A DNA stretch of 64,000 nt from positions 1 to 64,000 of the forward strand of contig JARFPM010000005.1 of NCBI GenBank assembly GCA_030444405.1, given 5' to 3'. The notes under the pieces were generated by a model. That model made no database searches, was not told the origin of the DNA, and saw only the letters and a list, made by a program, of their open reading frames with translations. This DNA comes from Nitrospira sp. (GTDB taxonomy: Bacteria; Nitrospirota; Nitrospiria; Nitrospirales; Nitrospiraceae). Shown here one piece after another: positions 1 to 64,000 of the stretch. Position 1 is the stretch's first letter; every line of letters starts with the position of its first letter. The translations under genes and the position numbers were made by a program.

Positions 1-221
1 AAGGTAAGCAGGAATAGGATAGGCCGAAGGATCACGTTCAAGAAGGTGAGCACCAGCACCGCTGCAATGCCGGCCGTCAGACTGTCGGCCTCCAAGCCGG
101 GAACGATCGCGATCGCCAGGAATACCGCAATTCCCGTGATGAGGATGCGCATGAGAGCATGGCGCACCCCACCGTGGAACGGTGACTCGTGCACGGCCCT
201 CGCAAAACGAATCGTCGGCAT
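1..221 (-). CDS. Phage holin family / YvlD-like 4-TM membrane protein (partial, runs off the window)
   Basis: Minus-strand translation MPTIRFARAVHESPFHGGVRHALMRILITGIAVFLAIAIVPGLEADSLTAGIAAVLVLTFLNVILRPILFLLT; the FLNVILRPILFLLT segment is typical of the family. Confidence 0.7.
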   Translation of the reverse strand, partial: MPTIRFARAVHESPFHGGVRHALMRILITGIAVFLAIAIVPGLEADSLTAGIAAVLVLTFLNVILRPILFLLT

Positions 222-224
222 CGG

Positions 225-575
225 CTACCTAGATGGTGACGCAGTCTTTACAGAGGAATAATGCACCACTGTTGCGGACACCTTCTTGGTCTTGTCGTCC
301 TTCGTCGCCTCAATGATGACACGGTCTCCCACGATTGGTGGATCGTTCGATTTCTGGTTACTTTTGTTCTTGAACTTCACCGGTTTATTGAGCAGGACGG
401 AAACAACCGGTCCTTTGGCTGTTTTGACCTCGATGTGTTTTGCATCGATGGCGGTCACAATGCCAAGCACATGAAGATCCGTGCCGGCGGCCATGATGGT
501 GGTCGATAACAAGAACGCGAGAAGGAGAACAGCGCTGCCTGCTCTCAAGCCGTCATAGTGCTTCGCATACAACAT
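225..575 (-). CDS. Small secreted protein with DUF5666-like OB-type region, function unknown
   Basis: ORF 225..659; the MLYAKHYDGLRAG start gives a signal-peptide-like N-terminus, then LGIVTAIDAKHIEVKTAKGPVVSVLLNKPVKF. Confidence 0.5.
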   Translation of the reverse strand: MLYAKHYDGLRAGSAVLLLAFLLSTTIMAAGTDLHVLGIVTAIDAKHIEVKTAKGPVVSVLLNKPVKFKNKSNQKSNDPPIVGDRVIIEATKDDKTKKVSATVVHYSSVKTASPSR

Positions 576-663
576 CGAGTTGTGACCAGCCCGTCTTCGT
601 CGTCGCGCGGCGCGCCGCGATACAACTGCACTATACAAATTCTTCGGTGTGATTACCACCGCA

Positions 664-1473
664 TCATCGCGCGAGACTGAACCGTCGAAAATCTGAGAGA
701 CGAGCGATCAAGAGGATCAACACAGGCAGGTGCATCAGCAGGCCACTCATCCCCATGACGGGTTCCCCGATCCAGAAGGTCACGCCGAGGTTGAAGGCCA
801 AGACTCCATAGTACAAGCCGACCCCGAGTAAGAGCCGTTGAGTGATCGGCTGAGGTGGCGAAAGGGAAGGCAGTCGTCGCTCCAGCGGGAAATAGATGCC
901 CAGCGAAATCAGTCCGACCACCGCCCAGCCGACATAGTTTGCGAACGGAACACCGAAGTGCCAACCTGGGTCGGGATAGTAATAAATCTTGCCCAGGAAC
1001 CAACGGTCGCCGCGGAGGGCCACCGGATCGATCACCATATCGATACAGGCAAAAAGAAAGGCGGTCAGCGCCAAGACGGTCCAACTCGTGCGGGTCTCTA
1101 CGCCGAATTGCAACAGCTTGACAGGGAAACACTCGATGCTCGGAGAGGAGTCGAATGGCAGCAACAGACCTAGCGCTACACAATAGGAAGCATACAGGAG
1201 AAAGCTGAACGAGATGGAATCCATGAACGGTACGTTCGAAATGTACAGCTCCTGCCCGACCGTCGAGCCGTTGTAGAAATACCAGCCGAAGGGGATGCCG
1301 GTTCGCGTGGAGGAGAATTCACAAGCAAAGGCTGTTGTCCAGCTAATCAGCCAGAAGCGCCAAGTGCGTCGCCAGCCGATCAGTTTGATTGCGGAGAAGA
1401 GAAACGCGGCAAGAAAAAGAAAGACATAGGGGCGAAGGGCGATCGTTTTGAAGAACAGAGAGGCAATATCCAT
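664..1473 (-). CDS. Carotenoid biosynthesis protein (CruF/DUF422 family)
   Basis: Multi-TM ORF with FACEFSSTRTGIPFGWYFYN and IDMVIDPVALRGDRWFLGKIYYYPDPGWHFGVPFANYVGW. Confidence 0.8.
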   Translation of the reverse strand: MDIASLFFKTIALRPYVFLFLAAFLFSAIKLIGWRRTWRFWLISWTTAFACEFSSTRTGIPFGWYFYNGSTVGQELYISNVPFMDSISFSFLLYASYCVALGLLLPFDSSPSIECFPVKLLQFGVETRTSWTVLALTAFLFACIDMVIDPVALRGDRWFLGKIYYYPDPGWHFGVPFANYVGWAVVGLISLGIYFPLERRLPSLSPPQPITQRLLLGVGLYYGVLAFNLGVTFWIGEPVMGMSGLLMHLPVLILLIARLSDFRRFSLAR

Positions 1474-1558
1474 TCAATGTTCAATGTTGAATGATGAATG
1501 CTGAATGGCGGTCGCCGAATTTAACATTAAACATGCTTCATTGAACATTGGCACATGG

Positions 1559-2509
1559 CTATGCATACCCATGAGCCTTGAACCACCGCACGGCTTTCTC
1601 CAGGGCCACTTCGGGGGGATGCTGCGACAGGCCAAGTTCTTGAATCGCCTTGCTGCAGTCGTAGTGCATCTTATACTTAGCCATTTTGACCCCTTCGAGC
1701 GGAATGCGCGGCGGCCGGCCGGTCAGGTTAGCGACCCAGTGATTAAGATAGGCGAGGGGTAACACGACGCCCCGTGGCAATTTGAGAGCGGGAGCCTTGA
1801 GGCCTGTCAACTTGCTGAGAATTTCGAATACTTCGCGGAGCAATAGGTTCGTCCCACCAAGAATATACCGTTCGCCCTGCCGGCCTTTCTCCATGGCGAG
1901 CAGGTGACCGGTAGCCACGTCATCGACGTCGATGATATTCATGCCAGTTTCGATGTAAGCCGGCATCCGACCCTTCATGAAATCGACGATGACTTGGCCG
2001 GTGGGAGTCGGTTTCACGTCGCCTTCACCGACCGGTGCGCTGGGATTCACGATCACGACCGGTAAGCCCTCTTTGGCCAGCTTGAGCACTTCCTGCTCAG
2101 CCAGGTACTTCGAGCGTTTATAGTGGCCGGCCATCTGTTCAAGCGACACAGGTGTCTCCTCAGTCCCGGGTCCTCCGCCCGGCGGCAAGCCGATCGCACC
2201 AATGGTGCTGCAATAGACCGTGCGTTCGATGCCGACCTCTCGCGCCGCCTCCAAGAGATTCCTGGTGCCGGCCACATTGATGTCGTAGAAGATTGAGGGA
2301 GCTTTGGCCCAGAGGGCATAGTGTGCGGCGACGTGATAGAGCTGTCCGCATCCTCTGAGGGCTTGGCGTAGGGATTCTTTATCGCGAAGATCGCCTGGTA
2401 CCTTCTCGAGGTTCAATGACCGGAGATTGGTCGAATCGCTTCCGGGGCGGGCAATCACCCGGACCTCGACGCCTGCTCGCACGAGGGCCCGAGTAACGAG
2501 AGCTTTCAT
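1559..2509 (-). CDS. hpnA: NAD-dependent epimerase, hopanoid-associated sugar epimerase HpnA-like; N-terminal GxxGxxG loop missing
   Basis: Extended SDR body (DLRDKESLRQALRGCGQLYHVAAHYALWAKAP, YKRSKYLAE, NPSAPVGEGDVKPTPTG); N-terminus reads MKALVTRALVRAG. Confidence 0.75.
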   Translation of the reverse strand: MKALVTRALVRAGVEVRVIARPGSDSTNLRSLNLEKVPGDLRDKESLRQALRGCGQLYHVAAHYALWAKAPSIFYDINVAGTRNLLEAAREVGIERTVYCSTIGAIGLPPGGGPGTEETPVSLEQMAGHYKRSKYLAEQEVLKLAKEGLPVVIVNPSAPVGEGDVKPTPTGQVIVDFMKGRMPAYIETGMNIIDVDDVATGHLLAMEKGRQGERYILGGTNLLLREVFEILSKLTGLKAPALKLPRGVVLPLAYLNHWVANLTGRPPRIPLEGVKMAKYKMHYDCSKAIQELGLSQHPPEVALEKAVRWFKAHGYA

Positions 2510-2605
2510 AAGAAGTGCTGAGTGCTGGGTGCTGAGTCCCGAGTGAAAAGGGAAAAATGGGGGACTTTATTCCGAAACTCAGCACTCATGTCTCAGCACT
2601 CAGGA

Positions 2606-3496
2606 CTAATTTTTTCTGGAGGTAATATACCGCGCGATCTCGCGTAACGGGTCGGCGGAAGGACCGAAGGATGACAAGCGGCTGATGGCGCGGGTCACAC
2701 AGTCATCGCCTAGTTTCTTGGCTCCATCTACGCCGTAGAACGTCGGATAGGTTTTCTTCCCGCGTTCGGCGTCGGTGTTCGGATTTTTGCCAAGCTCTTC
2801 CCTCGTGCCGGTCACATTCAGCACGTCGTCGGCAATCTGAAAGGCAAGGCCGATATCTTCGGCATAGCCGGTTAGGTCATCCAACTGTCGATCGGTCGCT
2901 CCGGCGGCAATCGCCCCCATCCGCACGGCGGCCCGGATCAACATCCCGGTCTTGTGTTTATGAATGGTCTGGAGCGTGGTGAGGTCGATGTCCTTGTTCT
3001 CGGCTTGGATGTCGAAGACCTGCCCTCCCACCATCCCCCTGTTTCCAGAGCCGTACGCGAGTTCTTGAATCAACCGCACCTGACGGACGGGATCGCAGCC
3101 TTTCATTAGATCAGGGCGACTGATCAGGTCGAACGCCATGGTAAACAAGGCATCCCCGGTCAAAATGGCCATCGCTTCGCCATAAACTTTGTGATTCGTC
3201 GGTTTGCCGCGGCGAAAGTCGTCGTTGTCCATCGAGGGCAGATCGTCATGGACGAGCGAGTAGGTGTGGATGAATTCCAACGAACAAGCCATCGGCATCA
3301 GGCCTGGCGGTGCGGGACCAACGGCTTCTGCTGCGGCAATCGCCAAGATGGGCCTGATCCGCTTCCCGCCTGCCAAAAGGCTATAGCGCATGCTCTCATG
3401 CAGGGCAGTCGGCGGAGTTGCACCCGGCGGCGCCACGAGGTCGAGAAACCGATCAACGTCGATTCTTTTCTGCTCGAGATAGTCCTTGATATTCAT
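2606..3496 (-). CDS. ispA: Polyprenyl (farnesyl) diphosphate synthase
   Basis: First Asp-rich motif DDLPSMDND, GKRIRP, second motif FQIADDVLNVTG. Confidence 0.9.
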   Translation of the reverse strand: MNIKDYLEQKRIDVDRFLDLVAPPGATPPTALHESMRYSLLAGGKRIRPILAIAAAEAVGPAPPGLMPMACSLEFIHTYSLVHDDLPSMDNDDFRRGKPTNHKVYGEAMAILTGDALFTMAFDLISRPDLMKGCDPVRQVRLIQELAYGSGNRGMVGGQVFDIQAENKDIDLTTLQTIHKHKTGMLIRAAVRMGAIAAGATDRQLDDLTGYAEDIGLAFQIADDVLNVTGTREELGKNPNTDAERGKKTYPTFYGVDGAKKLGDDCVTRAISRLSSFGPSADPLREIARYITSRKN

Positions 3497-3968
3497 GAAG
3501 AGTCAATCTTATTAGCGGACAGGCGCCGACTTGCGCGGAGAGTAACAAACGATTGGAGACGAGTCAAACGGGGTGGGGTGGGAGAGGGAACTCGTGGTCT
3601 CCTGTGCTCGCGCACCGCGCACGCGGGACTGATTGGAGTTTAAGGTTATGGGAGGTGCTCGGTGCATGCGCGCAGTAGGAGGCCATCGAGCTCCCTCTCT
3701 TGACAGGAAGGAGAAGTAAGGTTGAAGGAAGCATCAGGAAAAAGGAATCAGGCTGGTTGATCGTCATTCATTCCAGGTGAGTCTTGACGGTATCACTGGA
3801 TCGAGGGGGATGCGGCGTGCTTCACCACGTGCCTCCGTAAATGGAAATGGACGCTGTTATAGCTGATGAAAAAGGAAATGAGTGTGATGCATAATTCGGA
3901 CGAATCTCTGGCGTGTTACGCGGATTAGGAAATCGAACACTCGGCTCTTCTACGGATAGGGCTAAACA

Positions 3969-4727
3969 TTGTTAGGTGGCTTGAGGTTGAAGGTGAAAAA
4001 GGCGCACATCCTCAGTGAGATCACACGCACGGCCACTGCCAACGGCGGTGTCCCATTGGGAGAGGCGCGCTTCGAAGGGGAGACCGGAATTAACCGTAAG
4101 GACTGGTACGGCATTCATTGGGCAAAGTGGGGCGATGCGGTTCGGGAAGCCGGGCTCACCCCAAACGAACTAAACACCGCTTTCGAGGCTGACTTGCTTC
4201 TCGGCAAATATGCACAATATGCCCGCGACTTGGGGCGGTTACCAACTGCTGGCGAACTTCGTTTGAAACGCCGAAACGATCCCGAATTCCCAAGCTGGAA
4301 CACTTTCTCGCGATTCGGAACCAAAGTGGAGATGGCCCGGAAACTTATTGAGTACTGCCGTTTGCGGCAAGGGTTCGACGATGTAGTCAACCAGTGTGAA
4401 GAGTACCTCCGTACATCTTTGCCCACGGGCAAGGATGACAAGGTGCCGGGCGATGACGCTGTTATGGGCTACGTCTACTTTCTCAAGCACGGAGCTCGTC
4501 GGGAATACAAAATCGGTCGTACAAATAACCGGCTCCGACGGGAGGGCGATATCGGTATCGAGCTTCCAGAGAAGATCGAACCGATTCATGTCATCGAGAC
4601 GGATGATCCTGCAGGGGTTGAAGCCTACTGGCATCGTCGATTTGCGAGCAAGCGAAAAGAGGGTGAATGGTTCTCGCTTACGACTCAGGATGTTCGAGCA
4701 TTCGAAAGGTGGAAGCGAATCTACTGA
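3969..4727 (+). CDS. GIY-YIG-like (T5orf172/MUG113-type) protein with N-terminal homing-endonuclease-associated-repeat-like region
   Basis: C-terminus GYVYFLKHGARREYKIGRTNNRLRREGDI...EAYWHRRFASKRKEGEWFSLT; N-terminus ILSEITRTATANGGVPLGEARFEGETGI...WGDAVREAGLTPN. Confidence 0.7.
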   Translation: MLGGLRLKVKKAHILSEITRTATANGGVPLGEARFEGETGINRKDWYGIHWAKWGDAVREAGLTPNELNTAFEADLLLGKYAQYARDLGRLPTAGELRLKRRNDPEFPSWNTFSRFGTKVEMARKLIEYCRLRQGFDDVVNQCEEYLRTSLPTGKDDKVPGDDAVMGYVYFLKHGARREYKIGRTNNRLRREGDIGIELPEKIEPIHVIETDDPAGVEAYWHRRFASKRKEGEWFSLTTQDVRAFERWKRIY

Positions 4728-4814
4728 GCGAATAGCCGCCGAATCTGCCACCGCGGCAGGTGAACTGGATCTTGTAGGCAATTTGGTCGCATCTTGTTCT
4801 GTGTATGCAAGGTT

Positions 4815-4856
4815 AGGGGCGCGTCTTACAGCCCAGCACAGTCACTGCGCGCCCCT
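4815..4856. other. Inverted repeat AGGGGCGCG/CGCGCCCCT downstream of the GIY-YIG gene
   Basis: Perfect 9-bp arms at 4815-4823 and 4848-4856, 24-nt loop. Confidence 0.6.
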
Positions 4857-5095
4857 CTCACCTGGGCCGCACAGCTCTCAGTATGAGTTCGATCGCTCGG
4901 TTCACGCAGTCCTCCTTATCATCTCCACTCGAGAAACATGGGACCTATGTATGGCGAGTTGCTGATCTCCAATGTGCAGAGGCTTGGGAGCTGAAGGTGG
5001 TAGGCCGATTGGTAATGCTCTAGTTTCAAGGAACATCTGAACTCTCTCGGAGTTTCTCCTGCCTACTGGTGAATGGTTTGCCAAGGAATACGCCG

Positions 5096-5516
5096 ATGAC
5101 TAGCCATGCAGGTGCTCTTGAAAAGCAGGCGCAAAGGCTTCCCGTGACAGAACGTGAACGATTAGCAGTGCCTTTGCCGGCTTAGATGGAAGATGAGCGA
5201 CTGATGGCTGTGGATGAAGCGTGGGTTGCAGAAGCAGGAAAACGCTTTTCTGCATGGAAGCGAAAAACGGTGAAGGCAGTTTCTGCAGAGAAAGCCTTGC
5301 GTGATATGTATAAAGAACTTCGTCATCGAAGGTTAGTCGATCCGGCTGCGAAGGCCGAAATCCGTCAAGCCTTCGAACAAATTCAGCGACACCCTCGAGT
5401 CTGTGTATCTTTAAAGGTCGGTTTCGGCGCTATCTCCTCCAACGGTTTCCTTATGGCCTGATCTACGCCATGGAAGGGCAAACCACCTTGTTGCGGCTGT
5501 GATGTATCCCAAGTGA
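5096..5516 (+). pseudogene. Decayed addiction module: antitoxin with internal TAG, plus RelE/ParE-type toxin fragments in three frames
   Basis: MTSHAGALEKQAQRLPVTERERLAVPLPA*MEDERLMAVDEAWVAEAGKRFSAWKRKTVKAVSAEKAL in one frame; then RRLVDPAAKAEIRQAFEQIQRHP, FRRYLLQRFPYGLIYAMEGQT and VAAVMYPK* in different frames. Confidence 0.75.
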
Positions 5517-5606
5517 AAACCGGGCTCTTGGGATTCACGCGGCAAGGCCAAGTAGCGTCTCACCTTCGCTTGTTTTTCCGCCGGTTGCCCCGTTATACTC
5601 CAGCAC

Positions 5607-5897
5607 ATGAGCATTCGAAAAGGCGGTGGAGATTGGGAGCCGATGACGCTCCCAGTTCGACCACGTTTGTGCAGAGTCTGCCAAGAGGACCTCTATCGGG
5701 ACAAGACGATGATCAGGGGAGGTTGGTCTCGTTGCACGGTCTGTGACGAGTTCGTCCATTACAGTTGTCTTGCCAGTGGGAAAGTCTCTTTCTTAAAAGC
5801 ACGACCACGGGTATGCAAAACCTGCCGTTCGGTTCAGGAGGGGACCGTCTCTCCTTCTCCGAAGAAGGAGGGAACTCCTATGGTAGCCATGCCATGA
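5607..5897 (+). CDS. Small Cys-rich putative zinc-binding protein
   Basis: CRVCQEDLY...CTVCDEFVHYSC...CKTC pattern. Confidence 0.55.
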   Translation: MSIRKGGGDWEPMTLPVRPRLCRVCQEDLYRDKTMIRGGWSRCTVCDEFVHYSCLASGKVSFLKARPRVCKTCRSVQEGTVSPSPKKEGTPMVAMP

Positions 5898-5994
5898 ATT
5901 CCGGTTCTCTTCTGCTCCTGTGCGATTCTCACACGCGGTCGGCTGAACGTTGACGAGGGACTTTCCAACCGCCACACCGTTCATCGAGACGATC

Positions 5995-6366
5995 ATGGCG
6001 CAGATCATCCGAAGTGGGGCATTTCTGCAACAGTGCTGGTCGGTCCATGCCTTGTGTGTGACCGTTAGGCGAATGACGGACGAGCGTGCAGTAGTGCTTT
6101 CTTGCAGTTCATGCAAGTCGGCCCATTATCTGACCGTTGCCACGGTCACTTCGAAAGTATCTTCCGCACAGCAGATGGCTGGAGAAGGCGCTCTACGAGA
6201 CGAGCTGTCTGGCGAAGAATGCCTCAAGGCCTGTGTGTCGACGCATTATGCTTCTCTGACGCTTCGCGAGATGGATGTATTTCAGGATCTAGTGCGGTTG
6301 CGCTGTGCCGACTGTCGACGGCAGTACGAACTGACTGTCTCGGCGTTTGAAACACGCCACAAGTAG
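5995..6366 (+). CDS. Small Cys-rich protein, putative zinc ribbon, function unknown
   Basis: ORF 5950..6366 with CSSCKSAH and CADC; start uncertain. Confidence 0.4.
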   Translation: MAQIIRSGAFLQQCWSVHALCVTVRRMTDERAVVLSCSSCKSAHYLTVATVTSKVSSAQQMAGEGALRDELSGEECLKACVSTHYASLTLREMDVFQDLVRLRCADCRRQYELTVSAFETRHK

Positions 6367-6412
6367 CCGCGCGCTGCCGGCAGAAGCTGGTCATTCCTTC
6401 TTCTCCTGTGTC

Positions 6413-7036
6413 ATGATGACCCATCCCGTTGTGTTTACGGAAGAAGAGAGTGTGTTGCTGGCCGACGCACAGTTCTTTCGGAAAAAGGCCGCGATCACGA
6501 CAAAAATACGAGCCATGCTTGAGGCGACGCTCGAGGCGTTACAGCATGAGCTGGTAGGTCTGTCGCTTGTCGTCCCTCCCGATTTCGACCCACACATCCA
6601 TCAGCTGGTGAAAGGTGAGTATCTGGAGGACTTCCCGTATCAATACCTTGATTGTCCCAAATACTTCTCCGGCGCGAACAAGTTCACGTTCCGTACGCTG
6701 GTCTGGTGGGGCCATCATGTGGCCTGTGCGTTATTGCTGGAAGGTACGGAGATCGGGCGATACAAGCGCCAGCTTCTCGGTCGATTTCACCAGCTTGCAG
6801 GAAAAGACCTGGAACTTTCTCTCGCACCGTCCTTATGGGAGTGGAAACGGGGGGAGGGCTATACGCTGCCGATCACCCATGACCGCAAGGCTCAGATCGC
6901 TGCCGTGCTGGCTGAACGGTCGTTCCTGAAGGTCGTTCGCTGTGTGCCTTTAGGAGACGCACGAGTGCGGGAGGGACAGTTGGCTCGGATGGCATGTGAA
7001 ACCTTTCGGTCGATGTACCCCCTGGTCACCCTCTAA
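6413..7036 (+). CDS. Conserved-looking hypothetical protein
   Basis: Long ORF in a co-directional gene run; MMTHPVVFTEEESVLLADAQFFRKKAAI start. Confidence 0.5.
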   Translation: MMTHPVVFTEEESVLLADAQFFRKKAAITTKIRAMLEATLEALQHELVGLSLVVPPDFDPHIHQLVKGEYLEDFPYQYLDCPKYFSGANKFTFRTLVWWGHHVACALLLEGTEIGRYKRQLLGRFHQLAGKDLELSLAPSLWEWKRGEGYTLPITHDRKAQIAAVLAERSFLKVVRCVPLGDARVREGQLARMACETFRSMYPLVTL

Positions 7037-7118
7037 CCTATTAATCCTAATTGTCTCTGACGACAAACTTGGGTAGACTGGGCCGCCACTCTTTTTGAAC
7101 CTTGACAGGGAGGAGCCT

Positions 7119-7775
7119 GTGAAGCAATCGTCATTACGAGTTCTGGGCTGTGCCATCATGATGGCGACCATGCTGGCCGGCTGTAGGGGAACAGGAGAAA
7201 TGCGTTATCTGGATTTGCGCGAGAAGCCACCGATGGTGCAGCTGACCGACATCGATCCAGTCAAGATCGCCGTCGAACCGTTTGACGATCGGCGGGCGGA
7301 CCAGAGCCGTGTGGGAACGCGCACGCATCTCTGGGGAGGGGCCACGCATTTCAATGTGTCGGGTGATCGGCTTGCGGGATTGATCACTCAGAGACTTGCT
7401 GATCGCTTAAGGACTCGCGGGTGGCGAGATCGGGTATGGAATGTGCGTGTAGCTCCGGCTGGATCTGCCGCGGATGCGGATATTGTCATCAGCGGACAGG
7501 TGCAAGATTTCTCCGCGACCGTGAAGAGCCGCCCCTTATCCACCGTGATCGACACCAGCAGCCGGTTTACCATTCATGCCAGGAATCTCGTCGACCGAAG
7601 CACGACCATCCGTACCATTGAAGGGGGCCGGAGTCGAACCGTGTTTTGGTTCAATGAGGATGATGTGCGAGACCAATTGGCGGCGACCTTGAAAGACGGC
7701 CTGGATAGGCTGATCGCCGATACGATGATTGACAACAAGGCATTACGCCCGGCCCGGCGTCCCCTGCAAGAGTGA
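7119..7775 (+). CDS. Putative lipoprotein, YajG-like
   Basis: Lipobox MLAGC; KIAVEPFDDRRADQSRVGTRTHLWGG; GTG start preceded by gggaggag. Confidence 0.6.
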   Translation: MKQSSLRVLGCAIMMATMLAGCRGTGEMRYLDLREKPPMVQLTDIDPVKIAVEPFDDRRADQSRVGTRTHLWGGATHFNVSGDRLAGLITQRLADRLRTRGWRDRVWNVRVAPAGSAADADIVISGQVQDFSATVKSRPLSTVIDTSSRFTIHARNLVDRSTTIRTIEGGRSRTVFWFNEDDVRDQLAATLKDGLDRLIADTMIDNKALRPARRPLQE

Positions 7776-7817
7776 ACGTTTGCGATCCAGCGGGGAGAGG
7801 CGTTGATTTCCTGAGGG

Positions 7818-8918
7818 TTGACGGCAACCGCGATTTGTCTTCAAGGATCCCTCATCGTGCGTGAGCGGCGGTGGGAAACGACGACGTCCTTGAGCTTCGG
7901 TCAGGCGCTTGCCGTAGGAGACCGGCTCGCCGCACTCGGGTTAAAGCCGGTCTCATCTGCCAGTGACGTGATCTGTTATGTGGAGGAATGGACGGTCGGG
8001 TCGCTCGATGACTTCGATCGGCTCGATCCCTGGGCCACGGAAGATGTCACGCTCGTCCAGGTACGGGAGCGCTGGCGCGGCGATTTCTTTCTTCTAGCCG
8101 GGGCCTACCATACGATCTATCAGCGCCATCAAGATATCGGCACCTATTGCTCCATCAGCCATCCTTGGCGCATTCGAGAAGTCCTGCAGCTTCATGATCA
8201 ACGTGCCATGTTCTGGATTGGGTTTCGGCATGTCCATTCGTTCATTCGGGTTCGCCTCCAGACGCAGGTCGTCATCACACCCGGCGAAACGCGTGGCGAT
8301 GCTGATCGGACCCGTTGGTTGGATGAGAGGCGAGCAGCCTTCCTCGACGCGATCAGCGTCTTGGACCTGCCGATCGAGACCGATGTGGAGAAAGACGCGG
8401 TGATCCTCCGGTCTTCTGATACTTCCATTCCTTTCTTCTGCTCATGGCCCGATGCGTTTGGTCCCTGCCAGTTCGAGTACAATACGTCCGACGCGTTTGA
8501 ATTTCTCGTGCCGGCCAGCAAGCTTGCGGAGACGTTCCATCCGGAACCTGCCGGAGTCCGTGCCTATCTCGCAGGCTTTTCAGATGCAGCCTTGTCGGAG
8601 TTCCAAGGGATCGAACCGAGAGCGCGGCTTGCCTATCGCTGCTCCGTCCACTGCCCGCTGGATGATCTGCCGGAGGTACAGAATGCGATTCGACCGCACG
8701 GTCTTCTGTATGCCACCCTCTGTGAATTTCAGACGCAGGCGGTGTTGCCTGATGCTGAGGATGCCTCGGCGATCATCGGCATCGTCGGAATTGGTGGACA
8801 GTTCAAGATCGAAGCGCGTCTCAATCACGCTCCGCTCCGAGAAGATGCGATGGCTCCCTGGCTGGAGCGATTGATCGGTCACCCTGTCGTGTATGCCCCC
8901 GTACCGGCATTCGTGTGA
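7818..8918 (+). CDS. Hypothetical protein, no family recognised
   Basis: 366-codon ORF, co-directional with its neighbours, TTG start. Confidence 0.55.
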   Translation: MTATAICLQGSLIVRERRWETTTSLSFGQALAVGDRLAALGLKPVSSASDVICYVEEWTVGSLDDFDRLDPWATEDVTLVQVRERWRGDFFLLAGAYHTIYQRHQDIGTYCSISHPWRIREVLQLHDQRAMFWIGFRHVHSFIRVRLQTQVVITPGETRGDADRTRWLDERRAAFLDAISVLDLPIETDVEKDAVILRSSDTSIPFFCSWPDAFGPCQFEYNTSDAFEFLVPASKLAETFHPEPAGVRAYLAGFSDAALSEFQGIEPRARLAYRCSVHCPLDDLPEVQNAIRPHGLLYATLCEFQTQAVLPDAEDASAIIGIVGIGGQFKIEARLNHAPLREDAMAPWLERLIGHPVVYAPVPAFV

Positions 8919-8950
8919 ATCAATATCAAGACGCCAACTGGGCCCAAGCT

Positions 8951-9008
8951 CCTGTGGTAAAACACAGGCCAGCCCGTGTCGGCCGCATTCTCGTATGGCC
9001 CACGGGCT
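8951..9008. other. Two adjacent stem-loops in the intergenic region
   Basis: CCTGTG/CACAGG (8951-8956/8963-8968) and AGCCCGTG..GGCC/GGCC CACGGGCT (8971-8984/8997-9008). Confidence 0.5.
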
Positions 9009-9082
9009 CAGCGCCGATCAACCCTGTCTCGTGAATCCGAATTTCCGTTGATCAATTCCCACCAATTTTGCACAGTGGTGAC

Positions 9083-10192
9083 ATGAGTCCACTCGCGAAG
9101 ATCCAATCCACGCTTGCGAAGCCGTTCATGCCGGCCGTGTTCTTTCTTTCGGGTGTGATTTATGACACGCTCACTCTCACTCGCATCGACCGGCTTTTGG
9201 ATAACCTCGTGCTGATGCTGTACCTGGCGTTACTGGGTGCGTTGATCGTACTGACGGGACGATTGGGAATTGAGCCCCCACCTGATCGTGCGCAGCTCGC
9301 ATCATGTTCTTCCTTCATGCGCTGGGTATTGGAGAGCCGTCCCTACTATCCCATGGCGAGTCAATTCTTGCTGGGTGGTCTCTTCAGTGCCTATACAATT
9401 TTCTATTCGCGAAGCGCCACGTTCACCGGCACGGCGGTCTTCTTTGCCTTGCTTATCATGCTCTTGGTGGCCAACGAGTTCTTGCGCGACCGACTCTCAA
9501 ATCTTCGGCTGCTGATCAGCCTCTACGCAGTGGTCTGTTTTGCGTTCTTGACGTTCTTTTTGCCCGTGATGACCGGCTACATGAATGCTGCGATTTTTGT
9601 GGTTGGAGCGATCGTGAGCGTAGCAGTCATCTTGCGAGTGGCTCAGTTGATCTATCGTAATAATCCGGACCGATCGCGAGGTGAAGCAATCGGCGTGACC
9701 GTTCCTGCCGCAGCACTGATCGGTATGCTGGTCGGGTTTTATTTCCTGAATTGGATCCCGCCCGTGCCGCTGTCGCTCAAATTCGGTGGAATCTATCATG
9801 ACGTAAAGAGAGCCGGAGACCAGTTCGACTTGGCTTTTGAGAAACAGTGGTATGAGTTCTGGAAACGCTCCGATACGACCTTTCCATCCAACACGCCGAT
9901 CTATTGCTTCACCGCTGTCTTTGCCCCCATCGATCTCAACACCACAATTTACCACCATTGGTACTTCCGCCCGACCAGCGAAAAGCCGTTCCTGCATGCG
10001 GATAGAATTCCCATCAAGATCTCGGGTGGACGCGAGGGCGGCTATCGAGCCTACAGCTTCAAGCAGCGTCTTGATCCAGGTGATTGGCGGGTCGATGTCG
10101 AATCCCAAGACGGGCGCATCATTGGGCGAGTCTCGGTACAGGTGGCGGGTCCAGCTGAGACAGTACCGACACTGACGACCGTATCGTATTGA
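9083..10192 (+). CDS. Membrane protein with C-terminal DUF2914-like domain (DUF5924/DUF2914)
   Basis: Multi-TM N-terminus, then CFTAVFAPIDLNTTIYHHWYFRPTS...KISGGREGGYRAYSFKQRLDPGDWRVDVESQDGRIIGRVSVQV. Confidence 0.75.
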   Translation: MSPLAKIQSTLAKPFMPAVFFLSGVIYDTLTLTRIDRLLDNLVLMLYLALLGALIVLTGRLGIEPPPDRAQLASCSSFMRWVLESRPYYPMASQFLLGGLFSAYTIFYSRSATFTGTAVFFALLIMLLVANEFLRDRLSNLRLLISLYAVVCFAFLTFFLPVMTGYMNAAIFVVGAIVSVAVILRVAQLIYRNNPDRSRGEAIGVTVPAAALIGMLVGFYFLNWIPPVPLSLKFGGIYHDVKRAGDQFDLAFEKQWYEFWKRSDTTFPSNTPIYCFTAVFAPIDLNTTIYHHWYFRPTSEKPFLHADRIPIKISGGREGGYRAYSFKQRLDPGDWRVDVESQDGRIIGRVSVQVAGPAETVPTLTTVSY

Positions 10193-10327
10193 AGTGCAAT
10201 TATCGAACGACTCAGTGGCCTCCAGTTGCTTACGAGTGGGAAGGAAAGAGCCCATTCTGCCTCATGCTGTGCTGGTTGCAGAGATTTGGTTGCGGGCGTT
10301 GATGAAAGCGAGTACAGTGCGGGCCCA

Positions 10328-10690
10328 ATGAGCCAGCGGACGCTTTCCCCGTGCCCTTCCAGTCCCAACTGCGTCTCGACGCAGGCGACTGATGAGAGTC
10401 ACGCCATCACACCCTTCCGATACAGGAAGTCTCGTGTGGAAGCGAAAGAGGCGTTAAAGGCGGCGATTGCGACATTGCCTCGGACTAAACTCGTCGAAGA
10501 ACATGAGTCCTACCTCCACTATGAGTTCACCAGCCTGCTGCTCCGCTTCGTCGATGACGTGGAGTTTCTCTTTGATGAAGGCACGAAAACGGTTCACTTC
10601 CGTTCTGCTTCCCGACTAGGCTACAGCGATCTTGGCGTGAATCGGCAGCGCATGGAACAGGTGCGGGGCCTCGTAGGTGGGAAACTCTAG
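10328..10690 (+). CDS. DUF1499 family protein
   Basis: CPSSPNCVSTQATD...ITPFRYR...FVDDVEFLFDEGTKTVHFRSASRLGYSDLGVNRQRMEQV. Confidence 0.85.
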   Translation: MSQRTLSPCPSSPNCVSTQATDESHAITPFRYRKSRVEAKEALKAAIATLPRTKLVEEHESYLHYEFTSLLLRFVDDVEFLFDEGTKTVHFRSASRLGYSDLGVNRQRMEQVRGLVGGKL

Positions 10691-10731
10691 CGGTTTTTCC
10701 AATTGTCTTTGGCCTGACCCATCCTCCTGCT

Positions 10732-11082
10732 ATGATTTCTGCAACAGGAGGCCGGGTCATGGGATTCAAACGTAAACATTTGCGTGTCGAGGTTGGTCGT
10801 GCCGGCCGATTACAGCGCGGAGCGCTCTCGGCACCGTGCAAGGTACTCAACATCAGCGAGTCCGGGGTTCGTCTTGAGAGCCGTCTGTTCGTGAAAAGCG
10901 GTGATGCGCTCCAGCTCTTGCTCGAACTCGAGCAGGGGAAGGCGTTAACCTGCGAGGTGGAGGTCGTCCACGTGCGGTCCCCCAAATTGGGCGCCAGGAT
11001 TACTTCGATCAGTGCCGAGAATCGAGAGCGCCTGACACATATTCTCGATGACCATGTCCAGAGCAGTTTCTCCCGCGGTTGA
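10732..11082 (+). CDS. PilZ domain protein
   Basis: KRKHLRVEVGRAGRLQRG and NISESGVRLESRLF. Confidence 0.75.
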   Translation: MISATGGRVMGFKRKHLRVEVGRAGRLQRGALSAPCKVLNISESGVRLESRLFVKSGDALQLLLELEQGKALTCEVEVVHVRSPKLGARITSISAENRERLTHILDDHVQSSFSRG

Positions 11083-11598
11083 CCCTCGCGGACTCTAACG
11101 CATGGTAGGCCGCACTCGGTCGAAGTTCCCCACCTGAAGACTTAAGGTTGGAGAGGTAGGCCCAGGCTATCCGCTAGCCAAGGTGGCAGTAGGTTTCGAA
11201 CTCGGCCGATTTCTACCACTGAAAGACGGTACCGGTCTGTAGAAACACTTCCCCTTTCAGGAAATCAACAACTTCATTGCCCTTCGTCGGAGATGCTCCT
11301 CATTGCCGAGCAGGAGACAGTGAGCCCAGCTCGTCCCACGGGCTCACATGGCTCAAGCTGTACCGTGGGTACCGGATCACTCTTTACTGGTAGGATCCGG
11401 GCTTCTTCTGTGCCTGACCGGTTGAGGGTTAGAGGGCAGATGGATGGTCCTGTAACCCGTGATCTCCATTCGGGGACTGGTGGTATACCTGATCGACAAC
11501 GGGGATATCATCACGGGCGTGACCGCGACGATCTCATTTACCGGGAGGAGCTGCCTCAGCGGCTAGTCAGGCGAAACACACAGGCAGCACAGTAGCAC

Positions 11599-11763
11599 TT
11601 ACGGCTTGGCGCCTAGTCTGCTCGTGTGCTGAAAAATGCATTTTGGGCATGTGTAATGGACGAATTGCTTGCCGCCGACCAGCCGCTTGTTCATAGGAAC
11701 CTTGCACCAGGTGCAGAGGCGATCGGGTAGTTCGACCCGGGACATGTCTAGGGGGGATTCCAT
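11599..11763 (-). CDS. Small zinc-ribbon-like protein
   Basis: CTWCKVPM...YTCPKC within ORF 11599..11799; start probably at MESPLD. Confidence 0.45.
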   Translation of the reverse strand: MESPLDMSRVELPDRLCTWCKVPMNKRLVGGKQFVHYTCPKCIFQHTSRLGAKP

Positions 11764-11933
11764 GGGGCGTATTGTTCCTGAGCGGTGAGACCTTGTCAAC
11801 CGATTGCCGAGGGCCTCTCTGCTAGAGCCAAAATTTTCTTTCCGTTTGCGTGCGGAGCAAAAAAATCATGGTATAGTTCACCCATGAACGCTCCTGTGTG
11901 CTCAACCCTCTTACAGAAAGGGAACAACCCTCT

Positions 11934-12374
11934 ATGAGTACCTCGGCCAGTTCCGAGTCCACAATCTTACCATCCAACGCCCCTGCGGCTGCTGCCCGAC
12001 CTGTCCAAGACATGGTGGGAAGCGGCAAAGCATGGGGGCTCTGCACCGCTGTTGATCTCCACGATTGCAATCCCGAGCTTATACGTGATGCGAATCATAT
12101 CAAGCGTTATGTGGTTGAGCTCTGTGAGCTCATCGGCATGAAACGCTACGGCGAATGCCAGGTTGTCAATTTCGGCGAAGGCCGTGTGGCCGGCTACTCC
12201 ATGGTGCAGCTGATCTCAACCTCATTGATCAGCGGCCATTTTGCCAATGAAACCAATCACGCCTACCTCGACATTTTCAGCTGCAAGGGGTATGATCCCA
12301 CGGTTGTTGAGTCGTTTTCGAAGGAGTTTTTCGGCGCCCGTCGTAGTGTTGCGACCGCCACACTACGGTACTAA
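11934..12374 (+). CDS. speD: S-adenosylmethionine decarboxylase (SpeD-like) proenzyme, divergent
   Basis: LISTSLISGHFANETNHAYLDIFSCKGYDP aligns with the SpeD processing/active-site region (ESHLTIHTWPE...VDVFTCG); Ser, His and Cys spacing kept. Confidence 0.7.
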   Translation: MSTSASSESTILPSNAPAAAARPVQDMVGSGKAWGLCTAVDLHDCNPELIRDANHIKRYVVELCELIGMKRYGECQVVNFGEGRVAGYSMVQLISTSLISGHFANETNHAYLDIFSCKGYDPTVVESFSKEFFGARRSVATATLRY

Positions 12375-12399
12375 AAAACTTCGTTCACATTGACCTTGC

Positions 12400-12433
12400 T
12401 TCGGGGGCGCTGGCTTAGTAGAGCGCCCCCGAA
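12400..12433. other. Perfect inverted repeat between speD-like and SCP2 genes
   Basis: TTCGGGGGCGCT - 10 nt - AGCGCCCCCGAA; no poly-T follows. Confidence 0.65.
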
Positions 12434-12470
12434 TACCTTGACCATCCAATGGCATAGCTGTTGTCTAGAC

Positions 12471-12809
12471 ATGAAAGCCACGACTATCAAAGAGGTGTTC
12501 GACTCACTTCCATCAAAACTCGATAAGGATGCAGCTGAGGATCTTGATGCCGTCTACCAATTCGACCTCCGAGGGAATCAAGGAGGCCAGTACCATCTGC
12601 TGGTGCAAAATGGGACCTGCGTCGTGAAGGATGGAACCCATGCCGATCCGCACGTGACGCTATCGATGACTGGAGAAGACTGCATCGGGGTCCTGAATGG
12701 ACGGCTCAGCGGGATGACGATGGCGATGTCAGGGCGTTTGCAGGTCATCGGGGATATCGGATTGGCCATGCAGCTGAAGTCCTTGTTTCCGAATATTGTC
12801 GAGCGTTGA
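12471..12809 (+). CDS. SCP2 sterol-binding-like protein
   Basis: YQFDLRGNQGGQYHLLVQNGTCVVKDGTHADPHVTLSMTGEDCIGVLNGRLSGMTMAMSGRLQVIGDIGLAMQL. Confidence 0.8.
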   Translation: MKATTIKEVFDSLPSKLDKDAAEDLDAVYQFDLRGNQGGQYHLLVQNGTCVVKDGTHADPHVTLSMTGEDCIGVLNGRLSGMTMAMSGRLQVIGDIGLAMQLKSLFPNIVER

Positions 12810-12815
12810 CGGAGG

Positions 12816-15800
12816 CTACCCCGGAACGGAGATCGTGCCAGAAGAGGCCGCTCCGTGATTGTTCGTCTCCTCTTCGAGTCTCCTCGGGAAACGTTCCTCT
12901 AGAATCAAGTACATCGTTGGGACGAGAAACAGCGTGAGGAGGGTCGAAACGCTCAACCCTCCGACGACCGCCCTTGCAAGGGGCGCGTTCGTTTCCCCTC
13001 CGGTCCCGAGCCCGATCGCCATGGGAAGCAGCCCGAAGACCGTCGCGAGCGAGGTCATGAGAATCGGGCGCAGTCTGGTTCGTGAGGCGGTCAGGACGGC
13101 CCGATGAAGAGGTTCGCCTCTGCGGCGTAGAACATTGGTGTAATCGACCAGTAAGACCCCGTTTGAGACGACAATTCCAAACATCATGATAATACCCATC
13201 AATGACGTGGTGGACAGCGTCGTGTTTGTTAGGAACAGTATCAAGATGACACCCGGGAAGCCCATCGGCACCGAAAACATGATGATGAATGGATCGATGA
13301 GCGATTTGAATTGGGCGGCCATGACCATGTAAACCAACAGCAGTGCCAAGATGGTCGCAAACTGCAACCCTTGGAAAGTTTCCCGCTGCTGCTGAATCTG
13401 CCCTGCCAGCTTGATGCTAAACCCCGCCGGCAGCTGAAGCTTGGCGAACGCTGACTCGAGATCTTCAGCGATGTCGCCCAACGCGCGATTGGTCGGATTA
13501 GCCGTGATGTGGACCACGCGCTGGAAATACTTCCGATCGACTTTCACTGGTCCTGCGTTCAACTTGAGGGAAGCTACGTTCTTCAGTAAGACGGGCTCAC
13601 CGGATCTTGTGGTGAGCACAATATTCTCCAGATCAGCGAGATCTTTCCGATGCTCCTCGGCCAGCCAGGCGCTGATGAAATACTCGTTGCCGCTCTGAGG
13701 ATCCGTATAAATGATCGGATCGGTTTGGCCGTTGCCGTTCAATGAGAAGAGGACGGCATTAGCCACATCGGCTTCGCTGATGCCCAGCAAAGCCGCCTTT
13801 TCGCGATCGACTGTGACGTTGACCTCCGGGTAGTTTTCTTCGCGGCTCGGTTCGATATCCGCCAGGCCGGGAGTCTGCTCCATGATCTCTTTGACACGGG
13901 CGATGGCGTCTCTCGCCTTTTCGAAGTCATATCCGTAGATTTCCACATCCACGGCCTTTTGCGAGCCGAAACTTGTGACACGTTTGACGAGGCCGCCGGG
14001 ATCGAAATACATCGAGACCCCCGGGAACAGTTTAACGATCTTAGGGCGCACGTCGTTCATGATCTCGACTTGAGTTCTGGTCCGCTTGTCCGGTGAGACC
14101 AAGTACACTTGAATCGAAGATGTATGGGGCCCTGTGTTGGGGTTGAAGAGCGACGCGCGACCTTGCGACAGGATACCCGTGCTGGAGACGATCGTTTCCA
14201 ATTCGGTCGTGGGAATATTGGCTCGGAGTACCCGTTCGACTTCTGAGACCTGCTGTTCGGTCTTTTCAACCCGTTGGCCCACCGGCGCCCGCAGGACGAT
14301 GCGAAACTGACTTTCATCGGAAACCGGCAGGAACTCTGTCCCGATCAGAGGAACCAAAGTGAGCGATCCGACAAAGATCAGCAGCACCATGGCGATAAAG
14401 ATCCGGCGGTGTCCCAGTACCCATTTCAACGACTCTTCGTAACTCCTATCGAGGGACTCATATCGGCGACGGCTCCAATCCATCAGTTTGGTAAACCAGT
14501 CTGGCATTCTCCGCCGAACTTCTTGCTCAGGCTTGAGGAACTTGTAGCAGAGCGCAGGCGTCACCGTGCGGGAAACCAAGAATGAAGTGAAGAGCGCGAT
14601 GGCGATCGTGACCGTCAAGGGAATCAACAACAGGCGCGCGATGCCGACGACAAAAAACATTGGAAGAAAGACGACGACCGTCGTGACTGTCGATGCGAAG
14701 ATCGGCATCGCTACTTCCCGTGCGGCATCGAGAATGCCGTTCCACCGGCTGGGATTGGCGTTGAGGTGGCGCTGGATGTTCTCCAGCTCCACGATTGAGT
14801 CATCCACCAGTCGTCCGATACCCAGCGCGAGCCCGCCGAGCGTGAAGACGTTGAGGGTCTGGCCGGTAAAATAGAGCACGATAAACGTCACGAGTAACGA
14901 GAGGGGGATGGCCACGGAAATGACCACGGTACTCGTGAGGTTGCGCAAGAAGATAAGAATCACGGAAGCGGCCAACAGTGAGCCGTGGAGGGCTTGTTCA
15001 ATAAGATTTCGGATTGATTGGCGGATATAGAGGGATTGATCGAACGAAATGCCGAGTTTCACCCCTTCGGGAATGCCAAACATCTTGGGCAGCGCCGCGC
15101 GCAGAGCGTCCACAACTTCAACCGTATTGGCGATCGGCTGCTTATTCACGCGAAGAAACACGGAGCGGGCGCCATCGGCATGAACGATGTTTGTTTGGAT
15201 GTCGGATGAGTCCGTCACGGTTCCCAGGTCACGCACGCGGACCGGGTTGCCCAGCTGATTCACCTTCACGATGACATCCTGGATCGGCTCCACCGTCCGA
15301 AACTGGTTGTTGGTAAAGACGTTATAGTCCAGGTTGCCGGCTTTGATGTCGCCGGAAGGCAGAATCAAATTGGAGGCTTTGACGGATTTCACAACGTCGA
15401 GAATGGAGAGCCCCCGGGCACTGAGCAGCGCCGGATCAAGGTTGATGTTGATTTGGCGGATCTTGCCGCCTTCGACGGTCGCCGCCGCAACATCGGCGAT
15501 TTGCTCGATCTGCGGAGCAATGGTGTTGTACGCCAGATCGTATAGCGCGCGCTCGTCCAGCTCGTCGCTTGACACCGAAACGATTGAGACGGGGATGTTG
15601 GAGACGTCGAACTTGACGATAAAGGGCTGCAGAATACCCGGTGGAAGGCTGTTCAGGATCTGCGTGATGCGCTGCATCACCTCCATTTGTCCGACGTTGA
15701 TGTCCGCTCCCCAATTGAACCAGATCTGCACGGCTCCGAGGCCTTGCTTGCTGAATGATTCGACATGCTCAACATTGGAGGCGGAACTGACGGCCTTTTC

Positions 15801-16001
15801 GATCGGGTAGACGACGCTCTGTTCGATGTCGAGGGGAGGCGCTCCTTTGTAGATGACGCCGACGAAAGCGACGGGGACTTGGATTTGCGGGAAGAGATCA
15901 ATCGGCAATCGTTGGAGAGATGTCAACCCTAATACCACCATCGCGAGCGAGAGCATCAGAATGCCGATGCGATTGCGCAATGCGAGCAGGGTCAGCCACA
16001 T
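12816..16001 (-). CDS. RND efflux transporter permease (AcrB/HAE1 family)
   Basis: 1061 aa; LPIDLFPQIQVP, LGIGRLVDDSIVELENI, typical RND C-terminal half. Confidence 0.95.
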   Translation of the reverse strand: MWLTLLALRNRIGILMLSLAMVVLGLTSLQRLPIDLFPQIQVPVAFVGVIYKGAPPLDIEQSVVYPIEKAVSSASNVEHVESFSKQGLGAVQIWFNWGADINVGQMEVMQRITQILNSLPPGILQPFIVKFDVSNIPVSIVSVSSDELDERALYDLAYNTIAPQIEQIADVAAATVEGGKIRQININLDPALLSARGLSILDVVKSVKASNLILPSGDIKAGNLDYNVFTNNQFRTVEPIQDVIVKVNQLGNPVRVRDLGTVTDSSDIQTNIVHADGARSVFLRVNKQPIANTVEVVDALRAALPKMFGIPEGVKLGISFDQSLYIRQSIRNLIEQALHGSLLAASVILIFLRNLTSTVVISVAIPLSLLVTFIVLYFTGQTLNVFTLGGLALGIGRLVDDSIVELENIQRHLNANPSRWNGILDAAREVAMPIFASTVTTVVVFLPMFFVVGIARLLLIPLTVTIAIALFTSFLVSRTVTPALCYKFLKPEQEVRRRMPDWFTKLMDWSRRRYESLDRSYEESLKWVLGHRRIFIAMVLLIFVGSLTLVPLIGTEFLPVSDESQFRIVLRAPVGQRVEKTEQQVSEVERVLRANIPTTELETIVSSTGILSQGRASLFNPNTGPHTSSIQVYLVSPDKRTRTQVEIMNDVRPKIVKLFPGVSMYFDPGGLVKRVTSFGSQKAVDVEIYGYDFEKARDAIARVKEIMEQTPGLADIEPSREENYPEVNVTVDREKAALLGISEADVANAVLFSLNGNGQTDPIIYTDPQSGNEYFISAWLAEEHRKDLADLENIVLTTRSGEPVLLKNVASLKLNAGPVKVDRKYFQRVVHITANPTNRALGDIAEDLESAFAKLQLPAGFSIKLAGQIQQQRETFQGLQFATILALLLVYMVMAAQFKSLIDPFIIMFSVPMGFPGVILILFLTNTTLSTTSLMGIIMMFGIVVSNGVLLVDYTNVLRRRGEPLHRAVLTASRTRLRPILMTSLATVFGLLPMAIGLGTGGETNAPLARAVVGGLSVSTLLTLFLVPTMYLILEERFPRRLEEETNNHGAASSGTISVPG

Positions 16002-16110
16002 AGCTGAAGTATCGAGAAATGAGCAGTGAGCGATGAGTGGGGCATCATGTGAACGAATTGATCAAGGCTCAGAGAACGTTCTGTTCGCTCTTCAGTTCAG
16101 CACTCTCATC

Positions 16111-17286
16111 CTAGGACTGAGGAAGTGAGAGGATTTGTACGGGTGTGCCGTCGTGTACCAGATCTTTACCGGAGACGATGACATGCTCATCACCCGTTAA
16201 ACCTTTGATGACTTCTACGCGGTTGGCGCTACGCGCACCGATCTCGACATCGATCCGCCTTGCCTTCCCCTCTTGAACCACGTAGACATACTGGGTCTCT
16301 TCCAGCCGACTGACGGCATCAATGGGAATCTGCAACACTTGGGGATGGGTTCCCACCATCACCTCGACTCGGGCAAACATCCCCCCTTTTAATCGGCGAT
16401 CCCTATTGGGTAAGTCGATTTCCACTGTCATGGTACGTGTCGCGCGATTCAGGGCCTGGACGATACGCGTGACGGTTCCTTCGAACACTTGATCTGGATA
16501 CGCTTCGGCACGGAGCTCTGTCTTTTGGCCTACCTTCACCAGCGAAATGTCTCGCTCGACGACTTCGATCAGCACACGGACCGTATTGATGTCGTGCAGG
16601 CTCATGATGCCCCGTGACATGGTCGAGGTGCTTGCAGTTGCGCTGCTTACATAGGCCCCGGTATCTAAATTTCGTTCTGCGATATAGCCGGGAAATGGGG
16701 CTCGGATAAAAGAATAGGCTAAGTTAGTCTCCGCCTGGGCCAGGGCAACCTCCATTTGGTTGACCTGTGCTTGTAGGGATTCCTGTGCTGCTCTGGCAGC
16801 GTCAAAGTTGACCTGCGCGTTATCCAGATCTTGCTGTGAGACAAATTGGTCTTTGATGAGGGTCTGCATGCGATCGAACGTAAGCTTGGCGTTGCGAACT
16901 ACAGCATCCTGTTGTGAGACCTTCGCCTTGGCGGCTGAAAGGTTGGCTTTTGCCTGATTGACGGCATGTTGATAGTCGGTATGATCGATTTCAACGAGTA
17001 ACTGATTAGCCCTGACAAAATCGCCCTTATCGACATGCAGTTTGGCGATGTATCCATCGACCCTTGAGAAGATATTGACGACTTGATTGGGTGTGATGTC
17101 CGCTGTGTAGGCGAGACGAATATCGAGATTCTGTCGTAGCGGGGACACAATGCCTACCGTAATCAGCCGTGCCTTCTTCGTGTCGGCTTTGGCACCTGTG
17201 CTCAGGCGAAAGACTACAAGAGCCATGATCCCAAAGAAGATGACAACCCCAAAGACTACAAATGGATGTTGGACGAATCGACTCAT
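16111..17286 (-). CDS. RND efflux periplasmic adaptor (membrane fusion protein)
   Basis: Biotinyl-lipoyl-like VDGYIAKLHVDKGDFVRANQLLVEID, coiled coil, IRAPFPGYIAERNLDTGAYVS. Confidence 0.92.
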   Translation of the reverse strand: MSRFVQHPFVVFGVVIFFGIMALVVFRLSTGAKADTKKARLITVGIVSPLRQNLDIRLAYTADITPNQVVNIFSRVDGYIAKLHVDKGDFVRANQLLVEIDHTDYQHAVNQAKANLSAAKAKVSQQDAVVRNAKLTFDRMQTLIKDQFVSQQDLDNAQVNFDAARAAQESLQAQVNQMEVALAQAETNLAYSFIRAPFPGYIAERNLDTGAYVSSATASTSTMSRGIMSLHDINTVRVLIEVVERDISLVKVGQKTELRAEAYPDQVFEGTVTRIVQALNRATRTMTVEIDLPNRDRRLKGGMFARVEVMVGTHPQVLQIPIDAVSRLEETQYVYVVQEGKARRIDVEIGARSANRVEVIKGLTGDEHVIVSGKDLVHDGTPVQILSLPQS

Positions 17287-17300
17287 GGTGCGTCTGTCAC

Positions 17301-17848
17301 CTACGAGTTCGGCGACTGCCGGACGAGCCCACTGAGAAAAAGAGAAACATATTCGCCCACCGTTGCTTCATGGGACAGGTGCATGGGTAATCCGAAGATG
17401 TCGTGCAGTAGCCGATGGTGGAATATGACACCGAAAAAGGCTCTGGCGGCAAGCACTGGATCGACCGGACGGAAAGCGCCATCCTCGATGCGTCGGCGAA
17501 GGTAGCCGGCGAGCAGATCGTGAAAGACTCGATAGTGCTGCAGAAAAACATGTTGGACAGCTCATGCCCTTCCAAGGCACTGAAAAGGAGTAGGCGAAGC
17601 AACGTTGGATCTGCCCCCTTTCTGATTCGATAGCTGGCGAGCAACGTGAAGAGCCGCTCATCATCTCGCTTCTTGGTCGCTTCTTCGACGGCTTCTCGCA
17701 ACCCGGAGTATTGAGCCTTTTCTGAAAGAATTGCGGTGTACAGTGCATGCTTGGTCGGAAAGTGTTTGAAGAGCAGTGCTTCACTGACACCAGAAGCCTT
17801 GGCGATTTGTTTAGTGGTCGTTCCGGTAAAGTCGTTTGCGGCAAACAA
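17301..17848 (-). pseudogene. TetR/AcrR family regulator, apparent frameshift
   Basis: FAANDFTGTTTKQIAKASGVSEALLFKHFPTKHALY HTH; frame changes at an A5 run (+ strand 17544-17548), after which LQHYRVFHDLLAGYLRRRIEDGAFRPVDPVLAARAFFGVIFHHRLLHDIFGLPMHLSHEATVGEYVSLFLSGLVRQSPNS* continues in the next frame. Confidence 0.8.
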
Positions 17849-17976
17849 CGATGTCGCAGCGCTGATCAGGCTGGCCTGCCGCTCATGACCTGAGGTTCGT
17901 GACGGTTGATGCCGTTGACGAGAAGAAGTTCTTGCTCTATTTCATGGCGAGTAAGTAGCCACTCACCACAAATTAG

Positions 17977-18000
17977 CATGATGCTTATCATGATGCTTAT
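17977..18000. promoter_or_regulatory. 12-bp direct duplication with embedded palindrome upstream of the tetR/RND operon, possible operator
   Basis: CATGATGCTTAT CATGATGCTTAT; internal ATGAT-GCTT-ATCAT. Confidence 0.5.
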
Positions 18001-18160
18001 ATGGAAGACAAGGTGGGATCGATTATTGGAGTCGAACGGGTGAGGGTACGGAGGCCAAAGAACCAGGCGGAGCATTCTGGGGTTTTTTGTGGGCGACTAG
18101 AGCCAGTAACCAAGGTCTGGCATTCCCGACCTGGCCGTGATTGTCGGGTCAGCGAACCGA

Positions 18161-18544
18161 CTAGGCTTGGCCAACCGATTGGGCGCGGAGAAACGACCGC
18201 ATCCGATCGCCATCTCGTAGGCTCACTTCCTTCAGTTCGACACCAAACAGAGATCCCGCCGTCCAGGCGACCGTCGCTTCCAAAACGAACAGGGGTTCCT
18301 CGTCGTCCGGGAGATATAAAAACAAGGTCAACTCCATGCCGATATTGACAGGACAATTTCCACGAATACCCAACCCGCCTTCGGATAGGTCAACAGAGCT
18401 ACCGTCTCCAATGAGAACCCCGTCCCCATTGATTCCTGAGTACATAAGGCCGAGCGAGACACAAGTTCTTCTCATCCTGCGGCGCTCAATCGAATGAGAT
18501 GAGTAAGGCGCTTCTGACCGTCTCAAGTGCTTCATCTGTCTCAT
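18161..18544 (-). CDS. PilZ domain protein
   Basis: ERRRMRRTCVSLGL...SVDLSEGGLGIRG...WTAGSLFGVELKEV; ATG preceded by aggaggt. Confidence 0.75.
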   Translation of the reverse strand: MRQMKHLRRSEAPYSSHSIERRRMRRTCVSLGLMYSGINGDGVLIGDGSSVDLSEGGLGIRGNCPVNIGMELTLFLYLPDDEEPLFVLEATVAWTAGSLFGVELKEVSLRDGDRMRSFLRAQSVGQA

Positions 18545-18590
18545 CTTTATACCTCCTGGTCCTATACCCATTGTAAATCGATTGATCCTC

Positions 18591-18959
18591 TCAGCCGTGA
18601 CCAGCCAAGCACTCGAGCCAAATTGGCTCTTTGTGCCTTGCCCCACGCAGTTCCACTCCAAATCGGCGGCCATTGATCCAAGAGACGTGTGCCTGAGGGA
18701 TACACAGTGTTTCGCGTGTATCCGGCAACTCAAGAAATAGTGCCAGTTCCATTCCAGGTTTAAGATCCCGCCCGCCCTGAAGACCAAACCCATGACGACT
18801 GAGGTCTAAAATTCTTGCGTGGCCCATGATAATCTTGTCTTCATCCGATCCAGAGTACCGGACTTTGAATTGGCCACTGATTCGCGGTTCCTTACGTCGC
18901 TCCTTTTCAGGCTTATCGTTCCCAGCGGATGAGTTGGATCCGGATCTCCACAAGCTCAT
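18591..18959 (-). CDS. PilZ domain protein
   Basis: ERRKEPRISGQFKVRY...ILDLSRHGFGLQG...WINGRRFGVELRG. Confidence 0.85.
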   Translation of the reverse strand: MSLWRSGSNSSAGNDKPEKERRKEPRISGQFKVRYSGSDEDKIIMGHARILDLSRHGFGLQGGRDLKPGMELALFLELPDTRETLCIPQAHVSWINGRRFGVELRGARHKEPIWLECLAGHG

Positions 18960-19245
18960 ATGATTCTTGCCTCCCGAGTTGTCAGTCTGTACAAGCGTTT
19001 CCCGTATTTGGAGATTTCGTATGGATGAAGACTAGCGCTGAATGTCAACCTTGCCTTCCCACCAGATGAGGGGGCGCGCCCAATCCAGAAGGGGGTGAGT
19101 CAAATTGACAATAAATCCATATGTTATGTAACTGCTTGAAGGGTGCCTGGTTCTGAACTCGGTATGTGAGGTCTTAGGAGTTGATGGGCGTTTTAAGCTC
19201 GTTCGTGAAAAGGATCGTGGCAATTAGGAGGGGGCAGGGGCCGGA

Positions 19246-19647
19246 CTACATAAGTCGGAATCGAGTTCGTTGATCGCTCACGGTGTGGTGGGAGATGCTT
19301 TTCCAAATGAAAGATTGCAGCCGCTTTCGATGGTCTTGGCTCAGATCCATGAATCGGACAGAAAACTGACAACCAGACACCCACACAACAAGCGCCGATT
19401 TCAATAAAATTTGGGGTAATCCATCGGGAAGTGCAATGGTAAGGGTCAATAATGTTCCGCGCGTCACCGGGCGGTCGCTGATGACGTGGCAACCAGAAAC
19501 AGATATGTTTTTCGTGAGTCCTTCACCTTGGTGAGGCTGAGTCGGAACTTCACCGACATAACGTACTCGACACGTGATAGCGACACGTTCGGCAAAACGG
19601 TTATCTAAAGGTGCATAGGATTTTCGGCCACTCATCGTAAGTTTCAT
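19246..19647 (-). CDS. PilZ domain protein
   Basis: RFAERVAITCRVRYVG...KNISVSGCHVISD...VWVSGCQFSVRFMDLSQDHRKRLQSFI. Confidence 0.8.
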   Translation of the reverse strand: MKLTMSGRKSYAPLDNRFAERVAITCRVRYVGEVPTQPHQGEGLTKNISVSGCHVISDRPVTRGTLLTLTIALPDGLPQILLKSALVVWVSGCQFSVRFMDLSQDHRKRLQSFIWKSISHHTVSDQRTRFRLM

Positions 19648-19781
19648 TATGATAGCTTCGTTTGGAATATTTTTCTAATCAATTCAGCAATGTAGCTTGG
19701 TCATGAAAAACGACCTGATGCGTCACCTTTAAAGAATATTCCTGGTGGCGAGGGAGACTAGCTACCGTAGGATGAAGGGAA

Positions 19782-21461
19782 TTACTGTCGAATCTTGGCC
19801 CAGGCGGTTTGATACTCTTCGAAGGAATCGACTTCCATCCATCCCTTAAAAATCGGTATGGCCTGGATGCGATAGCCCTGGTCAATCAGTTCTTGCAGCA
19901 TATCGGTGAAAGATGCCTTGGCAAGGCTTGCGGACTCATGGAACGGGGATGAATGATGCTGTTTCTGGGCTGTGTGATAGCACTCGCGAAGAGCCTGGGT
20001 GCCCTTCTCTGAGAACATGGCCATGCCGATGAATTCACCATGCGTCAGTTCGTGCGGAAGTTGCTGGCCAATCTTAACCACCTGGTGCTCACCTTCTGGC
20101 ATCACAAATCGCGACAAATAACTTTTGCCGGGTGGGGCGGCCAGTGAGACAAGATCCGGGTTAAGATGGGTCGGCTGGGCATTCCGTTGTTCCTGATCAA
20201 GCCAGGCCAGATCGACAACTAGAGCAATGTCGGCGGGACACTTAAGCAACTTTTCAAGAATCGAGGTATCAAAGATGATATCGCCGTACAAGACGATGGT
20301 TCTCCCTGTTAACTCATTTTCGGCACAGAAGAGCGAAACGAGCTCGCCGGTTTCCTCGTAACGATCATTGTCGTAGTAGCGGATATTGGGGAGCGAGATC
20401 GCCTCCTTTTTGTACCCGCGAACCAAAGCAATTTCCTTGATGTCGCATTCGTTGAGTGCGCTGATCTGGCGATCGAGGATCGTTTTCCCTTTAATGTCGA
20501 GCAAACACTTCGGCTTATCCTCGATCAACGGCAGGAGCTGTTTCTCGAATCCAGCGGCGGCGATAATCGCGGTAATTCGTTCGCTTCCCACCGGCAGGAA
20601 CTGTTTCTCGTCTTGCTCCATTTGCGGAACACCGACAATGTCATACACTTCTGGTAGCGTGACGATTCTGTCATTTGCTGCTCCGGGGCGCGTGTCCTTC
20701 TTGATGAGATCCAGCGTGTCTGTCATCGCACGAATGGCCGCCCGTACCGGTTGGTTGGCATAGATGATGATCTTTGCCCCGGCTTCTTCCATCTCCATCG
20801 CGGTGGTCTGGTCGAAAATCGTTGGAACCACAACCAGCGGGACGCGCCCGGACCACAATTTGTACACGGCCTTCAGTTCGTCAAACTTTTTCGATTTCGA
20901 ATGGATCAGGATTGCGTCGGCGCCCGCCTCTGCATAGGCTTCAGCCCGCTTCAGCGCTTCTTCCTGACCCCAACCCGCGATGAGGGCCTCGGTTCTGGCG
21001 ATGACCATGAACTCTGGGAAAATCTGAGCCGCTTTCGCCGCTCGAATCTTGCCGCAATGCTCTTCAATGGGAATCAATTCCCGTCGAACGCCCGCGTAAA
21101 AACTGCAGCGCTTTGGATAGACGTTGTCTTCAATGCAAATAGCAGCCACGCCGGCCCGCTCACGGTCGGTGACGGTCCGCATGACATTCAGCGCGTTGCC
21201 ATATCCGGTGTCGCAATCTGCGATCACAGGAATACTTACAGCCTCAACGATATTCCGTTCGACATCGAGCTGCTCACTGGAGGTAATAAAGCTGGCGTCG
21301 GGAATGCATTTCAGGGAAGCCGAGATGGCAAAGCCACTGGCCCAGACACCATCGAAGCCTGCGCGCTCGATCAGGCGCGCACTCAATGCGTCGTGGGCAC
21401 CGACGACCTTCAACGCGCCAGGTTTTTTTAATGCGGTACGAAGTTTCGCAGCGTTTGTCAT
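19782..21461 (-). CDS. pepM: Phosphoenolpyruvate mutase-family domain fused to a nucleotidyltransferase domain; catalytic motif EDNVYPKRCS instead of EDKxxxxxNS
   Basis: WASGF, ADCDTGYGN, VIARTEALIAGWGQEEALKRAEAYAEAGADAILIHSK, DEKQFLP; C-terminal AIIAAAGFEKQLLPLIEDKPKCLLDIKGKTIL. Confidence 0.85.
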   Translation of the reverse strand: MTNAAKLRTALKKPGALKVVGAHDALSARLIERAGFDGVWASGFAISASLKCIPDASFITSSEQLDVERNIVEAVSIPVIADCDTGYGNALNVMRTVTDRERAGVAAICIEDNVYPKRCSFYAGVRRELIPIEEHCGKIRAAKAAQIFPEFMVIARTEALIAGWGQEEALKRAEAYAEAGADAILIHSKSKKFDELKAVYKLWSGRVPLVVVPTIFDQTTAMEMEEAGAKIIIYANQPVRAAIRAMTDTLDLIKKDTRPGAANDRIVTLPEVYDIVGVPQMEQDEKQFLPVGSERITAIIAAAGFEKQLLPLIEDKPKCLLDIKGKTILDRQISALNECDIKEIALVRGYKKEAISLPNIRYYDNDRYEETGELVSLFCAENELTGRTIVLYGDIIFDTSILEKLLKCPADIALVVDLAWLDQEQRNAQPTHLNPDLVSLAAPPGKSYLSRFVMPEGEHQVVKIGQQLPHELTHGEFIGMAMFSEKGTQALRECYHTAQKQHHSSPFHESASLAKASFTDMLQELIDQGYRIQAIPIFKGWMEVDSFEEYQTAWAKIRQ

Positions 21462-21533
21462 AACGGGCCTCACATGATGCGAAAGGGCACAGCCTATTGT
21501 CAACGGAAAGTTTGGAGTATCACCCATCCGCAG

Positions 21534-22061
21534 TCAGAAGACTGTCGCGGAAGTACCATCCAATAGTTTTTCAGGAAGCGTCAGGCTTTCAAAAAATATG
21601 ATGCCGCGATCAGGCCCAGCCTCGAATCGCAACGTCACTTCCGTAAGAAAGCCATGCCAGGCATAAACTTTCACCGGGCCGACTGCGATTTGCCCTGGTG
21701 TTCGGTCGAGCGGACCATACGTGGATTGGAGGTAGGTCAGGATTTTCTCATGAGTCTCTTCCCCCCTGTAGCGGACCGTCACGCGGCCAAACTTCTTCTC
21801 AAACGTCGTAAACCGTATCGAATCCACCTCGGTCGTGCCTAGTAAAGGCGGTCGTCCATTCCGTTCATAAATCTGTAAGCGGCCAGCATCCTCAATTTTT
21901 GCGAAGCGTTCCCCTTCAGACAAGATTGTCCCCCAGGGAATGTCTTCGAATCCGTTCGGATCGTTTACGATAGGAACGCCAAATGCGGAAGGTGATGAGT
22001 CTAAGAGGCAAAGTATGACGATCGCCGCTCGCGTGACCCGCTCAGAGAGAAACGCATTCAT
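21534..22061 (-). CDS. Hypothetical secreted protein, paralogue of the next gene
   Basis: NDPNGFEDIPWGTILSEGERF...RVTVRYRGEETHEKILTYLQSTYGPLDRTPGQIAVG...RGIIFFES. Confidence 0.65.
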   Translation of the reverse strand: MNAFLSERVTRAAIVILCLLDSSPSAFGVPIVNDPNGFEDIPWGTILSEGERFAKIEDAGRLQIYERNGRPPLLGTTEVDSIRFTTFEKKFGRVTVRYRGEETHEKILTYLQSTYGPLDRTPGQIAVGPVKVYAWHGFLTEVTLRFEAGPDRGIIFFESLTLPEKLLDGTSATVF

Positions 22062-22065
22062 CGAA

Positions 22066-22596
22066 CTACTCTGCGGAATCGGTAATGTAGTCATTGAACC
22101 GTGGTGCGAGCGTGCGACTATCGATGAAAATGTAACCGCGCTCTGTACCGGCCTGATATGTCAGGTTGATTTCGGTCTCGGTCCCGCGCCAGTTGTATTG
22201 CTGGGTGAGTCCTCGCGCCATCTGTCCGGGAACGCGCTCCAGCCGACCGAAGCGGCTTTCCAAGAAGCCCAGCACCCGCCGATGAACGTAGTCCCCGTGA
22301 TACCGAATGATGACACGCGCGAATTGGTCGTCCACCGAGACATAGAGGACGCTGGTCATCTCGGTTCCCGCAAATGACGACGGCTCTGTCTTGCGGAGAT
22401 ATTCGACGATATGCGGACTCGCTCGCATCGGTTCCAGGTCGTGATGCGAAGATAAGGAAGTTCCCCAAGGAATATCGTGAAATCCCTTGGGGTCATTGGT
22501 CATGGAAACAGCCCATACTGAACCGGCAGCAATCACGATCGCGATCATCAGGACCAACGACCAAACATGGGATGCTGGTTTGAGGGGATCTATCAT
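22066..22596 (-). CDS. Hypothetical membrane-anchored/secreted protein, tandem paralogue
   Basis: NDPKGFHDIPWGTSLSSHHDL...RVIIRYHGDYVHRRVLGFLESRFGRLERVPGQMARG...RGYIFIDS. Confidence 0.65.
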   Translation of the reverse strand: MIDPLKPASHVWSLVLMIAIVIAAGSVWAVSMTNDPKGFHDIPWGTSLSSHHDLEPMRASPHIVEYLRKTEPSSFAGTEMTSVLYVSVDDQFARVIIRYHGDYVHRRVLGFLESRFGRLERVPGQMARGLTQQYNWRGTETEINLTYQAGTERGYIFIDSRTLAPRFNDYITDSAE

Positions 22597-22754
22597 CTCT
22601 GCCGGCGGATCGGACCACAGCCGTGTTGGCAGTAACGCTAACATGCGAATGAAGTCAACTCAACTGCGGATCTTTCTTGAGAACCTCGCAGGGCGTATCT
22701 TATAATGCGCCGGTTTTGGCGGGCAGGTGTCAATATTCCAGGGGGAAACTCCCA

Positions 22755-23252
22755 GTGATTGAAAGCGACGTCTTCGTGCAAGCCATGCAGGACATGGGGG
22801 TCAATTTTTTCACCGGCGTACCGGATTCGATCCTGGGCGGGATCATCGCGGAACTCATGAATCGCCGGCTCTATACCTCCGCGGTTCGGGAGGATGAAGC
22901 GGTCGGGATGGCTGCGGGCGCGTACATGGCTGGAAAAACACCCGCCGTGCTCATGCAGAATTCAGGACTCGGCACCTCTCTCAATACACTCATTTCTCTA
23001 AATATGATTTATAAACAACCCTGCATACTGATTGTTTCATGGCGAGGTCAAGGTGGGAAGGATGCTCCCGAACATTTGGTAATGGGAGAAGTGATGCCGC
23101 AATTGCTCGATACCGTCAAAATCCCGCATCGTACATTGACCGAAAAAACGGCCATCGAAGATTTCAGGTGGGTAGCTGAGACGTTTATGAAGCAGCGGAT
23201 TCCTGTGGCCTTGTTCATTACTAAGGGCGTGGTCAAGGGGTTGCATCCATGA
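22755..23252 (+). CDS. Phosphonopyruvate (or sulfopyruvate) decarboxylase-like, TPP N-terminal domain subunit
   Basis: FFTGVPDSILGGI, VREDEAVGMAAGAYMAGKTPAVLMQNSGLGTSLNTL, IVSWRGQGGKDAPEHLVMGE; GTG start. Confidence 0.82.
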   Translation: MIESDVFVQAMQDMGVNFFTGVPDSILGGIIAELMNRRLYTSAVREDEAVGMAAGAYMAGKTPAVLMQNSGLGTSLNTLISLNMIYKQPCILIVSWRGQGGKDAPEHLVMGEVMPQLLDTVKIPHRTLTEKTAIEDFRWVAETFMKQRIPVALFITKGVVKGLHP

Positions 23253-23830
23253 GGCCCGAACAAGGTACATTGATCAGCCGAGCGCAGGCCATGGCCGCCT
23301 TGCTGGAGTTGCTGACCGATCAGCCCGTCATTATCTGCAACGGGTTTCCCTCGCGCGAGGCGCACAAGATCGCGGATCGTCCCACCCATTTCTACATGAT
23401 CGGTTCCATGGGGAATGCCCCGGCCATCGCGCTCGGTGTTGCACTCGCAAAGCCGAATAAACAGGTGGTAACCTTCGATGGCGACGGGAATGTGTTAATG
23501 GGAATGGGCACACTCGCCACGGTCGGTGCGTTGAAACCAAAAAACTTCATTCACGTAGTATTCGACAATGAAGTATACGGAACGACCGGGAACCAGCCCA
23601 CGATCTCAAACGTGGTGCCGTTGGAGAAAGTGGCGAAGTCGGCGGGCTACGTGAATGTGGAACGAGTACTTGATCGCGACGATCTCGTCTACGAGTTCAA
23701 GGACATGCTGAAGAAAGCTGGACCCAGCATGTTGCTCATCAAGGTAAACGAATTTGTGGAAGATGCCGGTCGCGTCCTGCACGATCCGCCGGACATCACC
23801 CACCGGTTCATGAAGGCGATCGAGGGATAG
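23249..23830 (+). CDS. Phosphonopyruvate (or sulfopyruvate) decarboxylase-like, TPP C-terminal domain subunit
   Basis: TPP motif GDGNVLMGMGTLATVGALKPKNFIHVVFDNEVYGTTGNQPT; 4-bp overlap with the preceding gene. Confidence 0.85.
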   Translation: MRPEQGTLISRAQAMAALLELLTDQPVIICNGFPSREAHKIADRPTHFYMIGSMGNAPAIALGVALAKPNKQVVTFDGDGNVLMGMGTLATVGALKPKNFIHVVFDNEVYGTTGNQPTISNVVPLEKVAKSAGYVNVERVLDRDDLVYEFKDMLKKAGPSMLLIKVNEFVEDAGRVLHDPPDITHRFMKAIEG

Positions 23831-23985
23831 GGGCGCGACGAGCTTCCTGTGTGCTCGCCTATCGTGCACGACTCGGGCAAGACGGAGTCTCGGCGACGTG
23901 GGATAAGGCGGGCGGAATGAGCGTGCTCGGTCAATGGGCGCAATGAGAGGAAGCTCATCATGCTCACTGAGAAAAGGAGAGAAGA

Positions 23986-25068
23986 GTGATTCTCCTGAAT
24001 CCTGGGCCGGTGAACGTTTCCGATCGAGTGCGTCAAGCGCTGCTGAAGCCCGATATCTGTCATCGAGAAGATGAATTTTTCGAACTGCTTCACCGCATCC
24101 AAGCCAAACTGCTCAAAGCTTTTGTCCCCGGAGCTGAATCGGAATACGTCGCCGTCGTGATGACTGGATCAGGGACGGCTGCCGTCGAAGCCGCCTTGAT
24201 GTCGTCGCTCCCGCACGGTCGCCGTATGCTCATCCTCAACAATGGTGTCTATGGTGAACGGATGTCCCAAATCGTGGGCCTCCATCGCCTGGGGGTGAAC
24301 GAGTTGAAGTATGAATGGACGGTTCGGCCCGATCCTGAAAAGCTGCTTCTTGCCCTGCGACAGCATCAGGAAGTGCATGCCGTCGGCATGGTGCACCATG
24401 AGACCACCACCGGCCTCCTCAACCCGGTTCGCGAGATCGCCGAGATCGTCGATAATCAGAATCGAGTGTTTGTGCTCGATGCCGTCAGTGCTCTGGCGGG
24501 CGAGACGATCGACATTGCCCGGTCGCACATCTACATGGTGGCGGGGACGGCGGGAAAGTGTATTCAGGGGTTCCCTGGCGTCTCATTCGTGCTGGTGCGA
24601 AAGGGGTTCGTCGAGAGAATGCGCGCGTATCCGAAACGCTCGTGGTATCTCCATCTGACCCATTACATCGACAACGAGGGGCGAGGCACGATTCCATTCA
24701 CGCCCGCGGTGCAGGTCTACTATGCCTTCGACGAAGCACTCAACGAGCTACTCGAAGAAGGCGTGACCAATCGCATCCAACGGTACAAGAAGATGGCGAC
24801 CCTGATCCGTGAACGAATGGCCAAGCTGGGTGTGAAGGCGCTTCTCCCGGTGGACCGGCAATCGAATACCATCACGGCCTATCACCTGCCGGAGGGTGTT
24901 TCCTACCACGCGTTGCATGACCGCCTGAAGCAGCAGGGCTATGTCATTTATGCCGGTCAAGGCAACTTGGAAAACAAGATTTTCCGCGTGGCCAATATGG
25001 GGGCATTGTCCGAGGCGCAGTTTGGCGGGTTTCTCGACGCCTTCGAACAAGTGTGTAAATCGGCATGA
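23986..25068 (+). CDS. PLP aminotransferase class V, 2-aminoethylphosphonate aminotransferase-like
   Basis: ILLNPGPVNVSDRVRQAL, MTGSGTAAVEAAL, VLDAVSALAGE, GTAGKCIQGFPGVSFVLVRK. Confidence 0.82.
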   Translation: MILLNPGPVNVSDRVRQALLKPDICHREDEFFELLHRIQAKLLKAFVPGAESEYVAVVMTGSGTAAVEAALMSSLPHGRRMLILNNGVYGERMSQIVGLHRLGVNELKYEWTVRPDPEKLLLALRQHQEVHAVGMVHHETTTGLLNPVREIAEIVDNQNRVFVLDAVSALAGETIDIARSHIYMVAGTAGKCIQGFPGVSFVLVRKGFVERMRAYPKRSWYLHLTHYIDNEGRGTIPFTPAVQVYYAFDEALNELLEEGVTNRIQRYKKMATLIRERMAKLGVKALLPVDRQSNTITAYHLPEGVSYHALHDRLKQQGYVIYAGQGNLENKIFRVANMGALSEAQFGGFLDAFEQVCKSA

Positions 25069-25784
25069 AGGCGGTCATCCTTGCTGCGGGAGTCGGAAAA
25101 CGTCTGTGGGAAGTGACCCAACATCGCCCGAAATGTCTCATCGAGATCGGCGGCCGGTCGCTCTTGCGTCGCTACCTCGAGTCGCTGGTTTCCGTCGGGA
25201 TTCGCCGGGCGGAGATCGTTGTCGGGTACAAGCAGGAAATGATTCGTGCGGCAGTCGAGCAGGATTCCTGCGGCGTCAAGGTCGCGTTTCTGGTCAACGA
25301 ACAGTTTCACAGAGGCAGTATTTCCTCGCTGTGGGTCGCACGAACCGCGCTCGACGACGATACCATCGTGATGGACGCCGATGTACTTTTTCATCCGGAG
25401 ATCCTACGACGTTTGGTGTTGTCGCCCTATGCGAATGCGCTGTTGATGGATGAGACGGTGAAGCAGACCGGAGAGGAATGCATGGTGGTTGTGGCGGGGG
25501 GTCGAGTCGTTGCGCTGACAAAGAACATGCCGGAACAGTACGACTACGCCGGTGAAGGGGTTGGATTTCTTCGGGTTCGGCATGCCGACACGCCTCACGT
25601 CGTCTCGTCGCTTCGTGGCTACATCGACAGAGGCTCGTGGGATATGGAGTACGAGGACGCGCTGCGGCAGTATTTTCAGGACGTGCGGGTCGGTTATGAA
25701 CGGATCGGAGGGCTGCCCTGGACCGAGATCGATTTCATTCAAGACATAAGAAAAGCTGAATTGGAAGTTTTGCCAAGATTATGA
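25065..25784 (+). CDS. Sugar/alcohol-phosphate nucleotidyltransferase (LicC/PntC-like)
   Basis: MKAVILAAGVGKRLWEVTQHRPKCLIEIGGRSLL; C-terminal PWTEIDFIQDIRKAELEVLP; overlaps upstream stop. Confidence 0.82.
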   Translation: MKAVILAAGVGKRLWEVTQHRPKCLIEIGGRSLLRRYLESLVSVGIRRAEIVVGYKQEMIRAAVEQDSCGVKVAFLVNEQFHRGSISSLWVARTALDDDTIVMDADVLFHPEILRRLVLSPYANALLMDETVKQTGEECMVVVAGGRVVALTKNMPEQYDYAGEGVGFLRVRHADTPHVVSSLRGYIDRGSWDMEYEDALRQYFQDVRVGYERIGGLPWTEIDFIQDIRKAELEVLPRL

Positions 25785-25856
25785 GAAAGTCTTCACCATG
25801 GTAGGATGTCGGAGCAAAGGACCCTTTGGTAAGTAAATCCAGTCGCCACTGAGGCC

Positions 25857-27299
25857 ATGAGCATGAGTAAGAGCATCCTGCAAAGGAGAGCCGAAATCCA
25901 AGGACTGGCGACGGCGATTCTGCTGCCGTCCGTCGGGGTATTCGGCGGTTCGATCGGGCAGCAGGTCGGCGACGTGGGGCCCCTGACGAGCGTCGTGGGG
26001 ATCGGGCTCTTTCAACGCACCGTGCTCACCTTGCAACGGGCGGGGATTCGTCAATTAATCGTCCTTTCTGGTTCTGAGGAAGAACAGCTGAAACAGGCGC
26101 TCGGCAAAGGGCCGCGCGTCACGATTCCCGTCCGATGGATGCCGATCCGTGAATTTCCTCTCGACGATCCTCGGACATGGGAAGCCTTGGCAGCCGAAGT
26201 GCATGGCTTTGCGTTGGTCACGAGCGTCAATAGCGTGTTCTCTCGAGGGTTGATTGAACGGTTGCGGCGTGATGTGCAGGACGGTCAGGTCATTGTGGTC
26301 TCTCAAGCCCCACAAGGGCAGGTCGATCAACTCATGGTGCAGAGCATGCGATCGAAAGTCCAGTCCGGTCGCCCGGCGATCTTCACCCCTCCTCGTTTCG
26401 ACGATCCGGTCTTGCGTGTCGCTGAGCTGGTGGTCGTGCCAGCAAGCCTGATGAGTACCGCGAATCAAGCGGCGAGTGAGAAGGGGAGCCCTCCGATCCG
26501 CCAATGGCTTGAGCAGGCCGCGACGGATGGTCGAGTGCGTGTCGTCTCGGCTGAAGAGAAGCAGGGTAACTGGTATCAACCTGTCCGAACCGTGTTTGAC
26601 GTCCAAACAGCCGAAAAAAAGTTGTTCAATTCGCTCAAGGGGGAATTCGAAGGGTTCGTCGATCGCTATTTCAATCGCAAGGTCTCTCGCTGGTTCACCC
26701 GCCTGTTTCTCGCCATGGGGCTGTCGCCCAATTCCATCACGGTCCTTGCCGGATTAATTGGTCTGGTTGCAGGGGCCGGGTTTGGGATGGGCACGTACAG
26801 CGCCGGTATCGTAGCCGCTCTCTTGTTTCAATTAGCGGCTGTCATTGATTGCTGCGACGGCGAAGTCGCGCGGTTGACCTTTACCGAGTCCCCCTTTGGT
26901 GCCTGGCTCGATATTGTCTTGGACAACATCGTGCATATGGCGATTTTTGTGGGCATCGCTGTAGGACTCTATACGACCGAAATGGGACAAGCGGACGACT
27001 GGGTTCCTCTCGTGCTAGGCGTCGCCGCGGTGTTTGGCAACGGCCTCTCTTTCTTACTTGTCGAAAAGGCGCAAAAGATTAGAACGGTGAGCGGCTGGAG
27101 AACCCCTGCCCACGCAGCCTGGGCGGACGTTATGTTGAAAAATGTCGCCAGTAGGGATTTTTCAGCAGCGTTGTTGGGCTTTGCCCTATTCGACCAGCTG
27201 TATTGGTTTCTCCTCTTTGCGGCAGCTGGCTCCTTGCTGTTTGCCGGTGCCATGGTATGGGTCATCCGCCCAGCGGCAGTCTCGTCTCCCCGGCCATAA
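25857..27299 (+). CDS. CDP-alcohol phosphatidyltransferase with N-terminal degenerate nucleotidyltransferase-like region
   Basis: DCCDGEVARLTFTESPFGAWLDIVLD matches DxxDGxxARxxxxxxxxGxxxDxxxD; N-terminus LATAILLPSVGVFGG...QRTVLTLQRAGIRQLIVLSG. Confidence 0.82.
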   Translation: MSMSKSILQRRAEIQGLATAILLPSVGVFGGSIGQQVGDVGPLTSVVGIGLFQRTVLTLQRAGIRQLIVLSGSEEEQLKQALGKGPRVTIPVRWMPIREFPLDDPRTWEALAAEVHGFALVTSVNSVFSRGLIERLRRDVQDGQVIVVSQAPQGQVDQLMVQSMRSKVQSGRPAIFTPPRFDDPVLRVAELVVVPASLMSTANQAASEKGSPPIRQWLEQAATDGRVRVVSAEEKQGNWYQPVRTVFDVQTAEKKLFNSLKGEFEGFVDRYFNRKVSRWFTRLFLAMGLSPNSITVLAGLIGLVAGAGFGMGTYSAGIVAALLFQLAAVIDCCDGEVARLTFTESPFGAWLDIVLDNIVHMAIFVGIAVGLYTTEMGQADDWVPLVLGVAAVFGNGLSFLLVEKAQKIRTVSGWRTPAHAAWADVMLKNVASRDFSAALLGFALFDQLYWFLLFAAAGSLLFAGAMVWVIRPAAVSSPRP

Positions 27300-27324
27300 A
27301 TGCCACGTTCGCCATCCGACTAAC

Positions 27325-28332
27325 GTGTTACGCTATATTCTACTCGCCATTGGCCTCATCGTTCTGAGCCTTCTCGTCTGGCATATCGGCCCCGCCAATA
27401 TCTACGAAGCCGCTGCACGACTGGGCCCTACAGCCTTGCTCGTCATCCTCATTCCATCTGTCGTCATGTATTCCGTTGAGGCCTATGGGTGGAAAGTGGT
27501 GTTGGGGCGAGTTGCGCAAGGGGTTCCGTTTTGGCGATTGTTGACGATCCGGACTGCCGGTGAAGTCGTAAATATGACCACCCCAACGGCCTATCTGGGG
27601 GGCGAACCTCTGAAGGCGTATTTGCTCAAGAAATATAACATTCCGATGACGGAAGGAGCTGCGTCCGTCGTGATCGCCAAGACGACCATGACGATCGCCG
27701 AGGTATGTTTTATCCTCATGGGGATCGCGCTTGGCTTTTGGATCCTTGGTGCCGGCAGCTCCGCGGGACAGACGATCACGGCAGCTCTGCTGAGTGTGGG
27801 ACTGCTGGTCTGTTCAATCGCCGGGTTCGTCTTTATCCAGCACCGTGGGCTCTTTGCTTCGACCTTGTCGATGGTAAAAAAGTTGGGGTTGAGGATCCAG
27901 TCATTGGAGGCACAGGAAGAGCACCTGCGCTCGATCGACCGGACGATTCTGAATTTCTACAGGCACCATCAGAGGGCATTTCTCGCGTCGATCGGAGTGT
28001 ACTTTTTCGGCTGGCTGGCTGAATCGCTGGAAGTCTTTGGGATCATCTATTTTCTCGGTGGTTCGGTGAATTTCCTGACCGCCATCTCTATAGGGGCCCT
28101 GGCCGTGTTTATCAAAGGCGGGACGTTTTTCATTCCTGGCAGCTTGGGAGCCCAAGACGCCGGAAACATGCTTTTGTTGCAAACCTTTGGTTACAGCGAT
28201 GTGACGGGTCTTACCTTTGCCTTGCTGCGGCGGTTCCGTGAGCTTGTGTGGATTGGCATCGGGTTGTTGTGTTTGGCAATGGTTGGAAAAGGCAGGATAC
28301 CTCGGGATCAAGAAGTAGAAAGTCCTTCCTGA
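27325..28332 (+). CDS. Flippase-like / lysylphosphatidylglycerol synthase TM-region (UPF0104) membrane protein
   Basis: Multi-TM; YGWKVVLGRVAQGVPFWRLLTIRTAGEVVNMTTPTAYLGGEPLKAYLLKK; PGSLGAQDAGNMLLLQTFGY; GTG start. Confidence 0.78.
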   Translation: MLRYILLAIGLIVLSLLVWHIGPANIYEAAARLGPTALLVILIPSVVMYSVEAYGWKVVLGRVAQGVPFWRLLTIRTAGEVVNMTTPTAYLGGEPLKAYLLKKYNIPMTEGAASVVIAKTTMTIAEVCFILMGIALGFWILGAGSSAGQTITAALLSVGLLVCSIAGFVFIQHRGLFASTLSMVKKLGLRIQSLEAQEEHLRSIDRTILNFYRHHQRAFLASIGVYFFGWLAESLEVFGIIYFLGGSVNFLTAISIGALAVFIKGGTFFIPGSLGAQDAGNMLLLQTFGYSDVTGLTFALLRRFRELVWIGIGLLCLAMVGKGRIPRDQEVESPS

Positions 28333-28679
28333 GTGATCGTTTGGAGTCGTTCGACCATCCGATCCCACACAAAGCCATGGAGCCGAAAATCCGCCGCCCG
28401 CTCCACCTTGTGAAACTGAAGCCCCATTCGATTCCCTTGGACCCATCGGACCTCCGCCTCTTCGACCGGGAGTGACTGTGCCTGATCCGGGAGGATCAGC
28501 CGTACGCGGAGCGTGGTCTGCTGCGGCGCGGCACCGGCATACTCGATCGCGCAGCCGAACACCGTGAGGTTCATGACCTTTCCCTCCGCGATCGTCTCCG
28601 CATCGGAAAACATCACGGGGTACTGCGCGGAGAGGGGGACCCGATAGTGGTTGCGCTGGTAGGGGCGTGTGGATTCCAC
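28308..28679 (-). CDS. PilZ domain protein
   Basis: RPYQRNHYRVPLSAQYPVMF...VMNLTVFGCAIEYAG...VRWVQGNRMGLQFHKVE. Confidence 0.7.
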   Translation of the reverse strand: MESTRPYQRNHYRVPLSAQYPVMFSDAETIAEGKVMNLTVFGCAIEYAGAAPQQTTLRVRLILPDQAQSLPVEEAEVRWVQGNRMGLQFHKVERAADFRLHGFVWDRMVERLQTITQEGLSTS

Positions 28680-28789
28680 GGTGGCCCAGTGTAGTCGGCC
28701 TCGCGTGGAAGAATGAATCCCTCTTTCGTGGGGACGAAGCGGGTCCTCAGAGCTGCCAGGACCCTATTCATGGTGAGGGTTGAGCTCAT

Positions 28790-29188
28790 TCAGGCGGAGT
28801 AGTGTTTATTGAGGTGTTCGCGCTGGAATTGGATTATATGTCTGATCAGCAGTTCTCGATCTGGATTGGCCATCCTGATAAAGCGGCCATGGAGGCGATA
28901 CGTGTTGAGCGGGTAGTGGACGGGATCCACACGCAATACTTCGAGGTAGGACTTAAAGAGCACCTCGCCGGGAAGGAGCAGGGTACAGGAGAGAATGGCG
29001 TTCACCGCGAAGACCTGGTTAAGCGTGATGCCGATCCCGCCGCCGCTGATATTGACGGACCGCTGGATGAGCGTTTCTTCCGTGGTGTCGCTCTCAGACT
29101 GAAGACAGATGGGCAGGGTGACAGTAATACGATAAAACTCGCGGCGATCCTTTGGAGAAGGCTGCGAGGTCGGTGCATCTAGTGGCAT
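28790..29188 (-). CDS. PilZ domain protein
   Basis: DRREFYRITVTLPICLQ...QRSVNISGGGIGITLNQ. Confidence 0.75.
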   Translation of the reverse strand: MPLDAPTSQPSPKDRREFYRITVTLPICLQSESDTTEETLIQRSVNISGGGIGITLNQVFAVNAILSCTLLLPGEVLFKSYLEVLRVDPVHYPLNTYRLHGRFIRMANPDRELLIRHIIQFQREHLNKHYSA

Positions 29189-29330
29189 GGTGAGCAGAAG
29201 TATACCAAAAAGGGCGATCCGAAACGGCACGCGTGTTGGTTTGTGTTCAGCAAGTGCGCAGGCGGGATTGGTAGAATTGTCAGACGGGGGCTGTGCTCCC
29301 TCCGCACAGGGCCTGTACCATTGTGGTACT

Positions 29331-31346
29331 ATGCCGCGCATGAAAGCGGCCATTAATCTGCTCTGGGTGCTGCTCTCCCTCCTTGGGGCGCTTGCTCTGG
29401 CCCACGTGGTTGGCGTCGTCAATCCATACGAAAAAGTAAATGGCCTCTGGCTGGTCGTGGCGGCCGCCTGCATCTATGTGCTGGCCTATCGGTTCTATGG
29501 AAAATGGCTGGCCAAACAAGTCGTCGGACTGAACAATCAGCATGTGACGCCGGCGGTACGGCTGAACGACGGCGTGAATTTTCATCCCACGAACAAGGTT
29601 GTGCTCTTCGGCCATCACTTTGCGGCGATTGCGGGGGCGGGGCCCTTGCTTGGCCCGGTATTGGCGGCACAATTCGGCTTTATGCCCGGTTTCCTGTGGC
29701 TCGTGATTGGGGCGGTGCTTGCTGGGGCGGTGCAGGATTTCATCATCCTCGTAGCCTCGATGCGGCGCAACGGCCGCTCGCTTCCTGAGATTGCGCATGA
29801 TGAACTCGGCTCCATCACCGGCACGGCGACGGCGGTGGCGGTGCTCTTTATTGTCGTGGTCGCGCTGGCGGGGTTGGGTTTCGCGGTCGTAAACGCGCTC
29901 TACCACAATGCCTGGGGTACGTTTACGATCGCCATGACGATTCCGATCGGTCTCCTCATGGGCTTCTATCTCCAGAATTTCCGTCCCGGCGCGGTGGCGG
30001 AAGTGTCGATACTCGGTGTTGTCCTGCTGATCGCCGCCGTGCTGTATGGCCGTGTGGTGGCGCAGTCCTCCTATGCGTGGCTCTTCGAGTTCGACAAACC
30101 GGCGCTTGTATGGCTCCTAGCCGGCTATGGTTTTCTGGCCTCGGTGCTCCCCGGCTGGATGTTACTGGTGCCGCGTGGCTATCTCTCCACCTTCATGAAA
30201 CTCGGGGTGGTCTTTCTGCTCGGGTTCGGTGTGATTCTTATGGCGCCGACGATCGAGATGCCACGAGTGACAGCCTTCGCCAGTGGCGGCGGGCCAATTA
30301 TTCCGGGCACACTCTTCCCTTTTCTCTTTATCACGATTGCCTGCGGAGCGATCTCAGGATTCCACTCATTGGTGTCGTCCGGCACAACGCCGAAGATGAT
30401 TGAGCAGGAGTCGCAGGCGGTAGTGGGGTACGCGGCGATGTTGCTGGAAAGTTTCGTCGGTGTCATGGCGCTAATCGCTGCCTCGGTGCTGATTCCAGGC
30501 GATTATCTGGCGATTAATACGACGTTAGGTGCTGAGGCTTTGTCCTCGATGGGTTTTGCGCCGTCGCGAATTGCCGAACTATCACAGATGGTCGAAGTGG
30601 ATGTGGCAGGACGTCCCGGTGGGGCCGTGTCTTTGGCAGTCGGGATGGCGTCGATCTTTTCTGCGTTGCCCGGTATGTCTGGCTTGATGGCCTACTGGTA
30701 CCAATTTGCACTCGTATTTGAAGCGCTCTTTATCCTGACGACGATCGATACTGGGACGCGCGTCGCGCGCTATCTCATTCAAGAGATGACAGGCCGGGTC
30801 TATGCGCCCTTCCGTCAAATGAACTGGCTACCGGGAGTGTTTGTGAGCAGCGGCTTGGTCGTGGGAGGGTGGGCCTATTTGATTGGGACAGGGAATATTT
30901 CGACCATTTGGCCGATGTTCGGAGCGGCAAACCAGCTCCTGGGCATGTTGGCACTCTGCATTGGAACGACGGTGTTGATCAAGATGTGGAAGTCGCCCTA
31001 TCTTTGGGTCACGGCGCTGCCAATGCTCTTCGTGGGCATGATTACATTGACTGGGTCGTATGAGATGTTTTGGATGTTCTTGAAGAAAGCCGGAACATTG
31101 GCGGCGGGGCAAGCCTTTGCCCTCTATCTGGATGCGGTGCTGGTGGCGCTGGTTGCTGTGATGGGCTTGATCGTCTTAAGCGACAGCATGAGACAGTGGT
31201 ATGGTTACGTGGTCCTGAAGAAGCCGTTCACGTCGAGTGAAGTCGTGGTGATGGCGGGTGGAGGATCGGCAGGGCGGATGCAGACGGCGATTCATTGTGA
31301 TGATGAGAAGGGGTTTAAGTTGCCGCATGGAGCCGGTTGCTGTTAG
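29331..31346 (+). CDS. cstA: Carbon starvation protein CstA family peptide/pyruvate transporter
   Basis: NKVVLFGHHFAAIAGAGPLLGPVLAAQFGFMPGFLWLVIGAVLAGAVQDF; SGTTPKMI. Confidence 0.93.
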   Translation: MPRMKAAINLLWVLLSLLGALALAHVVGVVNPYEKVNGLWLVVAAACIYVLAYRFYGKWLAKQVVGLNNQHVTPAVRLNDGVNFHPTNKVVLFGHHFAAIAGAGPLLGPVLAAQFGFMPGFLWLVIGAVLAGAVQDFIILVASMRRNGRSLPEIAHDELGSITGTATAVAVLFIVVVALAGLGFAVVNALYHNAWGTFTIAMTIPIGLLMGFYLQNFRPGAVAEVSILGVVLLIAAVLYGRVVAQSSYAWLFEFDKPALVWLLAGYGFLASVLPGWMLLVPRGYLSTFMKLGVVFLLGFGVILMAPTIEMPRVTAFASGGGPIIPGTLFPFLFITIACGAISGFHSLVSSGTTPKMIEQESQAVVGYAAMLLESFVGVMALIAASVLIPGDYLAINTTLGAEALSSMGFAPSRIAELSQMVEVDVAGRPGGAVSLAVGMASIFSALPGMSGLMAYWYQFALVFEALFILTTIDTGTRVARYLIQEMTGRVYAPFRQMNWLPGVFVSSGLVVGGWAYLIGTGNISTIWPMFGAANQLLGMLALCIGTTVLIKMWKSPYLWVTALPMLFVGMITLTGSYEMFWMFLKKAGTLAAGQAFALYLDAVLVALVAVMGLIVLSDSMRQWYGYVVLKKPFTSSEVVVMAGGGSAGRMQTAIHCDDEKGFKLPHGAGCC

Positions 31347-31449
31347 TGCAAGATCACAACATCAATCGGATCAGAAAGTTGGCGAATGGATTCGTGGGTA
31401 AGTCCATACGCTTGACGCATGACATGTGACGGATAAGGAGGAGGACACC

Positions 31450-31947
31450 GTGGCCGATCAGTTTTCGTTTGACGTGGTGTCGGAAGTGAATATGCAGGAG
31501 CTGAAGAATGCACTGGATCAGGCGACCAAAGAGATCAAGCAACGCTTCGACTTCAAGGACTCAAAGACCGAGATCACGCTGAAGGAGAAGGAAAAAGAGT
31601 TGGTCGTCATCTCGGACGATGAGTACAAGCTGAAGGCGGTACAGGAGATCATCAAGGCGAAGTGTGTGAAGCGTGGGGTGTCGCTGAAGGCCTTCGACTA
31701 CGGTGCGGTGGAGCCAGCGTTAAGCGGGACGGTGCGGCAGACGGCGAAGATTCAGAGCGGCCTCGCATCAGAGAAAGCGAAAGAGCTCACGAAGGCGATC
31801 AAGGATTCAAAATTGAAAGTGCAAGCACAGATTCAAGGCGAACAAGTGCGGGTGCTGGGCAAGAGCAAGGATGAATTGCAGTCTGCGATCGCATTCTTGA
31901 AGGGTAAGGACTTCGGAGTCGATCTGCAGTTTACGAACTATAGGTAA
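31450..31947 (+). CDS. yajQ: YajQ family nucleotide/cyclic-di-GMP-binding protein
   Basis: FSFDVVSEVNMQELKNALDQATKEIKQRFDFKDSKTEI; VRVLGKSKDELQSAIAFLK. Confidence 0.93.
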   Translation: MADQFSFDVVSEVNMQELKNALDQATKEIKQRFDFKDSKTEITLKEKEKELVVISDDEYKLKAVQEIIKAKCVKRGVSLKAFDYGAVEPALSGTVRQTAKIQSGLASEKAKELTKAIKDSKLKVQAQIQGEQVRVLGKSKDELQSAIAFLKGKDFGVDLQFTNYR

Positions 31948-31972
31948 ATGGTGTGGTGTTTGCGTTGCCTAT

Positions 31973-32989
31973 ATGAAGCTTCTATTCTCTCTCCTTTTTC
32001 TCGCACTATCCATGGCGGGATGCAATCGTAGCGATCCGATCGTCCTGATCCAGCTCCACCCTAGCAACCCCGACATCATCTACGTCGCGACGAACGACTA
32101 TATCTATAAGACCCGTGATGGTGGCCAGACGTGGACGAATCTTTCCCAGGGGATGAGCCATTCCCGTGTCATCGCGATGGCAGTCGATCCGGTCTATCCT
32201 GCGACCGTTTATGCGGGGACAAAAGGAGATGCGGTCTACAAGAGCCATGATGGGGGCCAGCGCTGGGCCTCGATGCGTTCCGGGCTTGATGATGCAACAA
32301 TAACCTCCGTGGTAAATCAGTTTCTCTTCGATCCTGCCGATGCGCAGCATATCTTTCTTGCCACGACGATGGGCGTGTTCGAAACAAAAAACGGCGGCGA
32401 ACAATGGATGAAACGTATGGAGGGCATGAAAGAAGTATTGATGGTTGTAACCCTAGGCATGGATCCGACCAGGCCCTCCATTCTATATGCGGGAACCAGC
32501 GGCGGCGTATACAAATCGATCGATCAGGCCGGCCATTGGGAAAAAGTGAACAACGGGCTGGTGCCACCGGACATGTTGAAAACATCACGGGCACTGAATG
32601 TTACATCCATCCTAGTTGATCCCTACGAACCGGATACCGTCTATGCGGCCACCCTGGCGGGGATGTACAAAACGACTGATGGAGCCAAGTCTTGGAAACG
32701 AGTCGGGGCGTCACTTGCCGATCCGATGATCATTGCGATGGTACTCGATCGGACTCGTAAAGGCGTCATCTACATCACGGGGCGAGACGGAGTGCATCGG
32801 AGTGAAGATGGTGGGGCAACGTGGGTGGTGATCAACAGGGGGTTGGCCACCACCAACATCAGATCCATTGCACAGAGCGAGACGGATCCGACGGTGTTCT
32901 ATGCCGGTACAAACGGGAGTGGCCTCTATCGCAGCAAGGATGCGGGGGAGACCTGGGAGCCGATGCCGACGGTGGGAGGAAAGCCGTGA
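31973..32989 (+). CDS. Lipoprotein with BNR/sortilin-type beta-propeller repeats
   Basis: Lipobox LSMAGC; repeated IYKTRDGGQTWTNLS, VYKSHDGGQRWASM, LYRSKDAGETWEPM. Confidence 0.85.
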   Translation: MKLLFSLLFLALSMAGCNRSDPIVLIQLHPSNPDIIYVATNDYIYKTRDGGQTWTNLSQGMSHSRVIAMAVDPVYPATVYAGTKGDAVYKSHDGGQRWASMRSGLDDATITSVVNQFLFDPADAQHIFLATTMGVFETKNGGEQWMKRMEGMKEVLMVVTLGMDPTRPSILYAGTSGGVYKSIDQAGHWEKVNNGLVPPDMLKTSRALNVTSILVDPYEPDTVYAATLAGMYKTTDGAKSWKRVGASLADPMIIAMVLDRTRKGVIYITGRDGVHRSEDGGATWVVINRGLATTNIRSIAQSETDPTVFYAGTNGSGLYRSKDAGETWEPMPTVGGKP

Positions 32990-32996
32990 GGGTGGG

Positions 32997-34067
32997 CTAT
33001 CGCCTCTTGCTGTTCAAGTCGGAGTCTCCGATAGAGGCACCGACTCCTCGTCGTGAAAGTGTGGAAGTTCCTTCACGATTTTGCACGCTGTCGACCTCGA
33101 ACCCGATGCTGCTAGGCATGGTGGTGTCTTGTATATCCGTCCCTGGCCGATGGGGGAGTTGGCTGTCGTGAACATCCTCCCCTCTTCGCGGACGAAGCGA
33201 TTCCCCAACGTTGCTATAGGGAGATACCGAGGCTCCGATGTCCGCACCGAAGTTGGAATTCAACTTGGTATCTTCGATGTCTCCACCAATTCGTGAGCGC
33301 AAGGTCGTGTCTTGAATCTCCATCCCGGTCGGTGCCGATGATGGCGGCCTTCTTGCTTTGAACTCTCTCTTGATCGCCTCTTCTTCATCTTGGATCTGCG
33401 CTTTGGCCCGCCCGCTGCTTTCGTAGTCGACTTCGTTGAGACCTTGCTGTGCCTCGTTCAATTTGTCCAAGCGTCCCTTAAGTCGAAACAGATCTGCGCG
33501 CGCATGTGCGACTGTCCCGACAATTTCGCTGAGCGTGAATTGTCGAGCAAACGTGCCGAGCTTCGGGCCTCGTGCAGCGCCGCCGCCCAACCCCCCGCTT
33601 CCAGACCCAACACCAAATCCAGCGGAATTGAAAATGCCTTTTTGTTGTACGGCTTTGAGGATGTGGTTGGCTTCATCGATCAAATCGACGATTTCTGCGG
33701 CCGCGCTGTTGTCGATCAAGCAGCACGAGACGAACGTCCGATAGCGATCTGAAAATTTTGTGGCTGCATTCTGCAATTCCACGATCTTTATCGGATCGCG
33801 GTCGGGGAGTTCGAACCCCTGTTGGCGTGCACGTTCCCTGAAAGATTCTGCCGTCTGTTGATCGTAGAGTGGCTCACAACCAGAGCTCTTCTTGGTTGAA
33901 ATCTGCTGGTCGGGCGTCTTGTTCGAGCACCAATAGACCGGTGCCGGTTGGTTGAGAGGATTATCAGGATTGAAGTCCTTCGCATCGGCCTGTGCTACCC
34001 AGAGAAACAGAACGATGAGGAACAGGAACGGTCTTGTGTATGAGGAAACTAAACACCATTCACCCAT
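32997..34067 (-). CDS. Secreted hypothetical protein with C-terminal degenerate short repeats
   Basis: Signal-peptide-like N-terminus; C-terminus MEIQDTTLRSRIGGDIEDTKLNSNFGADIG...GTDIQDTTMPSSIG. Confidence 0.65.
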   Translation of the reverse strand: MGEWCLVSSYTRPFLFLIVLFLWVAQADAKDFNPDNPLNQPAPVYWCSNKTPDQQISTKKSSGCEPLYDQQTAESFRERARQQGFELPDRDPIKIVELQNAATKFSDRYRTFVSCCLIDNSAAAEIVDLIDEANHILKAVQQKGIFNSAGFGVGSGSGGLGGGAARGPKLGTFARQFTLSEIVGTVAHARADLFRLKGRLDKLNEAQQGLNEVDYESSGRAKAQIQDEEEAIKREFKARRPPSSAPTGMEIQDTTLRSRIGGDIEDTKLNSNFGADIGASVSPYSNVGESLRPRRGEDVHDSQLPHRPGTDIQDTTMPSSIGFEVDSVQNREGTSTLSRRGVGASIGDSDLNSKRR

Positions 34068-34266
34068 GAGGCCATTCTCTAATTGAAATCCCTTGAAGTC
34101 AACGAAACTCTACGAGTTGATGGACTAGGAAAGTATCGGTAACCATCATAGGAGATATGTATGCAACGGAAGACATTGATTGACTACGGGATCCCCTGCT
34201 ACCTGTGGCGGTATATTCCCTCTCCTGCACTTGATTTAGTAGTCCGCTAAGTTACTGAAAAGTCTG

Positions 34267-34294
34267 TTGACAACCAAAAATGCGAGAGTATACT
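34267..34294 (+). promoter_or_regulatory. Sigma70-type promoter for the dcw cluster
   Basis: TTGACA (34267-34272) - 16 bp - TATACT (34289-34294). Confidence 0.7.
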
Positions 34295-34303
34295 TCGTCT
34301 CGT

Positions 34304-34328
34304 GTGGGGAAAAGTGGTAGCGAGTGGG
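34304..34328 (+). promoter_or_regulatory. MraZ-box-like repeats GTGGG-N5-GTGGT-N5-GTGGG
   Basis: GTGGGGAAAAGTGGTAGCGAGTGGG, exact 10-bp period downstream of the -10. Confidence 0.65.
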
Positions 34329-35256
34329 TAATAATATTGAGAACGAAAATTTGCATGTCTCAGTACTTGGCCAGGAAGTATGCAGTTGGCTAATTTCTGA
34401 ACGATCAGAGACTATTTTGGATTGTACGGTGGGATATGGTGGGCATGCAGAAATGCTTCTAGCAGCTAGTCCAGCAAGAACAACGGTCATAGGGCTAGAC
34501 CAGGATTCCCGGGCCATCGATTTCTGTCGGCGGCGCTTGAATCGATTTGGAGACCGTATTGTGTTGCGACAAGGAAATTATCGGGACTTGAAGTCGCATC
34601 TTGCTGAAATGGGTATCGCGAGAGTCGATGGTGTGCTGTTTGATTTTGGGGTCTCATCTCCACAGTTGGATGATCCCTCGCGAGGTTTCAGTTTTCAGCA
34701 AGAAGGTCCACTTGATATGCGCATGGACCAAACGATCGGAAAAACTGCGGCCGAACTGGTGAACTGCAGTCCTGAACACGAGCTCGCGGACATAATCTTT
34801 CAGTATGGAGAGGAGCGATATGCCAGGCGGATTGCTCGAGCAATCGTGCAGGAAAGGCAATGTCGTCCAGTCGAGACAACGGGAACGCTCGTTTCCATCA
34901 TCGCTCGGTCTGTACCAGCGTCATACCGTCATAGACGGATTCATTGTGCAACGCGGACATTTCAGGCGCTTCGCATTGCGGTGAACCAAGAGCTGGATTT
35001 CTTGGAGTCGTCGCTTCGAGATGCATCCGAAGTGTTGGCTTCGGGGGGAAGAATCTGCGCGATCTCCTTTCATTCTCTCGAAGATCGTATCGTGAAGCAT
35101 ACATTCCGGTCCCTCTCGCAAGGGCCGGAACCGACCCTTGCGACACTTACCAAGAAACCGGTCCTTCCTTCTCAGGCGGAGTGTGAAGCGAATCCTCGAT
35201 CGCGAAGCGCTAAATTACGAGTCGCTGAACGTCAACCGAAGATGGGGCTATTATGA
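34324..35256 (+). CDS. rsmH: 16S rRNA (cytosine(1402)-N4)-methyltransferase
   Basis: DCTVGYGGHAEMLL, DGVLFDFGVSSPQLDDPSRGFSFQQEGPLDMRMD, ISFHSLEDRIVK; start uncertain (GTG 34324 or TTG 34351). Confidence 0.92.
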   Translation: MGNNIENENLHVSVLGQEVCSWLISERSETILDCTVGYGGHAEMLLAASPARTTVIGLDQDSRAIDFCRRRLNRFGDRIVLRQGNYRDLKSHLAEMGIARVDGVLFDFGVSSPQLDDPSRGFSFQQEGPLDMRMDQTIGKTAAELVNCSPEHELADIIFQYGEERYARRIARAIVQERQCRPVETTGTLVSIIARSVPASYRHRRIHCATRTFQALRIAVNQELDFLESSLRDASEVLASGGRICAISFHSLEDRIVKHTFRSLSQGPEPTLATLTKKPVLPSQAECEANPRSRSAKLRVAERQPKMGLL

Positions 35257-35585
35257 AGACCCTCACCGTTTTTCTAGGACTCTGTCTCGTGTTCGTGTTT
35301 GTGTGGGAGCGTGTAGACGTGGTTCGGATCGGTTACCAGATCGAGCGGCTGAAGCGTGACAAGACGGTGTTGGAACGTCAACGGGATGAGCTCCGCGTCA
35401 AGTTTTCCGCACTGAGTGCCTCAGACCGAATCGCGAAATTGGCGACCGAAAAACTCGGGATGAGTCTCCCTCAGCAAGGGCAGATCATTGTGGTTCAGTC
35501 CAGACCAAGTGGTGTCTATCCCTCAGATGTTGCGCCGGTTGAGCTGAAAGTCGCCAAGAATGATCTTCCGATCGGGAGGTTCTAG
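35253..35585 (+). CDS. ftsL: Cell division protein FtsL
   Basis: Short TM + coiled-coil ORF between rsmH and ftsI; IGYQIERLKRDKTVLERQRDELRVKFSAL. Confidence 0.85.
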   Translation: MKTLTVFLGLCLVFVFVWERVDVVRIGYQIERLKRDKTVLERQRDELRVKFSALSASDRIAKLATEKLGMSLPQQGQIIVVQSRPSGVYPSDVAPVELKVAKNDLPIGRF

Positions 35586-37303
35586 TGGCCGGTTCCTTTT
35601 CTCGCGGTCGTCAGTACGCCCTGTTGCTGCTGTTGCTATGTGGTTTTGGAGTGGTTCTGTTTCGATTGGTCACATTGCAAGTGTTGCAAGCGGCGGAACT
35701 CTCGGTCAAAGCGGATCGACAGCATCAAAAGACGGTATCCCTGGAAGGGGCGCGCGGCACTATTGTCGACCGACATGGCAAGATTCTGGCGATGAATGTA
35801 GAAGTGCCATCCGCATTCGGAGTTCCAAACGCAGTAGATAGCCCTCTCGCGACCGCTCGGCAGTTGTCGCCGATTTTGCGTGTGAGGACCGATGAGTTGG
35901 AACGAAAACTTCGACAGAACCGGAGTTTCGTATGGTTGGCTCGAAAGTTGGATCCTGAGCAGGGTCGTCGACTCGATCGTTTGGCACTTGATGGAATCGG
36001 GGTTGTGATGGAAGGGAGGAGATTCTACCCAAAAGGGTCGCTTCTGGCTCATGTGTTGGGTTTTTCGGGAATGGACGGTGAGGGATTGGAAGGTCTAGAG
36101 CATCGCTACGAATCATTCTTACGTGGTGAGAAGTGGATGATGGTGCTGCAGCGTGATGCCTTGGGGCGCACGGTGTTTCCTAAGGGAATGACGGAACGGA
36201 CTCCGACGCCCGGCCATAGCCTCACGCTTACGATCGATGAGGTAATTCAGTATATTGTTGAAAGAGAGCTTGAGGACGCGGTTGGTCGCGCACAGGCAAA
36301 GTCAGGAACGATGATTGTACTTGATCCAAAGACCGGAGCCGTTTTGGCTATGGCGGTTGGCCCGCGATTTGATCCCAATGCCGTGTCGGCTCTCAGTCCT
36401 GATCGCTGGCGAAACCGGGCGCTTATGGATGCCTATGAGCCAGGGTCCACCATGAAGGCGATGATGGCTGCGGCCGCAATTGAGGAACGAGTGGTAAGGC
36501 CGAATACGATGGTATTCGGAGAGCATGGTCATATGACAGTCGCAAACACCGTGATTCATGACCATGAACGCCTGGGATGGATCTCCTTTGCTCAGGTGAT
36601 CCAGAAGTCCAGCAACATTGGGGCTGCGAAGACAGGCATGGCGCTGGGGGAACAGCGGCTCTATCGATATCTCCAGGCATTTGGATTCGGACAGCGGACG
36701 GAGATCGATCTTCCAGGAGAGGGGGCAGGATTGGTGAGAAATCCAAAAGACTGGGGGCGCCGGTCAGTCGCGTCTATTTCCATGGGGCAAGAGATAGGTG
36801 TAACACCCCTTCAAATGGTAGCTGCAGTTGCGGCCATCGCAAACGGCGGCGTGTTGATGAAACCATACGTGGTTTCAGAAATACGAGATGCTGATGGTCA
36901 CATCCTTAGACAGGTACCTCCTCAAGCCAAGCGTCGAGTCATTTCTCCGGAAACGGCCCGCAGCGTAACGAAGATTCTTGAAGGTGTCATCACGGATGGC
37001 ACCGGGACGAAGGCGGCTATCCGAGGGTTCCGAGTGGCAGGCAAAACCGGTACGGCCCAAAAGTTCGACCCACGAACAGGCACCTATTCGTCCTCTCGAT
37101 TTGTTGCGTCTTTCACGGGGTACGTCCCCGCGGACAACCCGCAGCTTGCCATGATCGTGGTGATCGATGAACCTCAAGGTGATGTGTGGGGTGGGGCTGC
37201 CGCCGCGCCTGTGTTTAGTCGTGTCGGGGAACAGGTGTTAAGCTACTTAGGCGTGCCATCGAATGCGCCTGTCACCTTGGCAATGGCTTCGCGGCAATCG
37301 TGA
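35585..37303 (+). CDS. ftsI: Peptidoglycan transpeptidase FtsI (PBP3)
   Basis: RGTIVDRHGKILA, EPGSTMKAM (SxxK), SSN, AGKTGTAQK. Confidence 0.94.
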   Translation: MAGSFSRGRQYALLLLLLCGFGVVLFRLVTLQVLQAAELSVKADRQHQKTVSLEGARGTIVDRHGKILAMNVEVPSAFGVPNAVDSPLATARQLSPILRVRTDELERKLRQNRSFVWLARKLDPEQGRRLDRLALDGIGVVMEGRRFYPKGSLLAHVLGFSGMDGEGLEGLEHRYESFLRGEKWMMVLQRDALGRTVFPKGMTERTPTPGHSLTLTIDEVIQYIVERELEDAVGRAQAKSGTMIVLDPKTGAVLAMAVGPRFDPNAVSALSPDRWRNRALMDAYEPGSTMKAMMAAAAIEERVVRPNTMVFGEHGHMTVANTVIHDHERLGWISFAQVIQKSSNIGAAKTGMALGEQRLYRYLQAFGFGQRTEIDLPGEGAGLVRNPKDWGRRSVASISMGQEIGVTPLQMVAAVAAIANGGVLMKPYVVSEIRDADGHILRQVPPQAKRRVISPETARSVTKILEGVITDGTGTKAAIRGFRVAGKTGTAQKFDPRTGTYSSSRFVASFTGYVPADNPQLAMIVVIDEPQGDVWGGAAAAPVFSRVGEQVLSYLGVPSNAPVTLAMASRQS

Positions 37304-37315
37304 TCGTACTTAGAT

Positions 37316-38824
37316 ATGTCGATGACCTTCGCAACTCTGATTCAGGCGCTGGAAGGACAGGTGAGAGTACTTGATCGTCATGGAAATTTGGATGTGCCCA
37401 TCAACGCTATCACCGATGATTCTCGAGCAGTCTCGACCGGCAATCTCTTTGTAGCCGTAACCGGCGAACGGGTCGATGGGCATGAATTTATTCCGGCGGC
37501 AGTGAGAGGAGGCATGGCCGCATTGGTGTCGCAACAGCCGGTAAGTGGAGTGCCTCTTCCATTCGTCCGCGTTGATGACTCGAGAAGGGCGCTTGGTTTG
37601 CTGGGGAGCCGCTTTTATGGAGACCCCTCGTCGCATATGCGGATGATCGGCGTGACTGGGACGAACGGGAAAACCACCACGACGTATGTCTGCAAAGCGC
37701 TCCTGGAAGCACTGGGTAATTCAGTAGGGTTGATTGGAACCGTCGTTTATCAGATCGGTGAGCGCACGATGCCTGCAACCCACACGACACCTGGCTCTCT
37801 TGAACTGCAGCAGCTGCTTGCCAAGATGGTTGTCGGCGGGTGCGCAACTGCAGTGATGGAAGTGTCCTCTCACGCCCTGGCGCAGGATCGCACGAGCGGA
37901 TGCGAGTATGATGTGGCGGTTTTTTCGAATCTGACTCAGGATCATCTCGATTTTCATAAGACCATGGAGGAGTACTTTCAAGCGAAACTCAGGCTCTTTA
38001 CGGGATTGGAGGGAGGGGGCAAGGCGAATAAACGGGCGATCGTCAATATCGATGACCCCTATGGAAGTCGTATCGTCGAGCAAAGCTCTGTCCCAGTCTG
38101 GACCTATGCATTAAAGACCAAGGCGGATCTGCGTGCAGAAGCGGTACGGTTGTCTCTTCAGGGAACCACCTTTACCGCTGCGACTCCGGTCGGAAGCTTT
38201 CCGATCGAGAGTCACCTCGTGGGCGAGCACAATGTCTACAACTTACTAGCCGCCATCGGGGTGGCGCTACACGAAGGGGCTACATCTGCGCAAATTCGTG
38301 AGGCTGTGGCGAGGGTCATTAACGTGCCGGGACGGTTCGAGCGTGTGATGGCGGGCCAGTCGTTTACGGTGGCCGTGGATTACGCCCATACCGAAGACGC
38401 GCTGGTCCGATTGCTGACGGCGGCACAAACTCTGAAAACCGGGCGTATCATCACGGTCTTTGGGTGCGGTGGAGACCGCGACCGAGGCAAGAGGCCGAAG
38501 ATGGGAGAAGCAGCCGTGCGTTACAGCGACGTCGTGATATCCACCTCGGACAATCCGAGAACCGAGGACCCCCTCTCAATTCTGGAACAAGTTGAAGTCG
38601 GCGTGATCAAGGCGTTGCGGCAGCGGCCAGAGGTACAGTACCGAAAGGTGCCTGATCGGCGAGAAGCCATCGAAGAGGCGGTGCGGGAGGCCCAGAGTGG
38701 AGATATCGTTTTGATCGCCGGGAAAGGGCACGAGGACTACCAGATCATCGGCACGAAGAAGGTTCATTTCGACGACCGCGAGGTGGCGCGCAGCGCCATC
38801 GAACGGCTCGGAACCCGGGTCTAG
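37316..38824 (+). CDS. murE: UDP-MurNAc-tripeptide synthetase MurE
   Basis: GVTGTNGKTTTTYV, MEVSSHAL, DNPRTEDP. Confidence 0.95.
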   Translation: MSMTFATLIQALEGQVRVLDRHGNLDVPINAITDDSRAVSTGNLFVAVTGERVDGHEFIPAAVRGGMAALVSQQPVSGVPLPFVRVDDSRRALGLLGSRFYGDPSSHMRMIGVTGTNGKTTTTYVCKALLEALGNSVGLIGTVVYQIGERTMPATHTTPGSLELQQLLAKMVVGGCATAVMEVSSHALAQDRTSGCEYDVAVFSNLTQDHLDFHKTMEEYFQAKLRLFTGLEGGGKANKRAIVNIDDPYGSRIVEQSSVPVWTYALKTKADLRAEAVRLSLQGTTFTAATPVGSFPIESHLVGEHNVYNLLAAIGVALHEGATSAQIREAVARVINVPGRFERVMAGQSFTVAVDYAHTEDALVRLLTAAQTLKTGRIITVFGCGGDRDRGKRPKMGEAAVRYSDVVISTSDNPRTEDPLSILEQVEVGVIKALRQRPEVQYRKVPDRREAIEEAVREAQSGDIVLIAGKGHEDYQIIGTKKVHFDDREVARSAIERLGTRV

Positions 38825-38863
38825 CCCACGGGTGCAGGGGCCGGTCGGTGCACGGAAGCTCCA

Positions 38864-40312
38864 ATGACTCTATTTACCGTCGAAGAATTGCGGGAAGTAG
38901 TCAGCGCCAGAGTCTTGGCCGGTGAAGGGATCGGTTGGACTAAGCGCCGTATCCGGCGGATCAGCCTCGATACTCGATCTCTTCGACCGGGTGACCTCTT
39001 TCTCGCACTGCGAGGAGATCGATTCGACGGCCACGACTTTGTGGCCACGGCGTTGTCGCACGGAGCGGTTGGAGCGATCGTGCTCGATTCCTACGATGTG
39101 TCGGGGCTTGCCTTGAAGCGTGGCTCGAAGAGGACCCAGCCGTTTATCCTCGGTGTCAGCGATCCACTCTTTGCCTACCAGCAGCTGGCCGCGTATCACC
39201 GAAGCCGATTTCAAATTCCTGTCGTTGCGGTCACGGGAAGCAACGGCAAGACGACGACGAAGGAAATGGTCGCCAGTGTCATGGCTCATCGCTGGAAGAT
39301 CCTCAAGACCGAAGGCAACCTGAACAACCGTGTGGGCGTTCCGCAGACACTGCTCCACCTCAGCGATCGACACAAGGGGGCTGTCATCGAGATGGGAGTC
39401 GATAATCTCGGTCAGACTGCCAGGCTGTGTGAAATAGCCCGACCCACGATCGGGATCATTACGAATATCGGCCCGGACCACTTGGAATTTTTTGGCACTA
39501 TGGAGACATCGGCTCAAGCGAAGGCCGAGTTGCTCGATCTTCTTCCTCCTGATGGGACCGCTATCCTGAACGCCGATGATTCATATTACGACTATCTTGC
39601 TGCGCGAGCACGATGTCGTGTGGTGTCGTTCGGCTTTTCATCAAACGCCGACGTCCGTGCGATGGACGTAAAATCCGACGCGCGCAATCGGACGACCTTT
39701 CGTCTTTTGCTACCAGGAACAGTACGCCACGCCCTTGTTCATATTCGAGTCCAGGGGGATCACAACGTCACCAATGCGTTGGCAGCCGCAGCGGTCGGTT
39801 CTACCCTGGGCTTACCCGGTGGGGTGATCGCTCAGGGCCTGTCCCGTTTCCGGCCCGCGGCCATGCGTTCTCAGGTGCTGGTCAGTCAGGGCGTGAAATT
39901 GATCATCGACTGTTACAATGCCAATCCTGCCTCCATGAAAGCGGCGGTGCAGTTGCTTGCGCAAACGGGGGCGAAACGGAAAACAGTTGCCGTTCTTGGA
40001 GACATGCTGGAACTAGGTCCGAATGCCGCCCAGATGCACGAGGAGGTCGGCGCATTCTTAGCACGCCAAGGCATCGATCGACTCGTGGCTTGCGGCGTCT
40101 TAGGGGAGAGTCTCGCGAAAGGAGCGAAGCAGGCGGGATTGGATCCATCCCATATTCTGGAAGTGGTGGATGCACGCGCTGCCGCCTCCGCCGTGAAAAC
40201 GGTCGTAAAACCGGGTGATGTCGTGCTGATCAAAGCGTCGCGCGGCATGAAACTAGAGCTTGTCGCGGCCGCACTTCAAGGAGCAAAACGTACGAATAGG
40301 AAGGCTTCGTAA
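38864..40312 (+). CDS. murF: UDP-MurNAc-tripeptide-D-Ala-D-Ala ligase MurF
   Basis: VTGSNGKTTTKEMVA, EMGVDNLGQ, IIDCYNANPASM. Confidence 0.95.
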   Translation: MTLFTVEELREVVSARVLAGEGIGWTKRRIRRISLDTRSLRPGDLFLALRGDRFDGHDFVATALSHGAVGAIVLDSYDVSGLALKRGSKRTQPFILGVSDPLFAYQQLAAYHRSRFQIPVVAVTGSNGKTTTKEMVASVMAHRWKILKTEGNLNNRVGVPQTLLHLSDRHKGAVIEMGVDNLGQTARLCEIARPTIGIITNIGPDHLEFFGTMETSAQAKAELLDLLPPDGTAILNADDSYYDYLAARARCRVVSFGFSSNADVRAMDVKSDARNRTTFRLLLPGTVRHALVHIRVQGDHNVTNALAAAAVGSTLGLPGGVIAQGLSRFRPAAMRSQVLVSQGVKLIIDCYNANPASMKAAVQLLAQTGAKRKTVAVLGDMLELGPNAAQMHEEVGAFLARQGIDRLVACGVLGESLAKGAKQAGLDPSHILEVVDARAAASAVKTVVKPGDVVLIKASRGMKLELVAAALQGAKRTNRKAS

Positions 40313-40326
40313 CGGTCGCCCAGGCT

Positions 40327-41403
40327 ATGCTGTATATCTGGCTCTATCCGCTCCATACAGAATTCTCGTTTCTGAATGTCTTTCGTTATCAGAGCTTTCG
40401 CATCATCTACGCTGCTGTCACGGCGTTCCTGATCGCGTTCGTGCTCGCGCCGTGGGTGATTCGCAAGCTTCAAGAAATCAAGCTGGGACAGCAGATACGT
40501 GACGATGGACCAAAGCGACATCTGGCCAAGAGTGGAACACCCACGATGGGCGGCATCCTCATCATCTTCGCGGTCGCGTTGTCGACGCTGCTCTGGGCCG
40601 ACATCTCACGCCCCCATATCTGGCTGGTTCTTGCAGCTACACTGGGGTTTTGCGCCATTGGGTTTGTGGACGACTATCTCAAATTCATCAAGGCACGATC
40701 GAAAGGGCTTTCGGCGTCGCAAAAGTTCACGGCTCAAATAGCCATCGCGCTCATCGTTGCGCTGATTTTGTACTCGTTGCCCGGCTACAACACGAAACTG
40801 AGTGTGCCGTTTTTCAAGAATTTCATGCCCGACTTGGGTTGGTTCTATGTTGTCTTTGCCGTTCTGGTGATCGTCGGAAGTTCCAATGCCGTCAACCTCA
40901 CTGATGGTCTTGACGGGTTGGCGATCGGTCCGGTGATGATTGCGGCATTAGCGTACACTGTGGTCGCCTACGTAACCGGTCACCGATTGATGTCGGAATA
41001 TCTCCTGATCCCGCATATCGACGGAGCTGGAGAGTTGGCGGTCTTTACGGCGGCCATCCTCGGTTCGAGTCTTGGGTTTCTTTGGTTCAACACCTATCCA
41101 GCCTCCGTCTTTATGGGAGATGTCGGTTCGCTCCCCCTTGGGGCGGCTCTTGGAACGGTTGCGGTCATCAGCAAGCACGAGTTGTTGTTGCTGATGGTTG
41201 GCGGTGTCTTCGTGATCGAGGCCGTCTCGGTCATCTTTCAAGTCGCTTCATACAAATCCCGAGGAAAGCGGATCTTTCTCATGGCTCCGATTCACCACCA
41301 TTTTGAGATGAAAGGCTGGGAAGAGCCGAAAGTCGTCGTGCGCCTGTGGATCATCGCCATTTTGCTGGCGCTATTGAGTTTGAGTACGCTCAAATTGAGG
41401 TGA
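40327..41403 (+). CDS. mraY: Phospho-MurNAc-pentapeptide transferase MraY
   Basis: [38 protein letters not shown]. Confidence 0.96.
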
Positions 41404-42818
41404 TGGGCATGGTGGGGACGGACACCACGCAGTTGGCAGGAGCTTGCGTCACAGTCGTGGGACTGGCGCGGAGCGGCGTAGCCGCTGCCCGCCTATTGCA
41501 GGAAGCCGGCGCATTGGTGACGGTGGCCGACCGGAAGAATCGGGGAGAGTTGCTCGGTGTGCTCGGATCTCTGGATCAGGCAGCGCCCCGTCTCGTGCTG
41601 GGCAGCGATTATGAATCGGCTCTCGAGACAGCCGACCTCGTCGTTATTAGTCCAGGGGTCCCCTATCGGTTGGAGGCCCTTGAACGTGTGCGTCGTCGAG
41701 GTGTGAAGGTTATCAGTGAGCTCGATCTCGCATCGCGGTTTCTTTCCGCTCCCATTCTGGCGTTGACCGGCACTAATGGGAAGAGCACGACGGTCACGCT
41801 GATCGGGAAGATGTTACAGGAGAGCGGAAAGCGGGTGTTCGTCGGCGGGAATCTCGGGACAGCGCTCAGTGAAGCTGCCGTACAATCGCTGCAAGCCACG
41901 AAGACGGGCCGTCCATGCCCTTACGACGCCGTAGTGGTGGAAGTGTCCAGCTTCCAACTGGAAACCGTCGAGCAGTTTCATCCATGGATTGCCGCGATTC
42001 TCAATGTGACGGTGGACCATCAGGATCGCTATGAGTCGATCGACGAATACATCGCGGCCAAGAACAGAATATTCGAGAATCAAACTCCGTCCGACTATGC
42101 TCTCTTCAATCTGGATGATTCGAGGGTGGCTCCTCTGCGGCGGAACGTGAGGGCCAGCAAACTCGGTTTCACCAGGACTCAGACATTGCCTTCCGATCTG
42201 GCAGGGGGAACCTATCTCGACGGAGATCGTATCATGACGACCATTGGAGGCCAGCCGCAGGAGATCGGTACGCGGAGAGAGGTCAAGATCATCGGCAATC
42301 ACAACATCGAAAACGTCATGGTGGCGGTAACCTATGCGCTCTTGAGCGGGTGCTCTCTCGATATCATCCGTCAGGTCCTCAAGGAGTTTCCGGGATTGGA
42401 ACATGCGTTGGAGGTCGTTCGTGAGCGGCGGGGCATACGGTTCATCAACGACTCCAAGGGTACCAACGTGGATGCGACACTCAAGGCATTGGAGAGTATC
42501 GACCAACCGATATGGCTTATCGCCGGTGGACGCGACAAGGGAGGGGATTTTTCTCGGTTAGCTTCCGCAATTCGTCGCAGGGTGAAGCGGCTCATTCTGA
42601 TCGGTGAAGCGGCTCCGCTGATTGCGAAGGCGATGGAAGGCTATCAGGCGGTTGAACGGGCTGACACATTGAAGCAGGCCGTTGAGTCGGCGGCATCGGG
42701 AGCGTGTATGGGTGAGGTGGTGTTGCTGTCGCCGGCCTGCGCGAGTTTCGACATGTTTGCCGATTATCAAGACCGAGGGCGGCAGTTTAAAGCTCTCGTG
42801 CAATCTTTGCCGGTATAA
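41403..42818 (+). CDS. murD: UDP-MurNAc-L-Ala-D-Glu ligase MurD
   Basis: [38 protein letters not shown]. Confidence 0.95.
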
Positions 42819-42853
42819 CAGGCGGCCAGGCAGAGGAGCATTGACGCTGGAAG

Positions 42854-44026
42854 ATGTCACAGAGATCTGCAGGGACCTTGGCCTTGCCGTGGTCCACCGT
42901 CAGCCCGCGCGCTCCGAAGCGGGTGGGGATGGATCATATTTTGCTGTTCGTGACCATCACGCTGGCGCTGGTCGGCCTTGTGATGGTCTTCAGCGCGAGT
43001 GCGGTAGTGGCGGGCAATCGATTTCACGACTCGTGGTACTACCTGAAGCGCCAATTAGCATGGCTGACGTTTGGTTTAGTGCTTCTCCATGCGGCGTCCA
43101 GTGTCGATTACATCTGGTGGAAGCGCCTTGCGTTTCCGCTTCTCGGTCTCATCATCGCGTTGCTGGTGGTTGTTCTGATTCCATCGATCGGTGTCGCGGC
43201 CAATGGGGCCCGGCGGTGGTTGCGGCTGGGGCCTATTTCGATTCAGCCGGCCGAGATGGCGAAATTGATCGCCGTGATCTATCTGGCTGCGTACCTTGCA
43301 AAAAAAGAAGATCGACTTCAGCATTTCTCAACGGGGCTGTTGCCGGTGCTGCTCGTCATCGGGGTCATCAGTGGGTTGGTCCTCTTAGAGCCCGATTTGG
43401 GAACCGTGGTGGTGCTGGGTCTGGTGACGGGGGGGCTTTTGTTCGTCGGCGGTGCGCGCCTGTCTCACCTCGCAACGTTGGCGTTATCTGTTGTGCCGAT
43501 CGGGTTCGCACTTGTCCTGACATCCAGCTACCGGCGCCAGCGGTTCATGGCGTTTCTAGAACCTTGGAGGGATGCGTCGGATACTGGATTCCAGATTACG
43601 CAATCGTTCTTGGCATTTGGGAGCGGGGGGCTCTTTGGGGTCGGGTTGGGGGAAGGCAAGCAAAAACTGTTCTTTCTCCCGGAAGCCCATACCGATTTTG
43701 TGCTGGCACTCGTCGGCGAAGAGCTTGGGTTCGTTGGAGCGGGGGTCATCGTTCTTTTCTTCTCGCTATTTGTGATCAGGGGATTTCTGATCTCCACCAG
43801 AGCGCGTGTTCCGTTCGGCCGCTACCTGGGAATCGGCATCACGATGCTGATCGGTATCCAGGCGCTGATCAATGCCTGTGTTGTGACGGGGCTGTTGCCG
43901 ACCAAAGGTCTTACATTGCCGTTCGTCAGTTATGGAGGATCTTCCTTGGTAATCAGCCTGACCGGAGTGGGGATTTTGCTGAACATCTCGCGGGATCGGC
44001 AGGCTGGACGAGAAGAGGCGAGATAG
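42854..44026 (+). CDS. ftsW: Lipid II polymerase/division protein FtsW
   Basis: SEDS family: FSASAV, RWLRLGPISIQPAEMAKL, LPFVSYGGSSLV. Confidence 0.95.
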   Translation: MSQRSAGTLALPWSTVSPRAPKRVGMDHILLFVTITLALVGLVMVFSASAVVAGNRFHDSWYYLKRQLAWLTFGLVLLHAASSVDYIWWKRLAFPLLGLIIALLVVVLIPSIGVAANGARRWLRLGPISIQPAEMAKLIAVIYLAAYLAKKEDRLQHFSTGLLPVLLVIGVISGLVLLEPDLGTVVVLGLVTGGLLFVGGARLSHLATLALSVVPIGFALVLTSSYRRQRFMAFLEPWRDASDTGFQITQSFLAFGSGGLFGVGLGEGKQKLFFLPEAHTDFVLALVGEELGFVGAGVIVLFFSLFVIRGFLISTRARVPFGRYLGIGITMLIGIQALINACVVTGLLPTKGLTLPFVSYGGSSLVISLTGVGILLNISRDRQAGREEAR

Positions 44027-44034
44027 CAGAGCGG

Positions 44035-45177
44035 ATGTGGATGGGCAAGTCACCAATGACGATTGTGATTGCGGCGGGTGGTACTGGTGGGCATCTCTAT
44101 CCAGCTGTCGCGCTGGCTCGAGAGTTTCTCCGCCGCGATCCTTCCACCAAGATTCTCTTCGTCGGGACGGTGCGCGGGATCGAGTCCAGGGTGCTCGCTC
44201 ATGAGGGATTCGAGCTGGCGTTAATCACCGCTAAGCCGGTCATGGGAAAAGGACTGCTGGATGTCGTAAAGGGAGTGCTTTCTGTGCCTATTGGGATTTG
44301 GCAATCGCTGGACATTCTGAATCGGCGGCGGGCTGATTTAGTCATCGGAGTTGGTGGCTATACGAGTCCGACCATGTTGCTCGCCGCTGCCTTGAAAGGA
44401 ATTGCCCGCGTAATTTTGGAGCCAAATGCCCATCCCGGATTGGCCAACAAAGTCGTTGCTCCCTTCGCACAGAAGGTTTTTTTGGCATTTGAGTCAGCCG
44501 GGACTTTCTTTGACCGACGAAAGCTTCGCGTCGTCGGGACCCCTATCCGACAAGAGTTCTTGGTGCAACCAGACCACAACGCGTCAACCAAGCAGGATGG
44601 CCAGCACCTGCTGATTTTTGGTGGGAGCCAGGGGGCCAGAGCCATCAACAGTGCGGTGTTGGAGGGCTTACCCCAACTGAGGCAACGTCTACCCAGCCTG
44701 ACTATCACGCATCAAACTGGGGAAGCAGATTTTGAGCGAGTTAGTGATGTGTACCGAACACTGGGTATCAAGGCCAAGGTCGTGCCCTTTCTCTACGATA
44801 TGCCTGCTGTTCTTCGGACGGCCGATCTGGTGGTGGCTCGTGCCGGTGCGATGACGATTGCCGAACTGACAGCCTGTGGGAAAGCCGCGATTCTAATTCC
44901 TCTGCCGACAGCCATCTATGATCACCAGATGAAGAATGCGCGGGCGATGGAAGCGGCGGGAGGTGCCATTGTTCTTCCGCAGGCAGATCTCACCGGAGTG
45001 AGGCTGGGTGAAATGATTGAAGCTGAATTATCGGACCCGCAGCAGTTGGAGAAGATGCAACGGAAGAGTTTGGAGATGAGACGAATCGATGCCGGTGAAG
45101 TGATCGTCGGTGAATGTTACGCGCTCATGGGAGTGACACATGACACCAACCAATCTGCTAGAGCGACCGGAGGTTAG
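44035..45177 (+). CDS. murG: UDP-GlcNAc-lipid I transferase MurG
   Basis: [39 protein letters not shown]; inside ORF 42682..45177. Confidence 0.95.
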
Positions 45178-46627
45178 TGGTATTGGGGAACGGGGGATTC
45201 GATCACAGACTTCTGCAGGACGACAAAGGCTAAGCCGCATGCACTTTCGCAAGACACAACAGATTCATCTCGTCGGAATCGGCGGGGCCGGTATGAGCGG
45301 CATCGCAGAAGTCTTACTCACGATGGGATACAAGGTGACCGGGTCGGATCTGCACGCTTCGGAGACGACCAAACGACTGGAAGAACTCGGTGGGAAAGTC
45401 TTCATCGGTCATCAGGAGTCCAATGTGGGGGAGGCGCAAGTTGTGGTCATCTCTTCCGCCGTAGCGGCGAGTAACCCCGAAGTGATGACGGCGAAGGCCA
45501 AGCAAATTCCAGTGATTCCCCGCGCGGAGATGTTGGCGGAGCTGATGCGTCTGAAGTTTGGGGTAGCAATCGCCGGCGCTCATGGAAAAACAACCACGAC
45601 CTCGATGGTCGCGAACGTCTTGGCGCAGGGTGGCCTCGACCCCACGATGGTGATTGGAGGCAAGGTCAATGCCTTGGGCAGTCACGCACGGCTTGGACGA
45701 GGCGACCTGCTCGTAGCGGAGGCAGACGAAAGCGATGGATCGTTTCTTCGTCTCTCCCCGACCATCGTGGCGGTGACCAACCTGGACCGCGAGCATCTTG
45801 ATCACTACGGGTCGATGGAACGCATTAACGAAAGCTTCTTGGAGTTCATCAACAAAATCCCATTTTATGGGTTGGCGGTATTGTGTGCCGATGACAATCA
45901 TCTGGCCGTACTGTTCCCTCGCCTGGTTAAGCGGTATCACACCTACGGGCTTCGCGATCGCGACGGGATGGCACCGGATTTTAAGGCAACCGACATCAGC
46001 CTGAGACAATGGGGTGCCGAGTTCCGGGCGTATTTCCGTGGAAAGAATCTTGGCCCCTTCCGATTGGCCGTGCCGGGCATCCACAATGTTTCAAATGCTT
46101 TGGTGGCTATTGCCATCGGCCTCGAGCTGGAGATTCCTGTAGACCTGATCCGCAAAGGGTTGGCGGCCTTTACCGGAGTCGAACGGAGGTTTCATTTGCG
46201 AGGCGAAGCCGGCGGTATCATGGTGGTCGACGACTATGGCCATCATCCCACCGAGGTGAAAGCGACCCTCGCAGCCGCCAAGCAGGGCTGGGATCGTCGA
46301 CTGGTGGTTCTTTTTCAGCCGCATCGATACAGCCGGACGAGGGATTGCATCGCCGAGTTCGCGCATGCCTTTGATTGCGCCGACGTACTGTTCACGACGG
46401 AAATTTATCCGGCCGGAGAATCACCAATACCGGGAGTTTCTGGAATTGCCCTCGCTGAAACGATCAAGTCGGCGGGCCATCCATCGGTGACCTTCATCGA
46501 GCGTAAGGAAGCGCTACCGGATCAAGTACTGCCTCATCTACGACCGGGCGACATCCTCCTGACGTTGGGCGCGGGTGATATCTGGAAGGCTGGAACCGGG
46601 ATTCTTGCCCGGCTTGAGTCTGCTTGA
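45140..46627 (+). CDS. murC: UDP-MurNAc-L-alanine ligase MurC
   Basis: [38 protein letters not shown]; true start may be 45239. Confidence 0.95.
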
Positions 46628-46633
46628 TGGCTC

Positions 46634-47578
46634 ATGAAGAATCGGGTGCACACAGACGGAACGAAGACACGACCAATGCGGGCGCTGCGCAGGTTGGAGC
46701 TTGCCGTGGCGGGTGTTCGCGGGGTGGTTCGCTTCAATGCACCGCTTAAGGAGTACACGTCGTTCCACATCGGTGGTCCGGCCGATGTGTTGGTGGAGCC
46801 GGCTGACGAGGAGGATGTCGTCCGTCTTGCCAAGCAGACGCACGAACAGAAACTTCCGGTCTTTGTGTTGGGTGGCACCAACGTCCTTGTCCGAGACAAA
46901 GGAATCCGAGGCGTGGTGGTCAGTCTGGCAAAGTTACGCGCGATCAAAGAAGAACCAGGATCCATTTTGTATGCCGAAGGAGGCGTCGGCATGCCGACGC
47001 TGATCGGCCATGCTATCCGCCGGTCTTTGGCCGGATTGGAGTGGGCGGCCGGTATTCCTGGTACCGTTGCAGGATGTGTCGTGATGAACGCCGGGACACG
47101 ACTCGGTGAAATGAAGGATTCGGTGAAAGCCGTCCGGATCGTGTCGCCGAAAGGCGAACGCATTGCCTGCCCGGCAGAAGCGATCGAGTTTCGATATCGC
47201 CGGGCGATATTGCCGCCGGGTGTTGTAGTCGGGGTATGGCTGCAGCTGAGGCCGGGAGTGCGGTCGGACATCGAAAAGGTTGTGAAAGACTATCTCCACT
47301 ACCGCCGTGAGACGCAGCCGCTCGCGCTACCGAGCGCCGGCTGTGTGTTCAAGAATCCGCCAAATGATTCGGCAGGACGAGTCGTTGAAGCGGCAGGACT
47401 CAAAGGAACCTCGGTCGGAGATGCACACGTTTCGACCAAGCATGCCAATTTTATCGTGAATCAAGGGCATGCCAGTGCCACCGACGTGCTTGCGCTGATC
47501 AGGAAGGTGCGCGATCGAATCGCTCAAGAGACAGGGATCAAATTGGAGCTGGAATTGAAAGTCGTGGGTGAAGCGTAG
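46634..47578 (+). CDS. murB: UDP-N-acetylenolpyruvoylglucosamine reductase MurB
   Basis: YTSFHIGGPADVLV, GGTNVLVRDKGIRGVVV, AGIPGTVAGCVVMNAG. Confidence 0.95.
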   Translation: MKNRVHTDGTKTRPMRALRRLELAVAGVRGVVRFNAPLKEYTSFHIGGPADVLVEPADEEDVVRLAKQTHEQKLPVFVLGGTNVLVRDKGIRGVVVSLAKLRAIKEEPGSILYAEGGVGMPTLIGHAIRRSLAGLEWAAGIPGTVAGCVVMNAGTRLGEMKDSVKAVRIVSPKGERIACPAEAIEFRYRRAILPPGVVVGVWLQLRPGVRSDIEKVVKDYLHYRRETQPLALPSAGCVFKNPPNDSAGRVVEAAGLKGTSVGDAHVSTKHANFIVNQGHASATDVLALIRKVRDRIAQETGIKLELELKVVGEA

Positions 47579-47593
47579 CGAAAGGCGATAGCC

Positions 47594-48577
47594 GTGACGA
47601 TGGGTCGTATGACAAATGCCAGGATCGGCGTGCTCATGGGAGGACGATCTTCAGAGAGGGATATTTCGCTGAAGACCGGTCAGGCTGTTTATCAGGCGCT
47701 GATCCGTCGAGGATACGACGCGGTGGCCATCGACGTCACTAATCGTCTGCATCGAGATTTGGAGGACCACAAAGTCGCCATTGCTTTTCTCTCGCTGCAT
47801 GGACCGGGCGGAGAAGACGGAACCGTTCAGGGATTTCTTGAGACATTGGGAATTCCCTACACCGGGTCCGGTGTACGCGCAAGTGCCGTGGGAATGCACA
47901 AGGCGGCGACAAAAACGTTATTGGCCGCACATGGTATTCCGCTACCGGCCGGAACCGTTGTGCGGGCATGCGACAGGCCGTCATTGGCAAAGGTCCTGAG
48001 GCAGGCCAAACTGAAGTTACCGATTGTCGTCAAACCGGTTTCACAGGGATCCACGATTGGAGTCACCGTCGTGCGTCGAGCCGGCCAATGGGGGGAGGCT
48101 CTCGACCTAGCCCATCGCTATGATCCAGAGGTGATGGTGGAGAGTTATATTCCCGGACATGAAGCCGCGGTTTCCATTCTGGGAACAGCCACGGAAGGTC
48201 CGAAAGTACTTCCGGCTATTGAGATCGTGGCGCCCGATGGTTTTTACGATTTCTCGGCAAAATATCAGAAGGGCAAGACTCGGTACCTCTGTCCCGCTCC
48301 GCTCCCTCCCAAGGTGGTTCACCACATCGGTGAGTTAGCCCGACGAACCTACGAGGCCTTAGGGTGCGAGGGAGCCGCTCGCGTAGATTTTCGCATCACT
48401 CCAAGAGGTCGGCCGTATGTCTTGGAAATCAACACAGTTCCCGGTATGACGGAAACGAGTCTGCTGCCTATGGCCGCAGCTCAAGCGGGAATTGTGTATG
48501 ACGACTTGGTCGAGCAGATCCTTCAGTCGGCACTCGATCGTGCGAGTCGCTTTGCACAGGTAGTCCCAAAGGAGTGA
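47594..48577 (+). CDS. ddl: D-alanine-D-alanine ligase
   Basis: GGRSSERDISLKTG, HGPGGEDGTVQGFLE, EINTVPGMTETSLLP. Confidence 0.95.
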   Translation: MTMGRMTNARIGVLMGGRSSERDISLKTGQAVYQALIRRGYDAVAIDVTNRLHRDLEDHKVAIAFLSLHGPGGEDGTVQGFLETLGIPYTGSGVRASAVGMHKAATKTLLAAHGIPLPAGTVVRACDRPSLAKVLRQAKLKLPIVVKPVSQGSTIGVTVVRRAGQWGEALDLAHRYDPEVMVESYIPGHEAAVSILGTATEGPKVLPAIEIVAPDGFYDFSAKYQKGKTRYLCPAPLPPKVVHHIGELARRTYEALGCEGAARVDFRITPRGRPYVLEINTVPGMTETSLLPMAAAQAGIVYDDLVEQILQSALDRASRFAQVVPKE

Positions 48578-49440
48578 GTGCGATGCGATTCTTGGGAAGA
48601 AAGCGGCGACCTCCGCCAGTGGGTCCACGAAAGAATCAGTGGAGGGATCCGCAAGGAGCGAGAGCGGCGAAGGAAGTCGGCTTGGGAAAAACAGCCAGAC
48701 GGAAAGTCCTTGCTCGATGGGTCGGACTAGCGACCGGTACGGGGCTCGTGGCATGGTTCGTCGTGATGGGTGTGAAATATTCCGGTCCTGCTCTCCAAAC
48801 GTTGTTGGAAATCAAGACCATCACAGTCGAAGGAGGCCACCACATCGATAAACAGAAAGTGCTCGAGCTTGCAAAGGTGAAACTCGGTACAGGACTCCAC
48901 CATATTGTCACGAGAGTCATTAAGGAGCAGGTGGAATCTCATCCGTGGGTCAAAGAAGCCGAAGTGACCCGTGTTCCGTTTCATGAGTTACGGATATCCC
49001 TAGTCGAACGACAACCTGCTGCGGTCATCCGCGCCGATTCCCAAAACTTTCTGACTGATGCGGAGGGGTATGTGCTTACCAGGCTCGGCCAGATCGATGA
49101 TGACGCCTTGCCTCTCGTGACGGGAATCGATTCCAAAGGCCTGTTGGAGGGGACTGAATCGGTCAGGCACGTCATCGCGTCGGGCATCGAGCTTGCAAAA
49201 TTAGTCCGCCAAACATTCGAAGGCCGGCTGCAGGTGAACGCCGAAAACCCGTCAAACCTTGTCGCACTCGTGCAGGGAGTGCGATTCCAGTTCGGGGAAG
49301 AAGGGGTTGGAGAGCAGTGGGAACGGTTCCGACGCGTCAAACCGACGCTAAAAACCCTGAACTTTGACGGTCATGGGCACGGAGCGAACGAAGTGGATCT
49401 CCGGTACGAGAATCGGATCATCGTACGGGAAGGGGGGTGA
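48574..49440 (+). CDS. ftsQ: Cell division protein FtsQ
   Basis: TM + POTRA-like KTITVEGGHHIDKQKVLELAKVKLG; position between ddl and ftsA. Confidence 0.9.
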   Translation: MSAMRFLGRKRRPPPVGPRKNQWRDPQGARAAKEVGLGKTARRKVLARWVGLATGTGLVAWFVVMGVKYSGPALQTLLEIKTITVEGGHHIDKQKVLELAKVKLGTGLHHIVTRVIKEQVESHPWVKEAEVTRVPFHELRISLVERQPAAVIRADSQNFLTDAEGYVLTRLGQIDDDALPLVTGIDSKGLLEGTESVRHVIASGIELAKLVRQTFEGRLQVNAENPSNLVALVQGVRFQFGEEGVGEQWERFRRVKPTLKTLNFDGHGHGANEVDLRYENRIIVREGG

Positions 49441-50678
49441 TTGCGGTGCCGAAACGGGATCAAATTCTGGTCGGACTCGACATCGGAACCACGAAGATAT
49501 GTGCGATTGTGGCGGAGATGACCGATGCCGGAGGACTCAGCATTATCGGCGTCGGATCGAGCCCCTCCCGCGGCCTACGCAAAGGAGTTGTCGTTGATAT
49601 CGAAAGCACCGTCGAATCAATCAAGAAAGCGGTTGAAGAAGCAGAATTGATGGCGGCCGTCCAGATCAACTCGGTCTACACCGGTATTGCGGGTAGTCAC
49701 ATTTCCGCTGAAAACTGCAAGGGCGTCGTGGCACTGAAACGGGCCGAGGTGACTCGTGAAGATATCCAGCGGGCCATCGAAAGCGCTCGTACTCTCGCCG
49801 TGATCCCTCATGAACGCAGGATTCTTCACGTGTTACCACGAGAGTTTATGGTCGATGGGCAGGAAGGTGTGCGCGAACCGTTGGGCTTGTCGGGTAATCG
49901 TTTGGAAGTCAACGTGCACGTCATCACCGGCGCCGTGACCTCCGCCCAGAACATCGTCAAGAGCGTGAATCGAGCCGGACTCGACGTCGTTGACATTATT
50001 CTCCAGCCGCTGGCGTCCAGCGAGGCGGTTCTGAGCCAAGAGGAGCGAGACTTAGGCGTGGCGATGGTGGACTTGGGAGGAGGGACGACGGACCTGGCTA
50101 TTTTTCTGGACGGCAGCATCCGTCACTCAGCGGTCCTCCCCATCGGAGGCCAAAATTTGACGAAGGATTTGGCCATCGGCCTCCTTACCTCACAGACCGA
50201 GGCTGAGAAAATCAAAACTCAGTTTGGCATTGCGCGGACTGAGTTGGTGACCGGGCATCAGATCGTCGAAGTGCCGTCGGTCGGAGATCGGCCGGCTCGA
50301 ACATTTTCCAGACGGGATATCGCTGAGATTTTGGAGCCGCGTGTTGACGAGATGTTTGAACTCGTTCGAAGAGAAATTGTGCGCGCGGGCTATGAAGGGA
50401 TGTTGGGCGCCGGCGTCGTGATTACCGGCGGCACATCCTTATTGGACGGCATGCCCGATGCCGCTGAGAAAGTCTTGAACTTGCCGGCGCGCCGAGGCCT
50501 GCCTTCCGGTGTCGGAGGGTTACGCGATATTGTCGGCCATCCAAGTCATTCAACCGGGGTCGGTCTATTGTTACACGCCCGGCGACATGTCGATGAACTG
50601 GAAACGGCCGGGCTTCGCAATGGGGGGACCTGGGCCAAAATGCGCGGGTGGACAAAGCGGGTGTTGGAGGTCTTTTAA
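49437..50678 (+). CDS. ftsA: Cell division protein FtsA
   Basis: LVGLDIGTTKICAIVAE, VDLGGGTTDLAIF, GAGVVITGGTSLLDGM. Confidence 0.95.
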   Translation: MIAVPKRDQILVGLDIGTTKICAIVAEMTDAGGLSIIGVGSSPSRGLRKGVVVDIESTVESIKKAVEEAELMAAVQINSVYTGIAGSHISAENCKGVVALKRAEVTREDIQRAIESARTLAVIPHERRILHVLPREFMVDGQEGVREPLGLSGNRLEVNVHVITGAVTSAQNIVKSVNRAGLDVVDIILQPLASSEAVLSQEERDLGVAMVDLGGGTTDLAIFLDGSIRHSAVLPIGGQNLTKDLAIGLLTSQTEAEKIKTQFGIARTELVTGHQIVEVPSVGDRPARTFSRRDIAEILEPRVDEMFELVRREIVRAGYEGMLGAGVVITGGTSLLDGMPDAAEKVLNLPARRGLPSGVGGLRDIVGHPSHSTGVGLLLHARRHVDELETAGLRNGGTWAKMRGWTKRVLEVF

Positions 50679-50741
50679 CCTTTAAAACCCTTGCGGGCGG
50701 CGGGTGAGTCGTCGTGCGAGGCGATGGGAGGAGGTGCCCCA

Positions 50742-51938
50742 ATGTTCTCATTTCAGGAAGATCTGCTGTCGCCGGTCCGCATCAAGGTGATCGGAATCGG
50801 CGGTGCCGGGTGCAACGCGATCAACACGATGATCACCTCGGGACTCGCGCGCGTCGATTTTATCGCGGGTAACACCGATCTTCAGGCGCTTGATCGGTCC
50901 CTGGCGCCGTATAAGATCCAACTCGGGCCGGAACGAACCCGCGGGTTGGGCGCGGGGGCAAAGCCGGAGATCGGCAGAGATGCCGCGCTTGAAAGTAAAG
51001 AGCACATCCGAGAATGTCTCGAAGGGGCCGACATGGTCTTCGTCACAGCCGGGATGGGGGGAGGGACCGGTACCGGAGCCGCTCCCATTGTGGCCAGCAT
51101 CGCTCGTGAAATGGGCATCCTCACGGTAGGCGTCGTCACGAAACCGTTTCAGTATGAAGGCCAACGGCGACACAAGCACGCGGAAGAAGGAATCCGCGAC
51201 TTGCGTCGGCACGTTGATACATTGCTCGTGATTCCGAACCAGCGGCTGCTGGGGATCGTCGATAAATCGACTCCGCTTCTTGAAGCATTCAAAGTCGCGG
51301 ATGATGTGTTGCGGCAAGCTATTCAAGGCATCGCCGACGTCATTACGACCACGGGACATGTGAACGTCGATTTTGCCGATGTCCGTACCGTGATGTCACA
51401 CACCGGACGAGCGGTCATGGGCATGGGCGTTTCCTATGGACCGAATCGGGCGATCGAAGCGGCTCAAAAGGCCATGTGCAGTCCTCTTCTTGAAGAAGGT
51501 AGCGTCGAGGGGGCCCGGGGAGTCCTCCTGAACATTACGGGAGGCCCCAGCATGTCGCTGCACGAGATCGAAGAAGCCGCCTCGATCATTCAACAGACGG
51601 CAGATCCCGAAGCCAATATCATTGTCGGGCAGGTCATCAATCCGGATATGGGGGAGGAACTTATCATTACGGTAATCGCGACCGGGTTTGAACGAGAAGA
51701 GGACTCAGCGGCAGCCACGATCGGAGCTGATAGGGTAACGAGTCGACTGGCCAAACCCGTCCCTTCAGTGTTGGCAGGCATGGGCGCGTCACTGGCGGTA
51801 GATCGACCGATGAAAGACCTCGATCGCCCAACCTTTTTGAGAAGAATGAACGATGTGCGAGAGTCAATGGACCGGGCGGTGTTGACCGCCGAAGATGAAT
51901 GGGATGTGCCGACATTTCTTCGCAAGCAAACAGACTGA
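50742..51938 (+). CDS. ftsZ: Cell division protein FtsZ
   Basis: [26 protein letters not shown]-terminal DVPTFLRKQ. Confidence 0.96.
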
Positions 51939-51979
51939 TCTCGTGCATTTCTTCACGTGATGAGGTATTGAACTTGAAT

Positions 51980-52723
51980 ATGACAAGCGCATCGGTCATT
52001 ACCGTGCCGGCGTTTGCGGATGGCGGGAGTCAGGTTCGCCATTTTTTCGGGACCCGCCGACATGCCATGAGCCTTGGCCTTGAAGTGGGAATCCCGCAGA
52101 GGGGGATAGCAGGCGTAGCATCGTCCTTATGGACCCTCTCAGTGAATCAAGTTCATGGAACGGAGGCGCTGGTGGTGGACCGTGCCTTGGCCCAGACGGA
52201 CCGATTTATGGGCGGGTGGGATGCCTTGGTCACTGATCGACCTGGGATCATGGTGGCGGTGCGGACGGCAGATTGTGTTCCGATCCTGATGCATGATCCT
52301 AAACGTCGGGTCGTGGCCGCCGTCCATGCCGGCTGGCGGGGAGCTGTTGCCGGTATTGTCCCCAAAACGTTGGCACTGTTGGAGTCTCGCTTTGGCTCGT
52401 GTCTGGAGCATGTACGGATCAGCATCGGCCCATCGGCCGGGGTTTGCTGCTATGAAGTGGATGAGCCGGTTCTCGACAGTCTGTGTCAGGGATTTCCGGA
52501 TTGGAACAAAGTGGTACGAACGAAGAGAGACGGAAAAGCGCATCTTGATTTGAAAGCGCTCGTCAAAGAACAGGCGAAGGCCCTCGGGGCGGCTTCGAAG
52601 TCCATCACGACCGTCAATGTCTGTACGATTTGCCACGAAGACCTCTTTTTTTCCTATCGACGGGAGAGGAAAGTCAACGGCACCATGGTCAGCGCCATCG
52701 GGTTGCCGATGAGGCGAGGATAA
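51980..52723 (+). CDS. Laccase-domain (polyphenol oxidase, YfiH) family protein
   Basis: NQVHGTEALVV, TADCVPILM, AVHAGWRGAVAGI. Confidence 0.92.
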   Translation: MTSASVITVPAFADGGSQVRHFFGTRRHAMSLGLEVGIPQRGIAGVASSLWTLSVNQVHGTEALVVDRALAQTDRFMGGWDALVTDRPGIMVAVRTADCVPILMHDPKRRVVAAVHAGWRGAVAGIVPKTLALLESRFGSCLEHVRISIGPSAGVCCYEVDEPVLDSLCQGFPDWNKVVRTKRDGKAHLDLKALVKEQAKALGAASKSITTVNVCTICHEDLFFSYRRERKVNGTMVSAIGLPMRRG

Positions 52724-52807
52724 TTCAGGATCTGCCAATTCTGAGGCTTTTCCGTTAGAATAAGGACGGTTCGCTGAATGAGCGGCCGCGACTCGTGCGA
52801 GAGGACG

Positions 52808-53518
52808 ATGGAACCGCTCATCCAGGAAGCGATAGCGAAACGTGTTCAATCGGTTCTCGCGAAAATTCGGTCGGCGGAAGAAAAGGCCGCACGCCCTGCA
52901 GGTGCGGTGCGACTGGTGGCCGCGACAAAGACCGTGACGGTCGAACACATTGCGGCAGGCGTGCGTGCCGGCTTGTCTATCTTGGGTGAAAATCGTGTCC
53001 AGGAAGCGCTTCCTAAAATAGCCGCCCTCACCCAGGCACCGGTTCACTGGCATTTTATCGGACAGCTGCAACGAAGGAAGGCACGGTCCGTGATCGGTCT
53101 CTTCGACCTGATTCATTCGGTGGATAGTCTCGATCTGGCTCAAGAAATCAATCGCCGTGCGGGAGAGGCCGGTCGTGAGCAGAATGTCTTGCTGGAAGTG
53201 AATATCGGGAGGGAACCGACTAAGGCGGGTTTTCATCCCGATGACGTTGTGCGATCGGTATCAATGATGGCGCAGCTTTCTCATACCTGTATCAAAGGCT
53301 TAATGACGATCCCTCCACCGACTGCTGATCCGAATTCGGCCAGGCCCTATTTCCGCGAACTCCATGAGCTCGCTCGGCAGATTGCGGCATTAGACTTACC
53401 GACCGTGAGGATGGATGAACTGTCGATGGGAATGTCAAACGATTATGAAGTAGCCATTGAGGAAGGGGCGACGCTGGTCCGTGTTGGCACCGCCATCTTT
53501 GGAGCGCGTCATGTCTAG
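52808..53518 (+). CDS. yggS: YggS family PLP homeostasis protein
   Basis: LVAATKTVTVEHI, GENRVQEALPKI, HFIGQLQRRKAR, LSMGMSNDYEVAIEEGATLVRVGTAIFG. Confidence 0.94.
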   Translation: MEPLIQEAIAKRVQSVLAKIRSAEEKAARPAGAVRLVAATKTVTVEHIAAGVRAGLSILGENRVQEALPKIAALTQAPVHWHFIGQLQRRKARSVIGLFDLIHSVDSLDLAQEINRRAGEAGREQNVLLEVNIGREPTKAGFHPDDVVRSVSMMAQLSHTCIKGLMTIPPPTADPNSARPYFRELHELARQIAALDLPTVRMDELSMGMSNDYEVAIEEGATLVRVGTAIFGARHV

Positions 53519-54329
53519 TCCAACGCTCACACAAAGCATCTCGTTTGTGGGTGGTGGCCGGATGGCTGAGGCATTGATCAGTGGGGTGCTGTCTTCAAAG
53601 GGCTACAAGGCCCACCAGATCTACGTCGCTGATCCGGATACGGCCCGGCTGGACCATCTCAAGAGGCAGTACGGCATTCAGATTAGCCTCACGAATCATG
53701 AGGCGGTAGTCTCGGCAGATGTCGTCGTGTTGGCCGTGAAACCCCAGGTAACGGCCGAAGTCCTCAAAGAGATCGCAGATGTCTTGACGAAACGGCTGGT
53801 GATCTCGGTGATTGCGGGAGTGCGAATCAGGCGAATTATGGAGGCTTGTGGGCCGCAGACTCGCGTTATTCGCGCGATGCCGAATATGCCGGCGATGGTA
53901 GGCGAAGGGATGACTGCCTTGGCGATCGGTCCCGGGGTAGGGGAAAATGAGGTGGCATGTGCACGACAGATCTTTGAATCGGTTGGGAGAGTTGTGCCTG
54001 TTGATGAGCTGTTCATGGATGCCGTGACCGGGGTGAGCGGAAGCGGGCCGGCATACGTCTTTCTCATGATCGAAGCGATGGCCGATGGCGGCGTCAAGAT
54101 GGGTTTGCCGCGGGAGACGGCCAGTCTTCTTGCAGCCCAAACCGTTTTGGGTGCGGCACGGATGGTCTTAGAAACGGGGCAGCATCCGGCGCGTCTGAAG
54201 GATCAGGTAGCGTCCCCCGGGGGAACGACGATAGCCGGTCTGCATCGGCTGGAACAAGGAGGGCTTCGGGCCGTGTTGATCGACGCCGTTGAGGCCGCGA
54301 CGAAGCGTTCTCAGGAGCTTGGAGGCTGA
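53511..54329 (+). CDS. proC: Pyrroline-5-carboxylate reductase
   Basis: ISFVGGGRMAEALISG, AVKPQVTAEVL, VSGSGPAYVFLMIEAMADGGV, SPGGTTIAGL. Confidence 0.95.
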   Translation: MSSPTLTQSISFVGGGRMAEALISGVLSSKGYKAHQIYVADPDTARLDHLKRQYGIQISLTNHEAVVSADVVVLAVKPQVTAEVLKEIADVLTKRLVISVIAGVRIRRIMEACGPQTRVIRAMPNMPAMVGEGMTALAIGPGVGENEVACARQIFESVGRVVPVDELFMDAVTGVSGSGPAYVFLMIEAMADGGVKMGLPRETASLLAAQTVLGAARMVLETGQHPARLKDQVASPGGTTIAGLHRLEQGGLRAVLIDAVEAATKRSQELGG

Positions 54330-54625
54330 TGTTTGTAGTAGGAAATACGTTGTTAGGGATCGCTACGGTACTTGACTATGCGCTGACGTTCTATACCTGG
54401 ATCGTCATTGCCCGAGCGCTGATTTCTTGGGTGAATCCGGATCCGTGGAATCCAATCGTTCAATTCCTCACTCGTGCCACTGAACCGGTTCTGGCCCCGA
54501 TCCGACGACGATTGGGCTGGGGCATGGGGATGGATCTGTCGCCATTGGTCGTCATCGTGACTATCTGGTTTTTACAGATTGCGGTCGTACAGTCGATTAA
54601 GGACCTCGCGGTAAGGATGAATTGA
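54329..54625 (+). CDS. YggT family membrane protein
   Basis: YTWIVIARALISWVNPDPWNPIVQFLTRATEPVLAPIRR. Confidence 0.9.
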   Translation: MFVVGNTLLGIATVLDYALTFYTWIVIARALISWVNPDPWNPIVQFLTRATEPVLAPIRRRLGWGMGMDLSPLVVIVTIWFLQIAVVQSIKDLAVRMN

Positions 54626-54644
54626 CTCAACCAAGGGGGAGGCC

Positions 54645-55157
54645 ATGAAGATCACACCGCTCGACATTCAACAGATGGTCTTTCAAGTTAAGCTTCGTGG
54701 CTATGACCGTGAAGAGGTCAACCGCTTTTTAGAAGAGATTGCACAAACCGTCGAATTCCTGAACCGTGACAATGCCATGTTGCGTGACCGCATTGCGTCG
54801 CTTGAGCAACAGGTCTCGGAATTGAAACGGACAGAGGCGACCTTGTCTACCACGTTGGTCTCGGCGCAGTCCTTGGCTGAGGATGTCAAGCGAAGCGCAC
54901 AACGCGATGCCGAGTTGATCGTCAAAGAAGCGGAGTTGAAAGCCAGCGAACTGTTCCGGCAAGCGCGAGTCGAGCTGGGCAACACGCAGCGAGACCTGTC
55001 TGTGCTGCAGAAGCAGCGGCTGCTCATGGTCGAGCGGATGCGGGCGACGCTTCATACTTTCGAGCGGATGTTGGACGTGGAAGCAAGTGAAGCGTACCAG
55101 GATCATGGCGTCATGCAGGAAGAAAAGCTGGAAGGGGAATCCAGCCCTGCCCGTTGA
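54645..55157 (+). CDS. DivIVA domain protein
   Basis: MKITPLDIQQMVFQVKLRGYDREEVNRFLEEIA + coiled coil. Confidence 0.92.
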   Translation: MKITPLDIQQMVFQVKLRGYDREEVNRFLEEIAQTVEFLNRDNAMLRDRIASLEQQVSELKRTEATLSTTLVSAQSLAEDVKRSAQRDAELIVKEAELKASELFRQARVELGNTQRDLSVLQKQRLLMVERMRATLHTFERMLDVEASEAYQDHGVMQEEKLEGESSPAR

Positions 55158-55234
55158 CCGCTTCCGGTTGATGGTGCCGCCGCTGCGTAGTGCTCGATCG
55201 TTGTCCTGAGTGTCTTCCCTCGATCATCATCCCG

Positions 55235-56371
55235 ATGCCCGATCTCAGTGTTATCCAAACAGCACTCAATCGAGCCGTTACCGATGGGGTCTTCCCGGGA
55301 GCCGTATTGGCGGTGCGGTGCGGAGATAGACCGGTTTCTCGCTTTTATGCGGGTCATCTTTCAACCGTCCCTCCAGGATCCCCCGTCAGTACCTCCACAA
55401 TGTATGACCTGGCTTCGTTGACGAAACCGTTGGCAACCGTCACGGCCCTCGTTCTATTGATGCAGAAAGGCAGTTGCCGGCTTGATGACCGTGTGGCCGA
55501 CCATCTCCCGGAATGTACCGATGCCTCCATCGGCTCTGCGACGATTCGTCACCTCCTGACGCATTCGTCTGGATTGCCTGGTTGGCGTGGATTCTATGAA
55601 CGGCTAAGTCCGGATGGAACAATTCCTTCGTCGTCTGGGGAGAGGGAACAAGCGAAAAAGGCTATGCTCAGCCTGATTCGGTCTGAGGTACCCGTCTATG
55701 AACGGGGCACACGGAGCCTTTACAGTGATCTCGGTTTCATATTGCTCGGGCTCATTGTTGAACGAAACAGCGGACAATCGATGAGTGACTATTTTCTGGA
55801 TCACATTGTGCGCCCTCTGCGAGGGCCACGAATTGGATTTATCCTGCCCGACCGGCTTCATGCATTTTCTGACAGTGCAAATGACGAGACCAGTGCTGTG
55901 GCGCCGACGGAGGTTGATGCATGGCGAGGGCACCTCTTATGTGGAGAAGTGCACGATCAGAATGCTGCCGCTTTGGGTGGCGAAGCTGGTCATGCCGGAC
56001 TATTTGGTACTGTCGATGCGGTGTTGGCGATCTCGGGCGAGTGGTTGCGAGCCTACTATGGTCGAGCGACGATCCTCGACCGCACACTGGTCCAGGAATT
56101 TACACGACGACAGAAACCGGAAGGATCTTCCAGTTGGGCGCTCGGGTGGGACACTGTATCGATGCCGTCCTCTGCAGGACGCTATTTCGCAGCCCGATCG
56201 TTTGGCCACCTCGGCTATACGGGGACTTCAGTCTGGATCGACCCAGTGCGAGATTTAGAAGTCGTGCTGCTCTCGAATCGTGTGCATCCCTCGAGCCGGA
56301 ATGAAGCGATCCGGGAATTTCGTCCTGCGATTCATGATTTGGTGTTTCAGGAATTCATCGGCTCCGGTTAA
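55235..56371 (+). CDS. Serine hydrolase, beta-lactamase/class C PBP-like family
   Basis: YDLASLTKPLATV (SxxK), LLTHSSGLPGW, YSDLGFILLG, HLGYTGTSVWIDP. Confidence 0.88.
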   Translation: MPDLSVIQTALNRAVTDGVFPGAVLAVRCGDRPVSRFYAGHLSTVPPGSPVSTSTMYDLASLTKPLATVTALVLLMQKGSCRLDDRVADHLPECTDASIGSATIRHLLTHSSGLPGWRGFYERLSPDGTIPSSSGEREQAKKAMLSLIRSEVPVYERGTRSLYSDLGFILLGLIVERNSGQSMSDYFLDHIVRPLRGPRIGFILPDRLHAFSDSANDETSAVAPTEVDAWRGHLLCGEVHDQNAAALGGEAGHAGLFGTVDAVLAISGEWLRAYYGRATILDRTLVQEFTRRQKPEGSSSWALGWDTVSMPSSAGRYFAARSFGHLGYTGTSVWIDPVRDLEVVLLSNRVHPSSRNEAIREFRPAIHDLVFQEFIGSG

Positions 56372-56685
56372 GACCGGTCTGGGTGGTCGAGCCACGTTTC
56401 TTTTTCGGCAAGATAACGTGTCCCCTTGAAATTGGCCCGCGTTCTTATGCGAGTGAACCCGCAGTCTTGCAGTTTATCCACTAATTCCTTCACCGCTGCT
56501 GTAATGGTGGAGTGTGACCGACTTTCAACAACGAAGGCCTCATACATGATCTTTGCCGAGTATCCCGATGGGATCCGATTGACCAAGATGGTACGGTTGA
56601 AATATCGATCGCTCGGGTCGACCCCTTCAAGCTGATGTTTCTCGACCAATCCTTCTTTCTTAAACATCAGTGGCAACGTGCTCAT
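56368..56685 (-). CDS. Hypothetical protein
   Basis: 105-aa ORF, basic C-terminus GFTRIRTRANFKGTRYLAEKETW; convergent with preceding gene. Confidence 0.5.
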   Translation of the reverse strand: MSTLPLMFKKEGLVEKHQLEGVDPSDRYFNRTILVNRIPSGYSAKIMYEAFVVESRSHSTITAAVKELVDKLQDCGFTRIRTRANFKGTRYLAEKETWLDHPDRS

Positions 56686-56840
56686 ACTTCCTCATCCCCC
56701 CCGAAATAACAGTTGACGACAAGTCTAGACCGATCAATTATAGAAGGTCATCTGTGCAGGCTGCAACTCGTTGACAAGCATCGTGTTGATTACTATGATG
56801 CCTCTCCTCACCCAGTCAGAGGCCCGGCCAGCTCCATCCC

Positions 56841-57383
56841 ATGAATATCCCCAATAGCCTCACGATTCTTCGGATCCTCTTGGTCCCCGTCTACATAGGG
56901 TTCATGACCTACGGCTCCTATGGGTTGGCACTCCTGACACTCCTGATCGCAGGACTGACGGATGCCATTGACGGTCATCTTGCACGTAAACTGAATCAGC
57001 GGACACGATTGGGGACTTTGCTTGATCCCCTTGCCGACAAGCTACTGCTCACGTCGAGCTTCATCTCGCTGGCGATGCTGCATCTGGTGCCGTCTTGGCT
57101 GGTCATCTTGGTCGTGAGCCGCGACATTATTCTCCTAATAGGGACTGTGGTGGCTCATGTCACCAATACACCGATTAATGTGACTCCGACGTTCTTGGGG
57201 AAAGGGACGACGTTGTTTCAGTTGAGCTACGTTCTTTTGATTGTCCTCTTGACATGGCGAGGGCTCGACCGTTCCATGCTCACTCCACTCGTCGTGCTGA
57301 TGGTTGGGTTCACCCTTGCCTCAGGGTTACATTACCTTTATCGAGGGTATCGAGATACGAATACCGCCCCCCCGTTTGCCTAA
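56841..57383 (+). CDS. pgsA: CDP-diacylglycerol-glycerol-3-phosphate 3-phosphatidyltransferase
   Basis: MNIPNSLTILRILLVPVYI, DAIDGHLARKLNQRTRLGTLLDPLADKLL. Confidence 0.93.
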   Translation: MNIPNSLTILRILLVPVYIGFMTYGSYGLALLTLLIAGLTDAIDGHLARKLNQRTRLGTLLDPLADKLLLTSSFISLAMLHLVPSWLVILVVSRDIILLIGTVVAHVTNTPINVTPTFLGKGTTLFQLSYVLLIVLLTWRGLDRSMLTPLVVLMVGFTLASGLHYLYRGYRDTNTAPPFA

Positions 57384-57439
57384 TGGCCTTGGCTGCGCAT
57401 AGGACCTTTTCGGTAGCCCGGTAAATAATTCAATAGTTT

Positions 57440-57468
57440 TTGACAGGTTTCCGACCCACCGGTAGACT
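57440..57468 (+). promoter_or_regulatory. Sigma70-like promoter upstream of pilC
   Basis: TTGACA - 17 bp - TAGACT. Confidence 0.5.
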
Positions 57469-57529
57469 CGCTTCGTAGTCCTAGCCTTCCGTACAACCGG
57501 CTCGGAGAACCATAACAGGACAAGAATCT

Positions 57530-58744
57530 ATGGCCACGTTTGCATATGTTGGGCGGAGCAAATCAGGAGCGGTGAAGAAAGGCGAACTCGTCGCGAAGTC
57601 ACGCGATGAGGCTGTGGAACAACTCCGCAAACAAAGCGTGGTGGTGACGAGTCTCGAAGAGAAGGCCGCGAAGCAGGGATTCAGCTTTAGTCTGGGAAGT
57701 GGGGTAAGTGAAAAAGACTTGGTCGTATTTACAAGGCAATTCGGGACCATGATTAATGCCGGTTTGCCCTTGATCCAGTGTCTGGAAATCTTATCGACGC
57801 AATCGGAGAATGCGGCTCTGAGGAAATCTGTGGGTGAGATCAAAGTCCAAGTCGAGGGAGGTTCGACGTTTTCCGATGCCCTCCGCAAACACCCCAAAAT
57901 CTTCGATGACTTATACGTGAACATGGTGCATGCGGGAGAAGTCGGAGGGTTGCTCGATACCATTCTTGGTCGTCTCTCTAAACATATCGAGAAGGCGATG
58001 AAGTTGAAGGGCCAGATCAAAAGCGCATTGGTCTATCCCGCTGCCATCGTCGGTATCGCCGCCATCGTGATCACGGTTCTGATGATCTGGGTCATCCCCG
58101 TATTTGAAAAGATGTTCAAAGAAATGTCCGGTGGGAAGATGGCGCTTCCAGGACCGACGCAGCTTGTCATCGACATGAGTAATTTTGCGCAAGGAAACTG
58201 GTACATCATTCTGGGGGTGATCATAGCAACCGTGGTGGCAGTCAAAAAATACTACGCCACTCCACAAGGCAGGTTGGCCCTCGATAAGCTCCTGCTGAAA
58301 ACGCCGGTGTTCGGAGACCTCATCAGGAAAGCTTCGGTGGCCAAATTCACGCGGACATTGGGGACTCTGTTGGCCAGCGGCGTTCCGCTACTGGAAGCCT
58401 TGACGATTTGCGCCAAGACCTCCGGGAACAAAGTGGTGGAAGGGGCGCTTCTTGATGCAAAAGTCAGCATCAGTGGAGGAAAGACGATCTCTGAACCGCT
58501 CGCCAAAAGCGGAACATTCCCCAAGATGGTCACCCACATGATCTCTGTTGGAGAATCGACGGGCGCATTGGACAATATGCTGGGGAAAATCGCGGATTTC
58601 TACGAAGATGAAGTCGACCAGGCTGTGACAAATCTCACCGCGCTCCTGGAGCCGATGATGATGGTCTTCTTGGGTGTGACGGTGGGATTCATCGTGGTCG
58701 CGATGTATTTACCAATTTTCACGATGGCGTCCGCTATCGGCTAA
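57530..58744 (+). CDS. pilC: Type IV pilus inner-membrane platform protein PilC (GspF family)
   Basis: FTRQFGTMINAGLPLIQCLEIL, KFTRTLGTLLASGVPLLEAL, LEPMMMVFLGVTVGFIVVAMYLPIF. Confidence 0.94.
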   Translation: MATFAYVGRSKSGAVKKGELVAKSRDEAVEQLRKQSVVVTSLEEKAAKQGFSFSLGSGVSEKDLVVFTRQFGTMINAGLPLIQCLEILSTQSENAALRKSVGEIKVQVEGGSTFSDALRKHPKIFDDLYVNMVHAGEVGGLLDTILGRLSKHIEKAMKLKGQIKSALVYPAAIVGIAAIVITVLMIWVIPVFEKMFKEMSGGKMALPGPTQLVIDMSNFAQGNWYIILGVIIATVVAVKKYYATPQGRLALDKLLLKTPVFGDLIRKASVAKFTRTLGTLLASGVPLLEALTICAKTSGNKVVEGALLDAKVSISGGKTISEPLAKSGTFPKMVTHMISVGESTGALDNMLGKIADFYEDEVDQAVTNLTALLEPMMMVFLGVTVGFIVVAMYLPIFTMASAIG

Positions 58745-58890
58745 GCGGCGCGCGGACTGACTCTGAGAAGCGGTTTCGTGGCTCCAGCAGATTGGAGGAT
58801 GAAGCCGTTCACCTCTCAGCGAACCTCTTCGTCGTCTCGATCACGAGCGACTCACTTCCCAAGGCACACTTCACCAAGATCTGCCAGGAT

Positions 58891-59000
58891 GCCCCGCTCG
58901 GAAGAGCGGGGATGAATGGCAGCCCGTAGCGAAGCGGATGCAAAATCCCTCTTGGTTTACAAAAGCCCTGCCTGGAAGGGCGGGGTTCTTTACTCAGATT
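58891..59000. repeat. Non-coding hairpin-rich block, possible IS200/IS605 end-like relic
   Basis: Perfect CCCCGCTC-GGAA-GAGCGGGG at 58891-58910, then GCCCT...AGGGCGGGG element; no ORF. Confidence 0.35.
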
Positions 59001-59067
59001 GGACCTTCATGAAGTTAGGCAAAACCTCATGATGGTGGAAGCTATCTTCTAGGCAGAGGTTCAGTTC

Positions 59068-60750
59068 GTGGCAGACGTCAAGGCCAGAATTTACTGTTTA
59101 ATGGGGTGGCGAGTCGTTATCGTCACCGTGTTATTGGGGCTTTCCCTCGCATTTCAGGTCACCAAGGGCGAACGGGTTGAAACGTTCTATGCTCTGATCG
59201 TCTTCACCTATGCGGTCACGATCCTCTACGCCTTCCTGTTCCGGTGGCTCACCACTCCTGACATTCTCGTGCAATTCGCGTGGGCTCAAATTGCCGTTGA
59301 TTTCGTGCTCGAGACGGTCTTGATTGCAAGGACGGGTGGAATCGAGAGCCCGTTCGCTGTGCTCTATGTGATCAGCGTGACAGTCGCGAGTTTAATTCCG
59401 CGTCGCCGTGTGGGGCTTTTGACCGCCAACCTCTGCATCATCCTGTTTGGGATTCTAACCAATGTGCAGCTGTATGGGCTTGCTGAGGTCTGGGGGTGGC
59501 TGCCGCACTCTCACCTCAGCGCAGCTGAAACGCTCCATGCATTCGGTGTCTATGGCTTGGCGTTCTTGGTCGTCGGGTTCTTGAGTGGAGCCCTTGCGGA
59601 TCAGCTCCGACTGGCAGACCAATCGATTCGTGAAAAAGAGCAGGGGATCAGCCGCCTTCAGGCATTTCATGAGAATATCGTTCACAGTATCAGCAGTGGT
59701 GTGTTTACGACCGACAAGGCAGGGCGGATTACCTCATTCAATCCTGCGGCGCAAGAAGCCACAGGTTACGGCTTTGAGCAAGTACAGGGTCGTTCCTGGC
59801 GGGAGGTGTTCGCTTGGCATCCCAGTCAGCAGGACGAAGATGTCTCCGATAACATGCGGTTTGAAGTGGGGTGTAAGCGGTCAGACGGTAATCGGTTGAT
59901 CCTCGGCATGACGCTCTCACCATTACAGGAGCAAGGAGAGAAAACCGGGCTGGTCGGAGTTTTCAAGGATCTCACTCAGATCCGCGACCTGGAAGAAGAA
60001 ATGCGGCGTAAGGAGTGGCTTGCCAGCCTTGGAGAAATGTCGGCGGGGATGGCGCATGAAATCCGGAATCCATTGGGCGCACTTGCCGGAGCGATGCAGA
60101 TGCTTCGGAAGGATCTCCATGCCGATGAAACCAGCCAACGGCTGATGGAGATCGCAGTTCGGGAAGCGACCAGGTTGGATGCCATCATTACCGAGTTTCT
60201 TCAGTATGCCAGGCCGCCTGCACTGAATTTGGCTGAGCACGATTTAAACAAAGTCCTTGCTGAGACTCTTGATCTGGTACAACATGAAGCACGGACAAGG
60301 ACGAATATCACCATTTCAGTAGCTCCGTCCTCCGGGGACTTACCTGCGCAAGTGGATCAGGATCAAATGAAACAAGTGTTCTGGAATCTGGCGGTGAATG
60401 CCTTCGACGCTATGCCCAACGGTGGCCAGCTCACGATTGGGACGGGGTGTCGACAAATCGATGTCGGAGGCCGTAAGGCCGAAGTGGTTGAGATTTCTTT
60501 CCAAGATACAGGGGAAGGCATCCTCAAGAAAAATCTCGATAAGATTTTTCTCCCTTTCTTTACTACCAAGAAACGAGGGTCTGGATTAGGGCTGGCTGCG
60601 GTCCATCGAATTGTCGATCTGCACGGAGGGTGGATCAAGGTGGAAAGTCAGGAAGGTTACGGGACACGATTTGGAGTCTGCTTGCCTCGTACGGTCGATT
60701 CAGGAGTCAGACTGTGGCATGAAGGTAGGGAACCGTGGAAAAGATCCTAG
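59068..60750 (+). CDS. pilS: PAS-containing two-component sensor histidine kinase (PilS-like)
   Basis: N-terminal TM helices, PAS, AHEIRNPLGALAGAMQML, N/G boxes NAFDAMPNGG, GSGLGLAAVHRIV. Confidence 0.9.
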   Translation: MADVKARIYCLMGWRVVIVTVLLGLSLAFQVTKGERVETFYALIVFTYAVTILYAFLFRWLTTPDILVQFAWAQIAVDFVLETVLIARTGGIESPFAVLYVISVTVASLIPRRRVGLLTANLCIILFGILTNVQLYGLAEVWGWLPHSHLSAAETLHAFGVYGLAFLVVGFLSGALADQLRLADQSIREKEQGISRLQAFHENIVHSISSGVFTTDKAGRITSFNPAAQEATGYGFEQVQGRSWREVFAWHPSQQDEDVSDNMRFEVGCKRSDGNRLILGMTLSPLQEQGEKTGLVGVFKDLTQIRDLEEEMRRKEWLASLGEMSAGMAHEIRNPLGALAGAMQMLRKDLHADETSQRLMEIAVREATRLDAIITEFLQYARPPALNLAEHDLNKVLAETLDLVQHEARTRTNITISVAPSSGDLPAQVDQDQMKQVFWNLAVNAFDAMPNGGQLTIGTGCRQIDVGGRKAEVVEISFQDTGEGILKKNLDKIFLPFFTTKKRGSGLGLAAVHRIVDLHGGWIKVESQEGYGTRFGVCLPRTVDSGVRLWHEGREPWKRS

Positions 60751-62120
60751 TCGTTGATGACGAACAAAGTTTGCGCGACGTATTGAGCATCATGCTCAAA
60801 CGGGCCGGATATGCCGTGACCAGTGCCAGGGACGGCGAAGAAGCCATCGAGCTTCTAAACAGGGAAATCTTCGATCTGGTCATCACCGATTTACGGATGC
60901 CGAAGATCGATGGAATGGAGGTCCTTAAGGCCGTAAAGTCTGCCTCGCCGGAAACAGTCGTGTTGATTATCACGGCCTTTGCCACAGCGGATTCGGCCGT
61001 GGAAGCCATGAAACAGGGCGCGTACGACTATTTGACGAAGCCCTTCCAGGTCGATGAAGTCCAGTTGATCATCCGGAATGCGCTGGAAAAGCGGCGTCTC
61101 ACGACCGAGAACATGCTCCTCAAGCGGGAGATGGCCAGCCAGTCGTCATTCGCGCAGCTGGTCGGCCAAAGCGAGGCGATGCAGAAGGTGTTCGATATTG
61201 TACGGAAAGTCGCCGACTCGAAAAGCAATGTCCTCATCTGCGGTGAAAGTGGAACGGGAAAAGAGTTGGTCGCGCGTGCGATTCATTACAACAGCGCCAG
61301 AAGTACCCTCCCGTTTGTGGCCGTGAATTGCAGTGCGGTGCCGGAAACTTTGTTGGAGAGTGAGCTGTTCGGTCACATGAAGGGATCGTTCACCGGAGCG
61401 ATCTCGAACAAAGCAGGGTTGTTCGAAATCGCCAACGGAGGGACTATTTTTCTCGATGAGATCGGCGATACGACCCCGACGATTCAAGTGAAGCTGCTCC
61501 GTGTCATCCAAGAGCGTGAGTTTCGGCGAGTGGGCGGCAATCAAGACATCAAGGTCGATGTACGTGTGGTGGCCGCCACCAACAAGGATCTGGAGAAAGC
61601 GGTCGCAGAAGGTTCGTTTCGAGAAGATCTTTACTATCGCTTGGATGTGATTCCGATACGGCTCCCACCCTTGCGCATGCGCACCGGCGATATTCCTTTA
61701 CTGGTCGATCACTTTCTGGAACGATTTTCGAAGGAAGGTGGTAAGCCCAAACCCGTAATCAACCCTGAGGCGATGCACGTTTTGCTCGAGCATGAATGGC
61801 GCGGCAACGTCCGTGAGTTGGAGAATCTGATTGAGCGGATCGTCGCATTCTCGACGGAAGGACTGGTGACCGAGGCCGATGTGCGCGGATGGCTTCATCG
61901 ACCCTCGATGCAGTCGCAGCAACCGGCGATGTCGATGGATCTGACTGACGAGGGGTTGGATCTCGAAGGGCTCATCAACGGAATCGAAAAGGATCTATTG
62001 CTGAAGGCGCTTGAACGATCGAAATGGGTCAAGAGGAAAGCCGCACGGATGCTCCGTCTGAACACCAGATCGTTTCGGTATCGCTTGGAGAAGTATGCTA
62101 TAAAAGGAGGTCGTGACTAA
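60735..62120 (+). CDS. pilR: Sigma-54-dependent response regulator (PilR-like)
   Basis: REC domain VVDDEQSLRDVL; GESGTGKELVARAIHYNS; FLDEIGDTTPTIQVKLLRVIQEREFRRVGG; HTH C-terminus. Confidence 0.92.
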   Translation: MEKILVVDDEQSLRDVLSIMLKRAGYAVTSARDGEEAIELLNREIFDLVITDLRMPKIDGMEVLKAVKSASPETVVLIITAFATADSAVEAMKQGAYDYLTKPFQVDEVQLIIRNALEKRRLTTENMLLKREMASQSSFAQLVGQSEAMQKVFDIVRKVADSKSNVLICGESGTGKELVARAIHYNSARSTLPFVAVNCSAVPETLLESELFGHMKGSFTGAISNKAGLFEIANGGTIFLDEIGDTTPTIQVKLLRVIQEREFRRVGGNQDIKVDVRVVAATNKDLEKAVAEGSFREDLYYRLDVIPIRLPPLRMRTGDIPLLVDHFLERFSKEGGKPKPVINPEAMHVLLEHEWRGNVRELENLIERIVAFSTEGLVTEADVRGWLHRPSMQSQQPAMSMDLTDEGLDLEGLINGIEKDLLLKALERSKWVKRKAARMLRLNTRSFRYRLEKYAIKGGRD

Positions 62121-63027
62121 CCCTGCTTCCCGATCAAGTATCTTACCTGCTTCCATTGCCGTTTTTGCACCAGCCAAGATCAACCTCGTCCTTCGTATTC
62201 TCGACCGTCGGCCTGACGGTTATCACAATCTCTGGTCTCTGATGCAGACCGTGCAATTGGAGGACGAGCTCGCGATTGCCATTAGCGACAGCCATTCGAC
62301 CATCACCTTGCGATGCGATGAATCAACCTTGAAGACGGACCCTTCCAACCTCGTATATCGCGCTGCGGCGGCGGTACTCGAAAGCAGTGGCCGAACCGTT
62401 GGATTGGACATGGTCCTTGCGAAGCGAATTCCGATGGGGGCCGGGTTGGGAGGCGGAAGTAGCGATGCAGCTGCAACAATTATCGGGCTGAACCGGCTAT
62501 TGAATTTGGAATGGTCGAGGGAGAAGATGGCCCACATCGGTCAAACACTCGGAAGCGATGTCCCGTTCTTCTTCTTTGCTCCTTCTGCGATCGTGGAAGG
62601 GCGTGGTGAAAAGGTGACACCTGTGCAAATCAAGGGGAGGCGATGGGTGGTGCTGGTTAATCCGGGGTTCCCGGTGGAAACGAAGTGGGCGTATCAGCAG
62701 CTTTCTGTAAGCCGAACAGGGGTACAGCCGCTTTTGGATGTGCATGTGGGATTGGGAAAAGCATCTGATCTCTCATGGGAAGAGGTTCTCCAAGCAGTCG
62801 AAAATGATTTTGAAGCCACGGTGTTCAAAGCTCACCCCATCCTTCACAAAATTAAGCTGAAGCTTCTCGCCGAGGGGGCCGAGACGGCTCTATTGTCGGG
62901 GAGCGGTGCAACAGTGTTTGGTGTGTTTCGTGACGAGACGCCAGCGCGGCAGGCCCAGTTAAGTTTCCGTACGGAATCCCATTTCAAAGCCTATACCGTT
63001 TCAACCCTCTCTGCCCTCCGTCAGTAA
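62113..63027 (+). CDS. ispE: 4-diphosphocytidyl-2-C-methyl-D-erythritol kinase
   Basis: APAKINLVLRILDRRPDGYHNLWSLMQTV, IPMGAGLGGGSSDAAATI. Confidence 0.95.
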   Translation: MTNPASRSSILPASIAVFAPAKINLVLRILDRRPDGYHNLWSLMQTVQLEDELAIAISDSHSTITLRCDESTLKTDPSNLVYRAAAAVLESSGRTVGLDMVLAKRIPMGAGLGGGSSDAAATIIGLNRLLNLEWSREKMAHIGQTLGSDVPFFFFAPSAIVEGRGEKVTPVQIKGRRWVVLVNPGFPVETKWAYQQLSVSRTGVQPLLDVHVGLGKASDLSWEEVLQAVENDFEATVFKAHPILHKIKLKLLAEGAETALLSGSGATVFGVFRDETPARQAQLSFRTESHFKAYTVSTLSALRQ

Positions 63028-63053
63028 TGTACATGTGTTCCATGGTCATTTTG

Positions 63054-63082
63054 TTGACAGAGGCCCGCGATTTCCGATACAG
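63054..63082 (+). promoter_or_regulatory. Candidate sigma70 promoter for prs
   Basis: TTGACA at 63054-63059 with GATACA 16 bp downstream. Confidence 0.45.
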
Positions 63083-63220
63083 TCTCACCCCTTGGCTGCT
63101 TTACCAGTAGTGTGTGCAGCGAAGGAAAGGGTTGCCTAGCAGAAAGCCGACGTTGCTCACCGCATAAGAACCATCAGAGAATCCAATAGGTTATAGAAAG
63201 CGACGGTTCAGGAAAGTCTC

Positions 63221-64000
63221 ATGAACAGGGAACTGAAGATTTTCTCTGGGAACGCCAATCTTGCGCTTGCCCATGAGATTTGCGCTTACCTTGGGCAGAA
63301 GTTGGGTGAGGCGACGGTCTCGTCTTTCAGCGATGGAGAGATTCGAGTCAAGATCGACGAAAATGTGCGTGGCGCCGACGTGTTCGTTGTGCAGTCTTGT
63401 TGTCAGCCGGTCAATGATTCCCTGATGGAGTTGTTGATCATTATCGATGCGTTGAAACGTTCGTCGGCCAACCGCATCACCGCCGTCGTGCCTTATTTTG
63501 GGTATGCCCGTCAGGACCGCAAGGATCAACCACGTGTTCCTATCACGGCGAAGCTCGTCGCCGACTTGATCACGACTGCCGGAGCGGACCGTGTGCTCTC
63601 AATGGATCTTCATGCCGGGCAGATCCAGGGATTTTTCAACGTGCCGGTCGATCACTTGTATGCGCTTCCGGTTCTGCTGGACTATATTGTGAAGAAACAA
63701 GTCACCGATTTGGTCGTCGTCTCGCCCGATGCCGGTGGCGTAGAGCGGGCCAGAGCGTTTGCCAAGCGCCTTCAGGCCAACCTGGCAATCATCGACAAGC
63801 GACGCGAGGGTCCGAACCAGGCGCAAATTATGAACATCATTGGAGACGTGCGAGGCAAAAGCGTGTTGCTCCTCGATGACATGATCGATACGGCGGGCAC
63901 CATTGTTCAAGGGGCTCAGGCCTGTCTCGACCATGGCGCTCGAGACGTGATCACGGCCTGCTCGCACGCAGTGCTGTCGGGGCCGGCTCTGGAACGGTTA
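63221..64000 (+). CDS. prs: Ribose-phosphate pyrophosphokinase (partial, runs off the window)
   Basis: [72 protein letters not shown]. Confidence 0.96.

Follow-up and report, generated by a model that had tools for sequence, protein, structure and literature searches.

The window analysed here, a stretch of 64,000 nucleotides from a Nitrospira sp. contig, encodes on its minus strand a fusion protein whose PEP mutase domain almost certainly makes the C-P bond of phosphonates, judging from its sequence and its genomic surroundings, despite a cysteine at the position where the textbook enzymes carry an asparagine. The protein is most likely an uncharacterised PEP mutase variant feeding a CMP-AEP/phosphonolipid pathway and is very probably this Nitrospira's only PEP mutase and a functional one, supplying phosphonopyruvate to the PpdAB-AepT-NTP-CDPOH pathway encoded next to it. 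No description of this Cys-type variant or of phosphonate biosynthesis in Nitrospira was found in the literature searched, which covered few subscription papers.

The features of the locus are the following.
19782..21527, minus strand: 581-aa fusion of a Cys-type PEP mutase with an NTP_transf_3 (PntC/LicC-like) domain (PF13714, 1e-57; PF12804, 5.8e-10)
21102..21131, minus strand: variant lid motif EDNVYPKRCS, residues 133-142 (sequence; alignment to 1m1b numbering)
21534..22094, minus strand: hypothetical 186-residue protein encoded between pepM and ppdA (no Pfam match)
22066..22644, minus strand: hypothetical 192-residue protein, apparently a paralogue of the 21534..22094 product (no Pfam match; common NDP-GF-DIPWGT motif)
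22677..23252, plus strand: ppdA, for the alpha (N-terminal) portion of a split phosphonopyruvate decarboxylase (131 bits with TIGR03297; 115 bits with sulfopyruvate decarboxylase alpha)
23249..23830, plus strand: ppdB, beta (C-terminal) part of the split phosphonopyruvate decarboxylase (TIGR03846, 183 bits; TIGR03297, 171 bits)
23986..25068, plus strand: aepT, 2-aminoethylphosphonate aminotransferase (TIGR03301 PhnW-AepZ, 351 bits against a cut-off of 361)
25065..25784, plus strand: second, stand-alone nucleotidyltransferase, a PntC-like candidate with intact LAAGVGKRL (PF00483/PF12804; alignment)
25857..27299, plus strand: CDP-alcohol phosphotransferase (PF01066, 1.1e-11, residues 290-413; NF041135 CDP-inositol enzyme, 97 bits)
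27142..28332, plus strand: HpnL/LPG_synthase_TM flippase-like membrane protein (PF03706, 7.7e-35; TIGR03476, 164 bits)

Domain organisation and lid motif

The PepM domain spans residues ~24-312 of the fusion and the NTP domain residues ~318-581. Minus-strand positions 21102-21131 read GAA GAC AAC GTC TAT CCA AAG CGC TGC AGT, that is EDNVYPKRCS, so that the first-pass annotation was right in reporting the loss of both the canonical Lys and the canonical Asn; in the alignment to 1m1b, Asn135 occupies the site of Lys116 and Cys141 that of Asn122. Owing to these two substitutions, the Cys-type proteins fall outside both the EDKx5NS motif and the TIGR02320 cut-off. The window protein scored about 271-274 bits with TIGR02320 (PEP mutase), below the cut-off of 319.55, and 260 bits with TIGR02321 (phosphonopyruvate hydrolase), and the curated models therefore give it no name. 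The TIGR02320 cut-off was missed by all the Cys-type genomes tested and passed by both canonical ones.

Three surveys (PMC6697681, PMC8931226, PMC12723261) have relied on EDKx5NS to decide what counts as a phosphonate producer, and the first of them retained only sequences bearing the motif and set aside 22 fused sequences without it as presumed non-Ppm proteins. Judged by this motif and the NCBI cut-off, N. moscoviensis and the other Cys-type Nitrospira, Rokubacteria and further groups would not be counted as phosphonate makers; a motif filter overlooks this gene and its relatives in several phyla because they carry Cys where the textbook versions have Asn.

A PepM domain and a MobA-like NTP transferase in one chain, with a second nucleotidyltransferase in the cluster, are also features of the Ppm-PntC (PF12804) fusions (PMC6697681), and the window locus is alike in both respects. 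In the alignment, the fused NTP domain shows the signature AAAGFEKQLLP and the stand-alone transferase the canonical LAAGVGKRL; a nucleotide-binding signature degraded in comparison with the stand-alone transferase was observed in the fused NTP domains (19782-20580, minus strand, in the window) of Cys-type and canonical proteins alike. Neither the NTP fusion nor the neighbouring phosphonate operon had appeared in the first-pass annotation.

Active-site residues

The active-site residues of 28 non-redundant Cys-type and 15 lyase-side sequences were compared in Mytilus numbering. Trp44, Asp85, Asp87, Glu114, Lys120, Ser123, Arg159 and His190 were kept in all 28 Cys-type sequences, Asp58 in 27 (with a gap in the other one) and Ser46 in 26, the remaining two having Gly, which also occurs in some canonical mutases. 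The Mg2+- and phosphoryl-holding residues of the window protein are D77, D104, D106, E133, R178 and H209, corresponding to D58, D85, D87, E114, R159 and H190. The protein shares with PepM/Ppm (Mytilus 1PYM, Streptomyces 5UNC) the fold, the Mg2+ site and the residues Trp44, Lys120, Ser123, Arg159 and His190, together with the Ppd and aminotransferase gene context, whereas the diagnostic differences are Asn for Lys at position 116 and Cys for Asn at position 122. Position 122 is Cys in 28/28 Cys-type sequences, position 116 is Asn in 26/28, rarely Gln or Ser and never Lys, and position 121 is usually Arg rather than Thr.

In PEP mutases, Arg159 and His190 stabilise the phosphorus intermediate while Asn122 and Ser123 contribute only hypothetically, and the review reporting this is itself doubtful about the N122T substitution to which most authors ascribe the difference between phosphonopyruvate hydrolase (PPH) and mutase (PMC7916636). 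A Cys in place of Asn122 is thus chemically plausible in a mutase. As contact with the phosphonyl group is ascribed to Asn122 and the switch from mutase to hydrolase is often put down to N122T, N122C might plausibly alter the outcome of the reaction. The clade supplies a series of naturally occurring mutants of the residue believed to decide between the mutase, hydrolase and lyase outcomes, and the role of lid position 122 is therefore directly testable.

As a phosphonopyruvate hydrolase, the protein would consume phosphonopyruvate instead of producing it. PPH (2DUA/2HJP) has the same fold, a lid likewise altered at position 122 (Asn to Thr) and a good alignment with the window protein (260 bits for TIGR02321 against 271 for TIGR02320). 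However, PPH retains Lys116, carries Thr122 and Arg188 (PPH numbering) where the window protein has Cys and Lys, and is nested within the canonical clade, apart from the Cys-type. Moreover, with a hydrolase the decarboxylase-aminotransferase operon would have no source of substrate, and sister genomes use a mutase in its stead, making this function very unlikely.

Phylogeny and predicted structure

When the ten lid columns were masked, the Cys-type sequences, including the window protein, grouped in the tree with mutases and PPH, divided from the lyases by a branch with 100/100 support, and the placement among lyases envisaged by the first-pass annotation was not recovered. The canonical EDK sequences and PPH formed a sub-clade (100/99) that excludes the Cys-type, whose sequences make up a grade when the tree is unconstrained; a single Cys-type clade including the archaeon UBA141 was not rejected by the AU test (p-AU 0.55). 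A second AU test, of the Cys-type and lyases as one side (p 0.085), left UBA141 out and carries no weight.

The first-pass annotation had likened PKRC to the methylisocitrate lyase side of the superfamily, and Cys122 preceded by K-R or K-K indeed occurs in 15/15 lyase-side sequences, as in PrpB and its relatives, a feature which would fit a C-C lyase akin to the methylisocitrate/isocitrate lyases in which Cys141 serves as the catalytic acid. All 15, however, also have Gln116, Gly123, Glu190 and no Trp at position 44, whereas Ser123, His190 and Trp44 occur in every Cys-type sequence and Asn116 in nearly all of them; against the lyase signature K[KR]CG with Gln116 and Glu190, the window protein shows KRCS, N116 and H190. 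Residues, the separate lyase clade, the phosphonate operon and the use of a canonical mutase as replacement led us to reject a lyase identity as most improbable. The altered or lyase-like chemistry proposed earlier is likewise unsupported, since the operon and the canonical replacement indicate the same reaction; the evidence agrees best with the other option put forward at that time, a mutase working with a different lid.

As the lyases carry Cys122 as well, the tree is most simply read with Cys as the ancestral state and EDKx5NS as a derived one, the rooting being uncertain owing to the long lyase branches. We tentatively consider that the Cys-lid PEP mutases may be the older C-P bond-forming type, having received Cys122 from lyase-like ancestors, with EDKx5NS arising later in one sub-clade. 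If true, the family would preserve the transition from lyase to mutase and mutase chemistry would not require Asn at position 122.

Structure prediction from the single sequence gave a pLDDT of 34, while the AlphaFold model obtained from an alignment reached a pLDDT of 89. The closest fold to this model was 5UNC (1.1 A), and each of its top 15 PDB matches was a PEP mutase or PPH, with all lyases ranking lower; as the alignment contained canonical mutases, this match is supporting and no independent test of function.

Neighbouring genes and proposed pathway

The ppdA-ppdB-aepT-NTP-CDPOH-flippase genes diverge from pepM, and the two small ORFs without a family lie in between. The DNA of the 21534..22094 ORF stays in place even in genomes lacking pepM, and these overlapping, paralogue-like ORFs (21534-22644, minus strand), kept beside ppdA after the loss of pepM, are possibly an unrecognised part of the locus. 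The N-terminal half of the CDP-alcohol phosphotransferase matched no Pfam family, and the real start of the flippase-like ORF is probably downstream of position 27142. The flippase-like gene occurs in three tandem copies in some Nitrospira operons (L124, 1193-4474; L189, 13041-16321). On the far side of the locus (12816-17286, minus strand), the translations revealed an RND-type efflux pump and its membrane-fusion partner. The genome of the window, which is 99.6% complete, contains no further PEP mutase homologue; its one other PF13714 match is, from its sequence, presumably ketopantoate hydroxymethyltransferase (PanB).

In the proposed pathway, the Cys-type PepM would convert PEP into phosphonopyruvate at the customary Mg2+ site, the migrating phosphoryl group being held by the Arg/His pair and the lid loop offering Cys141 for Asn122 and Asn135 for Lys116. 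Phosphonopyruvate would then be decarboxylated by PpdAB and transaminated to 2-aminoethylphosphonate, which may be activated with CMP by the fused nucleotidyltransferase domain, the stand-alone enzyme or both. Finally, the CDP-alcohol phosphotransferase would move it to an alcohol acceptor, the product probably being a phosphonolipid or a related surface molecule.

The PpdAB scores fit a sulfopyruvate decarboxylase (alpha/beta) too, but a sulfonate pathway (sulfopyruvate to sulfoacetaldehyde to taurine) with the PepM-like protein making or handling sulfopyruvate is scarcely credible, as the aminotransferase is PhnW/AepZ-like, the fused and stand-alone nucleotidyltransferases and the CDP-alcohol transferase need a phosphonate or phosphate group, and the same operon is elsewhere paired with a canonical EDKx5NS mutase.

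Replacement by a canonical mutase

A sample of 198 Nitrospirota genomes was searched with PepM and PpdB. The Cys-type fusion was present in 12 genomes and a canonical-type fusion, about 40% identical to it in the PepM domain, in 44; both occurred together in 0 genomes against about 9 expected, a comparison whose Fisher and hypergeometric values ignore the relatedness of the genomes, so that the counts are not independent and the evolutionary replicates are at least the genus of the window, genus g7 and family f2 (where both types stand side by side), not 56. The canonical motif, EDK[LQ]FPKTNS, was seen in L091 and in 46 fetched loci, which include repeats from a single genome, and for a few canonical-type genomes outside the fetched loci the type was assigned by homology.

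The ppdA-ppdB-aepT-NTP-CDPOH operon is common to genomes with either fusion. PepM of either type and the ppdB operon occurred together in 55 of the 198 genomes, PepM alone in 1, ppdB alone in 2 and neither in 140; PpdB identity was 65-97% throughout and 42% in the deep-branching genome G157. The gene order was kept in nearly all the canonical-type genomes inspected, G133 having its NTP gene beside the canonical pepM and not in the operon. In six genomes (G009, G108, G145, G189, G191 and G133), the only Ppd found was the split one of the operon and the only PepM was canonical and encoded elsewhere; in G009 the canonical pepM is distant from the operon and its scanned neighbours include no phosphonate gene. 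The two genomes with ppdB and no PEP mutase, both Nitrospiraceae (G060, L185; G143, L186), have kept ppdA-ppdB-aepT with no NTP, CDPOH or flippase genes nearby, and their operon is either decaying or serving a different substrate, for example sulfopyruvate.

Disrupted remains of the Cys-type gene were detected upstream of ppdA in four canonical-type genomes of the same genus as the window (G043, G036, G070 and G151). In G043 the DNA is 77% identical over window positions 20998-22700 and 76% over 19603-19877, the intervening 1.1 kb is missing and in-frame stops are present. In G027 the sequences matching positions 19603-19796 and 21536-22700 are directly joined, which indicates a clean deletion of the Cys-type gene with the flanks remaining, and G102 and G147 also lack the gene with both flanks still alignable. 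The genomic record thus indicates that the Cys-type gene degenerates in the presence of a canonical mutase, with the operon remaining intact, and this is our strongest argument, drawn from genome comparison, that both enzymes would supply the same metabolite.

Conservation and distribution of the Cys-type

In a scan covering 84,980 genomes, 39 loci were recovered. The motif EDNV[YF]PKRCS recurred unchanged in over 30 distinct Nitrospirota genome records, that is in every Nitrospirota sequence covering the motif in that scan, among them the complete genome of the cultured N. moscoviensis (L041), and the miscalled codons contemplated by the first-pass annotation are thereby excluded. The gene is under strong purifying selection (pairwise dN/dS about 0.03-0.07), and the top tblastn matches against plasmids were all less than 40% identical.

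Remoter relatives carry the lids EDQVFPKRCS (HR10), EDNVFPKTCS (Rokubacteria) and EDNIFPKRCS (a deltaproteobacterial MAG), the last of which was also read in G157, a Nitrospirota genome from a later search. Follow-up searches at the phylum level returned nine Rokubacteria with CSL-type lids (eight besides the genome of L034) and three further genomes in the phylum of HR10. A Ppd match was present in every Cys-type genome tested, although weak in G198, and was located away from pepM in some of them (G137, G157, G199 and G200). Phosphonate genes of a similar kind lie beside the Cys-type PepM in HR10 and in Rokubacteria, the latter with a collinear pepM-ppd-NTP-CDPOH-flippase arrangement.

An inositol-3-phosphate synthase gene (L037, 14817-15959, plus strand) adjoins a Rokubacteria pepM cluster; given this neighbour and the resemblance of the CDPOH protein to CDP-inositol enzymes, inositol may take part in the product. 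The archaeon UBA141 (L116 / L035) has the intermediate lid EDNVFPKRNS, with Asn122 and without Lys116, and its PepM gene is adjoined by ppdAB, an iron alcohol dehydrogenase and a nucleotidyltransferase, a gene content that suggests a putative hydroxyethylphosphonate branch.
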